Below are positions 1 through 64,000 of a stretch of DNA of 64,000 nucleotides, piece after piece. Under the pieces are notes generated by a model that saw only the letters and a list, made by a program, of their open reading frames with translations, did no database searches and was not told the origin of the DNA. A program made the translations under genes and the position numbers. Positions within the stretch are counted from its first letter, which is position 1, and each line of letters starts with the position of its first letter. This stretch comes from Roseobacter sp. GAI101 (GTDB taxonomy: Bacteria; Pseudomonadota; Alphaproteobacteria; Rhodobacterales; Rhodobacteraceae), in the NCBI RefSeq assembly GCF_000156335.1, contig NZ_DS999213.1:2654929-2718928 (forward strand), given 5' to 3'.

Positions 1-77
1 CTGACCAGATCCACCGATCTGTCGCGCTACGTTCTTTAGGTCTTTTCATTCTGGCATGCGCCTGAGAATGATGGCGC

Positions 78-1319
78 ATGGCTTACCTTCAGTTTATCCG
101 CGCCAATTGGCTGTTTCTGTTGGCGGGATTCCTGCTGACCTTCACCTCGTCCTATGGGCAGACCTATTTCATCTCGCTTTTCGCAGGCGAGATTAAGGGA
201 AGTTTTGATCTGAGCGATGGCCAGTGGGGCGGTATCTACACCATCGGTACGACGCTTTCTGCCATTACGATGGTTTGGGCAGGAGTTCTGACTGACCGGT
301 TCCGCGTTCGGCGTCTGTCATTCTGGGTGATGATCGCGCTGGCGACGGCCTGTCTGGCGATGGCGGCTGTGCCGAACTGGATCGCGCTGATCTTTGTCAT
401 TTACGCGCTTCGCCTGACCGGCCAGGGGATGATGTCGCAACTGGGTGCCGTCGCCATGGTGCGCTGGTTCGAGGCGACCCGGGGCAAGGCGCTTTCACTG
501 TCATCAATGGGCTTTGCGATGGGGCAGGCGGTGCTGCCGGTCGTGTTTGTGGCCCTTTTCGCCAGCTTTCACTGGCGCAGCCTGTGGGTGCTGGCAGCCT
601 GTCTGGTGCTGATCACCATGCCTGTGATGCTGATGCTGCTGCGGCAGGAACGCACACCGCAATCGATGGCGGAAACCACGCAAGTGGCAGGAATGGACGG
701 ACATCACTGGACGCGGTTGCAAATGATGCGCCACGGGCTGTTCTGGCTGATGATCCCGATGATCATCGGGCCTGCTGCGTGGGGGACCGCGCTGTTCTTT
801 CAGCAAGTGCACCTGACCGAGGTCAAAGGCTGGTCACTGGTCAGTTTCGTTGCCCTGATGCCGCTTTATACTATTACTTCTGTAATCTCGACTTTCGTTT
901 CCGGCTGGGCCGTCGACCGTTTTGGCGTGAACCGCGTGACGCCGGTACAAATGCTGCCCTTTGCCCTGTCGTTTGCAGTGCTGGCCTATGCCGATACGAT
1001 CGCCATGGCGGGCGTTGGGCTGATGATCTTTGGCGTTGGACAGGGGATGCAGGCCACGGCAACTTCGGTCTTTTGGGCCGAGTTCTACGGCACGCGGTAC
1101 ATCGGGTCGATCAAGGCGGTTGCAGCGGCGCTTATGGTATTCGGATCAGCGATCGGTCCGGGGGTTACCGGGCTCTTCATTGATCTGGGCGTGAATTTCC
1201 CTGAACAGATGATCCCGATCGCGATTTACTATGTCATTGCCGCAATCATGGCGACAGCAGGCGTCTTGAAATATCAAGGCAGACTGGATCAACGCAGGTT
1301 GGGCAGCTTTCAGCGATGA
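78..1319 (+). CDS. MFS transporter
   Basis: A 413-residue, highly hydrophobic protein with about twelve predicted membrane segments, the usual size and layout of a major facilitator superfamily carrier. A basic loop between helices 2 and 3 (DRFRVRR, around residue 75) matches the MFS loop-2/3 signature, and a related DRFGVNR segment recurs in the second half, as expected of the two six-helix repeats. The substrate cannot be told from sequence. The gene stands alone on the plus strand and its 3' end overlaps the convergent Smr gene by 10 bases. The start at 78 has only a weak ribosome site; in-frame alternatives are not better. Confidence 0.85.
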   Translation: MAYLQFIRANWLFLLAGFLLTFTSSYGQTYFISLFAGEIKGSFDLSDGQWGGIYTIGTTLSAITMVWAGVLTDRFRVRRLSFWVMIALATACLAMAAVPNWIALIFVIYALRLTGQGMMSQLGAVAMVRWFEATRGKALSLSSMGFAMGQAVLPVVFVALFASFHWRSLWVLAACLVLITMPVMLMLLRQERTPQSMAETTQVAGMDGHHWTRLQMMRHGLFWLMIPMIIGPAAWGTALFFQQVHLTEVKGWSLVSFVALMPLYTITSVISTFVSGWAVDRFGVNRVTPVQMLPFALSFAVLAYADTIAMAGVGLMIFGVGQGMQATATSVFWAEFYGTRYIGSIKAVAAALMVFGSAIGPGVTGLFIDLGVNFPEQMIPIAIYYVIAAIMATAGVLKYQGRLDQRRLGSFQR

Positions 1320-1891
1320 CGCCGCAGATAGACGTAATAGGCACCGCCGCCACCATGGCTGATATGCGCCTGGCTGACCTGCATGACGGCGCTGGCCAGC
1401 GGTGCCATCGCCAGCCATTGCGGCACCTGATGGCGAAGGACGCCGTGGCGCACAGGGATCGGGCCACCTTCGTCGCGCATCTTGCCCTTGCCGGTGATGA
1501 CCAGAACCAGCCGTTTACCGTTCTTGTGCGCATTCAGAATAAAGCGTGTCAGGGCAGGGTGGGCGCGGTCCAGGGTCATGCCGTGCAGATCGATCCGGCC
1601 TTCGGGGCTTAGTTTGCCGCGCTTCAGTCTGGTAAAGGCCTTGCTGTCCATCTGAACCGGCTGCTGCCTAAGCTGATCGGGCAGGGACGGCGCCAGATCG
1701 TGGGTGTTACGCCGCGGTTTCGGAGAAGGCTTGCCCAGAATGATCGACGTTGATTTCCGGATCTGCGGGGCGCTTGGCGGCGGTCCATCGATTTCGGGGC
1801 GGAAAAGCTGGTTCATGTCCAACTTCTCTGTCCGCTCGGTCACCTTTTTCCACAGCGACAGGTCATCCTTGTTCAGCCGCTTGCGCTTCAT
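1310..1891 (-). CDS. Smr (small MutS-related) domain protein
   Basis: 193 residues. The C-terminal half is an Smr domain: the IDLHG motif near residue 100 and the HGGGGAYYVYLR ending are the family hallmarks. Smr domains bind or nick nucleic acids; stand-alone bacterial forms have been linked to recombination and to collided-ribosome mRNA cleavage, but which role applies here is not shown. The N-terminal 85 residues are basic and low in predicted structure. The ATG overlaps the stop of mltA by four bases (ATGA), so the two are translationally coupled in a minus-strand operon Tim44-mltA-smr. Confidence 0.85.
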   Translation of the reverse strand: MKRKRLNKDDLSLWKKVTERTEKLDMNQLFRPEIDGPPPSAPQIRKSTSIILGKPSPKPRRNTHDLAPSLPDQLRQQPVQMDSKAFTRLKRGKLSPEGRIDLHGMTLDRAHPALTRFILNAHKNGKRLVLVITGKGKMRDEGGPIPVRHGVLRHQVPQWLAMAPLASAVMQVSQAHISHGGGGAYYVYLRRHR

Positions 1892-2946
1892 AGCAACGAC
1901 TCCGGCAGCAGGGCATAGGCGCGCTGGATTGGCATCAGTACCAACATGCGGCCGGGATCACGCAGTTTGCCCGCCTCGCGGCCAGCCTTGTCGCCCGTTC
2001 CAAAGAATACATCGGCGCGCTGTGCGCCCTTGATCGCCGATCCGGTGTCTTGGGCGATCATCAAACGGTTCAGCGGCTTAGCACCTTCCTTTTCGATCCA
2101 TACCGGCGACCCGAGCCTGACGAAATCCGGGTCCACCGCGATCGTGCGCTTGGTCGTGACAGACCGGTTCATCGCGCCCAGCGGGCCTTGATCCGCAGGT
2201 ACCTGGCTGACCTCACGGAAGAAAACATAGGACGGATTGTGAAACAGCAGTTCGCGCCCTTCATCAGGGTTGCGGCGCACCCAGTTCTTGATCACGTCGG
2301 CGCTGACCTGATGGGCCTCATAGACACCGCGCCGGACCAGTTCGACGCCGATGGACCGGTACGGATGCCCGTTGGCACCACGATAACCGACGCGGAGGAA
2401 ATTCCCGTCGGGCAGACGGATACGGCCCGAACCCTGAATTTGCAGAAAGAAAAGTTCAACCGGATCATCGACATAGGCGATTTCAAGGCCACGGCCCTTC
2501 ATTACGTCGGTGCCAAGGATGTCGCGCCGTGTCAGCCACGGATTGCTTTCCTTTGCCTCTGGCGGCATGGCGTAGATAGGATAGCGGTAGCGCGGTGAAG
2601 GCGACAGATCGCCATCAAGTTCCGGTTCGAAATAACCGGTGAACAGCGCATCTTGCCCGTCGTCGATCAAGACAGGGCGAAAGAAAAGTTCAAAGAACTG
2701 GCGCGGGTCAGGATCGGACTGCGCGAATTTGCACAGGTTGCCCCAGTCGACGTCGCGCATATCGCCGCAAGTGTTCCGGAATGTCTGCAACGCAGCGGCG
2801 TGATCGTCGGTCTCCCATCCCTTGAGGTCGGAAAAATCCATCACCGTATAGGTCACATCAGCAGAAGCGGGCGGCACCATCAGGCCCGCCCACAACACTG
2901 TACCCACACAGGCACGCCTTAACCGTCTGTAGAAACGAGCAACCAA
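1888..2946 (-). CDS. mltA: membrane-bound lytic murein transglycosylase A
   Basis: 352 residues. MltA cleaves peptidoglycan glycan strands to 1,6-anhydromuropeptides in the periplasm. A signal peptide occupies residues 1-29 (basic start, hydrophobic core, ending PASA). The MltA domain follows, and the C-terminal 3D domain carries the catalytic-Asp context AQDTGSAIKG at about residue 300 and RADVFFG just after. There is no lipobox cysteine at the cleavage site, so unlike E. coli MltA it may be soluble. Its start lies 28 bases inside the end of the Tim44-like gene, which supports co-transcription. Confidence 0.92.
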   Translation of the reverse strand: MVARFYRRLRRACVGTVLWAGLMVPPASADVTYTVMDFSDLKGWETDDHAAALQTFRNTCGDMRDVDWGNLCKFAQSDPDPRQFFELFFRPVLIDDGQDALFTGYFEPELDGDLSPSPRYRYPIYAMPPEAKESNPWLTRRDILGTDVMKGRGLEIAYVDDPVELFFLQIQGSGRIRLPDGNFLRVGYRGANGHPYRSIGVELVRRGVYEAHQVSADVIKNWVRRNPDEGRELLFHNPSYVFFREVSQVPADQGPLGAMNRSVTTKRTIAVDPDFVRLGSPVWIEKEGAKPLNRLMIAQDTGSAIKGAQRADVFFGTGDKAGREAGKLRDPGRMLVLMPIQRAYALLPESLL

Positions 2947-3578
2947 TTTGGATCATCCGAACCCATGACACGCGCGAAGACCCACGTATCCTTTTGACGT
3001 TTGACCTCGGTCGGGCTGCCTTCGATCACCATGCCGTCTTTGTCTTTCACGACCGACGTCATTTCGGCCACAAAGCGGATCGTCAGCTCTGCCTCTTTGG
3101 TCGCCTTGTCCATCGTGGCATTCTCCAGTTCCATCTCGCGAATGCCGATGAAGGTGGATTCCACGGTCAGGCCCTGATCCTCGCGGGCAGCGATGCCATC
3201 AACGAAGCTGTCGAAGATGTCTTCGGACAGGAACGGTTTGATGTCGTCCAGATTGCCATGCTCAAAGCCCATCACGATCATCTCGTAGGCACCGCGGGCA
3301 CCCCCCAAAAAATCGCTGACGCCAAAGGACGGTTCGACCCGCTTCATTTCGGCCAGAGCCAGTGCAGTGTCAGACCCTTCGGGCGCGTGGTCGGTGATAT
3401 CAAGATCAGGTCCGCCTTCGATCACTTCGAACGCCGGGCCGGAAGGCTTTTGGGGTTTCGCGTCGATTTCTGGCTTTTTCTCGAAACCTTCGCGTGTGCC
3501 AAGCACATTTTTCAAACGCAGGATCAGAAACACTGCGATACCGGCAAGCACCAGAAGCTGTATCATGGGCGAATTCAT
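2919..3578 (-). CDS. Tim44-like domain protein (TimA type)
   Basis: 219 residues from the ATG at 3578, preceded by GAGGTACCT. An N-terminal membrane anchor (about residues 4-20) is followed by an acidic linker and a C-terminal Tim44/MBA1-like domain of about 140 residues. Bacterial homologues (TimA in alphaproteobacteria) are inner-membrane proteins related to the mitochondrial import-motor subunit Tim44; their bacterial job is unsettled. It lies upstream of mltA and divergent from fxsA and secB, so it sits among envelope and export genes. A longer reading from 3653 would add 25 residues without membrane character and is less likely. Confidence 0.85.
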   Translation of the reverse strand: MNSPMIQLLVLAGIAVFLILRLKNVLGTREGFEKKPEIDAKPQKPSGPAFEVIEGGPDLDITDHAPEGSDTALALAEMKRVEPSFGVSDFLGGARGAYEMIVMGFEHGNLDDIKPFLSEDIFDSFVDGIAAREDQGLTVESTFIGIREMELENATMDKATKEAELTIRFVAEMTSVVKDKDGMVIEGSPTEVKRQKDTWVFARVMGSDDPNWLLVSTDG

Positions 3579-3680
3579 AGGTACCTCTTGGTGAGAAAGA
3601 TGGAAACATCGGTCGTTGGACCTTATGTAGGGTGTGAACCGGGCCAAGTCCACTCTGGCCCTTATGAAAGGACCCTGGCC

Positions 3681-4181
3681 ATGTGGCTATTTTTAGCGTT
3701 TATCGCTGTGCCGTTGATAGAAATAACACTATTCATTCAGGTAGGTGGGGCAATTGGCCTCGGTTGGACGTTGGCGATCGTCGTCTTGACCGCGATCCTC
3801 GGGACTTCGTTGATGCGCACGCAAGGTGCGATGGCGCTTGGTCAGATCAAGGCATCCCTATCCGAAGTGCGTGACCCGACGGAACCGCTGGTGCATGGTG
3901 CGATGATCCTGTTTGCCGGTGCCCTACTGCTGACGCCCGGGTTTTTCACCGATGCCGTCGGTTTTGCGCTGCTGGTGCCGGGCATCCGCAAGGCCGCGTT
4001 CCAGGCTGTCCGCAGCAAAATCAAGGTCAGCGGGAATGTGAACATGTCAGGCGGTTTTGGCCAAAATCCGCAACGTGATCCACGGCGCCCCATGCAAGGG
4101 GACATCATTGATGGCGAATATCACGAGCTTTCCGAAGAAGAACGGCTTTCGCAACACCCCTCTGGCTGGACAAAGCATTGA
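3681..4181 (+). CDS. fxsA: FxsA family membrane protein
   Basis: 166 residues. The first 100 contain three or four hydrophobic segments and the conserved FxsA features: an early PLIEI motif, G-rich segments, and TPGFFTDAVGFALLVPG. FxsA is a cytoplasmic-membrane protein named for suppressing F-plasmid exclusion of phage T7; its normal function is unknown. The start at 3681 follows AAAGGACC and places the first hydrophobic helix at the N-terminus; longer in-frame readings run through the Tim44 promoter region and are not credible. secB follows after about 60 bases. Confidence 0.88.
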   Translation: MWLFLAFIAVPLIEITLFIQVGGAIGLGWTLAIVVLTAILGTSLMRTQGAMALGQIKASLSEVRDPTEPLVHGAMILFAGALLLTPGFFTDAVGFALLVPGIRKAAFQAVRSKIKVSGNVNMSGGFGQNPQRDPRRPMQGDIIDGEYHELSEEERLSQHPSGWTKH

Positions 4182-4242
4182 GCGCAGGCCACGAAGCTGG
4201 TATGCCCGCGTGAATTATTTTCGTATCCAAGGAGCCCCATAG

Positions 4243-4734
4243 ATGGCTGAAGAAGCAACAACCGCCCCGACCCAAGCCCCACAGCCGCAAATGCGCATTC
4301 TGGGTCAATTCATCCGTGACATGTCCTTTGAGAACATCATGGCGCAAAAAGGCGCACCATCGGACGTCCAGCCCGACGTTCAGGTTCAGGTCAATCTGGA
4401 TGCAAAAAAGCGGTCTGCCGAAAACCAGTATGAATCCGCAATCAAGCTGCAGGTGACGTCAAAGGCCAAAGACGGCGACGCGACGCTGTTTCTTCTCGAG
4501 ATCGACTATGTCGGTATTTTCCACATCGAAAATGTACCCGAAGATCAGATGCACCCGTTCTTGCTGATCGAATGCCCCCGCATGGTCTTCCCGTTCCTGC
4601 GCCGTGTTGTCAGCGACATCACCCGCGACGGTGGCTTCCCGCCGCTGAACCTTGAGAACATCGATTTCGTCGCCTTGTACCGGAACGAAATCGCGCGTCG
4701 TCAGGCGGAAAATCCGCCAAAAGCCGACGCTTAA
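4243..4734 (+). CDS. secB: protein-export chaperone SecB
   Basis: 163 residues, the normal alphaproteobacterial length. SecB is a cytosolic tetrameric chaperone that keeps preproteins unfolded and hands them to SecA. Recognisable parts are QFIRDMSFE near residue 22, the VQVNLD strand and the C-terminal CPRMVFPFLRRVVSDITRDGGFPPLNL region. A strong ribosome site (AAGGAG) precedes the ATG. The 3' end overlaps the convergent dnaQ gene by four bases. The 5' part of secA lies at the far end of this window. Confidence 0.97.
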   Translation: MAEEATTAPTQAPQPQMRILGQFIRDMSFENIMAQKGAPSDVQPDVQVQVNLDAKKRSAENQYESAIKLQVTSKAKDGDATLFLLEIDYVGIFHIENVPEDQMHPFLLIECPRMVFPFLRRVVSDITRDGGFPPLNLENIDFVALYRNEIARRQAENPPKADA

Positions 4735-5417
4735 AGCGTTTTCCAAACAGCGCCGTCGCCCAGTTTGCTGACAAACTCAGCATGGGCGGCGGCTTCGTCC
4801 TGCGAAATCCGCGAGGGCAGGGGGTTCGGCCGTGGTTTTGGCGTCCAATCCACCGAGGTATCGCCCTCTTTGCGCTGAGGCTGGTTTGACAGGCCAAAGT
4901 CAGGCTGGCGCCCGCCGATCAATTCCAGATAAACTTCTGCCAGAATTTCACTGTCCAGCAAGGCACCGTGCAAGGTGCGCGACGTGTTGTCGATGTTGAA
5001 CCGCCGGCACAGCGCATCCAGCGATGCGGGCGATCCGGGAAAGCGTTTGCGCGCAATGGCAAGCGTATCCAGCGCCTGGGCCCACGGGATCTGTGGCAGC
5101 CCCATCCACTTAAGCTCGGCATTCAGGAATTTGATGTCGAAGGCGGCGTTGTGAATGATCAGCTTGGAATCGCCAATGAAATCAAGGAAGTCCTGACCGA
5201 TCTGGGCAAACTTGGGCTTGTCGCGCAAGAAATCATCGCCCAGACCGTGCACTTGAAAAGCCTCGTCCGGCATGCCGCGTTCGGGGTTGATATATTGGTG
5301 ATAGGTTTTGCCTGTTGCCATGTGGCCCATCAGTTCAACTGCACCGATCTCGACGATCCGGTCACCGCTTTCGGGGTCAAATCCGGTGGTTTCGGTATCA
5401 AGAACGATCTCACGCAT
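4731..5417 (-). CDS. dnaQ: DNA polymerase III epsilon subunit (3'-5' proofreading exonuclease)
   Basis: 228 residues. All three exonuclease motifs are visible: Exo I LDTETTGFD (about residue 5), Exo II IIHNAAFDIKFLN (about 90) and Exo III HGALLDSEILAEVYL (about 150, His and Asp present). The tail of about 50 residues is proline-rich and would carry the polymerase alpha contact. The gene overlaps coaE by 8 bases, in the chain maf-aroE-coaE-dnaQ that often flanks the origin in alphaproteobacteria. Confidence 0.97.
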   Translation of the reverse strand: MREIVLDTETTGFDPESGDRIVEIGAVELMGHMATGKTYHQYINPERGMPDEAFQVHGLGDDFLRDKPKFAQIGQDFLDFIGDSKLIIHNAAFDIKFLNAELKWMGLPQIPWAQALDTLAIARKRFPGSPASLDALCRRFNIDNTSRTLHGALLDSEILAEVYLELIGGRQPDFGLSNQPQRKEGDTSVDWTPKPRPNPLPSRISQDEAAAHAEFVSKLGDGAVWKTL

Positions 5418-6000
5418 GGGTCAATTTTCCTTTGATGTCGTCGATGATGGCCAGAACCTGCGCACGGGCATGGTCCAAGGTATCTGTTTCAATCACATAG
5501 TCCGCAAGCGCGCATTTTTCAGCATTGGGCATCTGCTTGGCACGGATGTTTTCGAACTGTTCAAGCGTCATTGTCCCGCGTGCCATCACGCGCTCTTGCT
5601 GTGTTCCCGCTGGAACAGTGACACATGCAACCGCATCCATCCGTTTATTTCCGCCGGTTTCAAAGATCAGCGGAATGTCGAGCACGACAATATCGGACTG
5701 CGCGTTCTCCAAAAAAGACGCCCGGTCCTGACCGACCAACGGATGCACGATCGCTTCGATCTTTTTCAGGGCGGTGGGGTCCTGGCTGATGATGTCTTTC
5801 AACGCAGGCCGGGAAACTTCGCCATCGATCACGGCATCGGGAAATGCCGCCTGGAACGCTGGCACAGCCGCACCGCCCCTTGAATACAGCCGGTGCACGG
5901 CAGCATCGGCATCCCATACCGCACAGCCCGCGTCGGCAAACATGGCCGCCGTCGTGGATTTTCCCATGCCGATCGACCCGGTGAGCCCCAGAATAAACAT
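5410..6000 (-). CDS. coaE: dephospho-CoA kinase
   Basis: 196 residues. CoaE phosphorylates the 3' hydroxyl of dephospho-CoA, the last step of CoA synthesis. The Walker A loop GLTGSIGMGKST is at residues 5-16, followed by family features HPLVGQDR and DIPLIFETG. The start overlaps the aroE stop by one base (TGATG), and the stop overlaps dnaQ by 8 bases, so the four genes are tightly coupled. Confidence 0.97.
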   Translation of the reverse strand: MFILGLTGSIGMGKSTTAAMFADAGCAVWDADAAVHRLYSRGGAAVPAFQAAFPDAVIDGEVSRPALKDIISQDPTALKKIEAIVHPLVGQDRASFLENAQSDIVVLDIPLIFETGGNKRMDAVACVTVPAGTQQERVMARGTMTLEQFENIRAKQMPNAEKCALADYVIETDTLDHARAQVLAIIDDIKGKLTHA

Positions 6001-6833
6001 CAGCGCAACGCCGCCGCGCGGGTGGCGCGATCAACTTGGGGTCGGGTACCAAACCACCTCTCGAAACCCGGCACCGCCTGGTGCAGCAACATGCCAAGAC
6101 CATCGACGGTGGTGCACCCCGCCTCTTCGGCTGTCTCAAGAAGCTTTGTTTTCAGCGGGGCATAGACCAGATCGGTCACGACCATCGACGGCCGCAACCC
6201 GTCCAGCGGCACGCGCAACGCCGGTTTGCCGATCATCCCGAGCGATGTGGTGTTCACGACCAGCGCCGCGTGGTCCAGCATATTGCCGGCCTTCACCCAG
6301 TCATAGACAGTCACACGGCCGCCAAACACCGATTTCAGCCGATCCGCCCGGACACGCGTGCGGTTGGACAGCAGGATTTCCGGTACACCTGCATCCAAAA
6401 GCGACGCAATTACGGCACGCGCAGCGCCACCTGCACCTAGAACGGCGGCAGGTCCGTCCGCCGGAACCCACGACGGTGCGCCAGCGCGCAGGTTTTCGAT
6501 GAACCCGTAGCCGTCAGTATTATCTGCCATGATCTTTCCGTCAGCGCGAAAGGTCAGCGTGTTTACCGCCCCGATCAGAGCCGCGCGGTCAGTAATGACA
6601 TCGACCATTTCCATCACCGCCTCTTTATGCGGGATCGTGATGTTCGCCCCGACAAAGCCCATCTTGGGGAGGGTCCGGAGAACCTGCTCCAGATCTTCGG
6701 GCGCGACATCCATCGGAATGTAAGCCCCTTGAATCCCGAGGGTGCTCAGCCAATGCCCGTGTATCTGAGGGGATTTCGAATGTGCAATCGGGGATCCGAT
6801 TACGGCGGCAAGCGGTATCTTGGGCAAGCTCAT
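6000..6833 (-). CDS. aroE: shikimate dehydrogenase
   Basis: 277 residues. AroE reduces 3-dehydroshikimate to shikimate with NADPH in the aromatic amino acid pathway. The substrate-binding IAHSKSPQIH is near residue 16, the catalytic Lys lies in NITIPHKEAV (about residue 68), the catalytic Asp is in ADNTDGYGF, and the Rossmann loop GAGGAARA is near 130. Length is typical. It overlaps maf by four bases (ATGA) and coaE by one. Confidence 0.97.
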   Translation of the reverse strand: MSLPKIPLAAVIGSPIAHSKSPQIHGHWLSTLGIQGAYIPMDVAPEDLEQVLRTLPKMGFVGANITIPHKEAVMEMVDVITDRAALIGAVNTLTFRADGKIMADNTDGYGFIENLRAGAPSWVPADGPAAVLGAGGAARAVIASLLDAGVPEILLSNRTRVRADRLKSVFGGRVTVYDWVKAGNMLDHAALVVNTTSLGMIGKPALRVPLDGLRPSMVVTDLVYAPLKTKLLETAEEAGCTTVDGLGMLLHQAVPGFERWFGTRPQVDRATRAAALR

Positions 6834-7429
6834 GCGGTCAAATCCCCCCGGAGCGTCAAATAGTTAAGCAGTTCCAACAGCGGCAACCCTAAGACATTAA
6901 AGTAATCGCCTTCAATACTGCTGAACAGCCTGACGCCTTCTTCCTCCAGCTTATAGGCCCCGACGGCATGCTGGATGCTGTCCCAGTTGCGCGCCACGTA
7001 ATCCGCGATATAGGCGTAAGAGGCATCGCGCATCCGCAAACGCACCTGACCAATGTGCCGCCAGATCGGTTTGCCATTTTCCACGATGACTGCAGCAGAA
7101 AGCAGGCTGTGGCGATCCCCGCGCAGGGCGGTAAGCTGGGCAATCGCATCCTCGGGCGTCGCGGGCTTGGAGAAAAGGCTGCCACGATGATCCAGAACCT
7201 GATCACAACCCAACACCAGGGCACCGGGATTCTTGTCACTGACCTTGCGGGCCTTCATCTCGGCCAAGGTATCGGCGACGTCGCGCGACGCGGCACCGTC
7301 CGAAATCAGTGCTGTCTTAATCATTTCTTCGTCAATTCGCGCGACGCTGATCTCGTGGGCGACATTTGCCTGCCGCAGCAACTGCGTTCTGATGCTTGAG
7401 CCTGAGGCAAGGATAAGCGTTTGGGCCAT
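6830..7429 (-). CDS. maf: Maf family nucleotide pyrophosphatase
   Basis: 199 residues. Maf proteins hydrolyse non-canonical nucleoside triphosphates and are linked to septum inhibition. The start matches the family signature (LASGSSIRTQLL), with ARIDEE and the LGCDQVLD motif holding the catalytic Asp further on. It is the first gene left of the origin gap. Its start codon overlaps a DnaA-box-like sequence (7429-7437), and another box-like sequence lies inside its first codons (7409-7417), so the origin may extend slightly into the gene. Confidence 0.95.
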   Translation of the reverse strand: MAQTLILASGSSIRTQLLRQANVAHEISVARIDEEMIKTALISDGAASRDVADTLAEMKARKVSDKNPGALVLGCDQVLDHRGSLFSKPATPEDAIAQLTALRGDRHSLLSAAVIVENGKPIWRHIGQVRLRMRDASYAYIADYVARNWDSIQHAVGAYKLEEEGVRLFSSIEGDYFNVLGLPLLELLNYLTLRGDLTA

Positions 7430-7832
7430 GTTGATAACCTGTGTGTGAAGTTAGGAAGTTTTTAGGGACTTATCCCTCAGATTGCGAGAGTTGCCGTCGG
7501 TCTTTGGAAAAATCGTATTCTTCGCGCCAAGTTTCGCGAATTATACTGCGAGGGATAAGGATAAAGCTGTAGCACCCTGAAAACAGATAACCCTAGACTT
7601 ATCCACACAGTTATCATGTCTAAATATTCTCTGGATTCTCATTAAAGCATTGATATTTTTAATTAAAGTTAGTAGGTGATTTAGTTGTCACCGTCACCCT
7701 TCGTTTATCACACACAGGTGGATAAGCCCGCGCATATCTCATTAATCCACAGAAATTGGCTACCCTACTTACATCATCATCTTTCTTCTCTTCTTATTTA
7801 TTATAGAAGGATCACACCGAACGGAGCACGAC
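7409..7832. other. candidate chromosomal replication origin (oriC)
   Basis: This 400-base gap is the longest truly non-coding stretch and is clearly AT-richer than its flanks. It holds one perfect DnaA box TTATCCACA (7599-7607, plus), one-mismatch boxes TTATCCACC (7717-7725, minus), TAATCCACA (7743-7751, plus) and TTATCAACA (7429-7437, minus), and an inverted pair of TTATCCCTC (7470-7478 plus, 7550-7558 minus). An AT-rich tract at about 7611-7690 is a candidate unwinding element. A GANTC methylation site lies at 7634-7638 and a TTCGCG...CGCGAA inverted repeat at 7521-7540. Genes diverge from here on both sides and parAB with parS lie 3-6 kb away. The call is inferred from motifs and context. 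Confidence 0.8.
7599..7607 (+). promoter_or_regulatory. consensus DnaA box TTATCCACA
   Basis: An exact match to the bacterial DnaA-binding consensus, next to the AT-rich tract of the origin gap. Weaker boxes surround it on both strands. That DnaA occupies it is an inference. Confidence 0.75.
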
Positions 7833-8282
7833 ATGTCTGACATTCTGGCCCTCGCCTATCCTTGGACGAAGTCGATCCATATCATGGCCGTTATTTCGTG
7901 GATGGCGGCGCTGTTCTATCTGCCGCGGCTTCTGGTTCATCATACGGAACGGGTGGGCCTGGCCGGGGAAACCCACGAGCTGTTCGCGATGATGGAATAC
8001 AAACTGTCAAAGGTGATCATGCGCCCTGCGATGATCGCCACGTGGATCTTCGGGCTTTGCCTGGTGTTCACCCCCGGGATCGTCGATTGGTCGATGGTGT
8101 GGCCCTGGACCAAGGCTGCGGGGGTGATTGCAATGACAGGGTTCCATGAATGGCTGTCCGCGCGTGTCAAAGGCTTTGCTGCGGGCCAAAACAGTCTGAC
8201 AGGCCGCCAGTACCGGATGATGAACGAAGTGCCGACGGTGCTGATGATCCTGATCGTGCTGTCCGTCGTGGTGAAATTCTAA
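7833..8282 (+). CDS. hemJ: protoporphyrinogen oxidase HemJ (CopD/UPF0093 family)
   Basis: 149 residues with four predicted membrane helices. HemJ oxidises protoporphyrinogen IX to protoporphyrin IX in the inner membrane of bacteria lacking HemY/HemG. Conserved features are the helix-1 histidine in SIHIMAVISWMA, RLLVHH, and WFxKxA-like segments with the conserved Lys in WTKAAGV. A GGAG ribosome site precedes the ATG. It is the first gene right of the origin. The later haem genes hemW and hemH also lie in this window. Confidence 0.92.
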   Translation: MSDILALAYPWTKSIHIMAVISWMAALFYLPRLLVHHTERVGLAGETHELFAMMEYKLSKVIMRPAMIATWIFGLCLVFTPGIVDWSMVWPWTKAAGVIAMTGFHEWLSARVKGFAAGQNSLTGRQYRMMNEVPTVLMILIVLSVVVKF

Positions 8283-8311
8283 GCGGATTGACGAAACCCC
8301 CCCTTTGAAGT

Positions 8312-8410
8312 ATGGCTTTTGTCGTACCCCGTCCGGGGCTGCATTTGCCTGCCAAATTTGATGACACGACCCGCCCGATTCCATTGGGCCGGAACAGGAT
8401 ATTTCCATGA
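8312..8410 (+). CDS. possible 32-aa leader peptide upstream of rho
   Basis: An ATG-started frame of 32 codons fills the hemJ-rho gap. Its TGA stop overlaps the rho ATG as ATGA. The peptide is proline-rich ([13 protein letters not shown] at its start) and matches no family I know. E. coli rho has a leader peptide gene (rhoL) of similar length, which makes a coupled leader plausible. The ribosome site is poor and a GC-rich 33-codon frame can arise by chance, so this is tentative. Confidence 0.35.
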
Positions 8411-9678
8411 CAATCGAAACGCTGAACCTCGCTGATCTAAAGGCGCAGACCCCCAAGAACCTTCTGGCGATGGCCGAAGAGCTTGAGATCGAAAACGCCT
8501 CGACCATGCGCAAAGGCGAGATGATGTTCCAGATCCTGCGCGAACGCGCGGATGAAGGCTGGGAAATCTCCGGTGACGGTGTGTTGGAAGTTTTGCAAGA
8601 CGGCTTTGGCTTCCTGCGGTCGCCCGAAGCGAACTACCTGCCGGGCCCCGATGACATTTACCTTTCGCCTGAAATGCTGCGCCAGCATTCCTTGCGCACC
8701 GGGGACACGATTGAGGGCCTTATCAAGGCACCAGACGACACAGAGCGTTACTTTGCCCTGACTGAAGTCACCAAGATTAACTTTGAAGACCCTGAAAAAG
8801 CCCGTCACAAGGTTGCGTTTGAAAACCTCACGCCGCTTTACCCCGACGAGCGCATGACGATGGAGGTCGAAGACCCCACGATCAAGGACCGCTCTGCCCG
8901 GATCATCGATCTGGTTGCACCGATCGGCAAAGGCCAACGGTGTCTGATCGTCGCCCCGCCGCGCACGGGTAAGACAGTTCTGCTGCAAAATATCGCCAAT
9001 TCTATCGAAAAAAACCATCCTGAATGCTATTTGATCGTTCTGCTGATCGATGAACGCCCCGAAGAAGTCACCGACATGCAGCGCAGTGTGAAGGGTGAGG
9101 TTGTTTCCTCTACCTTCGACGAACCCGCGACGCGCCACGTTGCCGTGTCCGAGATGGTAATCGAAAAGGCCAAGCGTCTGGTCGAACACAAGCGTGACGT
9201 CGTGATCTTGCTTGATTCGATCACCCGTCTGGGCCGTGCGTTCAACACGGTTGTGCCGTCGTCCGGCAAGGTTTTGACCGGTGGTGTGGATGCAAATGCC
9301 CTTCAGCGGCCCAAACGTTTCTTTGGTGCGGCGCGCAATATCGAAGAAGGCGGTTCGCTGACCATTATCGCGACGGCATTGATCGACACAGGTAGCCGGA
9401 TGGACGAAGTCATCTTTGAAGAATTCAAAGGGACCGGCAACTCTGAGATCGTTCTGGATCGCAAGATTGCGGACAAGCGCGTCTTCCCGGCGATCGATAT
9501 CCTCAAGTCCGGGACGCGGAAAGAAGACCTGTTGATCGACAAGGTCGATCTTCAGAAAACCTTTGTGTTGCGCCGGATTCTGAACCCGATGGGCACGACG
9601 GATGCCATCGAATTCCTCCTCGGGAAACTCAAGCAAACCAAGTCGAATTCAGACTTCTTTGATTCGATGAACACCTAA
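8407..9678 (+). CDS. rho: transcription termination factor Rho
   Basis: 423 residues, full length. Rho is a hexameric RNA-dependent ATPase that ends transcription. The N-terminal helical domain (1-45) is followed by the cold-shock-like RNA-binding domain (GFGFLRSP at about 75), the Walker A loop APPRTGKT (about 180), Walker [15 protein letters not shown] (about 265) with the Q-loop after it, and the R-loop [21 protein letters not shown] ribosome site (CAGGAT) precedes the ATG. The leader of about 120 bases holds a possible short ORF and GC-rich hairpins, as might suit autoregulation. Confidence 0.98.
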
Positions 9679-9709
9679 GTTATCTAATTATAACAGTAGG
9701 TTAAGTCTT

Positions 9710-10996
9710 ATGGATACGATATTCGCTCAAGCCACGGCGCAGGGGCGTGCCGGGGTTTGCGTGGTTCGTATCTCTGGTCCGCAGGCGTTTGATATTGCTG
9801 AAAAGATCGCTTTTCCTCTGCCAGAGGTGCGACAGGCTGCCGTTCGGCCGATCATTGGCCAGGACGGCGGCGTCATCGACAGCGCGCTGGTTCTGACATT
9901 CAAAGGCCCAAGCAGCTTTACGGGCGAGGATGTAGTGGAACTGCATCTTCATGGGAGCATCGCAGTCGTGCGCGCCGTTTTGGCTTTGTTGTCGACATTC
10001 CCCGACACGCGGCTTGCTGAACCTGGTGAATTCACCCGCCGCGCCATGGAAAATGGAAAGCTTGACTTGACGCAGGTCGAGGGCCTTGGTGACCTGATCG
10101 AGGCCGAAACAGAAGCGCAGCGAAAACAAGCGCTTAGGGTGCTTTCTGGGCATCTTGGTCAACGGGTTGATGCGTGGCGCGAGAAACTGATCCGTGCGGC
10201 CGCTCTGCTTGAGGTCACGATCGATTTTGCAGATGAGGATGTTCCCGTCGACGTTTCGCCCGAAGTTAGAGGACTTCTGAGAGACGTTAACGATGATTTG
10301 CTGAAAGAGATCGCGGGCACGCATACTGCAGAGCGTATCCGGACGGGTTTCGAGGTGGCAATAATCGGGCGGCCGAACGCTGGAAAATCAACCTTGCTGA
10401 ACGCGCTTGCCGGTCGTGATGCCGCGATCACCTCCGCTGTTGCGGGAACGACTCGTGATGTGATTGAGGTCCGTATGGACCTTGGCGGCCTTCCTGTTAC
10501 GCTATTGGACACCGCGGGATTGCGCGACGGTGCTGATGAGGTTGAGGCCATTGGTATTGAACGGGCGCTAAAACGCGCAGCCGATGCGGATCTGCGGATT
10601 TTCCTTGTAGAGGACGACGAGGATCTTCCTGTGGCTGCTTTGCCAGAAGATATCCGTATGCGTCCAAAGGCCGATCTGCGCGACAGCGCGGAAGGTGCGA
10701 TTTCTGGTACAACCGGGCAGGGGGTCTCTCAGCTTATATCAACGGTGCAAGCAATATTAGGTGCGCGGAGTTTGACAGCCGGACTGGCGACCCACGAGAG
10801 ACATCGCGTGGCATTGCAGAAAGCCGCCGACGGATTGTCGGTTTCCATGTCAGTACTGGATCACGGCCCCGATCAATATGATATAGCTTCAGAGGAACTG
10901 CGCCATTCGATTCGGGCGTTGGAAGCTCTTGTCGGTCGGATTGACGTTGAAAACCTGTTGGATGTGATCTTTTCGAGCTTTTGTTTAGGTAAATAA
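9710..10996 (+). CDS. mnmE: tRNA modification GTPase MnmE
   Basis: 428 residues. With MnmG it makes the 5-carboxymethylaminomethyl group on U34 of certain tRNAs. The N-terminal folate-binding domain starts [22 protein letters not shown]. The G domain has G1 GRPNAGKS (about 220), G2 AGTTRDV and G3 DTAGL, and the protein ends in CLGK, the conserved C-terminal cysteine motif. The G4 position reads PKAD rather than NKxD, so guanine recognition lacks the usual Asn. mnmG starts five bases after its stop, forming an obvious operon with its partner. Confidence 0.97.
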
Positions 10997-11001
10997 ATGG
11001 A

Positions 11002-12873
11002 GTGTTTCACGTGAAACATTTTGACGTCATCGTTATTGGAGGCGGCCATGCAGGTGCCGAAGCCGCCCACGCCGCAGCGCGTATGGGCGTGGCTACCGCT
11101 CTTGTCACCATGTCGCGAGACGGAATCGGAGTGATGTCTTGTAATCCTGCAATCGGTGGGTTGGGCAAGGGCCACCTTGTTCGCGAGATTGATGCGATGG
11201 ACGGCGTCATGGGACGGGTCGCCGATAAGGCAGGTATCCAATTCAGGTTGCTTAACCGTCGGAAAGGCCCGGCAGTGCAGGGGCCGCGCACGCAAGCGGA
11301 TCGAAAGATTTATCGCACCGAAATGCTCTTGGAAACGGAGCGGCAGGAAAACTTAACTATTATTGAGGGCGAAGTCGTCGATTTCATGATGCAGGGTGAA
11401 GCTGTGTCCGGAGTTGTGCTGGCTGACCAATCAGAGGTTTTTGCGAAAGCAGTGATCCTGACCACTGGGACTTTTCTTCGCGGCGTGATACATATCGGGG
11501 ATGTCTCCAGGTCCGGTGGCCGGATGGGGGATAAAGCTTCGGTCAAGCTCGCCGAGCGGATCGATTCCTTTAATCTGCCGCTCGGCCGATTGAAAACGGG
11601 AACACCACCACGGTTGGATGGGCGGACCATTGACTGGGCCAAACTTGAATCGCAACCCGGTGATGAAGAGCCAACGCTTTTCTCGTTTCTGTCGACCGCC
11701 CCAACGGCAAAGCAGATATCGTGCGGAATAACGCATACAAATGAAAAGACCCACGACATCATTCGCGAAAACCTGTCGCGGTCAGCGATGTATGGTGGTC
11801 ATATCGAAGGTGTCGGCCCCCGATACTGCCCATCTATCGAAGATAAAGTCGTGCGGTTTTCTGATAAGACCTCGCATCAAGTGTTTCTAGAGCCCGAGGG
11901 GGTGGATGATCATACGATCTATCCAAACGGCATCTCTACATCACTCCCTGAAGATGTTCAGCTTGCTTATGTGCGATCAATGGAAGGCCTTGAAAACGTT
12001 GAGATTCTTCAGCCGGGATACGCGATTGAATACGACTATGTAGATCCTCGGGCGCTTGATCTGACGTTGAAGGTAAGATCGGTTCCAGGCTTGTATTTGG
12101 CTGGACAAATCAACGGCACGACGGGATACGAGGAGGCTGCTGGCCAAGGATTGGTTGCCGGGCTTAATGCTGCATTGGCGTCTCAAGGGAAGGATCCCGT
12201 CATTTTCAGCCGATCGCAAAGTTACATCGGCGTGATGATAGATGATTTGACGACACGGGGCGTTACCGAGCCATATCGCATGTTTACGTCACGCGCGGAG
12301 TTTCGGCTTTCCCTACGGGCTGACAATGCGGATCAGCGGTTGACGCCACTTGCTATTGAACTTGGATGCACTACCACCACACGCGCTGAAGTTTTTTCGG
12401 AGAAAATGAAACGATTGAAGGAAGCGACAGACCTGTTGCAGAGCGACAAGTTTTCTCCGAAAGTTATTGAGGAATCCGGCATCAAGATTAATCAAGATGG
12501 GTCTAAACGTACGGGCTTCCAGTTGTTGTCTTTTCCCGACGTAAAGTTTGAAGACCTGATACCGTTGGATCCAAGACTTGAGGCCGTTGACGAGGAAACG
12601 AGGCGGCAAGTGGAGCGTGATGCACTTTACGCGAATTACATTGCGCGGCAGCAGCGTGATATTGATGTGTTGCAAAAGGATGAAGCACATTTGATACCGG
12701 ATGGCTTTGATTATGCGCCGATTGATGGATTGTCCAACGAACTTAAGTCAAAGTTGATCAGAGTTAGGCCAACAAACCTGGCGCAGGCAGCGCGAATAGA
12801 TGGTATGACACCGTCTGCACTGACGCTGTTGCTATCCCATCTGAAGCGCGATGCGCGAAAGAAATCAGCGTGA
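11002..12873 (+). CDS. mnmG: tRNA uridine-5-carboxymethylaminomethyl modification enzyme MnmG (GidA)
   Basis: 623 residues. This FAD- and NADH-dependent partner of MnmE acts on tRNA wobble U34. The dinucleotide-binding motif [12 protein letters not shown] is at residues 10-21, and family signatures [16 protein letters not shown]-like and [10 protein letters not shown] (about 190) follow. The GTG start at 11002 is part of a perfect parS site, which encodes the first residues MFHVKH; the next possible start, GTG at 11011, would begin inside parS. The stop overlaps the rsmG start by four bases. Confidence 0.97.
11003..11018 (+). promoter_or_regulatory. parS centromere site 1 (within mnmG start)
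   Basis: TGTTTCACGTGAAACA, a perfect 16-bp palindrome identical to the general bacterial parS consensus bound by ParB. It covers the second base of the mnmG GTG start codon through codon 6. parAB lie 2.5 kb downstream. Confidence 0.95.
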
Positions 12874-13478
12874 TCGATAATTTGGACGACTATGTTTCAC
12901 GTGAAACATCCGAGAAGCTCGGTCAGTTTGCGCAGCTTGTTGAAAAATGGACTGCAAAAATAAACCTAATTTCAAAGTCGAGCATCCCGAATATGTGGGA
13001 ACGTCATATCCAAGACTCATTACAGCTTTATCAGCACGCGCCAATCGGAAGGCACTGGGTTGATCTGGGAAGTGGGGGTGGCTTTCCAGCCATCGTTCTT
13101 GCGCTTATGTCGCAGCAAGATGGCCGGTCTACGAAATTTACTTTGGTGGAAAGCGATCAGCGAAAATGCGCGTTCCTTCGAACGGCTATACGTGAACTGG
13201 GTATAGATGCCTCCGTAATCAATGACCGGATCGAGAAAATCGAACCACTAGAGGCAGATGTCTTGTCTGCTCGGGCACTCGCTGACCTGAAAGCTCTCTT
13301 GGGGTTTGCCGACTTGCACCTGGCAAAGAACGGTGTCGCCGTATTTCCCAAAGGGTCAAATTGGAAGGCCGAGGAAGTCGACGCCAGAGTGGCTTGGCAT
13401 TTTGAGTGCGATCCAATACCTAGCCAAACAGACCCATCCGCCGCCGTGCTCAGGATCAAGGAAATCTCGCATGTCTGA
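12870..13478 (+). CDS. rsmG: 16S rRNA m7G527 methyltransferase RsmG (GidB)
   Basis: 202 residues. RsmG methylates G527 (E. coli numbering) of 16S rRNA using SAM. The SAM-binding motif [16 protein letters not shown] lies at about residues 57-72, followed by [13 protein letters not shown]. The start is GTG in a GTGA overlap with the mnmG stop. Residues 8-13 (YVSRET) are encoded by the second parS site. Its end overlaps parA by 8 bases. Confidence 0.96.
12893..12908 (+). promoter_or_regulatory. parS centromere site 2 (within rsmG)
   Basis: A second perfect copy of TGTTTCACGTGAAACA, 1890 bases from the first. It is read in a different frame than at mnmG, giving VSRET near the RsmG N-terminus. 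ParB spreading from these two sites would cover the parAB genes. Confidence 0.95.
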
Positions 13479-14271
13479 TCTGTCGCGCCCCTCCGGGCCA
13501 AAGATTATCGCCGTTGCAAACCAGAAGGGCGGCGTCGGTAAAACGACGACGACGATAAACCTTGCTGCCGCGCTGGTTGAAATGGACCATCGGGTTCTTG
13601 TTGTCGACCTGGATCCCCAAGGGAACGCGTCAACGGGGCTTGGAATTGAACTTGAGGATCGAGAGTTCACGACTTATGAGCTTCTTTTGGAGGATGTGGC
13701 GCTAGATCAGGTGATTTTGACCACACAGACAGAAGGTCTGCACATCGTTCCTGCTACCGTTGATCTTAGCTCCGCTGATCTTGAGCTGATTTCGAACGAA
13801 AAGCGCAGTTTTCTATTGCATGATGCGCTTCGCCAGACGCAGATGGATGGCTATGCATTCGACTATATATTGATTGATTGCCCGCCATCTCTCAACCTGT
13901 TGACGGTCAACGCGATGATTGCCGCGCATTCCGTGCTGGTGCCGTTGCAAAGTGAATTCTTCGCACTCGAAGGTCTGTCGCAGTTGATGTTGACAATTCG
14001 TGAGGTGCGGCAAAGCGGTAACAAGGATCTGCGGATCGAGGGCATTGTGCTGACCATGTACGATCAGCGCAACAATCTGTCGCAACAGGTCGAACAGGAC
14101 GCACGCAGCAACTTGGGCGAATTGGTCTACAAAACAGTAATTCCACGAAACGTCCGTGTCAGCGAAGCACCCAGTTTTGCGATGCCGGTGCTGAGCTATG
14201 ATACCGGGTCGAAGGGTGCCAAGGCATACCGGGAACTCGCCAAGGAAATCTTGGTAAATAGTGTGATTTAA
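13471..14271 (+). CDS. parA: chromosome partitioning ATPase ParA
   Basis: 266 residues from the ATG at 13471. ParA is a deviant-Walker ATPase that binds DNA nonspecifically and drives origin segregation with ParB-parS. The motif KGGVGKTTTTINLA is at about residues 20-33, with VVDLDPQGNAS and the LIDCPPSL Walker B further on. The start overlaps rsmG by 8 bases. Earlier in-frame starts from 13306 lie wholly within rsmG and lack ParA similarity. Confidence 0.97.
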   Translation: MSDLSRPSGPKIIAVANQKGGVGKTTTTINLAAALVEMDHRVLVVDLDPQGNASTGLGIELEDREFTTYELLLEDVALDQVILTTQTEGLHIVPATVDLSSADLELISNEKRSFLLHDALRQTQMDGYAFDYILIDCPPSLNLLTVNAMIAAHSVLVPLQSEFFALEGLSQLMLTIREVRQSGNKDLRIEGIVLTMYDQRNNLSQQVEQDARSNLGELVYKTVIPRNVRVSEAPSFAMPVLSYDTGSKGAKAYRELAKEILVNSVI

Positions 14272-14285
14272 GGGGGTATTAAACT

Positions 14286-15173
14286 ATGGCAGAGAGAGAC
14301 AAACGTCGGGGCCTTGGGCGCGGACTTTCGGCTTTGATGGCCGATGTTGCGGAAACGCAGACGGTAACCGAGAAAGGGTCAGCTGAGCAGTATGTTCCGA
14401 TCGAGCAGATTTCGCCGAACCCCGAGCAGCCGCGAAAGCGTTTTGACCCTGAGGATTTGAACGATCTTGCCAATTCAATCCGGGAAAAGGGCGTCATCCA
14501 ACCCTTGATCGTGCGCCGTCGCGAAGACGGATCGTTTGAGATTGTTGCTGGCGAACGCCGCTGGCGCGCCTCACAAATGGCGCAACTTCACCAGCTTCCG
14601 GTCATTATTCGTGAATTTACTGACGTCGAGGTGTTGGAAGTCGCCATCATCGAAAATATTCAGCGCGCGGATTTGAACTCTGTCGAAGAGGCTGCTGGAT
14701 ACCGTCAATTGATGGATCGCTTTGGACATACTCAAGAAAAAATGGCCGAAGCCCTGGGGAAAAGCAGAAGCCACATCGCGAATCTTTTGCGTCTTTTGAA
14801 CCTGCCCGAGACGGTTCTTGAGATGGTTCGCAAAGGTGATTTGTCCGCCGGTCATGCCCGCACTTTGGTGACGGCAGATGATCCGTTGAAATTGGCCAAC
14901 CAGATTATTGCAGGCGGCTTGTCGGTTCGTGCAGCAGAGGCATTGGTTAAGAAGGCGCAGGCGGGGGATGCGGAAACACCTGTCAGAAAAGTGCGTTCTT
15001 CGGCTGAGGAAAAAGACGCTGACACCCGTGCGCTTGAGGGAGATTTGTCAGCAAATCTTGGGCTTAAAGTGACGCTGAATCATAAGCCAGGACAGGAAGC
15101 GGGCCAAATGGTTCTGACCTACAAGACGATGGAGGAGTTGGACGAAATTTGCCGGCTCTTGTCCGCTCACTAA
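14286..15173 (+). CDS. parB: chromosome partitioning protein ParB
   Basis: 295 residues. ParB is the CTP-dependent clamp that loads at parS and spreads. The N-terminal RGLGRGLSALM box is ParA-interacting and typical. The ParB/Srx domain includes NPEQPRKRFD and the CTP-binding GERRWRA motif (about 80-88). The helix-turn-helix that reads parS includes KSRSHIANLLRLLNLP (about 158), followed by the C-terminal dimerisation domain. It follows parA by 14 bases and its stop overlaps the convergent hemW end. Confidence 0.97.
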   Translation: MAERDKRRGLGRGLSALMADVAETQTVTEKGSAEQYVPIEQISPNPEQPRKRFDPEDLNDLANSIREKGVIQPLIVRRREDGSFEIVAGERRWRASQMAQLHQLPVIIREFTDVEVLEVAIIENIQRADLNSVEEAAGYRQLMDRFGHTQEKMAEALGKSRSHIANLLRLLNLPETVLEMVRKGDLSAGHARTLVTADDPLKLANQIIAGGLSVRAAEALVKKAQAGDAETPVRKVRSSAEEKDADTRALEGDLSANLGLKVTLNHKPGQEAGQMVLTYKTMEELDEICRLLSAH

Positions 15174-16327
15174 TCCGACAATAGTTCTTCCAAGATCGCG
15201 TTAAGGACCATAAAACCTTGATTTGTAACGGTTAATCGGTCACCAGAAATTGAAATCATCCCGATGTCCTGCATCCGGATGATTTTTTTTGCCGACAGTG
15301 GCGAACCAGCAAGGGCTTCATACCGCTTTAGATCGACGCCTTCCTTAAGGCGCAGGCCCATCATCAAAAACTCGCTCGCCTGGTCCGACTTTGCAAGCTG
15401 TTCGCGGGGCTTTTCAGTTGAACCCGAAACCGCGGCATCAAGCCAGCGCTTTGGGTTGCTAAAGCATTCAGTCGCAAAGCGATCCCCGCCTTTGGTTAAC
15501 CTTCCATGGGCACCGGGCCCAATGCCCAGATAATCGCCATAGCGCCAGTAGATCAGATTATGTCGCGATTGCGCGCTATCCCTTGCATGGTTGGAAACCT
15601 CGTAGGAAGGCATTCCCATCTGATCGCAAATCTCCTGCGTCGCGGCGTACATATCCGCGCCCAGGTCATCATCGGGCAGACCACGCAGTTTTCCGACCGC
15701 GTAGCGATCGCCAAAAGCGGTGCCTTGTTCGATGGTCAGCTGATACAAAGATATATGGTCTATCGCCAAGGATAGGGCCTGCTTTAGCTCTGTCTTCCAC
15801 TCGGACAATGTTTGGTTTTGGCGCCCGTAAATCAGGTCAAAACTTACACGATCAAAAGTGGATCGGGCGATGTCAAACGCGGCCAGTGCCTCGGTCGTGT
15901 TGTGGATACGACCAAGTTTCCTAAGATCTGTGTCGTTCAGTGCTTGAATGCCCATAGACACCCGATTTACACCAGCATCCCGAAAGCCTTTGAACCGTCC
16001 AGCCTCAACTGATCCGGGGTTTGCCTCGAGCGTGATTTCAAGATCATTTGCCACCGGCCACAGCCGATAGATCGCAGCGATGACATCCGCGACAATTTCG
16101 GGGTCCATCAGGCTGGGGGTGCCTCCACCAAAGAACACTGCGTTCAACACGCGCCCTTTGGTTTCGGCGGCACCGCGTTCAAGCTCGAGCAAGTAGGCGT
16201 CGCGCCAAGCTTGTTGATCAATTGTGCGGCTAACATGGCTGTTAAAGTCACAATAAGGGCATTTCGCCTCGCAAAACGGCCAGTGGATATAGAGGCCGAA
16301 ACCGCCCTGACGCCAGTCTTCAGTCAA
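15170..16327 (-). CDS. hemW: radical SAM haem chaperone HemW
   Basis: 385 residues. This is a HemN-like radical SAM protein: the cluster motif CEAKCPYCDFNSHV (about residues 19-32) has CxxxCxxC, followed by FFGGGTPSLM. HemW proteins bind and deliver haem rather than oxidise coproporphyrinogen; HemN-specific N-terminal residues are absent. The start appears to be TTG at 16327, 8 bases inside rdgB, with no good ATG before the iron-sulfur motif. It is the last gene of the rph-rdgB-hemW chain. Confidence 0.92.
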   Translation of the reverse strand: MTEDWRQGGFGLYIHWPFCEAKCPYCDFNSHVSRTIDQQAWRDAYLLELERGAAETKGRVLNAVFFGGGTPSLMDPEIVADVIAAIYRLWPVANDLEITLEANPGSVEAGRFKGFRDAGVNRVSMGIQALNDTDLRKLGRIHNTTEALAAFDIARSTFDRVSFDLIYGRQNQTLSEWKTELKQALSLAIDHISLYQLTIEQGTAFGDRYAVGKLRGLPDDDLGADMYAATQEICDQMGMPSYEVSNHARDSAQSRHNLIYWRYGDYLGIGPGAHGRLTKGGDRFATECFSNPKRWLDAAVSGSTEKPREQLAKSDQASEFLMMGLRLKEGVDLKRYEALAGSPLSAKKIIRMQDIGMISISGDRLTVTNQGFMVLNAILEELLSD

Positions 16328-16931
16328 AACAGGCAGAGGTCAGTTTGGCGAAGGCATCCGCGCGGTGGCTGATCTTGTTCTTTTCGTCATGGGTCATTTC
16401 GCCGAAGGTCTGATCGTAGCCGTCAGGCTGGAATATCGGGTCATATCCATGTCCGATCTCGCCGCGCATCGGCCAAACCAATTTTCCGTTTACTGTACCC
16501 TCAAAGATTTCTTCGTGCCCGTCGGGCCAGGCCAGCACAAGTGTCGCGCAGAACCGTGCACGGCGCGGATGGGGGGCGTTCTTTTCCTCAAGAAGGTTGT
16601 GGGTTTTCGTCATCGCCATAACGAAATCGCGCCCATTGGGGGTTTCAGACCAGTCGGCGGTGTAGACGCCGGGAGCACCATCCAGCGCCTCGACCTCGAT
16701 CCCAGAGTCATCGGCAAGGGCGGGCAGGCCGGTCGCCTTGACCGCAGCGACGGCTTTGATCCGGGCATTACCAATAAAATTGTCTTCAGTTTCTTCCGGT
16801 TCCGCCAGATTCATTTCGGCGGCCCCCACAACGCGTACGCCGAAAGGGGCGAATAGTTCAGCCATTTCCTGCAGTTTTCCCGCGTTGTGGGTGGCGATCA
16901 GGATCTGATCGCCCGTAAATCTCCGAGTCAT
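16320..16931 (-). CDS. rdgB: XTP/dITP diphosphatase (RdgB/HAM1)
   Basis: 203 residues. It removes deaminated purine nucleotides such as dITP and XTP from the precursor pool. Family motifs are the N-terminal [34 protein letters not shown] in the middle and [20 protein letters not shown] near the C-terminus. The ATG overlaps the rph stop by four bases (ATGA). Confidence 0.97.
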
Positions 16932-17641
16932 TTCGTTACCGCTTTCTGAATTTCAACCAGCTCGGACACACCTTTTTCAGCAAGATCCATCAATTGGTTC
17001 ATCTGATCGCGGGAATAAGTCGATCCTTCCGCGCTCATCTGGATTTCGATCAAACGGCCTGTGCCGGTCATGATGAAGTTTCCGTCAACGCCAGCCTCGG
17101 AATCTTCGGGGTAGTCCAGATCAAGGACGGACTGGCCAGCATAGATACCGCAGCTGATCGCCGCAACCGGATCGGCCAGCGGATCATTCACGACATCGCC
17201 CGCTTTCATCAGCTTGTTGACCGCCAGTTTAAGCGCAATCCACCCACCGGTGATGGACGCACAACGTGTGCCGCCATCGGCCTGCAAAACATCGCAATCA
17301 ATAGTGATCTGACGTTCACCAAGGGCGCTGCGGTCCACGCCGGCACGCAAGGCACGACCGATCAGGCGCTGGATTTCCACGGTACGGCCGCCTTGCTTGC
17401 CCATTGCGGCCTCGCGACGCATCCGTGTGTTGGTTGCGCGGGGCAACATGCCGTATTCCGCTGTGACCCAGCCCAGGCCGGACCCTTTGATAAAGGGCGG
17501 CACACGGTCTTCGATCGTCGCGGTGCACAGGACATGGGTTCCGCCCATCTTGATCAGGGCAGAACCTTCGGCATGTTTGGTAAAGTCCGTATCCACGGAC
17601 ACAGCACGCATTTCGTCAAGTTTTCGGCCAGAGGGGCGCAT
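16928..17641 (-). CDS. rph: ribonuclease PH
   Basis: 237 residues from the ATG at 17641 (family norm about 238). A phosphate-dependent 3' exoribonuclease that trims tRNA 3' ends. It starts [12 protein letters not shown], typical of the family, and holds [17 protein letters not shown] and the phosphate-binding region [18 protein letters not shown] longer in-frame reading to 17971 would overlap hrcA and is not credible. It is divergent from hrcA with about 100 bases between them. Confidence 0.97.
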
Positions 17642-17721
17642 AAGATCATCCTTTATAAGTTGCATTGGGGATAACTCTGCACGCCATCTTGATGCAACCC
17701 CGATTGACGTTTGCCCCCCGA

Positions 17722-17737
17722 GCCCCTTTATTGGGGC
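17722..17737. repeat. inverted repeat just before hrcA
   Basis: GCCCC-TTTATT-GGGGC ends three bases before the hrcA start codon, where a repressor or an RNA hairpin could limit translation. It is not a CIRCE element. Its role is unknown. Confidence 0.4.
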
Positions 17738-17740
17738 ATC

Positions 17741-18805
17741 ATGGAAAAAACACCTACAGTTCTGGACGAAATGAATGACCGGTCGCGCGAAGTGTTCCGT
17801 CGTGTGGTCGAAGGCTATCTGGCGAATGGCGATCCTGTGGGGTCGCGGACATTGACACGCGACTTTAGCGAAAAGGTCAGCGCGGCGACCATTCGCAATG
17901 TGATGCAGGACCTCGAATACATGGGGCTGCTGGGAAGTCCCCATGTCAGCGCGGGACGGATTCCCACACAAATGGGACTGCGGATGTTCGTCGACGGGAT
18001 GATTGAAATCGGAGATCCGACGGACATCGACCGCGAGAAGATCGACGCCACGATGGGCGATAACGGGGCGGATGTCAGCGGGATCCTGGACCGTGTCGGT
18101 TCGGCGCTATCGGGTGTGACGCGCGGGGCGTCGCTGGTGTTGACGCCCAAACACGAGGCGCCGATCAAGCATATCGAATTCGTTTCTCTGTCGCAGGACA
18201 GAGCCTTGGTCGTGCTTGTCTTCTCGGACGGGCATGTTGAAAACCGGCTGTTCACGCCACCGCCGGGACAGACGCCAAGCAGCATGCGAGAGGCGGCAAA
18301 TTTTCTGAACGCCTTGGTCGAAGGCAAGACGATATCCGAATTGCAGCGCGCGATCTCGAACGAGATCAATCAGCGGCGCCAAGAGATTGATATTCTGGCA
18401 CGCCAGCTGGTGGAAAGCGGGCTGGCCCTTTGGCAGGGCGAGGGTGAACATCCCGAACGTCTGATCGTGCGGGGCCGGTCGAATCTGATCAACGCTGAGG
18501 GCGAGGCCGAGAATGTCGAACTGATCCGCCAGCTGTTTGACGACCTCGAACGTAAGCGCGATATCGCCGAATTTCTTGAACTGGCCGATGCAGGCGACGG
18601 TGTGCGCATTTTTATTGGTTCTGAGAACAAACTTTTTTCACTTTCGGGTTCCTCTCTGGTGGTTTCCCCTTATATGAACGCAGATCGTAAGGTGATTGGT
18701 GCCGTCGGTGTGATTGGCCCCACACGCCTTAATTATGGACGTATCGTGCCGATTGTGAATTACACGGCGCAGCTGGTTGGGAAACTGATTTCCAACCGCA
18801 GCTAG
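17741..18805 (+). CDS. hrcA: heat-inducible transcription repressor HrcA
   Basis: 354 residues from the ATG at 17741. HrcA represses groESL and related operons by binding CIRCE elements. The N-terminal winged helix includes [10 protein letters not shown] and [18 protein letters not shown] (about 30-65), followed by the HrcA effector domain with [14 protein letters not shown] near the end. No CIRCE (TTAGCACTC-N9-GAGTGCTAA) is visible before hrcA or grpE, so this operon is not obviously self-regulated. grpE follows after nine bases. Confidence 0.96.
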
Positions 18806-18814
18806 AGGTGGACT

Positions 18815-19378
18815 ATGGCAGAGCCGAGAGAAAACGAATTTTTGGACGACATTGATGATGCAGAGGCTGAAGCCTATGCATCTGAAATGGAAGAGATCGA
18901 CGACGAAGCGCTGGAGCTGGACCAGTTGCGCGCGGAACGTGATCTGTTGAAAGACCGCTTTATGCGGGCGTTGGCAGATGCTGAAAATGCGCGCAAACGG
19001 TCGGACAAGGACCGGCGCGAAGCTGAGAACTATGGCGGGTCGAAGCTGGCCCGTGACATGTTGCCGGTCTACGACAACATGAAACGCGCACTTGAAACGA
19101 CATCGGAAGAGCAGCGCACCGTCTCAAGTGCATTGCTTGAAGGGATCGAACTGACAATGCGCGAGCTTGTCAACGTTTTCAAAAAGCACGGCATGGAAGT
19201 GATCGCACCTGAAGTGGGTGATCGATTTGACCCTCAGTTGCATCAGGCGATGTTCGAGGCACCGGTACCCGGCACGAAAGCCGGTGATATTATTCAGGTC
19301 GCCGCAGAAGGTTTCATGCTGCACGACCGTTTGTTGCGGCCGGCGCAGGTGGGCGTGTCGTCCATGACCGCCAGCTAA
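18815..19378 (+). CDS. grpE: nucleotide exchange factor GrpE
   Basis: 187 residues. GrpE releases ADP from DnaK. An acidic N-terminal tail (about 1-40) precedes the long coiled coil, then the beta domain ending with the conserved FDPQLHQAMFEAPVPG and LRPAQVGVS. Pairing with hrcA is common in alphaproteobacteria. dnaK and dnaJ are not in this window. Confidence 0.97.
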   Translation: MAEPRENEFLDDIDDAEAEAYASEMEEIDDEALELDQLRAERDLLKDRFMRALADAENARKRSDKDRREAENYGGSKLARDMLPVYDNMKRALETTSEEQRTVSSALLEGIELTMRELVNVFKKHGMEVIAPEVGDRFDPQLHQAMFEAPVPGTKAGDIIQVAAEGFMLHDRLLRPAQVGVSSMTAS

Positions 19379-19393
19379 GGCGATTTTTTCCAG

Positions 19394-19421
19394 CCCCGGA
19401 CCCTTCGGGGAGGATTTATTT
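19394..19421 (+). terminator. weak hairpin terminator after grpE
   Basis: CCCCG-gacccTT-CGGGG is followed by AGGATTTATTT between the convergent grpE and mutS ends. The U tract is interrupted. It could serve grpE, but the evidence is modest. Confidence 0.4.
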
Positions 19422-19445
19422 CCATTTGGAATACGAGGGAGGCGG

Positions 19446-22091
19446 TCAATCTTTGGCCGCCTCTTTTAGTTTATAGAGCAGATCAAGGGCTTCGCGCGGG
19501 GTCAGTTCGTCTGGCATTATGCCGGCGAGGGTGGCTTCGACCTTGGAGGTTTTCTGCGGTTGTGGCGGCGGCGTGGGTGTCACAGCAAACAGTGGGAGAT
19601 CATCGATCAGGGTTTTCTGGGTGGCACCGCCTTCGCGCTCACCTTTCTCCAACGCTTCAAGCACGACACGCGCGCGCGCGATGACCGATGGCGGCAGCCC
19701 GGCAAGCTGTGCGACCTGAACGCCGTAAGACCTGTCAGCGGCCCCCTTTTTCACTTCGTGAAGGAAAATGACTTCTCCCTCCCATTCCTTGACGGTGACG
19801 GTCGCGTTTTCGACCCCGTCCAGTTTGGTCGAAAGGGCTGTCATTTCGTGGTAGTGGGTTGCGAACAAGGCACGGGATCTGTTGACATCGTGCAGGTGTT
19901 CCAGCGTGGCCCAAGCGATTGAAAGCCCGTCATAGGTGGCCGTGCCGCGCCCGATTTCATCAAGGATCACCAAGGCACGATCATCTGCCTGGTTCAGGAT
20001 CGCGGCGGTTTCGACCATTTCCACCATGAAGGTGGACCGCCCGCGGGCAAGATCGTCGGAGGCACCGACGCGGCTGAAAATCTGGCTGATCAGGCCGATA
20101 TGCGCACCCGAAGCGGGGACGAAACTGCCCATCTGAGCCATCAACGCGATAAGAGCGTTTTGCCGCAGGAAGGTCGATTTACCAGCCATGTTCGGACCGG
20201 TCAGCAGCCAGATATGCGCATTGTCCGCATCAGCGGACAGGGCGCAATCATTGGCGATGAAAGCCGCGCCCGATTGCTGTGCAAGGGCGCGTTCAACGAC
20301 CGGATGCCTGCCGCCTTGAATATCGAAAGCCCGCGAATTGTCGACGCGCGGTTTCACCCAGTTTTCAGTTTGCGCAATCTCGGCAAGCGCGGTCGCCAAA
20401 TCTATTTCGGCGAGCCCGGCTGAAGCGACACCTATCGGCCCCGACTGATCGATAATTGCACGTTTTAGCGTTTCATAGAGCCGTTTTTCAATCTCAAGCG
20501 CGTGATTGCCGGCGTTGAGGATCTTTGTCTCCATCTCGGAGAGTTCGACGGTCGTGAATCTGACCTGGTTTGCGGTTGTCTGACGGTGGATGAATTTTTC
20601 GGACAGGGGGGCCGAAAGCATCTTTTCGGCGTGGGTGGAGGTCACTTCGATGAAGTAGCCCAAGACATTATTGTGTTTGATCTTGAGCGCTGAAATGCCT
20701 GTCAGGGTGACGAATTCCTGCTGCATTTGGGCGATGACGCTGCGGCCTTCGTCACGCAGGGTGCGCACCTCGTCAAGATCGGCATCATAACCCTGGGCGA
20801 TGAAGCCGCCATCGCGCGCCAGCAGCGGGGGTTCGGCGATCAAGGCTTCGTCCAGCAGATCAATCAGCGCTTCGTGTCCGTGCAGACCTTTGACGGCATT
20901 AGACAGCAGATCGGGTAGATCGGCGCTATCGGCCTTGTCCGCAAGATGGCCAGCCTCTGTCAGCCCGTTGCGGATGGCGGCCAGATCGCGGGGGCCACCA
21001 CGGTCAAGCGACAGCCGGGACAAGGCGCGATCCAGGTCGGGAACGTTGCGCAGATGCTGGCGGAAATCCTCGCGGAAACGCGGGTTTTCGTGGGCAAAGC
21101 TGATGGCGTCCAGACGGGCATGAACCGTGTCTAGCACACGCGAAGGCGATGAGATGCGTCGTTCAAGAAGACGTGCGCCACCTGCTGTAACCGTCTTGTC
21201 CATCACCGAAAGTAACGTGCCTGCGCGGCCACCGGTAAGGGCGTGGGTCAGTTCAAGATTGCGCCGTGTGGCGGCGTCGATCTGGACTGTGCGGGATTCA
21301 GCTTCTTTCTGCGGGGGGCGCAGAAGGGGGAGTTTGCCTTTTTGCGTGATCTCCAGATAGTCGATGATCGCGCCCATGGCGGAAATATCGGCGCGGCTGA
21401 AGCTGCCGAATGCGTCCAGCGATCCGATCCCGAAAAGATCACAAATGCTTTTTTCAGCACTGGTGCTGTCAAAGGCAGACCGGGCGAGGGGCGTGAGGGA
21501 TAAATCGAAATCAGAGACTAACCCGTGCAATTCCGCTTCTTTTGCGTCAGAAACGATCAGTTCTGACGGGGAAAGCCTTGCCAGTTCCGGCCCCAGTCGC
21601 GCCAAGGTTAGCGGCATGACGTGAAACGCCCCGGTCGAGATGTCGACCCATGCCAGCGCATGTTGGTCGCGGACTTCGGCAAACGCGGCAAGGTAATTAT
21701 GCCGGCGCGCCTCGAGCAGGGATTCTTCGGTCAGGGTGCCGGGCGTGACCAAACGGACCACATCACGTCTGACCACGGATTTGTGACCGCGTTTCTTCGC
21801 TTCGGCAGGGCTTTCCATCTGTTCGCAGACTGCGACGCGAAACCCCTTGCGGATCAGGGTCAGCAAATACCCTTCGGCAGCATGAAACGGCACGCCACAC
21901 ATCGGGATGTCTTCGCCGCCATGTTTCCCGCGTTTGGTCAGCGCAATGTCCAAAGCCTCGGCTGCGGCGACGGCATCGTCAAAGAACATTTCGTAGAAAT
22001 CGCCCATGCGGTAAAACAACAGCGCCTCTGCGTATTGCGCTTTCAGCTCAAGATACTGAGCCATCATCGGTGTGATTTTTTCGTCGGTCAC
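19446..22091 (-). CDS. mutS: DNA mismatch repair protein MutS
   Basis: 881 residues if read from the GTG at 22091, which has GGGGGG six bases upstream; an ATG at 22142 would add 17 residues. MutS recognises mismatches as a dimer. The mismatch-wedge motif FYEMFFDDA is near residue 30, the Walker [11 protein letters not shown] and [14 protein letters not shown] lie in the C-terminal ATPase domain (about 620-720), and the tail carries the dimerising helices. It is convergent with grpE and divergent from the GT61 gene. Confidence 0.96.
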
Positions 22092-22177
22092 TGCAACCCC
22101 CCCATTCGGCTTGGTGCTGTCTACAAAACCACGCGCGCGCATGAAAGGGCGGATGATGATGGACCGCAGATCGGACT

Positions 22178-23968
22178 ATGCTAAAAAGCAGAATGAAGTT
22201 AACACAGATTAGCGACGAGCAGAAAGTTGAGGCCGCTTTGCGAAACCAAGTGAACCTTGCCCGGGAACCAGAGCAGGTTTTTCTAAATCCTTGGGCGGAT
22301 GACGGCGTGACGCTGTTGGCAGAGCCGCCATATTTCTGGCGCACCTGTCCTGCTGCGGTAATCGAAGGTGTCGGGGCAAGCGAAAGCGAGGCGCTGAATG
22401 ACAAGATCGAAGCATTCCTGACCCAAACGCGGCGGCATCGGAAATTCAAGCAACCGATCGTCTATGCCAGTGTACCTGCGATCCTGGACGAGGTCGGGTT
22501 TCGCAAGTCATTCATCATGGCGCAGGACCGGATCGTTCTGGGGGGAGCACCGGGTACCCGCGCTGTTAACCGCTTTCGGTGGGCAAACGAGGCCGAGGAG
22601 TTTGATCCGCAACAGCGCCTGGTCGATTATTTCGCTGAAAGTCTGGAGGCGAACCAGGGGAAAAAGCTGACGATAGATCCCGAGGCGCTTGGCCCGGATG
22701 TCGATTTCGCGATCACCTGTCGGAATACGTTCAACTACTACCACTTTGTCACGGAATCTCTTTGCCAATTGTGCGTTCTGGATGATCTGGATTTTCAGGG
22801 CCGCATTTACATCCATTTCCCCAATAACGAACGCAAACTGCGTGACTTTACCCGCAATTTCGTCGCCGTCCTGTTTCCCGAATACAAGGGTCGCGTGTTT
22901 TTCGAGCGTGCGCCAAAGGATTATGACCGCGTATTGACGGCCTTTGATCTGATGGGGGTTCATTATCTAAACCCATACATAGAGCCTAATAGACTGAACA
23001 AGCTGTCCCCGTCCGATCAGATCTGGCAGGGGCAGACCCCGACGGTCGCGGCGCAAGGCATGCTTCAGATGAATACGGTCGGCTCAAGCCTGATCGCGCT
23101 GCGTGAGCGCGCCTTGCGGACCATCGAGGGGCTTGATTTCAGCGATCTGCCCAAGAAATTCTATGTCGGACGCGATACCCGCCAAAGCCGCACGCGGCAT
23201 ATGGAGGGCGAGGACAAGCTGTTCGATCACCTCAAGATGTTCGGCTTTGAGTATGTCGTTTTTGAAAACATGCACCCGCTTGAACAAGTTGCCCTGATGG
23301 CGAACGCCGAAATCATGATCTCGTATCACGGGGCGGGATTTACCAACATGTTGTTCGCCAGCCCCGAAACCTATGTGATTGAAATCGGCACGCTGCAAAC
23401 GGCGATGACCCGTTGGGGTGATTTCTGGCCGGTCGCCAATGCCGCGCAGTGCAAATACGTCAGCTTTTACGCGGACTACAAAGGCGTCGCTCCGGGTGAT
23501 GAACCCAACCCCTTCAAGGAAGAATTGCTGCCAACTGCATTGTCCCATCAGGGTGCCGGGCAATTGATGGCGTTTGTCGTGGCGTTGGACGGGCATATCC
23601 CCGACATGCCGACATCAGGCGACTTGCTAAAGCTGGCCCGGACGCTGTTCAGGGTCGGCGCAGTCGACAAAGCGCTTTGTGTCCTTGAGGCGCATCCAAA
23701 GTTGTTGGCGGGTCACATGGATTTGTTGCTGCTGCTGGCTGACTGCCACAAGGAAGCCGATGCCCCCAAGTCCGAGCTGATGGCAATTGACGCCGCGTTC
23801 AAGGCGGATCCATCGCGGTGGCAGACCCTTGTTCGCATGGTGTGGTGCGCAAACCGGTGCGAAAGACCGCAGGTGATCCGCTGGGCGATGGCGCGCTTGC
23901 AGGCCGATTTCCCCGAACGCCATGATGCGTTTTTGAAAAACCACGACTGGGTGCGCTACGTCGTGTGA
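22178..23968 (+). CDS. glycosyltransferase family 61 protein
   Basis: 596 residues. The central region (about 170-430) resembles the DUF563/GT61 domain: FNYYHFVTESLCQL (His as in the family H-W/F-x-x-E pattern), KFYVGRDTRQSR and MISYHGAGFTNMLFASPE. Such enzymes transfer sugars such as xylose or GlcNAc; in bacteria they are usually tied to surface polysaccharide, but substrate and acceptor are unknown. The N-terminal 160 and C-terminal 120 residues are unassigned. The end is helical and alanine/leucine-rich, like a TPR-type region. No other polysaccharide gene is nearby, so the pathway is not shown. Confidence 0.75.
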   Translation: MLKSRMKLTQISDEQKVEAALRNQVNLAREPEQVFLNPWADDGVTLLAEPPYFWRTCPAAVIEGVGASESEALNDKIEAFLTQTRRHRKFKQPIVYASVPAILDEVGFRKSFIMAQDRIVLGGAPGTRAVNRFRWANEAEEFDPQQRLVDYFAESLEANQGKKLTIDPEALGPDVDFAITCRNTFNYYHFVTESLCQLCVLDDLDFQGRIYIHFPNNERKLRDFTRNFVAVLFPEYKGRVFFERAPKDYDRVLTAFDLMGVHYLNPYIEPNRLNKLSPSDQIWQGQTPTVAAQGMLQMNTVGSSLIALRERALRTIEGLDFSDLPKKFYVGRDTRQSRTRHMEGEDKLFDHLKMFGFEYVVFENMHPLEQVALMANAEIMISYHGAGFTNMLFASPETYVIEIGTLQTAMTRWGDFWPVANAAQCKYVSFYADYKGVAPGDEPNPFKEELLPTALSHQGAGQLMAFVVALDGHIPDMPTSGDLLKLARTLFRVGAVDKALCVLEAHPKLLAGHMDLLLLLADCHKEADAPKSELMAIDAAFKADPSRWQTLVRMVWCANRCERPQVIRWAMARLQADFPERHDAFLKNHDWVRYVV

Positions 23969-24037
23969 CGCAAAGCGGCAAGTTTATTGTGCACTGGGCC
24001 GTTCGTCGGTATTAAGCGGAAAACCATCAGGGAAGCC

Positions 24038-26302
24038 GTGCCAGTGTCAAAGAACCGTATTACGTCAGAAGAGGCGCTTGCCTTTCACCTAGAACCAACC
24101 CCCGGCAAGTTCGAGATTACCGCGACTGTCCCCATGACAACGCAGCGCGACCTGAGCCTTGCCTATTCGCCCGGCGTTGCTGTTCCCTGTGAATCCATCG
24201 CCGAGCATCCTGAACTGGCGTATGACTACACCAACAAGGGCAATCTGGTTGCGGTGATCTCTAACGGGACGGCGGTACTGGGGTTGGGCAATCTGGGCGC
24301 GCTGGCCTCCAAACCGGTGATGGAAGGCAAGGCAGTTCTGTTCAAGCGCTTCGCCGATGTGAATTCGATCGACATCGAACTGGACACAGAAGACCCCGAA
24401 GCCTTTATCAACGCGGTCCGGCTGATGGGGCCGACCTTTGGCGGCATCAACCTTGAGGACATCAAGGCACCTGAATGCTTCATCATCGAACAGCGCCTCA
24501 AGGAAGAAATGGATATTCCCGTCTTCCATGACGACCAGCACGGGACTGCTGTGATCTGTGCGGCGGGCCTTTTGAATGCCCTGAAGATTTCCGACAAGAA
24601 AATCGAAGACGTCCGGATCGTGCTGAACGGTGCCGGTGCTGCGGGCATCGCCTGCCTTGAACTGCTCAAAGCGATGGGTGCCAAGCACAACAATTGCATT
24701 ATGTGTGACACCAAAGGCGTCATCTATCAGGGTCGCACCGAAGGGATGAACCAGTGGAAATCGGCGCATGCCGCGGCGACCGAATTGCGCACATTGGAAG
24801 ACGCGATGTCGGGGGCCGATGTGTTCCTGGGCGTCTCTGTCAAAGGGGCCGTAACCCCTGCGATGGTGGCAAGCATGGCGGATAATCCGGTGATCTTTGC
24901 CATGGCGAACCCCGATCCCGAAATTACGCCCGAAGAAGCCCACGAAGTCCGCCCCGACGCCATCGTTGCCACAGGGCGCAGCGATTACCCGAACCAGGTG
25001 AACAACGTGCTGGGTTTCCCGTACCTGTTCCGCGGTGCCCTGGATATTCATGCCCGCGCCATCAATGACGAGATGAAGATTGCCTGCGCCCACGCCTTGG
25101 CAAACCTTGCCCGCGAGGATGTGCCGGACGAGGTTGCGCTGGCCTATGGCAAGAACCTCAGCTTTGGACGTGATTACATCATTCCCACGCCGTTTGACCC
25201 CCGCCTGATCCACCGCATTCCACCAGCCGTGGCGCGTGCCGGTATGGATACCGGCGTTGCGCGGCGCCCGATCATCGACATGGATGCTTACGAGCTTAGC
25301 CTGAAATCCCGCATGGACCCGACTGCGAACATCCTGCGCGGCATCAACGCCCGCGCCCGTGCGAACCAGGCGCGGATGATCTTTGCCGAAGGGGATGACC
25401 CCAAGGTGTTGCGCGCCGCCGTGATGTATCAGCGGTCCGGTTTGGGCAAAGCGCTGGTTGTCGGGCGGTCTGACGACGTCAAAGCCAAGCTGGCCAGCGC
25501 CGGACTGGAAGACGCCTATCGCGAGCTTGAGGTCGTGAATGCGGCCAATACGACCCACTTGGAAAATTATAAAAGCTTTCTGTATGATCGCCTGCAACGC
25601 AAGGGGTTTGACCGCAAGGACATCCACCGTCTTGCTGCGCGCGACCGTCATGTCTTTGCCGCGCTGATGTTGGCGCACGGGCATGGTGACGGTCTGGTGA
25701 CAGGCGCGACCCGCAAGTCGGCGCATGTGCTAGAGCGTCTTAACCATGTTTTCGACGCCAACGCAGAACATGGTGCCGTGGGCATCACCGCCTTGCTGCA
25801 CAAAGGCCGGATCGTGTTTATCGGCGATACGCTGGTGCATGAATGGCCCGACGAAGAAGATCTGGCCAACATCGCCGAAAGCGGTGCCAAGGTCGCGCGG
25901 CATCTGGGGCTTGAACCCCGGGTCGCCTTTGTCAGTTTCTCCACCTTTGGTTATCCGGTGTCCGAGCGTGCCGAGAAAATGCAGCATGCGCCTGATGTAC
26001 TGGACCGTCGCGGCGTGAATTTCGAATACGAAGGCGAAATGACCGTCGATGTCGCGATGAACGTCGAAAGCCAAAAGAACTATCCGTTCTCGCGGCTGAC
26101 AGGGCCAGCCAACATTCTGGTGGTTCCTGCGCGGCACTCGGCCAGCATTTCCGTCAAGCTGATGCAGGAAATGGCAGGGGCCACGGTGATCGGCCCGATC
26201 CTGACCGGTCTGGATAAATCGATCCAGATTTGTTCAACCACATCCACCGCCAATGACATCCTCAACATGGCGATCCTGGCAGCCTGCAAGGTCGGCGAAT
26301 GA
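24038..26302 (+). CDS. maeB: NADP-dependent malic enzyme with C-terminal phosphotransacetylase-like domain
   Basis: About 754 residues from the GTG at 24038, preceded by AGGGAAGCC; GTG 24044 is an alternative. It oxidatively decarboxylates malate to pyruvate, linking the TCA cycle to NADPH supply. The malic N-domain (YSPGVAVPC near 45, VFHDDQHGTAV near 160) and NAD-binding domain (NGAGAAGIACLELL near 195) are followed from about 430 by a PTA_PTB domain (MIFAEGDDPKVLRAA). That domain is typically not acetyltransferase-active but regulates the enzyme by acetyl-CoA. The stop overlaps the PfkB gene by four bases. Confidence 0.93.
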   Translation: MPVSKNRITSEEALAFHLEPTPGKFEITATVPMTTQRDLSLAYSPGVAVPCESIAEHPELAYDYTNKGNLVAVISNGTAVLGLGNLGALASKPVMEGKAVLFKRFADVNSIDIELDTEDPEAFINAVRLMGPTFGGINLEDIKAPECFIIEQRLKEEMDIPVFHDDQHGTAVICAAGLLNALKISDKKIEDVRIVLNGAGAAGIACLELLKAMGAKHNNCIMCDTKGVIYQGRTEGMNQWKSAHAAATELRTLEDAMSGADVFLGVSVKGAVTPAMVASMADNPVIFAMANPDPEITPEEAHEVRPDAIVATGRSDYPNQVNNVLGFPYLFRGALDIHARAINDEMKIACAHALANLAREDVPDEVALAYGKNLSFGRDYIIPTPFDPRLIHRIPPAVARAGMDTGVARRPIIDMDAYELSLKSRMDPTANILRGINARARANQARMIFAEGDDPKVLRAAVMYQRSGLGKALVVGRSDDVKAKLASAGLEDAYRELEVVNAANTTHLENYKSFLYDRLQRKGFDRKDIHRLAARDRHVFAALMLAHGHGDGLVTGATRKSAHVLERLNHVFDANAEHGAVGITALLHKGRIVFIGDTLVHEWPDEEDLANIAESGAKVARHLGLEPRVAFVSFSTFGYPVSERAEKMQHAPDVLDRRGVNFEYEGEMTVDVAMNVESQKNYPFSRLTGPANILVVPARHSASISVKLMQEMAGATVIGPILTGLDKSIQICSTTSTANDILNMAILAACKVGE

Positions 26303-27171
26303 TCTGGAACCTCGGCTCTATCAACGCGGATAATTTCTATTATCTGCGTCACTTGCCAGCGCCGGGTGAAACGATCGTAGCCGAGGATTTCCGTCAGGGT
26401 TTGGGCGGCAAGGGCGCAAATATGTCCGTCGCCGCCGCCCGCGCCGGTACCCGCGTGATGCATATCGGTGCCGTCGGGCCAGACGGTAAATGGGCAGTGG
26501 AACGGTTGTTGGAGTATGGCGTCGAAACCCAGCATATCACCATGGTCAACACCGCTACGGGTCATGCGAATATCTGCGTGGCCGAAGATGGTGAGAATTC
26601 GATTGTTATATTCGCAGGGGCCAATCACGAGGTGAGTGATCGGATGATCGGCGCGGCACTGTCAGAGGCGTCGCCAGGTGATTTTCTGCTGATGCAAAAC
26701 GAAACCTTGGGGCAGGAATTCGCTGCCCCGACCGCCAAGACATTGGGAATGCGCGTTGCCTTTGCGGCCGCTCCGTTCGAACCCGAAGTCGTTGCAGAGG
26801 CGATGGCCTATATCGATCTGTTGGTTCTGAACGAAGGTGAAGCAGACGAACTGGTGAAGGCGCTAGACCGACCTTTGGACAGTTTGCCGATTGACGACAT
26901 CGTTGTGACGCTTGGGGCTGACGGATGTAAATGGGTCTCTAACAAGGCGAAAACTACGAAAGATTTTCCTGCCTATCCGGTGACGGCCATCGATACCACC
27001 GGCGCCGGCGATACGTTTACCGGTTATCTGGTGGCTGCATTGGACCGCAGGTTAGCGATGGAAGACGCGATCAAGCTTGCGATGCAGGCCGCCGCCCTGA
27101 TGGTGACGCGGCAAGGGACGGCCGATGTGATCCCGGATCTGAAAGACATCCAGGATCACAATTTCGATTAA
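26299..27171 (+). CDS. PfkB family carbohydrate kinase (ribokinase-like)
   Basis: 290 residues. The PfkB signature 1 (GGKGANMSVAAARAG, about 36-50) and signature 2 with the catalytic Asp (DTTGAGDTFTGYLVA, about 232-246) are intact, and the NxGSIN start is ribokinase-like. The substrate is a sugar or nucleoside; ribose is the best guess. The ATGA overlap with the malic enzyme implies co-translation, an odd metabolic pairing with no transporter or isomerase nearby. Confidence 0.87.
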   Translation: MIWNLGSINADNFYYLRHLPAPGETIVAEDFRQGLGGKGANMSVAAARAGTRVMHIGAVGPDGKWAVERLLEYGVETQHITMVNTATGHANICVAEDGENSIVIFAGANHEVSDRMIGAALSEASPGDFLLMQNETLGQEFAAPTAKTLGMRVAFAAAPFEPEVVAEAMAYIDLLVLNEGEADELVKALDRPLDSLPIDDIVVTLGADGCKWVSNKAKTTKDFPAYPVTAIDTTGAGDTFTGYLVAALDRRLAMEDAIKLAMQAAALMVTRQGTADVIPDLKDIQDHNFD

Positions 27172-27176
27172 CTGCC

Positions 27177-27842
27177 TTAACCGGCAAAGGGTGCCGCGCT
27201 GCCCCAAAGCTGTTTCACGCGCTGATCGCGGCCGCAGCCCTTGCGATACCGTTTGTAGGCAACAGATTTCTTGACGGCCAATCCAACGCTGGAAAACGCC
27301 AGCCGTTCATCGCTTTTGTAATAATCTTGGTGGTATTCATCTGCCGGGTAAAATGCGGTCTTGCCCAAAACAGGGGTCACGACTGTCTTGCCCAATGCGG
27401 CCTGTGCGTCCGATTTGGCTTTTTCAGCGGCGGCTTTCTGGGCCGGTCCATCCGCGAAAATCGCTGAGCGGTAGGAATCGCCGCGGTCACAGAACTGGCC
27501 GCCCGCGTCTGTCGGATCGATGGACCGGAAGAACATCGCCAACAGCTGGTCGACGCTGACCACTGCCGGATCGAATTGGATTTGCACGGCCTCGTAATGG
27601 CCGGTCCTCCCGGCGACAACCTGCTTGTAGGTCGGGTTTTTCACGGTACCGCCTGCGAAACCGGATACGGCTTCCTTGACGCCCTTCACCCCTTCAAAAT
27701 CGGATTCAACACACCAAAAGCATCCTCCGGCCACCAAAAGCGTCTCTGTTCCGGCTGCTTTCACCTTTGTTGCCTGTGCGACAAGCCCCAAACCGATGGC
27801 TGTGACAAGCGCCACTAACCTGATATTTTTCCCGATACTCAT
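27177..27842 (-). CDS. msrA: peptide methionine sulfoxide reductase MsrA (exported)
   Basis: 221 residues from the ATG at 27842. MsrA reduces the S-epimer of methionine sulfoxide. The catalytic motif GGCFWC is at about residues 39-44. The preceding 29 residues form a good signal peptide (MSIGKNIRLVALVTAIGLG... ending KVKA), so the enzyme should act in the periplasm. Conserved YHQDYY follows near residue 165. An upstream ATG would add 24 residues that spoil the signal peptide. It is convergent with the PfkB gene. Confidence 0.93.
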   Translation of the reverse strand: MSIGKNIRLVALVTAIGLGLVAQATKVKAAGTETLLVAGGCFWCVESDFEGVKGVKEAVSGFAGGTVKNPTYKQVVAGRTGHYEAVQIQFDPAVVSVDQLLAMFFRSIDPTDAGGQFCDRGDSYRSAIFADGPAQKAAAEKAKSDAQAALGKTVVTPVLGKTAFYPADEYHQDYYKSDERLAFSSVGLAVKKSVAYKRYRKGCGRDQRVKQLWGSAAPFAG

Positions 27843-27989
27843 CAAAACCCTCCTCTTTGACATAACGGTGACGGGATTGACGTCACGGCGCAACACACAG
27901 CTTGGCGATGTCACGGGCTAGTGATTTCAATTTCAGCCTTGGCGCGGGGCGCTGAACTTCTTAGCGTCGGATCGAAAAGGGGACTTTAG

Positions 27990-28898
27990 ATGCAAGATCA
28001 CATGACAACCCACCAGGCCGAAGAAGATGCGCGCAACGACGAAATCCTGATTTATCTGAACGGCAAGATTGTTCCCAAGGCGCAGGCCGTGGTCAGCGTA
28101 TATGACAGCGGCTTTATGCTGGGGGACGGTATCTGGGAGGGGCTGCGCCTGTATGACGGGTGCTGGGCCTTCATGGATGATCACTTTGACCGGCTGTTCG
28201 AAGCGTCCAAGGCGATTGATCTGGACATCGGAATGACCCGCGAAGCGTTGGTTTCTGCCCTGTTAGAGACGCAGAGGGCCAATGATATGACTACCGACGC
28301 CCATGCGCGGCTGATGATCACCCGCGGCGTCAAAACGCGGCCGTTTCAACATCCGTCCTTGTCCCAATCCGGCCCGACGATCACGATTATCATGGAACAT
28401 TCGCGCCCCAGCATTCCGCGCCCGATCCGGCTGGCGACGGTCCCGCATCTGCGCGGGTTGCCGATGACGCAGGACCCAAAGCTGAACAGTCATTCCAAGC
28501 TGAACTGTATTCTTGCCTGCATCGCCGCGGAAAAGGCGGGTGCCGATGAAGGATTGATGCTGGATATCAACGGCTTTGTGAATACGACCAATGCCTGCAA
28601 CTTTTTCATCGTGCGCAAGGGCGCTGTCTGGACCAGTACCGGGGATTATTGCATGAATGGCATCACCCGCCAAAAGGTGATTGACCTGTGTCGCGCCAAT
28701 GACATCCCGGTGTTCGAACGCAACTTCTCGCTTGTTGATACATATGGCGCAGACGAGGCGTTCTTGACCGGTACCTTCGGGGCGCAGACACCGGTCGCGT
28801 CCATCGACGGTCGGCAGATCGGGAGCGGGGAGATGGGGCCGATGACCGGGCGGTTGCGCGATCTGTACAAGGACTTGATCAAGCAGGAGTGCGCCTGA
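27990..28898 (+). CDS. PLP-dependent aminotransferase class IV
   Basis: 302 residues. It belongs to fold-type IV (branched-chain or D-amino acid aminotransferase, aminodeoxychorismate lyase). Evidence is the N-terminal YLNGKIVPKAQAVVSVYDSGFMLGDGIWEG, the PLP-Lys in SHSKLNCIL (about 170), and DEGLMLDINGFVNTTNACNFF with the catalytic Glu position read as Asp in LDINGFV. The substrate is not settled. A ribosome site AAAGGGGA precedes the ATG. The stop overlaps the next gene's ATG by one base (TGATG). Confidence 0.88.
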   Translation: MQDHMTTHQAEEDARNDEILIYLNGKIVPKAQAVVSVYDSGFMLGDGIWEGLRLYDGCWAFMDDHFDRLFEASKAIDLDIGMTREALVSALLETQRANDMTTDAHARLMITRGVKTRPFQHPSLSQSGPTITIIMEHSRPSIPRPIRLATVPHLRGLPMTQDPKLNSHSKLNCILACIAAEKAGADEGLMLDINGFVNTTNACNFFIVRKGAVWTSTGDYCMNGITRQKVIDLCRANDIPVFERNFSLVDTYGADEAFLTGTFGAQTPVASIDGRQIGSGEMGPMTGRLRDLYKDLIKQECA

Positions 28899-29590
28899 TG
28901 CGGATCGCAATGTGGTCGGGTCCACGCAATCTAAGCACCGCGATGATGTACAGCTTTGGCAATCGGGCTGATTTCACGGTGATGGATGAACCTTTCTATG
29001 CGGCCTACCTGGCGGCGACGGGCGAGGATCACCCGATGCAGGCCGAGATTCTGGCAGTTCATGAAACCGATCCCGAACTGGTGGGGGTGCAATGCCAGCG
29101 TCAGGGTACGCCGCATCTTTACATGAAACATATGCCACATCACATGTTGGACGGATTCCCGATGGACTGGGCCAGGGACTGCGTGAATATTCACCTGATC
29201 CGTCATCCCGCCCGCGTGATCGCCAGCTACACGGCCAAACGCGAAGCCCCCGGTTTCGATGATATCGGCTTTGGTCAGCAAACAGCACTTTATGACAGGA
29301 TCGGCGGACTGGTGATCGACAGCGCCGATATTCGCGCCGACCCGGAAGGGATGTTGCGCAAGCTGTGCGCTGCGATTGATCTGCCGTTTGATCCTGCGAT
29401 GCTGACGTGGCCCGCAGGCGCGCGGCCCGAAGACGGGGTCTGGGCGTCCCATTGGTATGGTGCGGTTCATTCAAGCACAGGCTTTGCCGGGGCCGAAGGG
29501 CCGTTGCCAACGCTGCCCCCGTCAGAAAAAACGCTTCTTGATCAAGCCTTGCCGCATTATAAAATCCTTTATGATCAAAGGATTATATAA
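28898..29590 (+). CDS. sulfotransferase-like P-loop protein
   Basis: 230 residues. The start MRIAMWSGPRNLSTAMM has the 5'-PAPS/P-loop pattern of the sulfotransferase fold, with an LIRHPARVIASY segment (about 105) matching the 3'-phosphate-binding region. Members are often named sulfotransferase family protein; no activity is shown. It is coupled by a one-base stop-start overlap to the class IV aminotransferase. I recall plant proteins in which these two domains are fused. A GTG nine bases upstream is a less likely start. Confidence 0.72.
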   Translation: MRIAMWSGPRNLSTAMMYSFGNRADFTVMDEPFYAAYLAATGEDHPMQAEILAVHETDPELVGVQCQRQGTPHLYMKHMPHHMLDGFPMDWARDCVNIHLIRHPARVIASYTAKREAPGFDDIGFGQQTALYDRIGGLVIDSADIRADPEGMLRKLCAAIDLPFDPAMLTWPAGARPEDGVWASHWYGAVHSSTGFAGAEGPLPTLPPSEKTLLDQALPHYKILYDQRII

Positions 29591-29673
29591 ATTTTCACAT
29601 AATTCAAAAGTTTTTTGAAACTTGCCGCTCCGGCGTGTCGTGACTTAGCCATATCACATATAGGAGTTTAAGA

Positions 29674-30087
29674 ATGAAACTGTTCACAACAACTGCCCTT
29701 GCCCTGACAATCGCTGCTGGCAGCGCATTTGCCGCCGCACATTCCACGCCGATGGTCGAAGCCGTAGACCAGGACGTGTCCAATGGTGTCGTAAGCGCTG
29801 AAAAAGTCATGGCCGGCGTAAATGGCTGGATGGTCGTCCACCGCACGGATGCCGAGATGAAGCCAGGCCCAGTAGTCGGCTATGCCCCGCTGCGTGCCGG
29901 TGAAAACGTCGACGTCGCGGTGATCCTGCAAGAAGAAGTCAAATCCGGCGAGATGCTGATGCTGATGGTGCACGCCGAAGACGGTGGCATGAAGACAGGC
30001 GGCTTTGAATATACCTTGGGTGCCAAGGAAGACGGCCCGATCAAGCCTGACGGCAAGTTGGTTATGGCGGTGATCACAGCTAAGTAA
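29674..30087 (+). CDS. secreted DUF7282-type protein
   Basis: 137 residues with a clear signal peptide (1-20, ending AFAAAHS). The mature part has the pattern V..A.NGWMVVHRTD...GPVVGYAPLRAGENVDVAV, which resembles the beta-rich DUF7282 domain of secreted proteins. No catalytic residues are evident. It is a single-gene unit: TAGGAG ribosome site before the ATG and a strong terminator 20 bases after the stop, suggesting a well-expressed periplasmic protein. Function unknown. Confidence 0.75.
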   Translation: MKLFTTTALALTIAAGSAFAAAHSTPMVEAVDQDVSNGVVSAEKVMAGVNGWMVVHRTDAEMKPGPVVGYAPLRAGENVDVAVILQEEVKSGEMLMLMVHAEDGGMKTGGFEYTLGAKEDGPIKPDGKLVMAVITAK

Positions 30088-30106
30088 GCTTTGATCAACC
30101 ACATGG

Positions 30107-30145
30107 AAGGCCCGGACAGATCATCCCCCTGTCCGGGCCTTTTTT
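30107..30145 (+). terminator. rho-independent terminator
   Basis: A perfect 13-bp stem, AAGGCCCGGACAG / CTGTCCGGGCCTT, with a nine-base loop is followed by a run of T. It ends the DUF7282-type gene, and being nearly symmetrical may also limit read-through from argG. Confidence 0.92.
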
Positions 30146-30156
30146 GTGTCTAACGC

Positions 30157-31377
30157 TTAGCTTTTCAGGCGTTTGTCACGCGCCGCCAGCAATTTGAGGC
30201 GCAGTGCGTTCAGCTGGATAAAGCCGGCAGCGTCCTTTTGATCATAGGCACCGGCGTCGTCCTCAAAGGTCACATGCGCTTCGGAATACAGCGAATGATC
30301 AGACCAGCGGCCCACGGTGCGCGCGTGGCCTTTGTACAGTTTCAGCCGCACGGTGCCGGTCACATGGGTTTGGGACGCGTCGATCGCGGCCTGCAACATT
30401 GTGCGTTCGGGGCTGAACCAGAACCCGTTATAGATCAGTTCCGCATAGCGTGGCATCAGCTCGTCTTTCAGATGCATCGCGCCACGGTCCAGCGTGATCG
30501 ATTCGATCCCGCGGTGTGCTTCCAGCAAAAGGGTGCCGCCGGGGGTCTCGTAGATACCGCGTGATTTCATGCCGACAAAACGGCCTTCGACCAGATCAAG
30601 ACGGCCACAGCCATGCTTGCCGCCCAGTTCGTTCAACTTGGTCAGGATTGTCGCGGGCGACATCGCTTCGCCGTTGATGCTGACGGCGTCGCCGCGCTCG
30701 AACCCGATTTCGACGTATTCGGGCGTGTCCGGCGCATCTTCGGGGGAAACGGTGCGCTGATACACATATTCAGGCGCATCAACCGCGGGATCTTCCAACA
30801 CTTTGCCTTCGGACGAGGTGTGCAACAGGTTCGCGTCAACGCTGAACGGCGCTTCGCCGCGTTTGTCCTTGGCGACAGGAATCTGGTTCTTCTCTGCGAA
30901 TTCAAGCAGCTTGGTGCGGCTGGTCAAATCCCATTCACGCCAAGGCGCGATGACCTTGATGTCGGGGTTCAGCGCATAGGCCGCCAGTTCGAACCGTACC
31001 TGATCGTTGCCTTTGCCGGTCGCGCCGTGGGCGACGGCGTCAGCACCGGTTTCGGCTGCGATTTCGACCAGACGTTTGGAAATCAGCGGCCGCGCGATGG
31101 AGGTGCCCAGCAGGTACAGCCCTTCGTACAGGGCGTTGGCGCGGAACATCGGAAACACGAAATCGCGCACGAACTCTTCGCGCACGTCTTCGATGTAAAT
31201 CTCGGATGCGCCCATCATCTCGGCTTTGGCGCGGGCAGGTTCAAGTTCCTCGCCCTGGCCCAGATCGGCAGTAAAGGTTACCACTTCACAGCCGTATTCG
31301 GTTTGCAGCCATTTGAGGATGATTGACGTATCGAGCCCACCGGAATAGGCGAGCACAACTTTTTTGGGCGCGGACAT
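30157..31377 (-). CDS. argG: argininosuccinate synthase
   Basis: 406 residues. ArgG joins citrulline and aspartate using ATP, the penultimate step of arginine synthesis. The N-terminal PP-loop [16 protein letters not shown] (about 8-23) is diagnostic, with [13 protein letters not shown] near 118. Length and ending are typical. It is divergent from ilvA across about 125 bases in which I see no operator or attenuator. argJ of the same pathway lies at 60725-61951. Confidence 0.98.
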
Positions 31378-31502
31378 ATTGTTTCCTTTGCGGTTTGCAT
31401 CGCGAGGTATCGGGTTTTGCGTCCGTGGGCAAGATTGAAGGCTGCGTTGACCGCACGCAGTGGGGGTCGTATCGACAGTTATTCACCGCAAAGGGCAGTC
31501 CG

Positions 31503-32735
31503 ATGACCGATAGTTTCCAGATCCTGGCACAAAACGCGACCAAAGCGATGCGTGATGTGTTCAGCGCGACACCGTTGATGCGCAATGAACACCTGTCTGA
31601 AAAATACGGCGCGGATATTTGGCTCAAGCGCGAAGACCTCAGCCCGGTGCGGTCCTACAAACTGCGCGGTGCCTTTAATGCCATGCGCAAAGTGATCCCG
31701 GAAAAGACCGTTTTTGTCTGCGCCAGTGCGGGCAATCATGCGCAGGGCGTCGCATTCATGTGCAGTTATTTCGGGGTGAAGGGCGTCATTTTCATGCCCG
31801 TCACCACACCGCAGCAAAAGATTCAAAAGACCAAGATTTTCGGTGGTGCACAGGTCGAGGTTCGGCTGGTCGGCGACTATTTCGACAAGACCCTGACAGC
31901 CGCGCAAGACTTCTGCACAGTCGAGGGCGCACATTTCCTGTCGCCGTTCGATGATGATGACGTGATCGAAGGCCAGGCTTCTGTCGCGGTCGAGATCGAG
32001 GAGCAGCTGGGCCGCGTGCCGGACCATATCATCCTGCCGGTCGGCGGGGGCGGGTTGTCCTCGGGGATCTACAGCTATTTCGGAAAATCCTGCGACTATA
32101 CCTTTGTAGAACCGAAAGGCGCGCCAAGTCTGGCCTGTGCATTGGCCAACCACACGCCGGTAGATATCTCTCCGATCAACAGTTTCGTGGACGGTGCAGC
32201 GGTTGCCAAGATCGGGCAGCGCAATTTTGACCGGCTCAAGGATGTTGACCCCAAGGATGTGATCGATCTGGCCGAAGACCGGATTTGCGTGACGATCATC
32301 GAGATGTTGAATGTCGAAGGGATCGTTCTGGAACCAGCCGGTGCCCTGTCAATCGAGGCGCTGGGCGAGGTTGCGGAACAGATAAAAGGCAAGACGGTTG
32401 TATGTGTCGCGTCGGGCGGCAACTTTGATTTCGAACGCCTGCCCGAGGTCAAGGAACGCGCACAGCGCTATTCCGGCGTGAAAAAGTATTTCATCCTGCG
32501 CATGCCCCAACGCCCTGGCGCGTTGAAGGAGTTCTTGAACATTCTCGGTCCGGATGATGATATTTGCCGGTTCGAATACCTCAAGAAATCTGCCCGCAAC
32601 TTTGGTTCTGTCCTGATTGGGATCGAAACGCGCAGCCCGGACAGCTTTGGGCCGTTCCTGTCACAGCTGAACGAGGCGGGGTTCACCTATACCGACATCA
32701 CAAATGACGAAACGTTGGCCCAGTTCGTCTTGTGA
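31503..32735 (+). CDS. ilvA: threonine dehydratase (biosynthetic, short form)
   Basis: 410 residues from the ATG at 31503 (AAAGGGCAG upstream). It deaminates threonine to 2-oxobutanoate for isoleucine synthesis. The PLP lysine lies in PVRSYKLRGAFNAM (about 55), the phosphate loop in PVGGGGLSSG (about 180), and one ACT-like regulatory domain in the last 90 residues (ILRMPQRPGALKEF). This matches the single-ACT form rather than the 514-residue E. coli type. The stop is one base from the convergent Hpt gene. Confidence 0.95.
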   Translation: MTDSFQILAQNATKAMRDVFSATPLMRNEHLSEKYGADIWLKREDLSPVRSYKLRGAFNAMRKVIPEKTVFVCASAGNHAQGVAFMCSYFGVKGVIFMPVTTPQQKIQKTKIFGGAQVEVRLVGDYFDKTLTAAQDFCTVEGAHFLSPFDDDDVIEGQASVAVEIEEQLGRVPDHIILPVGGGGLSSGIYSYFGKSCDYTFVEPKGAPSLACALANHTPVDISPINSFVDGAAVAKIGQRNFDRLKDVDPKDVIDLAEDRICVTIIEMLNVEGIVLEPAGALSIEALGEVAEQIKGKTVVCVASGGNFDFERLPEVKERAQRYSGVKKYFILRMPQRPGALKEFLNILGPDDDICRFEYLKKSARNFGSVLIGIETRSPDSFGPFLSQLNEAGFTYTDITNDETLAQFVL

Positions 32736-32736
32736 T

Positions 32737-33075
32737 CTAGGCGTTTAGCGCCTCTGGCAATTCGGCCATGAACAGCGCTTTCGAATTTTCGTAGCTGGCA
32801 AGGATCCCTTCCACGTCGACATCTGCCGCCGCGCCCTTTGAGGATGCACTTTCGCCAATCTGGCACTGATCCGAAAACTCGGAAAACCCAAGGTTCAGCG
32901 CGCTGCCTTTCAGGAAATGCAGATCATCGCCCAAAGTCTCGGGATCAGGATCGCTTCGCAAGCGGTCGATGACCTGTTCGACTTCCTCAATGAAAATCTC
33001 GATGATCTCGTCAAAACTTTCCCTGCCAATCTCGTCCCGCAGAGTATTTACCTGTGTCCAGTCAATCATAGCCAT
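32737..33075 (-). CDS. histidine phosphotransfer (Hpt) domain protein
   Basis: 112 residues from the ATG at 33075, which has GGGAGG upstream. It is a single all-helical Hpt domain with the phospho-accepting His in LHFLKGSALNLGF (His53). Such proteins relay phosphate between a hybrid kinase and a response regulator. It faces the REC-SpoIIE gene across 150 bases, so the two may share a signalling pathway. No histidine kinase is nearby, so the donor is elsewhere. Confidence 0.87.
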   Translation of the reverse strand: MAMIDWTQVNTLRDEIGRESFDEIIEIFIEEVEQVIDRLRSDPDPETLGDDLHFLKGSALNLGFSEFSDQCQIGESASSKGAAADVDVEGILASYENSKALFMAELPEALNA

Positions 33076-33227
33076 GGAGCGACCTCCCTTTTGCAGGTTT
33101 TGCATAAGGGAATTCCCTTAACCGGGCGTGGGCACTGCACAATTTTTGGATCAATTTTTAAGCTTCATGTGGTGTTAAGCCGAAGACCGATAAAGCGGGC
33201 CGTAGACCCAGTGAATCGTCGTAGAGA

Positions 33228-34502
33228 ATGCCATTAACAAACAAGATAATTGATCTTCCTCACCGCTCCGGCGCGATGCAACTGGTGTTGGTCGTCGACG
33301 ACAGCAAGCTTCAGCGCCGCATCCTCAGCGCGTCTCTTACGCGGTGGGGGTTCGAGGTTGTCGAAGCTGCATCGGGGGACGAGGCGCTTGAGCAATGCAG
33401 GATACGGCTGCCCGATCTCGTGATCAGCGATTGGGTGATGCCGGGGATGAATGGCCTGCAATTTTGCCGGGCCTTTCGCGATCTATCCAATTTCCAGTAC
33501 GGGTATTTCATCCTGTTGACCTCAAAAAGTGAAAAGGCCGAGGTGGCAAAGGGCCTGGATAACGGGGCCGACGATTTTCTTAGCAAACCTGTCGATGTTC
33601 ACGAATTGCGCGCCCGTATCACGGCCGGTGAACGCATCCTGGACATGCAGCGGGAGTTGACGGAAAAAAACCGCATTATCACCGATACGTTGGACGAATT
33701 GCAGCGAGTCTATGATTCGCTGGACAAGGATTTGCTGGAAGCGAAAAAGCTTCAGCAATCACTGGTCCGGGAACGCACGCGTGATTTCGACACGGGGAAA
33801 TTGTCGTTGATGCTGCGGTCAAGTGGGCATGTTGGCGGTGATCTGGTCGGATTTTTCCCGGTCGGGGATGACAAGCTGGGCCTTTACGGGATCGACGTAT
33901 CCGGACACGGGATCAGCTCGGCGCTGATGACGGCCCGATTGGCCGGCTATCTGTCGGCGGCCGCACCCGATCAAAACGTGGCCTTGATCCGTCAGCCCGA
34001 CGGCAGCTTTGCCATGCGCCCCCCGGAGAAGGTTATTTCAGAGCTTAACAATCTTGTCCTGAACGAGATGGAAACCGAACATTACTTTACCCTGCTGCTG
34101 GCCGAGGTTGATTTGAAGACCGGACATGTCGTGATGTCCCAGGCAGGCCACCCGCATCCGGTCGTTCAACGGCGGGACGGTCGGATTGAACAGGGCGGGC
34201 TTGGCGGGTTTCCCGTGGGGCTGCTTGCAGGCGTTGAATATGACCAATTCACAGTTCAACTATCGCCGGGCGATCGTCTTTTGATCTTGTCGGATGGTGT
34301 TACCGAATGCCCCGACCCCGAAGGAAAGATGCTGGATGAAGAGGGGCTTGCCCAACTGTTGCGCGGTCTGCACGACGTCAATGGCCCCCCCTTGCTTGAG
34401 GCGATCCTGTGGCAGCTTACGGAATTTGCCGGTGATGCGGATTTCCCGGATGATGTCTCGGGGATCTTGTTCGAATACACGGGGCCAAGTGAGAGCCCCT
34501 AG
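33228..34502 (+). CDS. response regulator with SpoIIE/PP2C-type phosphatase output
   Basis: 424 residues. The N-terminal receiver (about 17-135) has the acidic pair LVVDD, the phospho-Asp in VISDWVMPG and the Lys in FLSKPVD. A coiled-coil linker (about 140-185) connects it to a SpoIIE-type Ser/Thr phosphatase with GGDLVGFF, GIDVSGHGISSALM (about 225) and the metal Asp residues in SDGVTE and PDDVSG. RsbU-like partner switching of an anti-anti-sigma factor is the usual role; no STAS or RsbW gene is nearby. The true start could be ATG 33276 (MQLVLVVDD). Confidence 0.9.
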   Translation: MPLTNKIIDLPHRSGAMQLVLVVDDSKLQRRILSASLTRWGFEVVEAASGDEALEQCRIRLPDLVISDWVMPGMNGLQFCRAFRDLSNFQYGYFILLTSKSEKAEVAKGLDNGADDFLSKPVDVHELRARITAGERILDMQRELTEKNRIITDTLDELQRVYDSLDKDLLEAKKLQQSLVRERTRDFDTGKLSLMLRSSGHVGGDLVGFFPVGDDKLGLYGIDVSGHGISSALMTARLAGYLSAAAPDQNVALIRQPDGSFAMRPPEKVISELNNLVLNEMETEHYFTLLLAEVDLKTGHVVMSQAGHPHPVVQRRDGRIEQGGLGGFPVGLLAGVEYDQFTVQLSPGDRLLILSDGVTECPDPEGKMLDEEGLAQLLRGLHDVNGPPLLEAILWQLTEFAGDADFPDDVSGILFEYTGPSESP

Positions 34503-34936
34503 AACATGTATTTTTCGAAAAACATCCGGTCGCCATCATTCCCCAGGGCCGCCAATGCTTCGTCTGCGGACAGAACGACCGTCACATGATCAGGCTCCAC
34601 AGGGTCGGCGATCTGGCGCGCGGGGTGGGCGACATAGATGTGGCACAGTTTTTCGGCCCACAGATCATATTCCGGCATATAGACGAAACGGCGAAACGCG
34701 CCAAGGCGGCGAGGGTAGGCGATGGTCCACCCGATTTCCTCGATCACTTCGCGGTAGAGGGCCCGCAGAGGTGATTCGCCCGGGTCAATCCCGCCACCCG
34801 GCAATTGGACATCGACCTTTTCACCGATCTGCGCCGTCATCAAAAACCGCCCCTTGAGCGGCAAAATCGCATAGGATCCGGGACGCAAAGTATAGTTTTT
34901 GCCCGGCAGTGGCGGCTGTCCAAATCTTTGCATCAT
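34499..34936 (-). CDS. Nudix hydrolase
   Basis: 145 residues from the ATG at 34936, with GGGGGTG upstream. The Nudix box GGGIDPGESPLRALYREVIEEIGW (about 52-75) is complete. The substrate is unknown. It is divergent from hslO; a TATATA lies between them at 34970-34975. Its 3' end overlaps that of the REC-SpoIIE gene by four bases. Confidence 0.88.
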   Translation of the reverse strand: MMQRFGQPPLPGKNYTLRPGSYAILPLKGRFLMTAQIGEKVDVQLPGGGIDPGESPLRALYREVIEEIGWTIAYPRRLGAFRRFVYMPEYDLWAEKLCHIYVAHPARQIADPVEPDHVTVVLSADEALAALGNDGDRMFFEKYMF

Positions 34937-35014
34937 ACGACACCCCCTTTTCGCGCGGCTTGTTGCTCTTATATAGACACGGTATGGCAAGCCCCCGCCG
35001 CTAAGGAAAGACTT

Positions 35015-36001
35015 ATGACCCAAGGAAATAAAATCGCGTGGGACGACACTGTTCTGCCCTTTCAACTTGATGCTTCCGATATTCGGGGCCGTGTGGCCCG
35101 TCTGGATGGCGTGCTGGAAGGGATTTTGCGTCAGCATGATTACCCCGAAAAAGTCGAAGCACTTGTCGCCGAGATGGCGTTGCTGGCCGCATTGATCGGT
35201 CAATCCATCAAACTGCGGTGGAAGCTTCAGTTGCAGGTGCAGTCAAATGGCCCCGTGCGGATGATTGCGACAGATTATTACGGTCCGACCGAAGAAGGCG
35301 AACCCGCGCGCATCCGCGCCTACGCCAGCTATGATGCGGACCGGATCACCGACGCCCCTGTTTTCGATCAGGTCGGCGAAGGGTATTTCGCGATCATGAT
35401 CGACCAAGGGCAAGGCATGACCCCCTACAAAGGCATTACGCCATTGGCCGGCGGGTCGCTGGCGTCTTGTGCCGAGGCGTATTTTGCCCAGTCCGAACAA
35501 TTGCCGACACGGTTCCAGCTTAGCTTTGGTAAATCCTCGACGCCGCAAGAGGCTGAACATTGGCGTGCGGGCGGCGTGATGTTGCAGCATATGCCAAAGG
35601 CGTCGCCTTTCGCCGCGACGGCAGAAGGTACCGGTGAAATCCTGCGCCCCGAAGATCTGGTTGATGGTGAAGAAGGTGAAAACTGGAACCGTGCAAATGT
35701 CTTGCTGGATACGGTGGACCCGCTTGAATTGATCGGGCCGTCACTGCCGCCCACCGACCTGTTGCTGCGTCTGTTTCACGAGGAAACGCCACGCGTGTTC
35801 GAAACCCAACCGGTGCGGTTCGGGTGTACCTGCTCTGAAGATCGCGTGCGGCAAAGCCTGTCGATCTATTCGGCCAAGGACATTGAAAAGATGACCACGG
35901 ACGACGGCCGGGTGACGGCAGACTGCCAATTCTGCAGCGCGCATTACGATCTTGATCCCAAGACGGTCGGATTCGAGGCTGAAGCCACAAGTGGTGAGTG
36001 A
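35015..36001 (+). CDS. hslO: redox-activated chaperone Hsp33
   Basis: 328 residues. Hsp33 is a cytosolic holdase switched on by oxidation and unfolding. The C-terminal zinc switch is intact: CTC at about residue 270 and CQFC about 30 residues later (CxC...CxxC). The N-terminal domain starts with the WDDTVLPFQLD region. The ATG at 35015 has AAGGAAAG upstream. The next gene starts within its last codons. Confidence 0.95.
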   Translation: MTQGNKIAWDDTVLPFQLDASDIRGRVARLDGVLEGILRQHDYPEKVEALVAEMALLAALIGQSIKLRWKLQLQVQSNGPVRMIATDYYGPTEEGEPARIRAYASYDADRITDAPVFDQVGEGYFAIMIDQGQGMTPYKGITPLAGGSLASCAEAYFAQSEQLPTRFQLSFGKSSTPQEAEHWRAGGVMLQHMPKASPFAATAEGTGEILRPEDLVDGEEGENWNRANVLLDTVDPLELIGPSLPPTDLLLRLFHEETPRVFETQPVRFGCTCSEDRVRQSLSIYSAKDIEKMTTDDGRVTADCQFCSAHYDLDPKTVGFEAEATSGE

Positions 36002-36587
36002 TCAGATACAAAATTTTCGGACGGCGCTGGCCATGACCGGTGTGTCGTCGTCCGATTTCGACCTGAACAAGGATGTCGTGCTGCCTGCGGACCGCAAACT
36101 GCGGCCAGCAGGGGTGCTGGCCCCCATCATTGAAAAGAACGGTCGGCTTGAGCTGATCCTGACCAAGCGGTCATCATCGCTGAAGCACCACCCCGGCCAA
36201 ATTGCATTTCCTGGTGGCAAGCAGGACGAAACCGATGCTGATGTGATCGCCGCAGCGCTGCGCGAGGCCCGCGAAGAAATCGGATTGCCGACCGAACTGG
36301 TCGACGTCTTGGGCACTTTGCCTGCCCATGAAACTGTGACCAATTTCCATGTCACGCCGGTAATCGCCTTTGTCAGAGACGAATTTCAGATCATCGCTGA
36401 ACCCGGTGAGGTCGAAGAGGTCTTTACCGTGCCCCTGGTGCATGTGCTGAATCCGGACAATTATCTGGTGCAATCGCGTCGCTGGCGCGGAAATATTCGC
36501 CATTATTACATTGTTCCTTACGGCCCCTATTACATTTGGGGCGCAACCGCGCGTATGCTGCGGGCATGGACCGAACGTATGATCTGA
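35994..36587 (+). CDS. CoA pyrophosphatase-type Nudix hydrolase
   Basis: 197 residues from a GTG at 35994 that overlaps hslO by 8 bases. The segment LLTKRSSSLKHHPGQIAFPGGKQDETD followed by AALREAREEIGL (about 60-100) matches the NUDT7/YeaB-like CoA diphosphatase subfamily, which splits CoA to phosphopantetheine and 3',5'-ADP. Its 3' end overlaps the start of cca by 22 bases, suggesting one operon hslO-nudix-cca. Confidence 0.87.
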   Translation: MSDQIQNFRTALAMTGVSSSDFDLNKDVVLPADRKLRPAGVLAPIIEKNGRLELILTKRSSSLKHHPGQIAFPGGKQDETDADVIAAALREAREEIGLPTELVDVLGTLPAHETVTNFHVTPVIAFVRDEFQIIAEPGEVEEVFTVPLVHVLNPDNYLVQSRRWRGNIRHYYIVPYGPYYIWGATARMLRAWTERMI

Positions 36588-37750
36588 CCCTTCCGACCGA
36601 CACCAGATGGCTTGCCGACGCAGATGCGCAGGCGGTCTGTGACGCCGTGCAGGACGGGGGCCACACCATCTATTTCGTCGGCGGCTGTGTGCGCAATGCG
36701 CTGTTGGGCCTGCCGGACAGTGACGTGGACATGTCTACCGATGCATTGCCCGAACGGGTTATGGCGCTGGCCAAGCGCGCTGGGCTGAAAACTGTGCCGA
36801 CCGGTGTGGAACATGGCACGGTGACCGTGGTCAGCGGTGGCAAGGGGTTCGAGGTCACGACATTTCGCCGTGACGTTCAAACCGATGGGCGCCGCGCCGT
36901 CGTGGCATTTTCAAACAATATAGATGACGATGCGCGCCGTCGTGATTTTACCATCAACGCGCTTTATGCGGATGCAGAAGGTCGGGTGATTGACCCGCTG
37001 GAAGGTCTGCCAGATCTGCGCGCCCGTCGCGTGCGGTTCATCGAAGATGCCGAAGCCCGCATCCGCGAGGATTACCTGCGCACCCTGCGCTATTTCCGGT
37101 TCCATGCGTGGTACGCTGACCCGGCCAAGGGCTTTGATCCTGATGCCTTGTCCGCGATTGCCTCGAATACCGCTGGGTTAGAGACGCTTTCGGCGGAACG
37201 TATCGGGGCGGAGATGCAAAAATTGCTAAGCGCCCCCGATCCCGCTCCCGCCCTTGCCGGAATGCGGCAGACCGGGGTTTTGAACGCGATATTACCGGGC
37301 GCTGATGATCGCTGGATTTCGATGCTGGTGCATTTCGAAGCGCTTCTGGGCATGCGTGCACATTGGATCTGGCGCTTGGCTGCTCTTGGTGGGGATGACG
37401 CGGTCACGCGGCTGCGGCTGAGCAAGGCGGACGGCAGGATGCTGGAGCAGATCAGGGATGCGGCCTTTGAAGGGAATACCCTGTCCGAAATCGCCTATCG
37501 CCATGGGATCATGATCGCACAGGGTGCCATGTTGTTGCGCGCCTGTCTGGCTGAAACCCCGCCAGATATCGCCGTGTTAGAGACGATTGATGCCGCAACC
37601 CAAGCCAAATTTCCGGTCGCGGCCAAGGATCTGATGCCAGCATACGCGGGTCCCGCACTGGGCGCACGCCTTGCGCAGTTAGAGGCCGCATGGATCGCGT
37701 CAGATTTCAGCGCGACGCGGGATACATTGCTGGATATGCCTGACACCTGA
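36566..37750 (+). CDS. cca: CCA tRNA nucleotidyltransferase / poly(A) polymerase family
   Basis: 394 residues from the ATG at 36566. The class II nucleotidyltransferase head is clear: FVGGCVRNALLG (about 33-44), then DVDMSTDALPE with the catalytic Asp pair, and the RRDFTINALY motif (about 130). The enzyme adds or repairs the CCA end of tRNAs. Distinguishing CCA-adding enzyme from poly(A) polymerase by sequence is uncertain, but the single copy here and size favour CCA. Confidence 0.9.
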   Translation: MDRTYDLTLPTDTRWLADADAQAVCDAVQDGGHTIYFVGGCVRNALLGLPDSDVDMSTDALPERVMALAKRAGLKTVPTGVEHGTVTVVSGGKGFEVTTFRRDVQTDGRRAVVAFSNNIDDDARRRDFTINALYADAEGRVIDPLEGLPDLRARRVRFIEDAEARIREDYLRTLRYFRFHAWYADPAKGFDPDALSAIASNTAGLETLSAERIGAEMQKLLSAPDPAPALAGMRQTGVLNAILPGADDRWISMLVHFEALLGMRAHWIWRLAALGGDDAVTRLRLSKADGRMLEQIRDAAFEGNTLSEIAYRHGIMIAQGAMLLRACLAETPPDIAVLETIDAATQAKFPVAAKDLMPAYAGPALGARLAQLEAAWIASDFSATRDTLLDMPDT

Positions 37751-37818
37751 AACCCGATGTGGTCTTGTCGGCAAAAACGCTATTTATGATCCGCTAATGA
37801 CACTTGGTTAGGTATTTT

Positions 37819-39660
37819 ATGTTTCGCTTTTTTGAAAATCTGGTGGACCCCTATGTGGACTACCCCGAACAGGATACGCCGCCCACGGGACTGTGGCCGT
37901 TCTTTCGGGATTACAGCAAGCCGTTCAAAAAGGTGTTTATCCTGACGGGTATCATGTCGATCGTCGTGGCCTTTATCGAGATCGGGTTGATCTACTACAT
38001 GGGGCGCTTGGTTGATCTGCTTGATGGATCGCCTGCGGACGTCTGGGACAGCTACGGGACCGAATTCATTCTGGTCGCGCTGTTCATCCTTATCCTGCGG
38101 CCCGCGTTTCAGGCGTTGGATGTATTGTTGCTGAACAACGCGATCATGCCAAACTATGGCACGCTGTTTCGATGGCGCGCCCATCGGCAGGTTTTGCGGC
38201 AATCCGTTGGCTGGTTCGAGGATGACTTTGCCGGTCGTATCGCAAACCGGATCATGCAAACACCTCCCGCAGCCGGAGAGGTCGTCTTTCAAGTCTTTGA
38301 CGCGATTTCCTATTCGCTGGCCTATCTGATCGGGGCTGCAATCCTGCTCAGCACGTCTGACTGGCGGTTGCTGGTGCCGCTTTTTGCGTGGTTCGGGCTA
38401 TATGCGCTGCTGATGAAGTGGATGATCAAGCGTGTCGGCGCGGCATCGAAAGCGTCGTCTGATGCACGCTCCGAAGTGACGGGCCGTGTCGTTGACAGCT
38501 ACACCAACATTCATTCGGTCAAGATGTTCGCCCACCACGACAGCGAGATTGAATATGCCCGCACAGCCATCGAAAAGGCGCGGAATACCTTTCAGAAAGA
38601 GATGCGCATTTTCACCGTGATGGATGTGACGCTGGTGGTGCTGAACGGTTTCCTGATTGTTGGTGTCGTAGGTTGGGCGTTCTTTTTGTGGACCTCAGGT
38701 CATGCCACGGTCGGTGCCGTGACAGCGGCCGCAGCGCTGACCTTGCGGCTGAATTCCATGACGGCCTGGATCATGTGGGCGCTGTCGACTTTCTTTCAAC
38801 AGCTCGGCGTTGTTTCCGAGGGGATGGAAACGATCGCCCAGCCGGTCACCTTGATCGACGATGCAGGGGCCAAACCGCTGCAACTGACCGACGGGCAGAT
38901 CGACATGCAGGGGCTGACGCATCACTACGGGCGGGCTTCTGGCGGATTGGACCGGGTCAATCTGACCGTGCGGCCCGGTGAAAAGATCGGATTGATCGGG
39001 CGATCGGGCGCTGGAAAATCGACCTTGGTGAAGCTTCTCTTGCGGTTTTACGATCCTGAAGGCGGCCATATTCTGATCGACGGTCAAGACATCACAAAGC
39101 TGCGGCAGGACAGCTTGCGGCAGCGCATCGGCATGGTCCAACAAGACAGCGCGCTTTTGCACCGGTCCATTCGCGAAAATATCCTTTATGGACGCCCCGA
39201 CGCGACCGAGGCCGAGGTGATCGCCGCCGCAAAGCAGGCGCAGGCCCACGGGTTCATCATGGATCTGGCTGATCCTGATGGCAGGTCAGGCTATGATGCA
39301 CAGGTCGGCGAACGGGGCGTCAAGCTGTCCGGCGGCCAACGCCAGCGCATCGCCCTTGCCCGCGTGATCCTGAAAAATGCGCCGATCCTGTTGCTGGACG
39401 AGGCGACAAGCGCGCTGGACAGCGAAGTCGAGGCCGCCATTCAGGAAACGCTATACGGGATGATGGCGGGTAAAACGGTGATCGCGATTGCGCACCGACT
39501 TTCGACCATTGCTGAAATGGACCGGATTTTGGTGATGGATCAGGGACGGATCGTCGAAGAAGGCACCCATGAGATGCTTTTGGAAAAAGGTGGGCTATAT
39601 GCTGGGTTCTGGGCCCGGCAATCTGGCGGGTTCCTGAAGACGGAAGATGATGAGACATGA
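37819..39660 (+). CDS. ABC exporter half-transporter (ATP-binding/permease) 1
   Basis: 613 residues from the ATG at 37819. Six membrane helices (about 35-330) precede an ABC ATPase with Walker A GRSGAGKST (about 395), signature LSGGQRQRIALAR (about 503) and Walker B ILLLDEATSALD. The stop overlaps the start of a second half-transporter of the same design, which is the classic arrangement of a heterodimeric exporter. The substrate is unknown; lipid or drug efflux is common for this family. Confidence 0.93.
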   Translation: MFRFFENLVDPYVDYPEQDTPPTGLWPFFRDYSKPFKKVFILTGIMSIVVAFIEIGLIYYMGRLVDLLDGSPADVWDSYGTEFILVALFILILRPAFQALDVLLLNNAIMPNYGTLFRWRAHRQVLRQSVGWFEDDFAGRIANRIMQTPPAAGEVVFQVFDAISYSLAYLIGAAILLSTSDWRLLVPLFAWFGLYALLMKWMIKRVGAASKASSDARSEVTGRVVDSYTNIHSVKMFAHHDSEIEYARTAIEKARNTFQKEMRIFTVMDVTLVVLNGFLIVGVVGWAFFLWTSGHATVGAVTAAAALTLRLNSMTAWIMWALSTFFQQLGVVSEGMETIAQPVTLIDDAGAKPLQLTDGQIDMQGLTHHYGRASGGLDRVNLTVRPGEKIGLIGRSGAGKSTLVKLLLRFYDPEGGHILIDGQDITKLRQDSLRQRIGMVQQDSALLHRSIRENILYGRPDATEAEVIAAAKQAQAHGFIMDLADPDGRSGYDAQVGERGVKLSGGQRQRIALARVILKNAPILLLDEATSALDSEVEAAIQETLYGMMAGKTVIAIAHRLSTIAEMDRILVMDQGRIVEEGTHEMLLEKGGLYAGFWARQSGGFLKTEDDET

Positions 39661-41486
39661 AGAAAGCAACCTGGATCGATCCTTTTGCCCCGGCTGACGG
39701 TGACCCGCCACAGACCCTGTTGCGGTTCTTTCACTGGACGTTGAAAGGGTGCGGGGCCGCGCTGGGCGTAGCGTCCATCCTGTCGATCCTCGCCGGGGTG
39801 GTCGAGGTTCTTGCCGCCCTTGTTCTGGGGTGGGTAATTGACGCGGCCCTTTCAGGAGAGGCACGTTCGATTTTTTCAGATCAGACCGCGCTTTTGCTGG
39901 GCTGTATGGCGTTCTTCATGATTTTACGGCCGCTGCTTTTCGGCGTCAGTTCTTACATGCAGTCGATCGTGGTGGGGCCGAATGTGTTCAACATCGCGTT
40001 GTCACGCCTGCACCGGTATACTTTGGGGCAAGCCGTTACGTTTTTTGACAACGACTTTGCTGGACGGATTTCCCAAAAGGAAATGCAGACCAGCCGTGCC
40101 CTGACCGATGTCGTGATCGAGATGATCCATACGCTGCTGTTCGCGCTGGCGTCTTTTGTCGGGGCGGTGATGTTGCTGGGCACCGTTGATTGGCGCATCG
40201 CGATGGGGCTGGTGTTGTGGATGGTCGGCTATGTCTTTCTGATCCGCCACTACATGCCGCGGGTGCGCAAGTTCTCGCAGGCACGTGCAGGCGCGCGGGC
40301 GATGGTGACGGGGCAGGTGGTCGATACGATCACCAATATCAAAACGGTCAAGCTGTTCGCCCATGCCGATCACGAAGACCGCGCGGCCCTTGGGGCGATG
40401 CGCAAGTTTCTGGACACCAGCCTTGATTTTGGCCGGGTCAGTGTTTCGTTCCGGTTTTGGCTGATGACGATCGCGGGGCTGCTGCCCGTGCTTCTGGTGG
40501 GCGGCGCGCTTTGGTATTGGTCGCTGGGACTGGTCACGGCGGGTGACATTGCGGCGACCGGTGCGGTGTCCTTGCGGTTGGCGCAGATGACCGGCTGGGT
40601 CAGTTTCACGCTGATGGGGCTTTATGCCAACATGGGCGAGGTTGAGGACGGCATGCGCACTCTGACCCCGCGCCAGCAATTGCGCGATTTGCCGGGCGCG
40701 CAGGATCTTGTCGTGCGCGACGGGGCGATCAAGCTGGACAATATCCGCTTTACCTACGGGCGCGATCAGGGCGGGGTCGATCACATGGGCCTTGATATCA
40801 AACCAGGCGAGAAGCTGGGGATCGTAGGGGCGTCGGGTGCGGGTAAATCCAGCCTCGTTTCGCTTTTGCTCAGGCTCTATACCTTGGAAAAAGGCCGCAT
40901 TTTGATTGATGGTCAGGATATCGCCAAGGTCACTCAGGAAAGCTTGCGGCGGCAAATCGGGATGGTCACGCAAGAAACGGCGATGTTCAACAGATCGGCC
41001 TTTGACAACATCCGCTATGGCAAACCGGACGCGACCGAAGATGAAGTCATCGCCGCCGCGACCAAGGCGGAGGCGCATGAGTTTATCGAAAACATGCAAG
41101 ATCACACAGGGCGCAAAGGCTATGCCGCGCATCTGGGCGAACGCGGTGTGAAATTGTCGGGCGGGCAACGCCAGCGCATCGCCCTGGCCCGCGCCATTTT
41201 GAAAGACGCGCCGATCCTGATCCTTGACGAAGCCACCAGCGCACTGGACAGCGAAGTCGAAGCGTCGATCCAGCACGCGCTGACGCGGGTGATGGAGGGC
41301 AAGACCGTTCTTGCCATTGCGCACCGTCTTTCGACACTGACCGAGATGGACAGGATCGCTGTCATGGATGCAGGGCGCATTGTCGAGATTGGCACCCATG
41401 ACGCGCTTTTGGCCAAAGACGGGCTTTATGCGCGCTATTGGCAACGGCAGTCGGGCGGTTTTCTGGATATGAAGGCAGCAGAATAG
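39657..41486 (+). CDS. ABC exporter half-transporter (ATP-binding/permease) 2
   Basis: 609 residues. It has the same layout as the preceding gene: an N-terminal permease domain, Walker A GASGAGKSS (about 393), LSGGQRQRIALAR (about 499) and LILDEATSALD. Both ATPase sites look intact, so there is no obvious degenerate site of the kind seen in some heterodimers. The ATGA overlap with gene 1 indicates stoichiometric production. A methyltransferase follows 40 bases later. Confidence 0.93.
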   Translation: MKKATWIDPFAPADGDPPQTLLRFFHWTLKGCGAALGVASILSILAGVVEVLAALVLGWVIDAALSGEARSIFSDQTALLLGCMAFFMILRPLLFGVSSYMQSIVVGPNVFNIALSRLHRYTLGQAVTFFDNDFAGRISQKEMQTSRALTDVVIEMIHTLLFALASFVGAVMLLGTVDWRIAMGLVLWMVGYVFLIRHYMPRVRKFSQARAGARAMVTGQVVDTITNIKTVKLFAHADHEDRAALGAMRKFLDTSLDFGRVSVSFRFWLMTIAGLLPVLLVGGALWYWSLGLVTAGDIAATGAVSLRLAQMTGWVSFTLMGLYANMGEVEDGMRTLTPRQQLRDLPGAQDLVVRDGAIKLDNIRFTYGRDQGGVDHMGLDIKPGEKLGIVGASGAGKSSLVSLLLRLYTLEKGRILIDGQDIAKVTQESLRRQIGMVTQETAMFNRSAFDNIRYGKPDATEDEVIAAATKAEAHEFIENMQDHTGRKGYAAHLGERGVKLSGGQRQRIALARAILKDAPILILDEATSALDSEVEASIQHALTRVMEGKTVLAIAHRLSTLTEMDRIAVMDAGRIVEIGTHDALLAKDGLYARYWQRQSGGFLDMKAAE

Positions 41487-41525
41487 GGGCTTTTGCTGAC
41501 GCGCCCTTCAGGCTATGCGAAGGGG

Positions 41526-42764
41526 ATGACAGAATATGTAATCCAACGACTTGGCCACTTGGGCGACGGCATTGCCGCCGGTCCGCTTTTCGCCCCCATG
41601 ACCCTTCCCGGAGAGGTCGTGACCGGCACGCCGGAAGGTCAGACACTGACCGACATTCGCATCGTGACCCCCTCGGAAAACAGGGTCGCTGCGCCGTGCA
41701 GGCATTTCAAGGCTTGTGGCGGGTGCCAGTTGCAGCATGCGTCGGATCGTTTTGTCGCGGATTTCAAGCTGGGCGTGGTCAAGGCATCCCTGGATGCGCA
41801 CGGAATAGAGACTGTTTACAAGCCGATCCAGACATCACCCGCGCAATCGCGCCGTCGGGCAACCTTTGCCGCGAAGCGCACGAAAAAGGGCGCGATGGCC
41901 GGATTTCACGGGCGCGGGTCCGATACGATAATCGAAATTCCCGGCTGTCAGTTGCTTGACCCCGACGTGATGGCCGCCCTGCCGATCGCCGAAAAACTGG
42001 CAATGATCGGCACCAGCCGCAAGGCCGCGCTGGCAGTGACGGTGACGACATCGCGCGCCGGCCTTGATATTTCGGTGCAGAACGGCAAACCGCTTGATGG
42101 CCCGCTGCGGCAGGAACTGGCACATCTGTGCGATAGCCTTGGGCTTGCCCGCCTGACGTGGGAGGGCGAGGTGATCGCGATGCGCACCCCTCCGGTACAG
42201 CGGTTCGGGGCGGCCAAGGTCACGCCGCCACCTGGCGCGTTTCTGCAGGCGACCCCGCACGGCGAGGCATCATTGGTCAGTGCCGTGCGGGAGGCCGTCG
42301 GGAGTGCGCGACATGTCATTGACCTGTTTGCGGGTTGCGGTACTTTCAGCCTTCCCCTGGCCGAAACCGCCGAGGTGCATGCCGTTGAAGGTGATCCCAA
42401 GATGACTGCGGCGCTGGACCATGGCTGGCGCATGGCCAAGGGGCTGAAGCCTGTGACATGCGAGGCGCGCGATCTGTATCGCCGCCCCTTGCTGCCCGAC
42501 GAAATGGGCAAGACCGATGCCGTTGTTCTTGACCCGCCCCGTGCGGGAGCCGAGGCGCAGGTGGCCGAGATCGTCAAAGCCATGCCGCCGGTCATCGCTT
42601 ATGTATCGTGCAATCCTGTCACTTTCGCCCGGGACGCCGCCACATTGATCGCGGCTGGATATACATTGAATTGGGTGCAGGTCGTCGACCAGTTCCGCTG
42701 GTCCTCGCATGTCGAGCTTGCGGCGCAGTTCACCGCGCCAGAGATTAAACGCAAACGTCATTAA
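41526..42764 (+). CDS. TrmA-family 23S/tRNA m5U methyltransferase
   Basis: 412 residues. An N-terminal TRAM-like region precedes the cysteine cluster CRHFKACGGCQLQH (about 58-71), likely a [4Fe-4S] site as in RlmD. The SAM motif DLFAGCGTFSLPLAE (about 262) and the catalytic segment DPPRAGAEAQ...YVSCNP (Cys nucleophile, about 360) complete the RlmC/RlmD/TrmA fold. Which uridine it methylates (U747, U1939 or tRNA U54) cannot be assigned. Confidence 0.87.
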   Translation: MTEYVIQRLGHLGDGIAAGPLFAPMTLPGEVVTGTPEGQTLTDIRIVTPSENRVAAPCRHFKACGGCQLQHASDRFVADFKLGVVKASLDAHGIETVYKPIQTSPAQSRRRATFAAKRTKKGAMAGFHGRGSDTIIEIPGCQLLDPDVMAALPIAEKLAMIGTSRKAALAVTVTTSRAGLDISVQNGKPLDGPLRQELAHLCDSLGLARLTWEGEVIAMRTPPVQRFGAAKVTPPPGAFLQATPHGEASLVSAVREAVGSARHVIDLFAGCGTFSLPLAETAEVHAVEGDPKMTAALDHGWRMAKGLKPVTCEARDLYRRPLLPDEMGKTDAVVLDPPRAGAEAQVAEIVKAMPPVIAYVSCNPVTFARDAATLIAAGYTLNWVQVVDQFRWSSHVELAAQFTAPEIKRKRH

Positions 42765-42776
42765 GGCCACCAGCAT

Positions 42777-43550
42777 ATGCGCGAACGTCTGAATAATTGG
42801 GTCGAAAGCCGTCTTGTCAGCAATTTCATCATAGGCGTCATCATCTTCAACGCGGTTCTGTTGGGGCTTGAGACATCGGCAGAAACGATGGCGCGCATTG
42901 GGCCGATGATCGAATTCCTCGACAGCATTTGCCTCGCGATCTTCATTATCGAAATCTTGCTAAAGATTGCCGGGCGCGGCCTGGGCTTTTTCAAGAACGG
43001 CTGGAACGTGTTCGATTTCCTCGTTGTCGCGATTGCCCTTGTTCCTGCCGTGCAAGGTTTGTCTGTCTTGCGGGCGCTGCGGATCTTGCGGATCTTGCGG
43101 GTGATATCGGTCGCGCCCAGCTTGCGCCGCGTGGTCGAAGGATTCATCACCGCACTGCCGGGCATGGGGTCGGTGTTTTTGCTGATGGCGATCATCTTTT
43201 ACATCGGTGCCGTCATCGCGACCAAGCTGTTTTCGGGGGCGTTCCCCCAGTGGTTCGGATCGCTGCCATCCAGTGCCTACACGCTGTTCCAGATCATGAC
43301 GCTGGAAAGCTGGTCGATGGGAATCGTCCGCCCCGTGATGGAGGTTTTCCCCTATTCGTGGATGTTCTTCCTGCCGTTCATTCTGGTCACCACTTTCGCT
43401 GTGGTGAACCTTTTGGTGGGCCTTGTCGTCAACTCGATGCAGGATGCCCATAACGAAGAAGAAACGGAACGCACCGACGCCTACCGGGATGATGTCATGC
43501 GCAAGCTTGAGGCAATTGAAAAACAGCTTGCGGAAAAATCCCAACAGTAA
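42777..43550 (+). CDS. bacterial voltage-gated sodium channel (NaChBac family)
   Basis: 257 residues, one six-helix domain. The S4 voltage sensor LRALRILRILRVISVAPSLRR (about 100-120) has arginines every third residue. The pore helix and filter TLESWSM (about 177-183) match the Na+-selective filter of NavAb-type channels. S6 follows (VVNLLVGLVVNSM), and then an acidic, charged C-terminal coiled coil (about 225-257). Marine roseobacters commonly carry such channels. Four subunits would form a channel in the inner membrane. Confidence 0.93.
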   Translation: MRERLNNWVESRLVSNFIIGVIIFNAVLLGLETSAETMARIGPMIEFLDSICLAIFIIEILLKIAGRGLGFFKNGWNVFDFLVVAIALVPAVQGLSVLRALRILRILRVISVAPSLRRVVEGFITALPGMGSVFLLMAIIFYIGAVIATKLFSGAFPQWFGSLPSSAYTLFQIMTLESWSMGIVRPVMEVFPYSWMFFLPFILVTTFAVVNLLVGLVVNSMQDAHNEEETERTDAYRDDVMRKLEAIEKQLAEKSQQ

Positions 43551-43634
43551 CGTCTTTTTGACCGCTCGAATTTTTGCTACATGTTAGTCGAGGCAAATAA
43601 AGGCCGGAACGGCTGCAAGAACGAGGCATAATTG

Positions 43635-44135
43635 ATGAAACGCAGAAATTTTATTCTGGGTGGTACAGCGCTGGTGGCATTGAGTGCCTGCAGCGGGGAC
43701 AGTAAATTCAAGCGCTACAGCGGACCGCAGGTTACCTATGTGGTGGTCAACAAAGGCGACCGCCGCATGTATCTGATGCATCAGGACAAGGTGCTTGAGG
43801 CGTATGATATCAGGCTTGGCTTTGCCCCTGTCGGCCACAAGGCCCACGAAGGTGACGGGCGCACGCCTGAAGGGCGCTATTGGATCGACCGGCGCAACCC
43901 CAACAGCAAGTTCCATCTGTCGCTTGGTATCTCCTATCCAAATGACAATGACCGCGCCAATGCCGCTGCCTTGGGCAAACAGCCGGGGGGCGATATTTTT
44001 ATCCACGGCCAGAAGGCGGCGGATAAAAAGAATATCAATGATTGGACCTGGGGATGTATTTCAGTCTCTAACCAAGAGATCGAAGATATCTATGCGATGG
44101 TCGGTACCGGCACGCCGATTGCGATCAACGCATAA
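43635..44135 (+). CDS. L,D-transpeptidase (YkuD) lipoprotein
   Basis: 166 residues from the ATG at 43635. A lipoprotein signal with lipobox LSAC (Cys20) is followed by a YkuD domain with HGQKAAD and the catalytic cysteine in DWTWGCISVSN (about 140-150; Thr replaces the usual Ser of SxGC). L,D-transpeptidases make 3-3 peptidoglycan cross-links or attach proteins. It is the first of three envelope genes here with a CAP lipoprotein and a second YkuD protein. Confidence 0.88.
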   Translation: MKRRNFILGGTALVALSACSGDSKFKRYSGPQVTYVVVNKGDRRMYLMHQDKVLEAYDIRLGFAPVGHKAHEGDGRTPEGRYWIDRRNPNSKFHLSLGISYPNDNDRANAAALGKQPGGDIFIHGQKAADKKNINDWTWGCISVSNQEIEDIYAMVGTGTPIAINA

Positions 44136-44175
44136 ATCAGTTTTTGCGAAAGGGTGGTTGGCGTGACCTGAACGG

Positions 44176-44685
44176 TCAGTCGCCGATCACCATCGTCCAC
44201 CAGATCTTGCCGTTGTTTTCCTGATGCCATGAAAAGCCAAGGTTCGTGGCTTTGGGTGCCATGATGATCCGGCGTGTGTCCGGCTGGTCCATCCAGGCGG
44301 CAAGGGTCTCAAGTTCGGTCTCGTAGGTTTCCGAGATGACTTCGCCCACCAGCGATCCCTGATAGCCGACGCGCTGGATCCGGTCGACAGGCGACGACCC
44401 GTCCGATCCGAAATGCCACGGGCGGTTTTGCACGGCCATGTCGCGGGAATGCGTTGCGGCGGCGGCGTTCAGTTTTGCGTCAAGCTGGAGCTGAGACAGC
44501 CCCGAGGCCCCTCGCAGGGCGTTGACGGAATCAAGCATCCGGAATTGGATTTTGCCAGATTCTGCACGACTGATGCGATAGGCGCGCGGCAGCGCCTTAC
44601 CGTCCGGGCCCATGGCTGGCGGGACAGGGGCACAGGCGGTCAGGGCCACTGTCAGTGCGATCAGGATGGAATAAAGACGGATCAT
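44176..44685 (-). CDS. CAP/SCP-domain lipoprotein
   Basis: 169 residues. A lipoprotein signal with LTAC (about Cys18) precedes a short CAP domain starting at LDSVNALRGASGLSQLQLD and including HSRDMAVQNRPWHFG (two His of the usual tetrad region) and GEVIS. CAP-domain proteins have varied extracytoplasmic roles, including peptidoglycan and lipid binding. It is convergent with the first L,D-transpeptidase. Confidence 0.85.
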   Translation of the reverse strand: MIRLYSILIALTVALTACAPVPPAMGPDGKALPRAYRISRAESGKIQFRMLDSVNALRGASGLSQLQLDAKLNAAAATHSRDMAVQNRPWHFGSDGSSPVDRIQRVGYQGSLVGEVISETYETELETLAAWMDQPDTRRIIMAPKATNLGFSWHQENNGKIWWTMVIGD

Positions 44686-44856
44686 GGCGAAGCTCCACGC
44701 TATTAGGTTTGCGCAGCCTTACCCTGACCAGCGTTGCAGATCAAACGCACATCGGCGTGAGACTGCCTGTTGACGATGGTTTGATTTGATACTGCGACTT
44801 TCGGGTCATATATGTCGTATAATCACAGTATTTTTACCCATTTCAGGAGACAGTTC

Positions 44857-45462
44857 ATGTCTGACAAGAAATTCAACCTATCGTCGCGCCGCGCTTTTCT
44901 TGCAGGCAGTGCGGCATTGCTGGCGTCACCTGCCCTTGCGCAAAGCAGCGTGAACAGCACGGACACCACCGAAGTTGAACGGGACGTGACTGAATCGGTC
45001 CGTCGCAATATCTCGAGCTTCCGGACGTTGGATTGGCAGCCCTATTTTGACAACACCAGAAATGGGGCGGTTCTTGTCGATATCGACAGCCGCGCGGTTC
45101 ATTTCTGGTCCGAAGATCAGTCGATCTACAAGCTTTACCCTTCAAGCGTTCCATTGACCGACGAACTGACCCGTCGCGGGCGCACAAGTGTGATCCAGAA
45201 GGTTGTAGGCCCGACATGGCGCCCGACCCCGTCCATGCTGAAGCGTAACCCGGAGTGGCCGGCGGTCATCGAAGCAGGCCCCGACAACCCGCTTGGCACG
45301 CATGCCTTGTACCTAAGCTGGACCTACTACCGCATCCACGGGACACACGACACTCGCAAGATCGGACGGCGTTCGTCGAACGGCTGCATCGGCCTGTACA
45401 ATGAACATATCGCTGAACTTTTCAGCTACACCAAGGTCGGCACGCAAGTGTTGCTAATTTGA
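44857..45462 (+). CDS. L,D-transpeptidase (ErfK/YbiS type, Tat signal)
   Basis: 201 residues from the ATG at 44857. The twin-Arg signal SSRRAFLAGSAALLASPALAQ is a probable Tat leader. The YkuD domain ends in IHGT...GRRSSNGCIGL (about 170-190), with His and Cys of the catalytic HxGT...SxGCI motif both present. It follows the CAP gene divergently by about 170 bases and is followed by a GANTC-rich intergenic stretch. Confidence 0.9.
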   Translation: MSDKKFNLSSRRAFLAGSAALLASPALAQSSVNSTDTTEVERDVTESVRRNISSFRTLDWQPYFDNTRNGAVLVDIDSRAVHFWSEDQSIYKLYPSSVPLTDELTRRGRTSVIQKVVGPTWRPTPSMLKRNPEWPAVIEAGPDNPLGTHALYLSWTYYRIHGTHDTRKIGRRSSNGCIGLYNEHIAELFSYTKVGTQVLLI

Positions 45463-45474
45463 CATCTTCCCGGC

Positions 45475-45499
45475 GATTCTGAGTCTGATTCGCTGAATC
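45475..45499. promoter_or_regulatory. cluster of four GANTC methylation sites
   Basis: GATTC (45475-45479), GAGTC (45481-45485), GATTC (45487-45491) and GAATC (45495-45499) lie within 25 bases downstream of the L,D-transpeptidase stop. GANTC is the CcrM target in alphaproteobacteria. The flanking CCCGG...CCGGG also forms a loose hairpin. It lies about 100 bases upstream of a small secreted-protein gene. Confidence 0.6.
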
Positions 45500-45601
45500 C
45501 GGGTTTGCAATTCTCCGCCGATCCTGTTTAGAAAGTTATACGAGGTAAGTCTTGGGCGCGTGCTATCATACTGTGAGGTACGCCTTTTCTGGAGATAAAA
45601 T

Positions 45602-45784
45602 ATGAAGAAACTAGTTCTCGCCGCTGCTCTGACAGCTGCTGCATCGAATGCTTTTGCTGGCTCGCTGGCAGATCCAATCATCGAAGCACCCGTAATCGTT
45701 GAAGAGTCCACCTCTTCTTCCTCGGGCATCTTGATCCCGCTGCTGCTGCTGGTTATCGTAGCTGCTGCTGTTGCTGCTGACTAA
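45602..45784 (+). CDS. 60-aa secreted/membrane small protein
   Basis: 60 residues: a signal peptide (1-19, ending AFA), a short acidic serine-rich stretch, and a C-terminal hydrophobic segment ILIPLLLLVIVAAAVAAD that could span the membrane. It has its own terminator right after the stop, so it is a single-gene unit. I recall similar short proteins in other Rhodobacterales, but no function. Composition and codon use match its neighbours. Confidence 0.72.
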   Translation: MKKLVLAAALTAAASNAFAGSLADPIIEAPVIVEESTSSSSGILIPLLLLVIVAAAVAAD

Positions 45785-45806
45785 ATCAGTCGAAGTATAC
45801 AATGAA

Positions 45807-45837
45807 AAAGACGGTGTTTTGCACCGTCTTTTTTTTT
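45807..45837 (+). terminator. rho-independent terminator of the 60-aa gene
   Basis: AAAGACGGTG-TTTTG-CACCGTCTTT, followed by eight or more T, is a textbook terminator 22 bases after the stop codon. Confidence 0.93.
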
Positions 45838-45870
45838 GCCAAATTTTCCGAAACAAAGCTGCCAAGATGA

Positions 45871-45900
45871 AAAAAAAGCGCCCGTGAAACAGGCGCTTTT
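45871..45900 (-). terminator. rho-independent terminator of hemH
   Basis: On the minus strand AAAAGCGCC / GGCGCTTTT forms a stem with loop TGTTTCACG, followed by a run of T. It lies 30 bases past the hemH stop. The loop contains half of a parS palindrome by chance. Confidence 0.88.
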
Positions 45901-45930
45901 AGTGTCTCTGAAATCAGGGCGTGAACCGGT

Positions 45931-46977
45931 CTAGTCGATCCAGCCTTGCAGGTTTTCTTCGATGATATTGGACAGCGCCCTGATGTGCATGTCGTCGTCG
46001 TTCAGGCAGGGAATATAGTGAAACTCTTCTCCGCCGGCGTGCTCAAAGCTTTCCTTGATCTCTTCGTTGATCTCTTCCAGCGTCTCGATGCAATCCGCTG
46101 AAAACGCGGGTGCGCAAACGGCGATCTTTTTGTTGCCCGCTTCGGCCTGACGCGCGACTTCTTCGACGGTATAGGGTTGCAGCCATTCTTCGGGGCCGAA
46201 TTTCGACTGGAAGGTTGTCATGATCTGGGTGTCGTCCCAGCCCAACCTTTCCTTCAGCAGGCGCGTCGTTTTCTGGCATTGGCAATGATAGGGGTCGCCC
46301 TCCATCAGATAGCGTTGTGGCACCCCGTGGTAGGAACACAGCAGCTTGTCCGGCTTGGTTTCCATTTTCGCGTAGGCTTGTTCGATCGACGTGGCCAGTG
46401 CGTCGATATAATCAGGCCGGTCGAAATAAGGCTGAACCGTGCGGGCGGCCGGTTGCCATTTTTCCTTGGCCAATGCGGCAAAGAACGCATCATTTGCGGT
46501 GGCTGATGTGGCCCCTGCATAATGCGGATAAAGCGGGAAAAAGAGGATTTTCTGGCAGCCCGCAGCGACCATCGCTTCGACCTTGGATTTGGTCGACGGG
46601 TTGCCGTAGCGCATGCAGAAATCGACCATGACTGCGTCACCATACCGCGCCTGCATTGACGCCTTGATCTTGGTTGTTTGCGCTTTTGTGATGGTCATCA
46701 GGGGGCTTTCGCCCGCTTCTTCGTTCCAGATGGACTTGTACGCAGCACCGCTGCTGAAGGGGCGTTTGGTCAAAATTACCAGCTGCAACAGCGGCTGCCA
46801 CAGCCATGGGCTGTAATCGATCACACGCCGATCGGACAGGAATTCGCCCAGATAACGGCGCATGGACCAGTAGTCATAGTTGTCCGGTGTGCCAAGATTG
46901 GCCAAGAGAATGCCCACCTTGGGTGTCGGGATCTTGGGGTGATCCGGCTGGGCATGGACTGGGCACGATGGCGTCAT
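45931..46977 (-). CDS. hemH: ferrochelatase
   Basis: 348 residues. It inserts iron into protoporphyrin IX, the last haem step, and acts after HemJ from the origin cluster. Recognisable parts are LLANLGTP near residue 24, the catalytic-His region CSYHGVPQRYL (about 212) and a C-terminal ferrochelatase fold. Cys-rich DPYHCQCQKT is typical of this clade. A strong terminator follows. Confidence 0.96.
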   Translation of the reverse strand: MTPSCPVHAQPDHPKIPTPKVGILLANLGTPDNYDYWSMRRYLGEFLSDRRVIDYSPWLWQPLLQLVILTKRPFSSGAAYKSIWNEEAGESPLMTITKAQTTKIKASMQARYGDAVMVDFCMRYGNPSTKSKVEAMVAAGCQKILFFPLYPHYAGATSATANDAFFAALAKEKWQPAARTVQPYFDRPDYIDALATSIEQAYAKMETKPDKLLCSYHGVPQRYLMEGDPYHCQCQKTTRLLKERLGWDDTQIMTTFQSKFGPEEWLQPYTVEEVARQAEAGNKKIAVCAPAFSADCIETLEEINEEIKESFEHAGGEEFHYIPCLNDDDMHIRALSNIIEENLQGWID

Positions 46978-47031
46978 CTGTCATTCCTTTTTTACATGAG
47001 TAGCGATGAGATAGACGGTTTGGCTGTGGCG

Positions 47032-47850
47032 TCAATCACCGAGCGGCTTTTCATCAGTTGCCAGCGCGTCGGCCAACCGCTGCTGTGCAGACCCTGGTCG
47101 CAGGGGTTTGGGCTGGCTGTCTGCGGGGGCCCAGCCGGCCAGAAAGATCAGCTCGAACGTGGCGATGATTCGGCCTGTGTCGGTGGCGAAGTTGTCCTGA
47201 TAAAGTCTGGCAGCGGTATCAAAGACGGCACGGCGGGTCAGGCGGCGCAGACGGGATGTCATGGCATTGGTTTCCCCCATGGCGCGCAGATCACGCATCA
47301 GGTGCCACATGTCCGCATATTCGGTCTTGAGCGTTACGGAATCCGCGACCGGCAGCGCCAGACCGGCCCGTTGCAACAGCCCGCCGATATCGCGCAGTTC
47401 AGCCATTGGGGCGATGCGGGGCGACAGGCCACCGGTGACCTGTGCTTCGGCCTGGGCAAGGCAGGCGCGTAATTCATGCAGCGTTTGGCCACCAAAGCTG
47501 ACCGATAGGAAAAGCCCGTCCGGCACAAGTGCGCGGCGCGCCTGGATGATCTGGCCGACGGGGTCGTTTGCCCAGTGCAGCGCCATGGCATGCACCACCA
47601 GATCATGTGCGGTCTGGTCCAGCTTCAATGTCTCGTCATCCGGCGCGATCACCGCATCGGGCTGTGAGTTTGCCCAGACCTGCGGAAAACCGGTCACGAT
47701 GGCAGGTTTGGTAAACGTCCTGTTAACCAAACTCAGCCGATCATCAATCTCGTCCAGGGCGGCGTGGTGCAGAAACAATCCGTCCGCGCTGCTGCGGTGA
47801 CGGTTGCGGATCAGGGCCGGGATGTCTGTCAGGATATTTTGAGCATTCAT
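47032..47850 (-). CDS. NDUFAF5/BioC-like methyltransferase-fold protein
   Basis: 272 residues. The middle LVVHAMALHWANDPVGQIIQARRALVPDGLFL and the C-terminal YQDNF are those of NDUFAF5-type proteins, whose mitochondrial member hydroxylates an arginine of complex I subunit NDUFS7. SAM-binding motif I (DLGCGxG) is missing: the corresponding segment reads AIVTGFPQVW. It may therefore not bind SAM normally. It is divergent from comF by 17 bases. Confidence 0.75.
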   Translation of the reverse strand: MNAQNILTDIPALIRNRHRSSADGLFLHHAALDEIDDRLSLVNRTFTKPAIVTGFPQVWANSQPDAVIAPDDETLKLDQTAHDLVVHAMALHWANDPVGQIIQARRALVPDGLFLSVSFGGQTLHELRACLAQAEAQVTGGLSPRIAPMAELRDIGGLLQRAGLALPVADSVTLKTEYADMWHLMRDLRAMGETNAMTSRLRRLTRRAVFDTAARLYQDNFATDTGRIIATFELIFLAGWAPADSQPKPLRPGSAQQRLADALATDEKPLGD

Positions 47851-47867
47851 AAGGGAATAATAAGGTC

Positions 47868-48596
47868 ATGCTGTCCCAGTTACAAACTGCTGTCGGTCTT
47901 ATTTATCCGCCTGTTTGTCTGGGCTGTAATCAACCGGTCGAAAAAACCGCAGGTCTGTGTGGCCCATGCTGGCGCGAGACCGCGTTTATCGGGGGGACGG
48001 TCTGCGACCGCTGCGGGGTGCCCTTGCCCGGTAATGACGTCGGAGAGATGGCGCACTGCGATGCTTGCATGACCGATCCACCGCCCTGGGTGCAAGGACG
48101 GTCCGCTTTGTTGTACCGTGGCATCGGGCGAAAGATCGTGCTGGGCCTGAAACATGGCGACCGACAGGAAATCGCGCGGCCCGCAGCGCTTTGGATGGCG
48201 CGGGCCGTTGCGAAGACCTTGCCCAAAGACACGCTGATTGCACCTGTGCCACTGCATTGGCTGCGGCTGGTGAAACGACGCTATAACCAATCCGCCCTGC
48301 TGGGTAAGGCCTTGGCGCGCGAGACGGGGCAATCGTGGTGCCCGGATCTTTTGCAGCGGTTACGCCGGACCCAGCCCCTGGAGGGCAAAACCCGCGCGGA
48401 AAGGTTTGCGATGCTCGAGGGCGCGATCACTGTGCATCCAAAGCGCGCTGAACGGTTGCAGGGGCGATCCGTGTTGATCGTTGATGACGTCATGACCTCC
48501 GGGGCCACACTTTGCAGCGCCGCAAAGGCCTGTATCGACGCAGGCGCAGGGTCAATACGCGTTGTAACACTGGCAAGAGTCGCAAAAGATACCTAA
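47868..48596 (+). CDS. ComF family protein (zinc ribbon plus phosphoribosyltransferase)
   Basis: 242 residues. The N-terminal CxxC pairs (CLGC, CGPC, CDRC, CDAC, about 18-70) form a double zinc ribbon. The C-terminal half is a type I PRTase with the PRPP loop VLIVDDVMTSGAT (about 205-217). ComF is needed for DNA uptake in competent species; in non-competent ones its role is unclear. A glutaredoxin gene follows after 37 bases. Confidence 0.9.
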   Translation: MLSQLQTAVGLIYPPVCLGCNQPVEKTAGLCGPCWRETAFIGGTVCDRCGVPLPGNDVGEMAHCDACMTDPPPWVQGRSALLYRGIGRKIVLGLKHGDRQEIARPAALWMARAVAKTLPKDTLIAPVPLHWLRLVKRRYNQSALLGKALARETGQSWCPDLLQRLRRTQPLEGKTRAERFAMLEGAITVHPKRAERLQGRSVLIVDDVMTSGATLCSAAKACIDAGAGSIRVVTLARVAKDT

Positions 48597-48633
48597 GTCT
48601 GTTTCCAACTGATTTGTCAAAAAGGATACAGCT

Positions 48634-48891
48634 ATGAAATCCGTTGAGATTTACACCTCGCCGCTTTGTGGTTTTTGCCATTCCGCCAAGCGGCTGCTGA
48701 ATGAAAAGGGCGTCAGCTTTGCCGAGGTGGACGTTCTGGCCCAGCCGGATCGCAAAGCCGAGATGGTAAAGCGCGCAAATGGCGGACGCACGGTGCCGCA
48801 GATCTTCATTGGCGATACGCATGTCGGCGGTTGCGATGATCTTTATGCGCTTGAGCGTGCTGGCAAGCTGGACGCGTTGTTGGCCGCCTGA
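48634..48891 (+). CDS. grxC: glutaredoxin 3
   Basis: 85 residues. The active site is CGFC (residues 12-15) where E. coli has CPYC. The cis-proline motif TVPQIFI and GGCDD (about 65) for glutathione binding are typical. Dithiol reductant for cytosolic disulfides. The stop overlaps the start of the nitrilase-family gene by one base. Confidence 0.95.
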   Translation: MKSVEIYTSPLCGFCHSAKRLLNEKGVSFAEVDVLAQPDRKAEMVKRANGGRTVPQIFIGDTHVGGCDDLYALERAGKLDALLAA

Positions 48892-49721
48892 TGAAAGCCG
48901 CGTTGATCCAGTTGAATGTCTCTGATGATCCGGCCCGCAATTTGGCGGGCACGGTTGCGATGGTACGTGATGCCGCAGATCAGGGGGCCACGTTCGTTTT
49001 GACCCCCGAGGTGACCAATTGCATGTCGACCAATCGCGCGCATCAGCGCGATGTCCTGCAGCATGAGGGCGACGATGTCACCCTGGTGGCATTGCAGGAT
49101 GTGGCGCGGGAAAAGAGCATTTGGCTGCTGATCGGATCGCTGGGGCTGAAAACTGACGATGCCGATGGCCGCTTTGCCAACCGGTCGTTTCTGATCGGGC
49201 CTGACGGGCAGATCATGGCGCGTTACGACAAGGTCCACATGTTCGATGTAGATATCGACGCGACCGAAAGCTACCGCGAATCAGCTGGCTACAGGCCGGG
49301 GGACAAGGCTGTCATTGCGCAGACCCCCTTTGGGAAAATTGGGATGAGCATTTGCTACGATATGCGCTTTCCGCTGCTCTATCAGGCCTTGGCAGAGGCT
49401 GGCGCGGATATCCTGACCATGCCTGCCGCGTTTTCACCTGTCACGGGTGCCGCGCATTGGCATACGTTGCTGCGCGCCCGCGCGATCGAGACCGGGTGCT
49501 TTGTACTGGCCCCTGCGCAAACCGGCGAACACGCAAGCGATGCGCACAAGACGCGCAACACTTACGGGCATTCGCTGGCCGTTGCCCCATGGGGCGAGGT
49601 TTTGCTGGACGCGGGCGAAAGCCCTGGAGTTTACCTGTTCGAGATGGACCTGGACCGTATTGCCGATGCACGCCGCCGTGTGCCGAGCCTTGCCAACCGC
49701 CGCGATTTTGCGGCACCGTGA
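48891..49721 (+). CDS. carbon-nitrogen hydrolase (Nit1/deaminated-glutathione amidase type)
   Basis: 276 residues. The nitrilase catalytic triad is visible: Glu in LTPEVTN (about 43), Lys in YDKVHMFDVD (about 113) and Cys in GMSICYDMRFP (about 152). The Nit1-like VHMFDVD motif suggests a deaminated-glutathione amidase, which fits the glutaredoxin one gene upstream. The start overlaps grxC by one base. Confidence 0.87.
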   Translation: MKAALIQLNVSDDPARNLAGTVAMVRDAADQGATFVLTPEVTNCMSTNRAHQRDVLQHEGDDVTLVALQDVAREKSIWLLIGSLGLKTDDADGRFANRSFLIGPDGQIMARYDKVHMFDVDIDATESYRESAGYRPGDKAVIAQTPFGKIGMSICYDMRFPLLYQALAEAGADILTMPAAFSPVTGAAHWHTLLRARAIETGCFVLAPAQTGEHASDAHKTRNTYGHSLAVAPWGEVLLDAGESPGVYLFEMDLDRIADARRRVPSLANRRDFAAP

Positions 49722-49731
49722 GGGACAAGTT

Positions 49732-50169
49732 GTGAGCGAAAACCGGACATCCCTGGCGATCACCTTGATCAGTGAACTGCTGTCGGCCGATCAGCGGATG
49801 CGCAACCGTCTGACGCGGGTGCTGCCCAAGGGAATGGAGATTTCGCATTTCTCGGTGCTGAACAACCTTGCCTGGCACGAAGGTGAAAAGACCCCCGCAC
49901 AATTGGCCGAGACGTTCAATGTCACCCGCGGTGCCATGACGAATACCCTGAACAAGCTGGTCTGGGCCGGATATGTTCACATCCGCCCCGATTGGGACGA
50001 CGCGCGCCGCAAGATGATCGCGATCAGCCCGGCAGGGCGGCAAGCGCGCGACGATGCGATCCGGGCGATCACGCCGCTGATCAACAACGTCGCGGATGAA
50101 CTGGGCGAAGAGCAGGTGCGCGCAACGCTGGAAACCTTGCGCGCCCTTCGGACCTATTCAGACGACTGA
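49732..50169 (+). CDS. MarR family transcriptional regulator
   Basis: 145 residues from the GTG at 49732, 10 bases after the nitrilase stop. The winged-helix core spans about residues 35-110, with LAETFNVTRGAMTNTLNKLVWAGYV as recognition helix and DDARRKMIAISPAGR as wing. The ligand and target are unknown. It ends four bases short of the convergent ubiG stop. Confidence 0.88.
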   Translation: MSENRTSLAITLISELLSADQRMRNRLTRVLPKGMEISHFSVLNNLAWHEGEKTPAQLAETFNVTRGAMTNTLNKLVWAGYVHIRPDWDDARRKMIAISPAGRQARDDAIRAITPLINNVADELGEEQVRATLETLRALRTYSDD

Positions 50170-50172
50170 ACC

Positions 50173-50919
50173 CTATTCGGGTTTCGTGCTGGCCGTGACA
50201 TAGTTCACGCTCAGGTCACGATCAGACAGGCTCCAGGACCACAGGATCGGGTTGAACACGAACCCTTTGCGATCAACCGGGGTCAGCCCCGCGTTGCGCA
50301 GCAGATCGAACAATTCATCGGGCGTGATGAATTTTGACCACTCGTGGGTGCCTTTCGGCAGCCAGCGCATCACATGTTCCGCCCCGATGATCGCCATCAT
50401 GTAAGACTTTGGATTGCGGTTCAGGGTCGAACAGATCTGCAAACCACCAGGTTTCAGCAACTGGCGGCAGGCGATCAGATAATCGATGGGCGATGCAACA
50501 TGTTCCACCACCTCCATGTTCAGAACGACATCGAATTGTTCGCCAGCTTCGGCCATCGCTTCGGCCGTGGTGTGGCGGTAATCGATGGTCAGGCCGGATT
50601 GTTCGGCATGGACTTGCGCCACCGGAATGTTGCGTTCGGCTGCATCGGCACCGACCACATCAGCCCCAAGCCGCGCCATCGGTTCAGACAGCAACCCGCC
50701 GCCACAGCCGATATCAAGGATGCGCAGCCCGGCAAAAGGCTTGTCCATTTTCAAATCACGGTCAAATTCACCAGCGATCTGGTTGGTGATATATTCCAGC
50801 CGGCAGGGATTCAGCATGTGGAGCGGCTTGAATTTGCCATTCTCGTCCCACCATTCGGCGGCCATGGCCTGAAACTTTTCAATCTCGGCGGGGTCAACGG
50901 TGCTTAGTGGCGCTTGCAT
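50173..50919 (-). CDS. ubiG: ubiquinone biosynthesis O-methyltransferase UbiG
   Basis: 248 residues from the ATG at 50919. UbiG does both O-methylations of ubiquinone. The SAM motif [15 protein letters not shown] (about 68-82), GADAAE acidic loop and EVVEHV are typical, and the N-terminal [21 protein letters not shown] is UbiG-specific. Divergent from pip with about 48 bases between start codons. Confidence 0.96.
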
Positions 50920-50967
50920 TCTGATCTCTCTGTGCTCTTTTATGTCCAAAGACTATATAGGGCTCTA

Positions 50968-51939
50968 ATGGACAAAATCCCGGACCAAAAGCGCGCAGTT
51001 CAATATCTTTATCCCCCCGTTGATCCGTTTGATCAGCGGATGATGGACGTGGGCGACGGTCATACCGTGTATTTCGAGCAATGCGGAAACCCCAAGGGGA
51101 TTCCCGTGATTGTCCTGCATGGTGGGCCCGGTGGCGGGTGCAGCCCGTCGATGCGACGCTATTTCGACCCCGAAAAATACCACGTGATTCTGTTCGATCA
51201 GCGCGGCTGTGGGCGGTCGAAACCCTTTGCATCGGTAACGAACAATACCACATGGGATCTGGTCGCAGACATCGAACGTATCCGAGAGGCGCTGGGCATC
51301 AGCCAATGGATCGCCTTTGGCGGCAGTTGGGGGGCGACGCTGGCGCTGATCTATGCGCAAACCCACCCGGACCGCGTGCGCAACATCGTGTTGCGTGGCG
51401 TATTCATGATGACCCAAACCGAACTTGACTGGTTCTACGGTGGCGGCGCGGGCCGGTTCTGGCCTGATCTGTGGGCACGGTTCACCGACCTGATCCCGCA
51501 ACAAGAGCATGGCGATCTGATCGCCGCCTATCACCGACGCCTTTTCAGCGGCGACATGCAGACCGAGATCAAATACGGCAAGGCCTGGGCGGCCTGGGAG
51601 AACGCGCTTGCGTCTATCCATTCATCCGGCGGTATGCATGAAGGCCCGGGGGAGTATTCGCGAACCTTTTCGCGGCTTGAAAACCACTATTTCACCAATG
51701 CCGGTTTCCTGGAATTCGACGGTCAGATCCTGGCCAACGTGCCACGGATTGCCCATATTCCGGGCGTCATCGTGCAGGGGCGCTATGATATGATATGCCC
51801 GCCCACCAGCGCCTATCATCTGGCGCAGGCCTGGCCGAATGCCGAACTCAAGATGGTGCGCAATGCCGGGCATGCCCTGTCCGAGCCGGGGATCAGTGCC
51901 GAACTGGTGCGCGCGATGGACAGGATTGCAGTACAATGA
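50968..51939 (+). CDS. pip: prolyl aminopeptidase (proline iminopeptidase)
   Basis: 323 residues from the ATG at 50968. It cleaves N-terminal proline from peptides. The alpha/beta hydrolase nucleophile Ser is in GGSWGATLAL (about 110), the oxyanion HGGPGGGC lies at about residue 45, and FDQRGCGRS follows. A His near the C-terminus (RNAGHA) completes the triad. The stop overlaps the following gene's ATG (ATGA). Confidence 0.94.
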   Translation: MDKIPDQKRAVQYLYPPVDPFDQRMMDVGDGHTVYFEQCGNPKGIPVIVLHGGPGGGCSPSMRRYFDPEKYHVILFDQRGCGRSKPFASVTNNTTWDLVADIERIREALGISQWIAFGGSWGATLALIYAQTHPDRVRNIVLRGVFMMTQTELDWFYGGGAGRFWPDLWARFTDLIPQQEHGDLIAAYHRRLFSGDMQTEIKYGKAWAAWENALASIHSSGGMHEGPGEYSRTFSRLENHYFTNAGFLEFDGQILANVPRIAHIPGVIVQGRYDMICPPTSAYHLAQAWPNAELKMVRNAGHALSEPGISAELVRAMDRIAVQ

Positions 51940-52784
51940 CACGTTCCATCATGGACCGTCGGGCGCTTTTTGCCACAGGTGCTGCGGCAGCCTTGCTGGC
52001 TGCGACAGGCGTTTCTGCGGCATCTGTTCCCACGCGCGGCGGGCGTTTGCGGATGGCCTTGTCTGGTGCGCAGCGCAGTGACAGTTGGGTACAAGGCGAC
52101 GGGTTGTTCATGCAGGTCGCGCGGCAGGGGTTGATCTTTGACACGCTGACGGAAATTGCCGCCGACGGCACGTTGCGGGGTGAACTTGCCACGGATTGGG
52201 AGGGGTCGGAGGATGGCCGCGTCTGGCAGTTCGATCTGCGTCAGGACGTGGTGTTTCATGATGCCCGTCCTCTGACGGCCAAGGACGTTGCCGCTTCGCT
52301 GGCGCTGGATGGTGCCGTCGAGGTCGTGAATAGCCACCAGATCCGCATCACGCTGGATGCGCCGGCGATGGATCTGCCCTTTACCCTGTCGGGGCCTGAC
52401 CATGTCATTCGCCCCGCGCATGCGCTGAACGAAGGTATCGGCACGGGCCTGTACCGTTTGCGCCGTTTCACCCCCGGTCAGCAGGTTTTGGCCGAGCGGA
52501 TGGCGGACCATTACAAAGGCCAATCCCTTGGCTGGTTCGACGCGGTCGAACTGGTGTCGATCCCGTCAGAGCCCGTGCGGGCGCAAGCCCTGGCCGAATA
52601 TCTTGTTGAGGCGGCCGACCTGTCAGACCCTAAACCGCTAATCGGATATGACGATATCGCCTTGCTGCCTTCGTCGCGGGGGGTGACCCATGCGGTATCG
52701 CGCGGGCTGGCGATGCCTGCCAGAACCGGCCAGCACCGACCGTTGGACAACCTGCGCGCGGCAGAGCGGTGGTGGTTCGCCTGA
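51936..52784 (+). CDS. short family-5 extracellular solute-binding-like protein
   Basis: 282 residues, about half the usual 500 of SBP family 5 (peptide/nickel binding). The twin-Arg-like leader DRRALFATGAAAALLAATG is followed by the family start (GGRLRMALSG), LATDWEGSEDGRVWQFDLRQDVVFHDARPLTAKDVAASL and GTGLYRL. After about residue 230 the rest of lobe II is absent; no frameshifted remainder follows downstream. No permease or ATPase gene is near. It may be a reduced, conserved form or a truncated gene. Confidence 0.65.
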   Translation: MTRSIMDRRALFATGAAAALLAATGVSAASVPTRGGRLRMALSGAQRSDSWVQGDGLFMQVARQGLIFDTLTEIAADGTLRGELATDWEGSEDGRVWQFDLRQDVVFHDARPLTAKDVAASLALDGAVEVVNSHQIRITLDAPAMDLPFTLSGPDHVIRPAHALNEGIGTGLYRLRRFTPGQQVLAERMADHYKGQSLGWFDAVELVSIPSEPVRAQALAEYLVEAADLSDPKPLIGYDDIALLPSSRGVTHAVSRGLAMPARTGQHRPLDNLRAAERWWFA

Positions 52785-52804
52785 GGGGCTCAATCAGACG
52801 GGGC

Positions 52805-52833
52805 TTGCAGTTTCCGCATTCAAGGCGTATATC
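52805..52833 (+). promoter_or_regulatory. sigma-70-type promoter for the rimP-nusA-infB operon
   Basis: TTGCAG (52805-52810), a 17-base spacer and TATATC (52828-52833) lie 20 bases past the upstream stop and about 110 bases before rimP. The resulting leader contains a terminator-like hairpin. Confidence 0.6.
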
Positions 52834-52887
52834 CCAGTCAACAGCGGCGCATTCGGGTCCAAACCAAATGCTCCACCGATCTTGAAC

Positions 52888-52910
52888 ACGGGCCGCGCGC
52901 CCGTTTTTTT
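52888..52910 (+). terminator. terminator/attenuator hairpin before rimP
   Basis: ACGGGC-CGCGC-GCCCGT followed by seven T, between the promoter and the rimP ATG (52947). Only 36 bases separate it from the gene, too few for another promoter, so it acts on the rimP transcript if the promoter call is right; otherwise it ends the preceding gene. Confidence 0.85.
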
Positions 52911-52946
52911 GTGCCTGCTGAAAACCGCAGAGCGATAAGTGAGAAT

Positions 52947-53525
52947 ATGAACAACGACCTGATTGCCAAAGCCGCCATAGACCGCCGCATGGCCGAGATC
53001 ATCACTCCGGTGATCGAGGATATGGGTTTCGAACTGGTGCGCGTTCGCCTGATGTCCGGCAAGACGACGACATTGCAAATTATGGCCGACCGCCCCGATG
53101 GCGGTATCGAGGTCGACGAACTGGCCTTGGTCAGTCAGGCGGTCAGCGCCGTGCTGGATGTGGAAGACCCGATTTTGGACGAATACACGCTTGAGGTTTC
53201 AAGCCCAGGTATCGACCGTCCTTTGACGCGTCTCAAGGATTTCGACATGTTCGAAGGGTATGAGGCCAAGATCGAAACCGCAGACCTGATCGACGGACGC
53301 CGCCGCTTTAAGGGCGCGCTGGCGGGTGTCGAAGACGATGAAGTGCTGATCAACGTCGAAGAGGGCACGATTGGCCTGAAGTTCGAATGGCTCACGGACG
53401 CCAAGCTGGTCCTGACCGATGATCTGATCAAGGAAATGCTGCGCCAGCGTAAAGCGTCGGGTGCAATTGACGAAACCAAATTCGATGACATCGAGACCGA
53501 AGGGTCCACCGAGGGAGACGACTAA
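52947..53525 (+). CDS. rimP: ribosome maturation factor RimP
   Basis: 192 residues from the ATG at 52947. RimP is needed for 30S maturation. The N-terminal domain has the family pattern [18 protein letters not shown] and the middle [18 protein letters not shown] (about 88-105) is diagnostic. nusA starts directly after its stop (TAA ATG), as in the conserved rimP-nusA-infB operon. Confidence 0.97.
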
Positions 53526-55139
53526 ATGGCCATTACATCTGCCAACCAGCTGGAACTGCTGCAAACCGCCGAGGCTGTTGCCCGCGAAAAGATGATCGAC
53601 CCCAATCTGGTGGTTGAAGCGATGGAAGAATCGCTCGCTCGGGCCGCAAAGTCGCGGTACGGCGCTGAAATGGACATTCGCGTCTCTATCGACCGCAAGA
53701 CCGGTCGCGCGACCTTTACCCGTGTGCGCACCGTTGTGGCCGATGACGAGCTTGAGAACTATCAGGCTGAATTCACCGTCGAGCAGGCCAAGCAGTATAT
53801 GGCCAACCCCGAAATCGGTCAGGAGTTCAGCGAAGAAGTCCCGCCCGTCGAAATGGGCCGGATCGCGGCACAATCCGCCAAGCAGGTAATCTTGCAAAAG
53901 GTGCGCGAAGCCGAACGTGACCGCCAGTACGAAGAATTCAAGGACCGCGCAGGCACGATCATCAACGGTCTGGTCAAGCGCGAGGAATACGGCAACGTCA
54001 TCGTCGATGTGGGCGCTGGCGAAGCGATCCTGCGTCGCAACGAGAAAATCGGCCGCGAATCATACCGCCCGAACGACCGCATCCGCGTCTACATCAAGGA
54101 CGTGCGTCGCGAGCAGCGTGGCCCGCAGATTTTCCTGTCGCGCACCGCGCCGGAATTCATGGCGGAACTGTTCAAGATGGAAGTGCCAGAAATCTATGAT
54201 GGCATCATCGAGATCAAGGCCGTGGCCCGTGACCCCGGTTCGCGCGCCAAGATTGCCGTGATTTCCTATGACGGTTCCATCGACCCTGTCGGTGCCTGCG
54301 TCGGTATGCGCGGCAGCCGGGTTCAGGCCGTCGTAAACGAACTTCAGGGCGAAAAGATCGACATCATTCCATGGAATGAAGATCAGCCGACTTTCCTCGT
54401 CAACGCGCTTCAGCCTGCTGAAGTGTCCAAGGTTGTTCTGGACGAAGAAGCCGGCAAGATCGAAGTCGTCGTGCCGGAAGAGCAGTTGAGCCTTGCGATC
54501 GGCCGTCGTGGTCAAAACGTGCGCCTTGCGTCGCAGCTGACCGGTCTGACGATCGACATCATGACCGAAGAGCAGGAAAGCGCGCGCCGTCAGGCCGAGT
54601 TTGAACTGCGGACCAAGCTGTTCATGGACAACCTTGATCTGGACGAATTCTTTGCCCAGCTTCTGGTTTCCGAAGGGTTCACCAACCTCGAAGAGGTCGC
54701 CTATGTCGAAGTTGACGAGCTGTTGGTGATCGACGGTGTCGACGAAGCAACGGCCGGCGAACTGCAGGCCCGTGCCCGTGATGTTCTTGAGGCAAAGAAC
54801 AAAGCGGCGCTTGATGCGGCCCGTGCGTTGGGAGTTGACGATACGCTTATTGAATTCGACGGCCTGACACCCCAAATGATTGAGGCACTGGCAAAGGACG
54901 ACGTGAAAACGCTCGAAGATTTCGCCACATGTGCCGATTGGGAACTTGCCGGTGGCTGGACAACGGTCGATGGCGTACGCACCAAGGACGAAGGCACGCT
55001 TGAGCCCTTCGAGATGACACTGGAAGAAGCACAGCACCTGATCATGACGGCCCGCGTTCTGCTGGGTTGGGTTGATCCCGCCGAGCTTGAGCCGGAAGTC
55101 GAAGAAGACGACATAGAAGACGAGGAGGCCGAGGCCTGA
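53526..55139 (+). CDS. nusA: transcription elongation/termination factor NusA
   Basis: 537 residues. NusA binds RNA polymerase, promotes pausing and hairpin termination, and joins antitermination complexes. The N-terminal domain (1-130), S1 domain (about 135-200), KH1 and KH2 (AVISYDGSIDPVGACVGMRGSR near 250; ERLSLAIGRRGQNVRLA near 318) and acidic C-terminal repeats (about 350-500) are in order. The final EEDDIEDEEAEA tail is acidic. In the operon rimP-nusA-ylxR-infB. Confidence 0.97.
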   Translation: MAITSANQLELLQTAEAVAREKMIDPNLVVEAMEESLARAAKSRYGAEMDIRVSIDRKTGRATFTRVRTVVADDELENYQAEFTVEQAKQYMANPEIGQEFSEEVPPVEMGRIAAQSAKQVILQKVREAERDRQYEEFKDRAGTIINGLVKREEYGNVIVDVGAGEAILRRNEKIGRESYRPNDRIRVYIKDVRREQRGPQIFLSRTAPEFMAELFKMEVPEIYDGIIEIKAVARDPGSRAKIAVISYDGSIDPVGACVGMRGSRVQAVVNELQGEKIDIIPWNEDQPTFLVNALQPAEVSKVVLDEEAGKIEVVVPEEQLSLAIGRRGQNVRLASQLTGLTIDIMTEEQESARRQAEFELRTKLFMDNLDLDEFFAQLLVSEGFTNLEEVAYVEVDELLVIDGVDEATAGELQARARDVLEAKNKAALDAARALGVDDTLIEFDGLTPQMIEALAKDDVKTLEDFATCADWELAGGWTTVDGVRTKDEGTLEPFEMTLEEAQHLIMTARVLLGWVDPAELEPEVEEDDIEDEEAEA

Positions 55140-55160
55140 TCGTAGGCTTTGGGGAACAAT

Positions 55161-55781
55161 ATGGTACGCGGTGGCGTTTCTAAAGATCGGGAAGACGGTC
55201 CAGAGCGGAAATGCATTGCCACGGGCGAAGTGCAGCCGAAGAACGGGTTGATCCGTTTCGTGGTTGGTCCTGACATGCAGGTTTTCCCGGATATTTTGGG
55301 AAAACTTCCGGGCCGGGGCATTTATGTGGCCGCTGACAGGGCTGCACTGGAATTGGCTGTAAAGAAAAAGCTGTTCGCCCGTGCAGCAAAGCAACCTGTC
55401 AAGGTTGATGAAGGACTGGTGGACGAGGTTGAAAAACAGCTTGTCCGCCGTGTGGTTGATCTGATTTCCCTTCAACGTAAGGCCGGCAAGGCTGTCGCGG
55501 GGTACGAAAAAGTCAAAGGTTGGCTGCAAATGGAAGAGGCCGAAGTTCTGATCCAGGCAGTGGATGGATCGGGACGCGGCAAATCGAAACTGAGCACGCC
55601 GCACTTTGGCCATTACATTGGATGGTTGACGGCAGACGAATTGGGTTTGGCATTCGGACGTCAAACTGTGATACATGGGGCGCTCGCCTCTGGTGGACTC
55701 ACCTCTCGTGTTGTAGAGGAAGCCCAACGGCTAAGAGGCGTACGCATAAACGAGGGTGGCAACGGTCACCCGAAAGGATAG
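55161..55781 (+). CDS. YlxR (DUF448) RNA-binding protein fused to an L7Ae-like domain
   Basis: 206 residues from the ATG at 55161 (TGGGGAAC upstream; a TTG start at 55149 is less likely). The YlxR domain has the core PERKCIATGEVQPKNGLIRFV and LPGRGIYVAAD (about 10-60), followed by an L7Ae/ribosomal-protein-like domain (about 85-180). This two-domain form is usual in alphaproteobacteria. Sits between nusA and infB in the operon. Confidence 0.9.
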   Translation: MVRGGVSKDREDGPERKCIATGEVQPKNGLIRFVVGPDMQVFPDILGKLPGRGIYVAADRAALELAVKKKLFARAAKQPVKVDEGLVDEVEKQLVRRVVDLISLQRKAGKAVAGYEKVKGWLQMEEAEVLIQAVDGSGRGKSKLSTPHFGHYIGWLTADELGLAFGRQTVIHGALASGGLTSRVVEEAQRLRGVRINEGGNGHPKG

Positions 55782-55790
55782 ACGAGCTAG

Positions 55791-58280
55791 ATGAGCGATA
55801 GTGACGGCAAAAAGACATTGGGCCTTCGTGGTGCGCCAGCGCGCCCGGGCAACGTAAAGCAGAGCTTTAGCCACGGACGTACCAAAAACGTCGTGGTCGA
55901 GACCAAACGCAAGCGCGTTGTGGTGCCCAAACCTGCGGGCGTAAAGCCTACGGGTGGCAGCAATCCATCGCTGGGGGATCCTAAGAAGCGTCCCGCAGGT
56001 ATTACCGATTCCGAAATGGAACGCCGGCTGAAAGCGGTTCAGGCCGCCCGCGCCCGTGAATCAGAAGAAGCGGAAGCTCGCGCTGCCGAAGAAAAGGCAC
56101 GCGCAGAGGACCGCGAACGGCGGCGCGCCGAGATCGACGCCAAAGAGGCGGAAGAGCGCGAGCGCGAAGAAAGCCTGAAGGCCAAAGCCGCCGAAGATGA
56201 ACGCCGCAAGGCCGAAGCCGAGGCTGCCGCAGTTGCTGCCGCGGCCCCTGCAGCCGTTGAACAGCCTTCCTCTGCCAAGATGCCCAACACCAAGGGTGGT
56301 GCCCCGGCACCTGTGGTCCGCAAGAAAGAAGGTGACCGCGAGGAAACCAACAAGCGCAACAAGGCTGGCGACGACAGCCGCCGTTCCGGCAAGCTGACAG
56401 TGAACCAGGCTTTGACTGGTGGCGAAGGCGGCCGACAGCGTTCCATGGCGCAGATGAAGCGCAAGCAGGAACGCCAGCGTCAAAAGGCAATGGGTGGCAC
56501 GGTCGAGCGCGAAAAGGTCGTGCGCAACGTGAACCTGCCTCCGGCGATCGTGGTTTCCGAACTGGCGAACCGTATGGCGGAACGTGTTGGTGCCGTCGTA
56601 AAGGCGCTGATGAACAACGGCATGATGGTGACGCAGAACGAAACCATCGACGCTGATACAGCCGAGCTGATCATCGAAGAATTCGGCCACAAAGTGGTTC
56701 GGGTTTCGGATGCTGACGTTGAAGATGTAATCAAGGAAGAAATTGATGATCCGAAAGATCTGGTCACACGTCCTCCGGTTATCACGATCATGGGTCACGT
56801 CGACCACGGCAAGACATCGTTGCTGGATGCGATCCGCAAAGCCAAGGTTCAGTCCGGCGAAGCGGGTGGTATCACGCAGCACATCGGTGCCTATCAGGTG
56901 ACAACCGACAACGGCCAAGTGCTCAGCTTCCTCGATACGCCCGGCCACGCCGCGTTCACGTCGATGCGGTCGCGCGGTGCTCAGGTCACTGACATCGTTG
57001 TTCTGGTGGTCGCTGCGGATGATGCGGTCATGCCCCAGACGATCGAAGCGATCAACCACGCCAAAGCGGCCAACGTGCCGATGATCGTGGCGATCAACAA
57101 GATCGATAAATACGAGGCGAACCCGGATAAGGTCCGCACCGATCTGTTGCAGCATTCGGTCATCGTCGAAAAGATGTCCGGTGAAGTTCAGGACGTCGAA
57201 GTTTCTGCCACCACAGGGCAGGGCCTTGATGAACTACTCGAAGCGATCTCGCTTCAGGCAGAACTGCTTGAGCTGAAAGCCAACCCGAACCGCGCCGCCG
57301 TCGGTGCCGTAATCGAAGCACAGCTTGATGTCGGCCGCGGTCCTGTCGCAACCGTTCTGATCCAGAACGGTACGCTGCGCCAAGGCGATATCTTTGTCGT
57401 CGGCGAGCAGTACGGTAAGGTCCGTGCGCTGATCAACGATCAGGGCGAGCGCATCAAGGAAGCAGGTCCATCTGTGCCGGTCGAAGTTCTTGGCCTGAAC
57501 GGTACGCCTGCTGCTGGTGACGTGTTGAACGTGACAAGCACCGAAGCTCAGGCTCGCGAAATCGCGGAATACCGCGCCAACGCCGCCAAGGACAAACGTG
57601 CCGCTGCCGGTGCCGCCACCACGCTGGAACAGCTGATGGCGAATGCCAAAGCGGATGAAACAGTATCGGAACTTCCGCTGCTGATCAAAGCGGACGTTCA
57701 GGGCTCTGCCGAGGCGATCCTTCAGGCGATGGAGAAGATCGGGAACGACGAAGTTCGTGTACGGGTTCTGCATTCTGGCGTTGGTGCCATCACCGACACA
57801 GACGTGGGTCTGGCCGAAGCATCAAACGCGCCGATCATCGGTTTCAACGTTCGTGCCAATGCGTCGGCCCGTGCCACTGCAAACCAAAAGGGTGTCGAGA
57901 TCCGTTATTACTCGGTCATCTATGACATGGTTGACGATGTGAAAGCGGCCGCAAGTGGTTTGCTCAGCAACGAAATCCGCGAACACTTCATCGGTTATGC
58001 AACCATCAAAGAAGTGTTCAAGGTTACCGGCGTCGGCAAAGTTGCGGGCTGTCTGGTCACCGAAGGCAAGGCAAGCCGCTCTGCCGGTGTGCGTCTGCTG
58101 CGCGACGATGTCGTGATCCACGAGGGTACCCTGAAGACGCTCAAGCGCTTCAAGGATGAAGTATCCGAAGTGCCTTCCGGTCAGGAATGTGGTATGGCGT
58201 TCGAAAATTACGAAGACATCCGCGCAGGCGATGTCATCGAAATCTTCACCCGCGAAGAAGTTGTTCGTACGCTCGACTGA
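55791..58280 (+). CDS. infB: translation initiation factor IF-2
   Basis: 829 residues. IF-2 binds fMet-tRNA to the 30S subunit and joins the 50S. A long charged N-terminal region (about 60-200, Ala/Glu/Arg-rich) precedes the N2 domain, then the GTPase with G1 GHVDHGKTS (about 333), G3 DTPGHAAF and G4 NKID, followed by domains II to IV. It ends the rimP operon. A strong hairpin lies just past its stop, inside the convergent gene. Confidence 0.98.
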
Positions 58281-58287
58281 TCTGGAA

Positions 58288-59085
58288 CTATTCGAAAATC
58301 GTATCAGAAGCCCGGTTGAATTGCCGGGCTTCTGTCGTTTCAAACTGCTGTGTCTCTTCGTTAAAGCTGAGCCGTTCGATTCCGATCCGGCCGTCCAGAA
58401 TATCAATGACATTGAAGTCGTTTGCTTCGCCGCGGACGCGTGATGAAAGACTGGTTCCGGCGTGCAGTTGAACCGCTGTCGTCTTGCCCGATTTAACGGT
58501 GAAATTGCCAGCATGCCACGTGTGCAGATGGCCCGATAGAATCAGGTTTGCCCCACAGGACAGCAACCGTTCCAAGGCTTCCTCTGCGCCGGGAATTGGT
58601 TTTTTTTCAGTCTCGGCTGGATGCTCAAGCGGATGATGCACAACGAGAATCCGCGTTTTGCCATCTGGTGCATGATCCATCGCATCGCAGGCGTGGTTGA
58701 TCCGTTCGGCCGTCAGCCGACCCGTTTGCCAAGAAAACCGATCCACCGAGTTTATACCGACGACAATCATCTCGTCGTTCTCGAATCTGGGGGTCAGATC
58801 TTGATCTATATATTTCTTGTAGGACCGCCACGGCCAAAAGAACCGCCGGAATGGACGATGCAGGGATACATCATGGTTCCCAGGCACGGAAAGGACGCGG
58901 GCATTGATCTTCTTGATGAAATCACGGGCTTCCTTGAACTGCTCCTCCCGAGCACGCTGCGTCAGATCGCCGGAAATCACGACAAGGTCGGGTGCCAGCA
59001 CGTTGACCCGCTCGACCAGGGGTTCAAGCAGGTCGGGGCGGTCTTTCCCAAAATGAAGGTCGGACAGGTGGATCAATGTGCTCAT
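58288..59085 (-). CDS. metallophosphoesterase (calcineurin-like)
   Basis: 265 residues. The two-metal motifs are present: LSDLHFG (about 8), DLVVISGDLTQR (about 35), VPGNHDV (about 66) and VVHHPLEHP and SGHLHTWH (about 150-190). The substrate is unknown; relatives include cAMP phosphodiesterases and UDP-diacylglucosamine hydrolases. Its ATG overlaps the lipid-kinase stop by four bases, so the two are a translationally coupled pair. Its last codons contain the infB terminator hairpin. Confidence 0.88.
   Translation of the reverse strand: MSTLIHLSDLHFGKDRPDLLEPLVERVNVLAPDLVVISGDLTQRAREEQFKEARDFIKKINARVLSVPGNHDVSLHRPFRRFFWPWRSYKKYIDQDLTPRFENDEMIVVGINSVDRFSWQTGRLTAERINHACDAMDHAPDGKTRILVVHHPLEHPAETEKKPIPGAEEALERLLSCGANLILSGHLHTWHAGNFTVKSGKTTAVQLHAGTSLSSRVRGEANDFNVIDILDGRIGIERLSFNEETQQFETTEARQFNRASDTIFE
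58305..58334 (+). terminator. infB terminator hairpin inside the convergent gene
   Basis: CAGAAGCCCGG / CCGGGCTTCTG, an 11-bp perfect stem with an eight-base loop, 25 bases past the infB stop. The U tract is weak (TCGTTTC). It lies within the last 16 codons of the metallophosphoesterase. Confidence 0.7.
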
Positions 59086-60002
59086 CTGACCGAATTCTCC
59101 AAATCGGCGGGGACGACCAAATTCAGCGCTTCGCGTCTCATCCTCAACTTGAAGGGGCCTTTCATCTTAGCCAATTCACCATCGCGGGCAACGGGGCGGC
59201 TTCGGCGCGCCATTTCGATGTCGATTTCCGTGCCGCAATGCATTTCATAATCAGTTTCTTTCTTCGCGACACCCAACGCCAGTGATGCTGCATGCTTCAA
59301 CAATCCCCACCGGTTTGTATCAGGCGCGACCAGCAGAACCATGCCCCCTTCAGCAATACATTCTTCACCGCTAAGCCCCATCTGGTTCAGTTGAAAGGCG
59401 TTGCTGATGGCGAAGACAAGCGGCGTGCGGTGTTTGAATGACTTTCCGTTCACATTTACAGTTAGTTTGAGCGGGGCGCGAAGAGTTGCCAGTGCCTTGA
59501 CCACTGACCAATAGGCGGCAAACCGGCTGCGGCCCCATCGTTCATAAATCCCTTCGCGGGTTTGCAAGATAGCGGGATAGGCCCCTATGCTGGCGTTGTT
59601 CAAAAACACCTTGTCGTTGATGACCGAGATATTTGTTTGCCGGATCTCTCCTGCTGCGATGATGTCCACTGCCTCCTCTACGGTTTCTGGAAGGTTCAGG
59701 GATCTGGCGAAATAATTGAATGTTCCCGCGGGGATAATGCCCATCTGATTGTCAGAATGCATGAGGCCTGCCGCCACACCGCAGATCGTACCATCGCCCC
59801 CAGAGGCAATGATCGTCGCATCAGGTGCTGCAGATGCTGCGTCGGATGCAATTTTCTCGAGGTCATTACCGGGTTCGAATTCAACGAATTCAACCGCGAT
59901 CCCGTGAAAATCAAAGCGATCTGTAATTTTGGATTTTCTGTCCTGGCCGTCTTTGCGACCAGAACCCTTGTTCAGAATAACAACAACACGTCCGGGCTTC
60001 AT
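59082..60002 (-). CDS. diacylglycerol kinase-family lipid kinase
   Basis: 306 residues. The DAGK catalytic domain is clear: ILNKGSGRKDG (about 9-19), SGGDGTICGVAAGLM (about 65-79) and MGIIPAGTFNYFARSLNLP (about 85-104). Its lipid substrate is unknown. It is coupled to the metallophosphoesterase and follows a 46-aa gene on the same strand, from which it may be transcribed. Confidence 0.9.
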   Translation of the reverse strand: MKPGRVVVILNKGSGRKDGQDRKSKITDRFDFHGIAVEFVEFEPGNDLEKIASDAASAAPDATIIASGGDGTICGVAAGLMHSDNQMGIIPAGTFNYFARSLNLPETVEEAVDIIAAGEIRQTNISVINDKVFLNNASIGAYPAILQTREGIYERWGRSRFAAYWSVVKALATLRAPLKLTVNVNGKSFKHRTPLVFAISNAFQLNQMGLSGEECIAEGGMVLLVAPDTNRWGLLKHAASLALGVAKKETDYEMHCGTEIDIEMARRSRPVARDGELAKMKGPFKLRMRREALNLVVPADLENSVR

Positions 60003-60069
60003 TTTAGTACTACCTATATCACCGATGACAAACGCCCCGGGACATAGAAAAGTTCAAAAAATCTGCTGT

Positions 60070-60210
60070 TTATGCTTTGTTTTTGCGGGTGATTGGTTTG
60101 CCAGTATACACGGCATCGTCAACCTGAACCGAAATGTTTCCGTTCGGCAATTCACGCAGAAAGATGCCCTGAACTGACACGGTTGTCCCAACTGTAATGG
60201 TACGAAGCAC
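60070..60210 (-). CDS. 46-aa hypothetical protein (GTG start)
   Basis: A 46-residue frame: GTG start at 60210 with GGGGGGAATTCGA upstream, TAA stop at 60070. The sequence alternates hydrophobic residues in a beta pattern (TITVGTTVSVQGIFLREL, ISVQVDDAVYTG), which suggests a small barrel-like or OB-like fold. It ends basic (TRKNKA). The promoter 34 bases upstream supports a real gene. No family I can name. Confidence 0.6.
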   Translation of the reverse strand: MLRTITVGTTVSVQGIFLRELPNGNISVQVDDAVYTGKPITRKNKA

Positions 60211-60243
60211 TCGAATTCCCCCCAGAATCTGATTAGTTAGACC

Positions 60244-60271
60244 AGTATAGGTTGTAAAAGAAGACTGTCTA
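60244..60271 (-). promoter_or_regulatory. sigma-70-type promoter for the 46-aa gene
   Basis: On the minus strand: TAGACA, 16-base spacer, TATACT, both close to consensus, upstream of a GTG start with a strong ribosome site. It may also feed the lipid kinase and phosphoesterase. Confidence 0.6.
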
Positions 60272-60329
60272 GCAGCAAAGATAAGAAAGCGTTAAAAAGT
60301 AACGAGTAAACGCAACAATATACCCCGCG

Positions 60330-60728
60330 CTACAGCCAATCTCTTAGGATTGGAATCAACGGGATATCTGCGGCTGGCATGGGATAGTCTTTCAACGCGT
60401 TGGGGCGAACCCATTTCAGCGTCTGGCCTTCCTTGGCTTGCGGCGTGCCGCCCCATTTACGGCAGGCAAACAGCGGCATCAGCAGGTGAAAGTCGTCATA
60501 TGCGTGGCTGGCAAAGGTCAGCGGCGCGAGGCAGGACGCCCAAGTGTCGATCCCCAGTTCTTCTTGCAATTCGCGGATCAGCGCTGCTTCGGGCGTTTCG
60601 CCGTGTTCGACCTTGCCGCCGGGAAATTCCCACAGCCCGGCCATGGACTTGCCGGACGGGCGCTGCGCCAGCAGCACGCGCCCGTCCACGTCGATCAAGG
60701 CCACTGCCGAGACCAAGACCATCTTCAT
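60330..60728 (-). CDS. mutT: 8-oxo-dGTP diphosphatase MutT
   Basis: 132 residues from the ATG at 60728. MutT removes 8-oxo-dGTP from the nucleotide pool. The N-terminal RPSGKSMAGLWEFPGGKVEHGETPEAALIRELQEELGI contains the complete Nudix box and the MutT-typical WEFPGG. The ATGA overlap with argJ couples it to the arginine gene, a common arrangement in alphaproteobacteria. Confidence 0.93.
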   Translation of the reverse strand: MKMVLVSAVALIDVDGRVLLAQRPSGKSMAGLWEFPGGKVEHGETPEAALIRELQEELGIDTWASCLAPLTFASHAYDDFHLLMPLFACRKWGGTPQAKEGQTLKWVRPNALKDYPMPAADIPLIPILRDWL

Positions 60729-61951
60729 GACCGATAATCTGCGTTGATTTCGATATAGCCGTGGGTCAGATCGCAGGCCCAAACCGTCGCTTTGCCGTTA
60801 CCCAGCCCCAGATCGACACCGATCACGATGTTCTGGCCCTTCATGTGGGCGGCAGCAGCAGTTTCCGAATAAGAGGGGCTGCGCCATCCGTCCTTGGCGA
60901 CTTCGACATCACCGAAACGGATCGAAAGGCGGTCACGATCTGCCGCCGCGCCTGATTTGCCAATCGCCATGACAACACGGCCCCAGTTGGGATCTTCCCC
61001 CGCGATAGCAGTCTTAATCAACGGAGAATTTGCAATCGCCATGGCGTGAGTCTTGGCATCGGCATCGGTTGCGGCACCTGTTACGGCGATCTCGACGAAT
61101 TTCGTCGCACCTTCGCCGTCTTGCACAACTTGATGCGCGAGATCGAGCATGACAGCGTGCAGGGCGTCGGAAAACGCGTTGCTTTCGCTGGCATCCACGC
61201 TCGACGCGCCGGTGGCCGCCATGATCAGGCTGTCAGACGTCGACGTATCGCTGTCGACGGTGATGCAGTTGAAGGTGCTGTCGGTGTGCTTGGACAGCAT
61301 GGCCTGCAAGGCAGGCTGACTGACCACAGCATCGGTAAAGATATAGACCAGCATCGTGGCCATATCCGGCGCGATCATGCCAGAACCCTTGGCGATCCCT
61401 GCAATAGAGACTTTTTTGCCATCAATCGTGACCTCTGCCTTGGCCCCTTTGGGGAAGGTGTCGGTTGTCATGATCGCTTTGGCAGCATCGCTGATCCCGC
61501 TGACGGTCAGCTTGCCACGCAGGTCAGACAGGACAGCCGTAATGCGGTCGTGGGGCAGGGGTTCGCCGATCACACCGGTTGATGATGTAAACACCCGTGA
61601 CTGCGGCACACCGCAGACGTCGGCAACCGCAGCGGTGATCGCCTCGACCGCCGCAACGCCACCCTTGCCGGTAAAGGCATTGGCGTTGCCCGAGTTTACC
61701 AGGATAGCCGCACCAGCATCAGAGGTGCCGCCAATCTTGGCCTGACAATCCAGCACGGGGGCCGCGCGGGTGGCAGATCGGGTAAAGGCACCGGCGATGG
61801 TCGATCCGGGTGCCAGTTCGGCCAGCATGACGTCAGTGCGGCCCTGATACTTCACACCCGCCGCGATGGTGGCGAAACGGACGCCATCAATGACCGGAAG
61901 ATCCGGAAATTGCGCTGGCGCAAGCGGAGATACGGCGAGAGCTTTGCCCAT
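60725..61951 (-). CDS. argJ: bifunctional ornithine acetyltransferase / N-acetylglutamate synthase
   Basis: 408 residues. ArgJ recycles the acetyl group in arginine synthesis. It is made as a precursor that cleaves itself before a nucleophilic Thr; the site is in KGSGMIAPDMATMLVYIF (about 190). The C-terminal part carries the WGRVVMAIGKSGA region. A GGAGTAACC ribosome site precedes the ATG. Parvulin lies three bases upstream on the same strand, so an operon ppi-argJ-mutT is likely. Confidence 0.96.
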   Translation of the reverse strand: MGKALAVSPLAPAQFPDLPVIDGVRFATIAAGVKYQGRTDVMLAELAPGSTIAGAFTRSATRAAPVLDCQAKIGGTSDAGAAILVNSGNANAFTGKGGVAAVEAITAAVADVCGVPQSRVFTSSTGVIGEPLPHDRITAVLSDLRGKLTVSGISDAAKAIMTTDTFPKGAKAEVTIDGKKVSIAGIAKGSGMIAPDMATMLVYIFTDAVVSQPALQAMLSKHTDSTFNCITVDSDTSTSDSLIMAATGASSVDASESNAFSDALHAVMLDLAHQVVQDGEGATKFVEIAVTGAATDADAKTHAMAIANSPLIKTAIAGEDPNWGRVVMAIGKSGAAADRDRLSIRFGDVEVAKDGWRSPSYSETAAAAHMKGQNIVIGVDLGLGNGKATVWACDLTHGYIEINADYRS

Positions 61952-61954
61952 TGG

Positions 61955-62803
61955 TTACTCCAGCAAACCGAGGTTGGTCAAAACCGATGGATCAATCGCA
62001 TCGGCAGCTGAACGGTCCACGTCGGCAGCATCGGTCATTTCGGTGATCTTCTCCTGCGCTTTGACCTGGCGCAGCTGAAGCTCAAGCTCTTCCTTGACGG
62101 ATTCCAGTGCCGGTGCGTCTTTCAGACGCTTGTCTTCCAACTTGATGATATGCCAGCCGAATTGCGTCTCCACGGGCATGGAAACGGCACCGACCTCAAG
62201 ATCCTGAACGGCGGTTTCGAAGGCGGGAACCATCATGCCGGGACCGAACCAGCCCAGTGATCCACCGCTTGGGCCGGACGGGCCTGTCGATTTTTCCTTG
62301 GCGGTTTCCGCAAAATCTGCGCCACCGTCGATTTCTGCCTTTACGGCCAGCGCGTCTTCTTCGGTCTCAACCAAGATGTGCGACGCGTTAAATTCTTCGG
62401 TCGGTTCGGCGGAGCCGTATTCTTCCTCATAGGCGGCAGCGAGATCTTCGGCCGAAATATCGGCGGCCATTGCCTTTTCAATTACTTCGCCGGCGATCAA
62501 CTGGCGGCGCTCGTTTTCAAGGGACAAGGCCACGCGGGCAGGGACGTCGCCTTCAAATGACTGCTCAAGCGCGGTTTGCTGGACCAGCTGATCCAGAATG
62601 CCCTTGAAGAGAACTTCGGGTGGCAGTTGCTGATATTGCTCGGGCAGTGTCGCGCGGGCAATGATCATGTGGCCTACGGTGATTTCTGTGCCGTTCACGG
62701 TGGCGACGACTGTGTCCGCCTTGACCTCTTCCTGGGCCATGGCCGGCAAGGAAAGTGAGGCGGCAACCACGAAAGGTGCCAAGAAAGTGAGGGATTTTTG
62801 CAT
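61955..62803 (-). CDS. parvulin-type peptidyl-prolyl isomerase (PpiC/SurA-like)
   Basis: 282 residues. A signal peptide (1-23, ending AMA) sends it to the periplasm. An N-terminal helical chaperone part precedes the parvulin domain (about 135-230), with ASHILVETEEDA, GGSLGWFGPGMMVPAFE and FGWHIIKLEDKR as the classic motifs. It folds exported proteins. Divergent from secA across about 175 bases, a fitting neighbour for export. Confidence 0.93.
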   Translation of the reverse strand: MQKSLTFLAPFVVAASLSLPAMAQEEVKADTVVATVNGTEITVGHMIIARATLPEQYQQLPPEVLFKGILDQLVQQTALEQSFEGDVPARVALSLENERRQLIAGEVIEKAMAADISAEDLAAAYEEEYGSAEPTEEFNASHILVETEEDALAVKAEIDGGADFAETAKEKSTGPSGPSGGSLGWFGPGMMVPAFETAVQDLEVGAVSMPVETQFGWHIIKLEDKRLKDAPALESVKEELELQLRQVKAQEKITEMTDAADVDRSAADAIDPSVLTNLGLLE

Positions 62804-62843
62804 TTATCTGTCCTAGGTTGGGCTGCCGCGAGGGGCTGCTACA

Positions 62844-62872
62844 TTGACACGGTTTGGTGCGGCCCTTACATC
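62844..62872 (+). promoter_or_regulatory. candidate secA promoter
   Basis: TTGACA (62844-62849), a 17-base spacer and TACATC. The -35 is perfect, the -10 moderate. About 105 bases separate it from the secA ATG. No SecM-like leader ORF is convincing. Confidence 0.5.
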
Positions 62873-62978
62873 GCCCTATGGGCGCGGGCTTGGCGCGGGT
62901 TCAGTCTTGTATCTAGGGGCTGTCCGGCGGCTCGGCAAGCAGATCGCGCCTCAGATCATAACTTCGGCAGGAGATTGC

Positions 62979-64000
62979 ATGCTGGGCTTCGGAACACTCG
63001 CCAAAAAAGTCTTTGGTACACCCAATGACCGTAAAATCAAGGCGACGCGCCCGCTGGTTGAAAAGATCAACGCGCTGGAAGACGAATTTCGTGCCTTGAC
63101 GGACGAAGGTCTTATTCAAAAAACGGAAGAGCTGCGCCAACGCGCGCTGAACGGTGAAAGTCTGGACAACCTGTTGCCGGAAGCCTTTGCCAACTGTCGC
63201 GAGGGCGCACGCCGGACCTTGGGTCTGCGCGCCTTTGATACGCAGTTGATGTCGGCGATCTTCCTGCATCAGGGCAATATCTCTGAACAAAAGACAGGTG
63301 AAGGCAAAACGCTTACCGCGACGCTTGCCGCTTATCTCAATGCGCTGACGGGCAAGGGCGTACATATCGTCACCGTGAACGAATATCTTGTGCAACGCGA
63401 TGCTGACTGGATGGGCAAGGTCTTTGCCTCATTGGGGCTGACCACCGGTGCCGCTGTGTCTGGTATGACCGAAGAAGCAAAGCGCGCCGCCTATGAGTGC
63501 GATGTGACCTACGCCACCAACAACGAGCTGGGTTTCGATTATCTGCGCGACAACATGAAATCCGAGCTTAGCCAGATTTTCCAAAAGCAGCATAACTTTG
63601 CGATCGTGGACGAAGTTGACAGTATTCTGATCGACGAAGCACGCACGCCGCTGATCATCTCTGGTCCGTCGCAGGACCGGTCCGACATGTACAAGATCAT
63701 CGACGAGGTGATCCCGCTGTTGCAGGACGACCATTACGAGATGGACGAAAAAACCCGCAACGTCACGCTGACCGACGAGGGCAATGAATTCCTCGAGATT
63801 GATCTGCACGCCCGTGGTCTGCTTGAGGAAGGTCAGACCATGTATGACCCCGAAAGCACGACGCTTGTGCACCACGTAAACCAGGGTTTGCGGGCGCATA
63901 AGCTGTTCCAGCGCGACAAGGACTACATTGTGCGCGATGGCGAGGTCATGCTGATCGACGAATTCACAGGCCGCATGATGGCTGGTCGGCGCATGTCCGA
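62979..64000 (+). CDS. secA: preprotein translocase ATPase SecA (5' part)
   Basis: The first 340 codons; the gene runs off the window. The ATG at 62979 has AGGAG upstream. The protein begins [12 protein letters not shown], and has Walker A KTGEGKTL (about 105), [29 protein letters not shown] and Walker [21 protein letters not shown] (about 210-230), all standard SecA. SecA drives preproteins through SecYEG; its export partner SecB is at 4243-4734. Confidence 0.96.

Follow-up and report, generated by a model that had tools for sequence, protein, structure and literature searches.

A shared DnaA-box layout in the maf–hemJ intergenic region, the probable chromosomal replication origin of Roseobacter sp. 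GAI101

Where does replication of the main chromosome of Roseobacter sp. GAI101 begin, and how is that site organised inside? The genome of this strain comprises 4.52 Mb in nine contigs, and the stretch of DNA analysed here, a window of 64,000 nucleotides, corresponds to positions 2,654,929–2,718,928 of contig C9 (3,794,933 bases). An earlier note on this window had proposed an origin in the non-coding gap at window positions 7430–7832 (C9:2,662,358–2,662,760), which separates maf (6830–7429, minus strand; identified by profile search) from hemJ (7833–8282, plus strand). The latter matches TIGR00701 with 124.6 bits, below the cut-off of 138.05, and PF03653 above its cut-off. The genes are ordered secB, dnaQ, coaE, aroE, maf, the gap, hemJ, rho, mnmE, mnmG, rsmG, parA and parB. 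We infer from sequence that this gap is very probably the DnaA-dependent oriC of the main chromosome. It combines a chromosome-scale skew reversal, a cluster of DnaA boxes beyond chance expectation and an element of low stability with the proximity of parS and parAB, a usual although not universal companion of origins, and its length is similar in relatives.

GC skew was sampled in 44 stretches plus the window, together covering about 19% of the 3.79-Mb contig. The sign changes at about 2.66 Mb, the position of the gap: all samples from 0.99 to 2.66 Mb are negative, and from 2.66 Mb round to 0.54 Mb all are positive except one (−0.004 at 3.51 Mb), with mixed values between 0.63 and 0.90 Mb. 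The best breaks of a two-step fit fall at 2.66 Mb and 0.55–0.56 Mb. A skew minimum elsewhere on the replicon, which the earlier note had named as the observation that would speak against its proposal, is not seen at chromosome scale. Locally the agreement is less precise, since the cumulative skew over the 100 kb around the gap forms a broad, flat valley whose bottom lies 14.6 kb left of it. Together with a conserved block within about 90 bp of hemJ, this local minimum could be taken to mean that the gap is a divergent maf/hemJ promoter region with DnaA-regulated transcription, and that replication starts elsewhere nearby. We regard this as very improbable: skew reversal, parS and the box cluster coincide at the gap, and the 20 kb left of the window, where the local minimum falls, contain no perfect DnaA box and no two boxes within 330 bp. 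The neighbourhood of dnaA was also considered as the origin and rejected; dnaA lies 118 kb away, a distance that lends no support to the gap either, and no perfect box occurs between the gap and C9:2,980,775. The DnaA family PF00308 has five further matches on C6 and C9, all with identical 36-bit scores, which look like copies of one mobile element encoding what we take to be an IstB-type ATPase.

When as many as two mismatches to the parS consensus were allowed, a search of the whole genome gave exactly two places, both perfect, and the reversed control gave none. They lie 3.2 and 5.1 kb right of the gap, the first (TGTTTCACGTGAAACA, 11003–11018) in the first codons of mnmG, which begins with GTG, and the second (12893–12908) in the start of the rsmG ORF. 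Further on follow parA (13306–14271, plus strand; PF13614 from residue 66 and related ATPase families), whose ORF is listed from a TTG and probably has a later true start, and parB (14286–15173, plus strand; PF02195, PF17762 and PF23552). The mnmG ORF opens with GTG-TTT-CAC-GTG-AAA-CAT (11002–11019), so that parS dictates the first residues of MnmG. Among 71 loci of at least 12.1 kb, drawn from the best 80 of 253 HemJ records, 69 contain one or more perfect parS sites and 63 contain two or more; an overlap between parS and a GTG, like that at the mnmG start here, is seen in 56. The argument from synteny made earlier, that maf-aroE-coaE-dnaQ and mnmE-mnmG-rsmG-parAB tend to lie near alphaproteobacterial origins, agrees with the gene order, parS and parAB found here. 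With skew, parS, parAB and synteny all pointing to the same place, the proposal that replication starts in the gap is very probably correct.

The gap contains the boxes that had been reported for it. The perfect box TTATCCACA (7599–7607, plus strand) lies 144 bp left of a one-mismatch box, TAATCCACA (7743–7751, plus strand), about 90 bp before hemJ and hereafter called the hemJ-side box. Two further one-mismatch boxes are TTATCCACC (7717–7725, minus strand), 26 bp left of the hemJ-side box, and TTATCAACA (7429–7437, minus strand), which lies over the maf start codon and uses its A; by this one base the site does extend into the gene, as had been suggested. Of the two box-like sequences placed at the start of maf, that at 7429–7437 holds, while that at 7408–7416 (minus strand, TTATCCTTG, by eye) is a poor match that shares TTATCC alone and has three mismatches over nine bases. 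Tandem half boxes (GGATAAGGATAA on the plus strand) occupy 7552–7564 on the minus strand. A density of four boxes within 330 bp is unmatched in the 666,042 bases sampled from this contig, where the maximum is three, at one place. The window as a whole shows no excess (11 boxes with at most one mismatch against 8.27 expected; 11 or more in 21 of 100 shuffles). Of 13,010 overlapping sample windows of 400 bp, 0.05% attain the A+T content of the gap (0.60). Elsewhere on the contig, three boxes lie within 330 bp at C9:733,606–733,920, in the mixed-skew region that precedes the opposite sign change; two of the three sit at the beginning of an ORF that has no NCBIfam match at E ≤ 1e-10. At C9:406,664–406,748, two perfect boxes and one near-perfect box lie within 90 bp of one another, ahead of an exodeoxyribonuclease III gene, possibly marking a DnaA-regulated gene or a DnaA-titration site.

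At E ≤ 0.001, weak matches counted, HemJ was detected in 37 of 40 genomes of the genus, 59 of 61 of the family and 56 of 61 of the order; these sets overlap and include the genome of this strain. The closest HemJ among the best 80 of 253 listed records, a list from which genomes nearly identical to this one may be absent, belongs to a Sulfitobacter (91% identity). Two sets of loci were compared: the best-scoring 30 from each of the genus, family and order searches (83 distinct loci), and the best 80 of 253; distant members are under-represented, since only best-scoring loci were sampled. The maf gene adjoins hemJ in 79 of the 83 loci of the first set, the other four having no maf match inside the fetched flank and being omitted, and in all 80 loci of the second. 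After removal of 17 gaps identical to another, the 159 gaps yielded 142 distinct ones, that of the window among them. Gap length ranges from 392 to 407 bp in the 30 same-genus loci, from 358 to 480 bp in 49 others and from 359 to 452 bp in the second set (best 80 of 253), and 111 of the 142 distinct gaps measure 395–415 bp. Across the 142 gaps we counted 375 boxes with at most one mismatch, compared with 16 in locally shuffled gaps; most shuffles preserve single-base composition only.

The flanking genes differ from those of the Caulobacter origin, where the earlier note had contrasted hemE with hemJ, and this contrast is borne out: hemE lies 524 kb from the gap in this strain, and PF03618 (COG1806) has no match at E ≤ 0.001 in its 96.5%-complete genome. 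According to the available text of PMC1914354, hemE and COG1806 flank the origins of Caulobacter and Rickettsia. In other families of the class, hemE is found no more than 1.5 kb upstream of hemJ in 26 of 30 loci (those with the best-scoring HemJ). The most economical interpretation has the origin remaining in place while neighbouring genes departed, the difference between hemJ and hemE fitting loss and movement of neighbours.

Conservation within the gap was expressed as mean bits per column over the 30 same-genus loci, with a background median of 0.54. It stands out at three places: the maf-start box, the half boxes at 7552–7564 and a hemJ-side module spanning 7743–7805. The maf-start box reaches 1.80 bits per column, to which the start codon itself contributes, and is present with at most one mismatch in 91 of 142 gaps and in perfect form (TTATCCACA) in 39. 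The half boxes reach 1.47 bits per column, and 12 of the 30 same-genus loci have AAGGATAA letter for letter. Highest of all is the hemJ-side box with the G that follows it (1.96). When picked on bases 3–9 only, this box is found in 110 gaps and is absent by that rule in 32; the count varies with the rule applied (100, 111, 90 and 110 of 142). Its second base is A in 84 of the 110, T in 16 and G, the Caulobacter base, in 10, and is therefore not T in 94; the form TTATCCACA occurs in two. In 76 of 111 gaps a CCCTAC element (here at 7763–7768, plus strand; 1.81 bits over 7763–7769) follows the hemJ-side box at a distance of no more than 25 nt, and TTATT lies downstream in 94 of the 111. The perfect box and the AT-rich tract emphasised by the earlier note are both present, but their sequence conservation is near background (0.67 and 0.53 bits, respectively), as is that of the minus-strand box at 7717 (0.53 as aligned). 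Weighing against the origin reading, this strain has no more than four boxes with at most one mismatch. The layout is also not universal, given that one of the 142 gaps has no box with at most one mismatch and ten have only one. A class-wide signature of the form TDATCCACAG-N8-13-CCTAC was rejected: it matches 4 of 190 genomes (this one, one more of the genus and two of other families), compared with 6 genomes for the reversed control, and this genome has a second match on C6.

The low values at the inner boxes are partly due to their alternating by one turn of the helix. In 90 gaps, minus-strand boxes lie 14 bp (9 gaps) or 25–26 bp (23) left of the hemJ-side box, with 2 elsewhere between 6 and 34 bp. 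Plus-strand boxes lie 46 bp (4) or 57–58 bp (11) to the left, with 4 elsewhere between 38 and 66 bp (54, 55, 59), and far plus-strand boxes 131–135 bp (27) or 140–145 bp (28), with 6 elsewhere between 120 and 156 bp. The paired places are about 11 bp apart, approximately one helical turn. On a quick HemJ plus Maf tree of 65 rows, the 131–135/140–145 state (55 loci) requires at least seven changes and the minus-box state (32 loci) at least two. The two far-box states have overlapping gap lengths, with no 11-bp difference (same genus, 401–407 bp, n = 13, versus 395–404 bp, n = 8), which suggests that the inner boxes are probably gained and lost in situ, not displaced by insertion. As for a correlated shift of two inner boxes, the 22 loci that have both show a mixed pattern and we make no claim.

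An IHF-like site, TATCAATGCTTTA (7643–7655, minus strand), has zero mismatches to WATCAANNNNTTR, which we take to be the IHF consensus. With at most one mismatch, such a site occurs on the minus strand at gap positions 205–222 in 65 of 142 gaps (16 of 30 in the same genus), compared with 3 and 7 at neighbouring places and 10 on the plus strand; the strict form occurs in 15, compared with 0, 0 and 1. The gap of this strain contains no strict TTAA-N7-TTAA CtrA site, and its degenerate CtrA-like site, TTAGGAAGTTTTTAG (7451–7465, plus strand), has two mismatches to that motif. In the relatives, the corresponding place near position 22–23 carries a strict site in 18 of 142 gaps (0, 1, 3, 2 and 0 at five control places) and one with at most one mismatch in 36 (controls 0, 2, 16, 17 and 2); within the genus the counts are 12 and 20 of 30. 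With two mismatches allowed the place no longer stands out (46 of 142; controls 6, 12, 63, 62 and 7, the 63 and 62 coming from AT-rich places), so that the degenerate site of this strain, taken alone, is weak evidence.

Other elements of the gap proved less informative. The single GANTC site starts at 7634 as reported, and GANTC (CcrM) was discarded as a signature, with 184 sites in the 142 gaps against about 218 in shuffles, below expectation. The inverted pair CTTATCCCTC (7469–7478) and GAGGGATAAG (7550–7559) is likewise present, and was set aside as a special element: its left arm TTATCCCTC (7470–7478, plus strand) is weakly conserved (0.85 bits), and its right arm overlaps the conserved half boxes. 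A perfect 12-bp inverted repeat, ACCTGTGTGTGA (7437–7448) and TCACACACAGGT (7708–7719), has each arm adjoining a DnaA box; one gap of the 142 has the two arms in exact form, making the repeat particular to this strain rather than a family feature.

Which part of the gap would be unwound? The AT-rich tract at 7611–7690, 75% A+T as had been noted, contains the least stable 50 bp (7621–7670); of 132,803 windows sampled, 0.003% have a stability this low. A second low-stability valley coincides with ATCATCATC and a T-rich tract at 7773–7805 (plus strand), a candidate unwinding element of 11 successive NTN triplets (NAN on the opposite strand) that begins 21 nt past the hemJ-side box and is conserved at 1.51 bits. 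Mean A+T across 111 gaps has maxima at positions 191–240 and 341–375, the sequence of the central valley being unconserved. The least stable 50 bp starts centrally (150–250) in 64 of these gaps and on the hemJ side (300–375) in 47, and stability alone therefore chooses neither tract. That the central valley is the unwinding element, as the earlier note implied, and the hemJ-side tract merely a hemJ leader, would fit the position of this strain's least stable 50 bp and the larger share of central starts. We nevertheless find it somewhat unlikely, because the central valley shows background sequence conservation and holds the IHF-like site, whereas the hemJ-side tract is conserved and comes directly after the most conserved box. 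In addition, a review describes unwinding elements as lying at the edge of the box cluster and never in its midst (PMC4285127, as far as its available text goes). Conservation and this edge-of-cluster rule favour the hemJ-side tract, which, lying just before hemJ, could also be partly promoter or leader.

If the hemJ-side tract is the unwinding element, it might be a basal unwinding system (BUS) of the standard kind, with DnaA-trios, for which the published rule is a box, a spacer of up to 16 and at least three NAN triplets (PMC8287927, available text). The order of box, CCC-containing spacer and successive NTN triplets, with the NAN run on the opposite strand, resembles such a system, and if the run may start as far as 24 nt away, three or more triplets are present in 91 of 111 gaps (mean 5.5, against 3.2 in shuffles). 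However, in most relatives the run lies about 17–24 nt past the box, beyond the limit of 16 (PMC8287927). Within the published spacer only 18 of 111 gaps have at least three triplets, and the mean of 1.9 falls below that of shuffles (2.6). In this strain two triplets precede the break in phase, one short of the published rule as applied to the hemJ-side box. Moreover, the T–T excess at a lag of four almost equals that at a lag of three, a four-base periodicity that makes the triplet reading insecure. A standard BUS is on this evidence unlikely.

In E. coli oriC, boxes are arranged around an IHF site with the melting tract at one end, and the gap resembles it in having boxes around an IHF-like site and a candidate melting tract at one end; in its orientation towards the adjacent box, the T-rich tract appears to have opposite strand polarity in the two origins. 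Engineered E. coli origins tolerate whole-turn changes in the spacing between boxes and do not tolerate part-turn ones (reviewed in PMC4285127, available text), while the boxes described here alternate by one turn. The Cori of Caulobacter crescentus, as presented in the available parts of PMC1914354, PMC4285127 and PMC4468827, likewise exceeds 400 bp, has boxes altered at the second base (TGATCCACA there, mostly TAATCCACA here) and carries CtrA and IHF sites, to which the CtrA-like and IHF-like sites of these relatives correspond. It differs in its flanks, hemE and COG1806 (PMC1914354) rather than hemJ and maf, and in its five high-affinity CtrA sites as against one degenerate site in this strain. 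Of the Cori-type features, the gap therefore shares the second-base-altered box and lacks both the hemE/COG1806 flanks and a strict CtrA site.

The place itself is not new. An oriC adjoining maf has been described as a conserved trait of Rhodobacteraceae (PMC4793288), and Ori-Finder has located oriC in 101 strains (PMC6699656). These DoriC and Ori-Finder predictions concern the same family and agree with ours in the maf neighbour and in the proximity of parAB and of the GC-disparity minimum; in their available text they give position and predicted boxes, whereas here the inner layout is described. In the openly accessible texts searched, there was no earlier report of a CtrA site or of such a layout in Rhodobacterales origins. 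As far as these searches show, the inner layout is a new addition to a known place.

From these elements a working model can be sketched. DnaA would load on the boxes of the gap, and IHF would bend its centre so that the maf-side and hemJ-side boxes meet in a fixed rotational phase. A DnaA oligomer would then melt the tract at 7773–7805, where the helicase would be loaded. With its altered second base, the hemJ-side box is probably of moderate affinity, as has been described for the G-boxes of Caulobacter. CtrA could act as a competitor near the maf-side box in many relatives, the site being degenerate in this strain.

A more far-reaching version, judged from sequence patterns, treats the Roseobacter-type origin as a DnaA assembly locked in rotational phase. 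Boxes would turn over in evolution almost exclusively in steps of whole helical turns, as measured from a hemJ-side box of moderate affinity. That box would drive a BUS-like tract with an unusually long spacer, and a CtrA site next to the maf-start box would, in much of the genus, let the non-essential, quorum-linked CtrA phosphorelay gate initiation directly. Taken as a whole this is speculative and distinctly doubtful, and the whole-turn precedent from E. coli (PMC4285127, available text) makes its phasing component less novel.

Should the phasing hold, the one-turn shifts of boxes would be a natural evolutionary counterpart of the engineered E. coli origins. The diversity of origin architectures is said to confound the search for shared plans (PMC8287927, in the text available), a problem on which a near-constant gap length combined with inner boxes that switch by one turn has some bearing. 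Loss of the CtrA phosphorelay is described as non-lethal in Rhodobacterales (PMC8116508, available text). For Dinoroseobacter, in which replication changes in a quorum-dependent manner, inhibition of initiation by CtrA~P has been proposed without an origin site being named in the accessible part of that report (PMC6473078), and the CtrA-like site of these relatives could supply the link.
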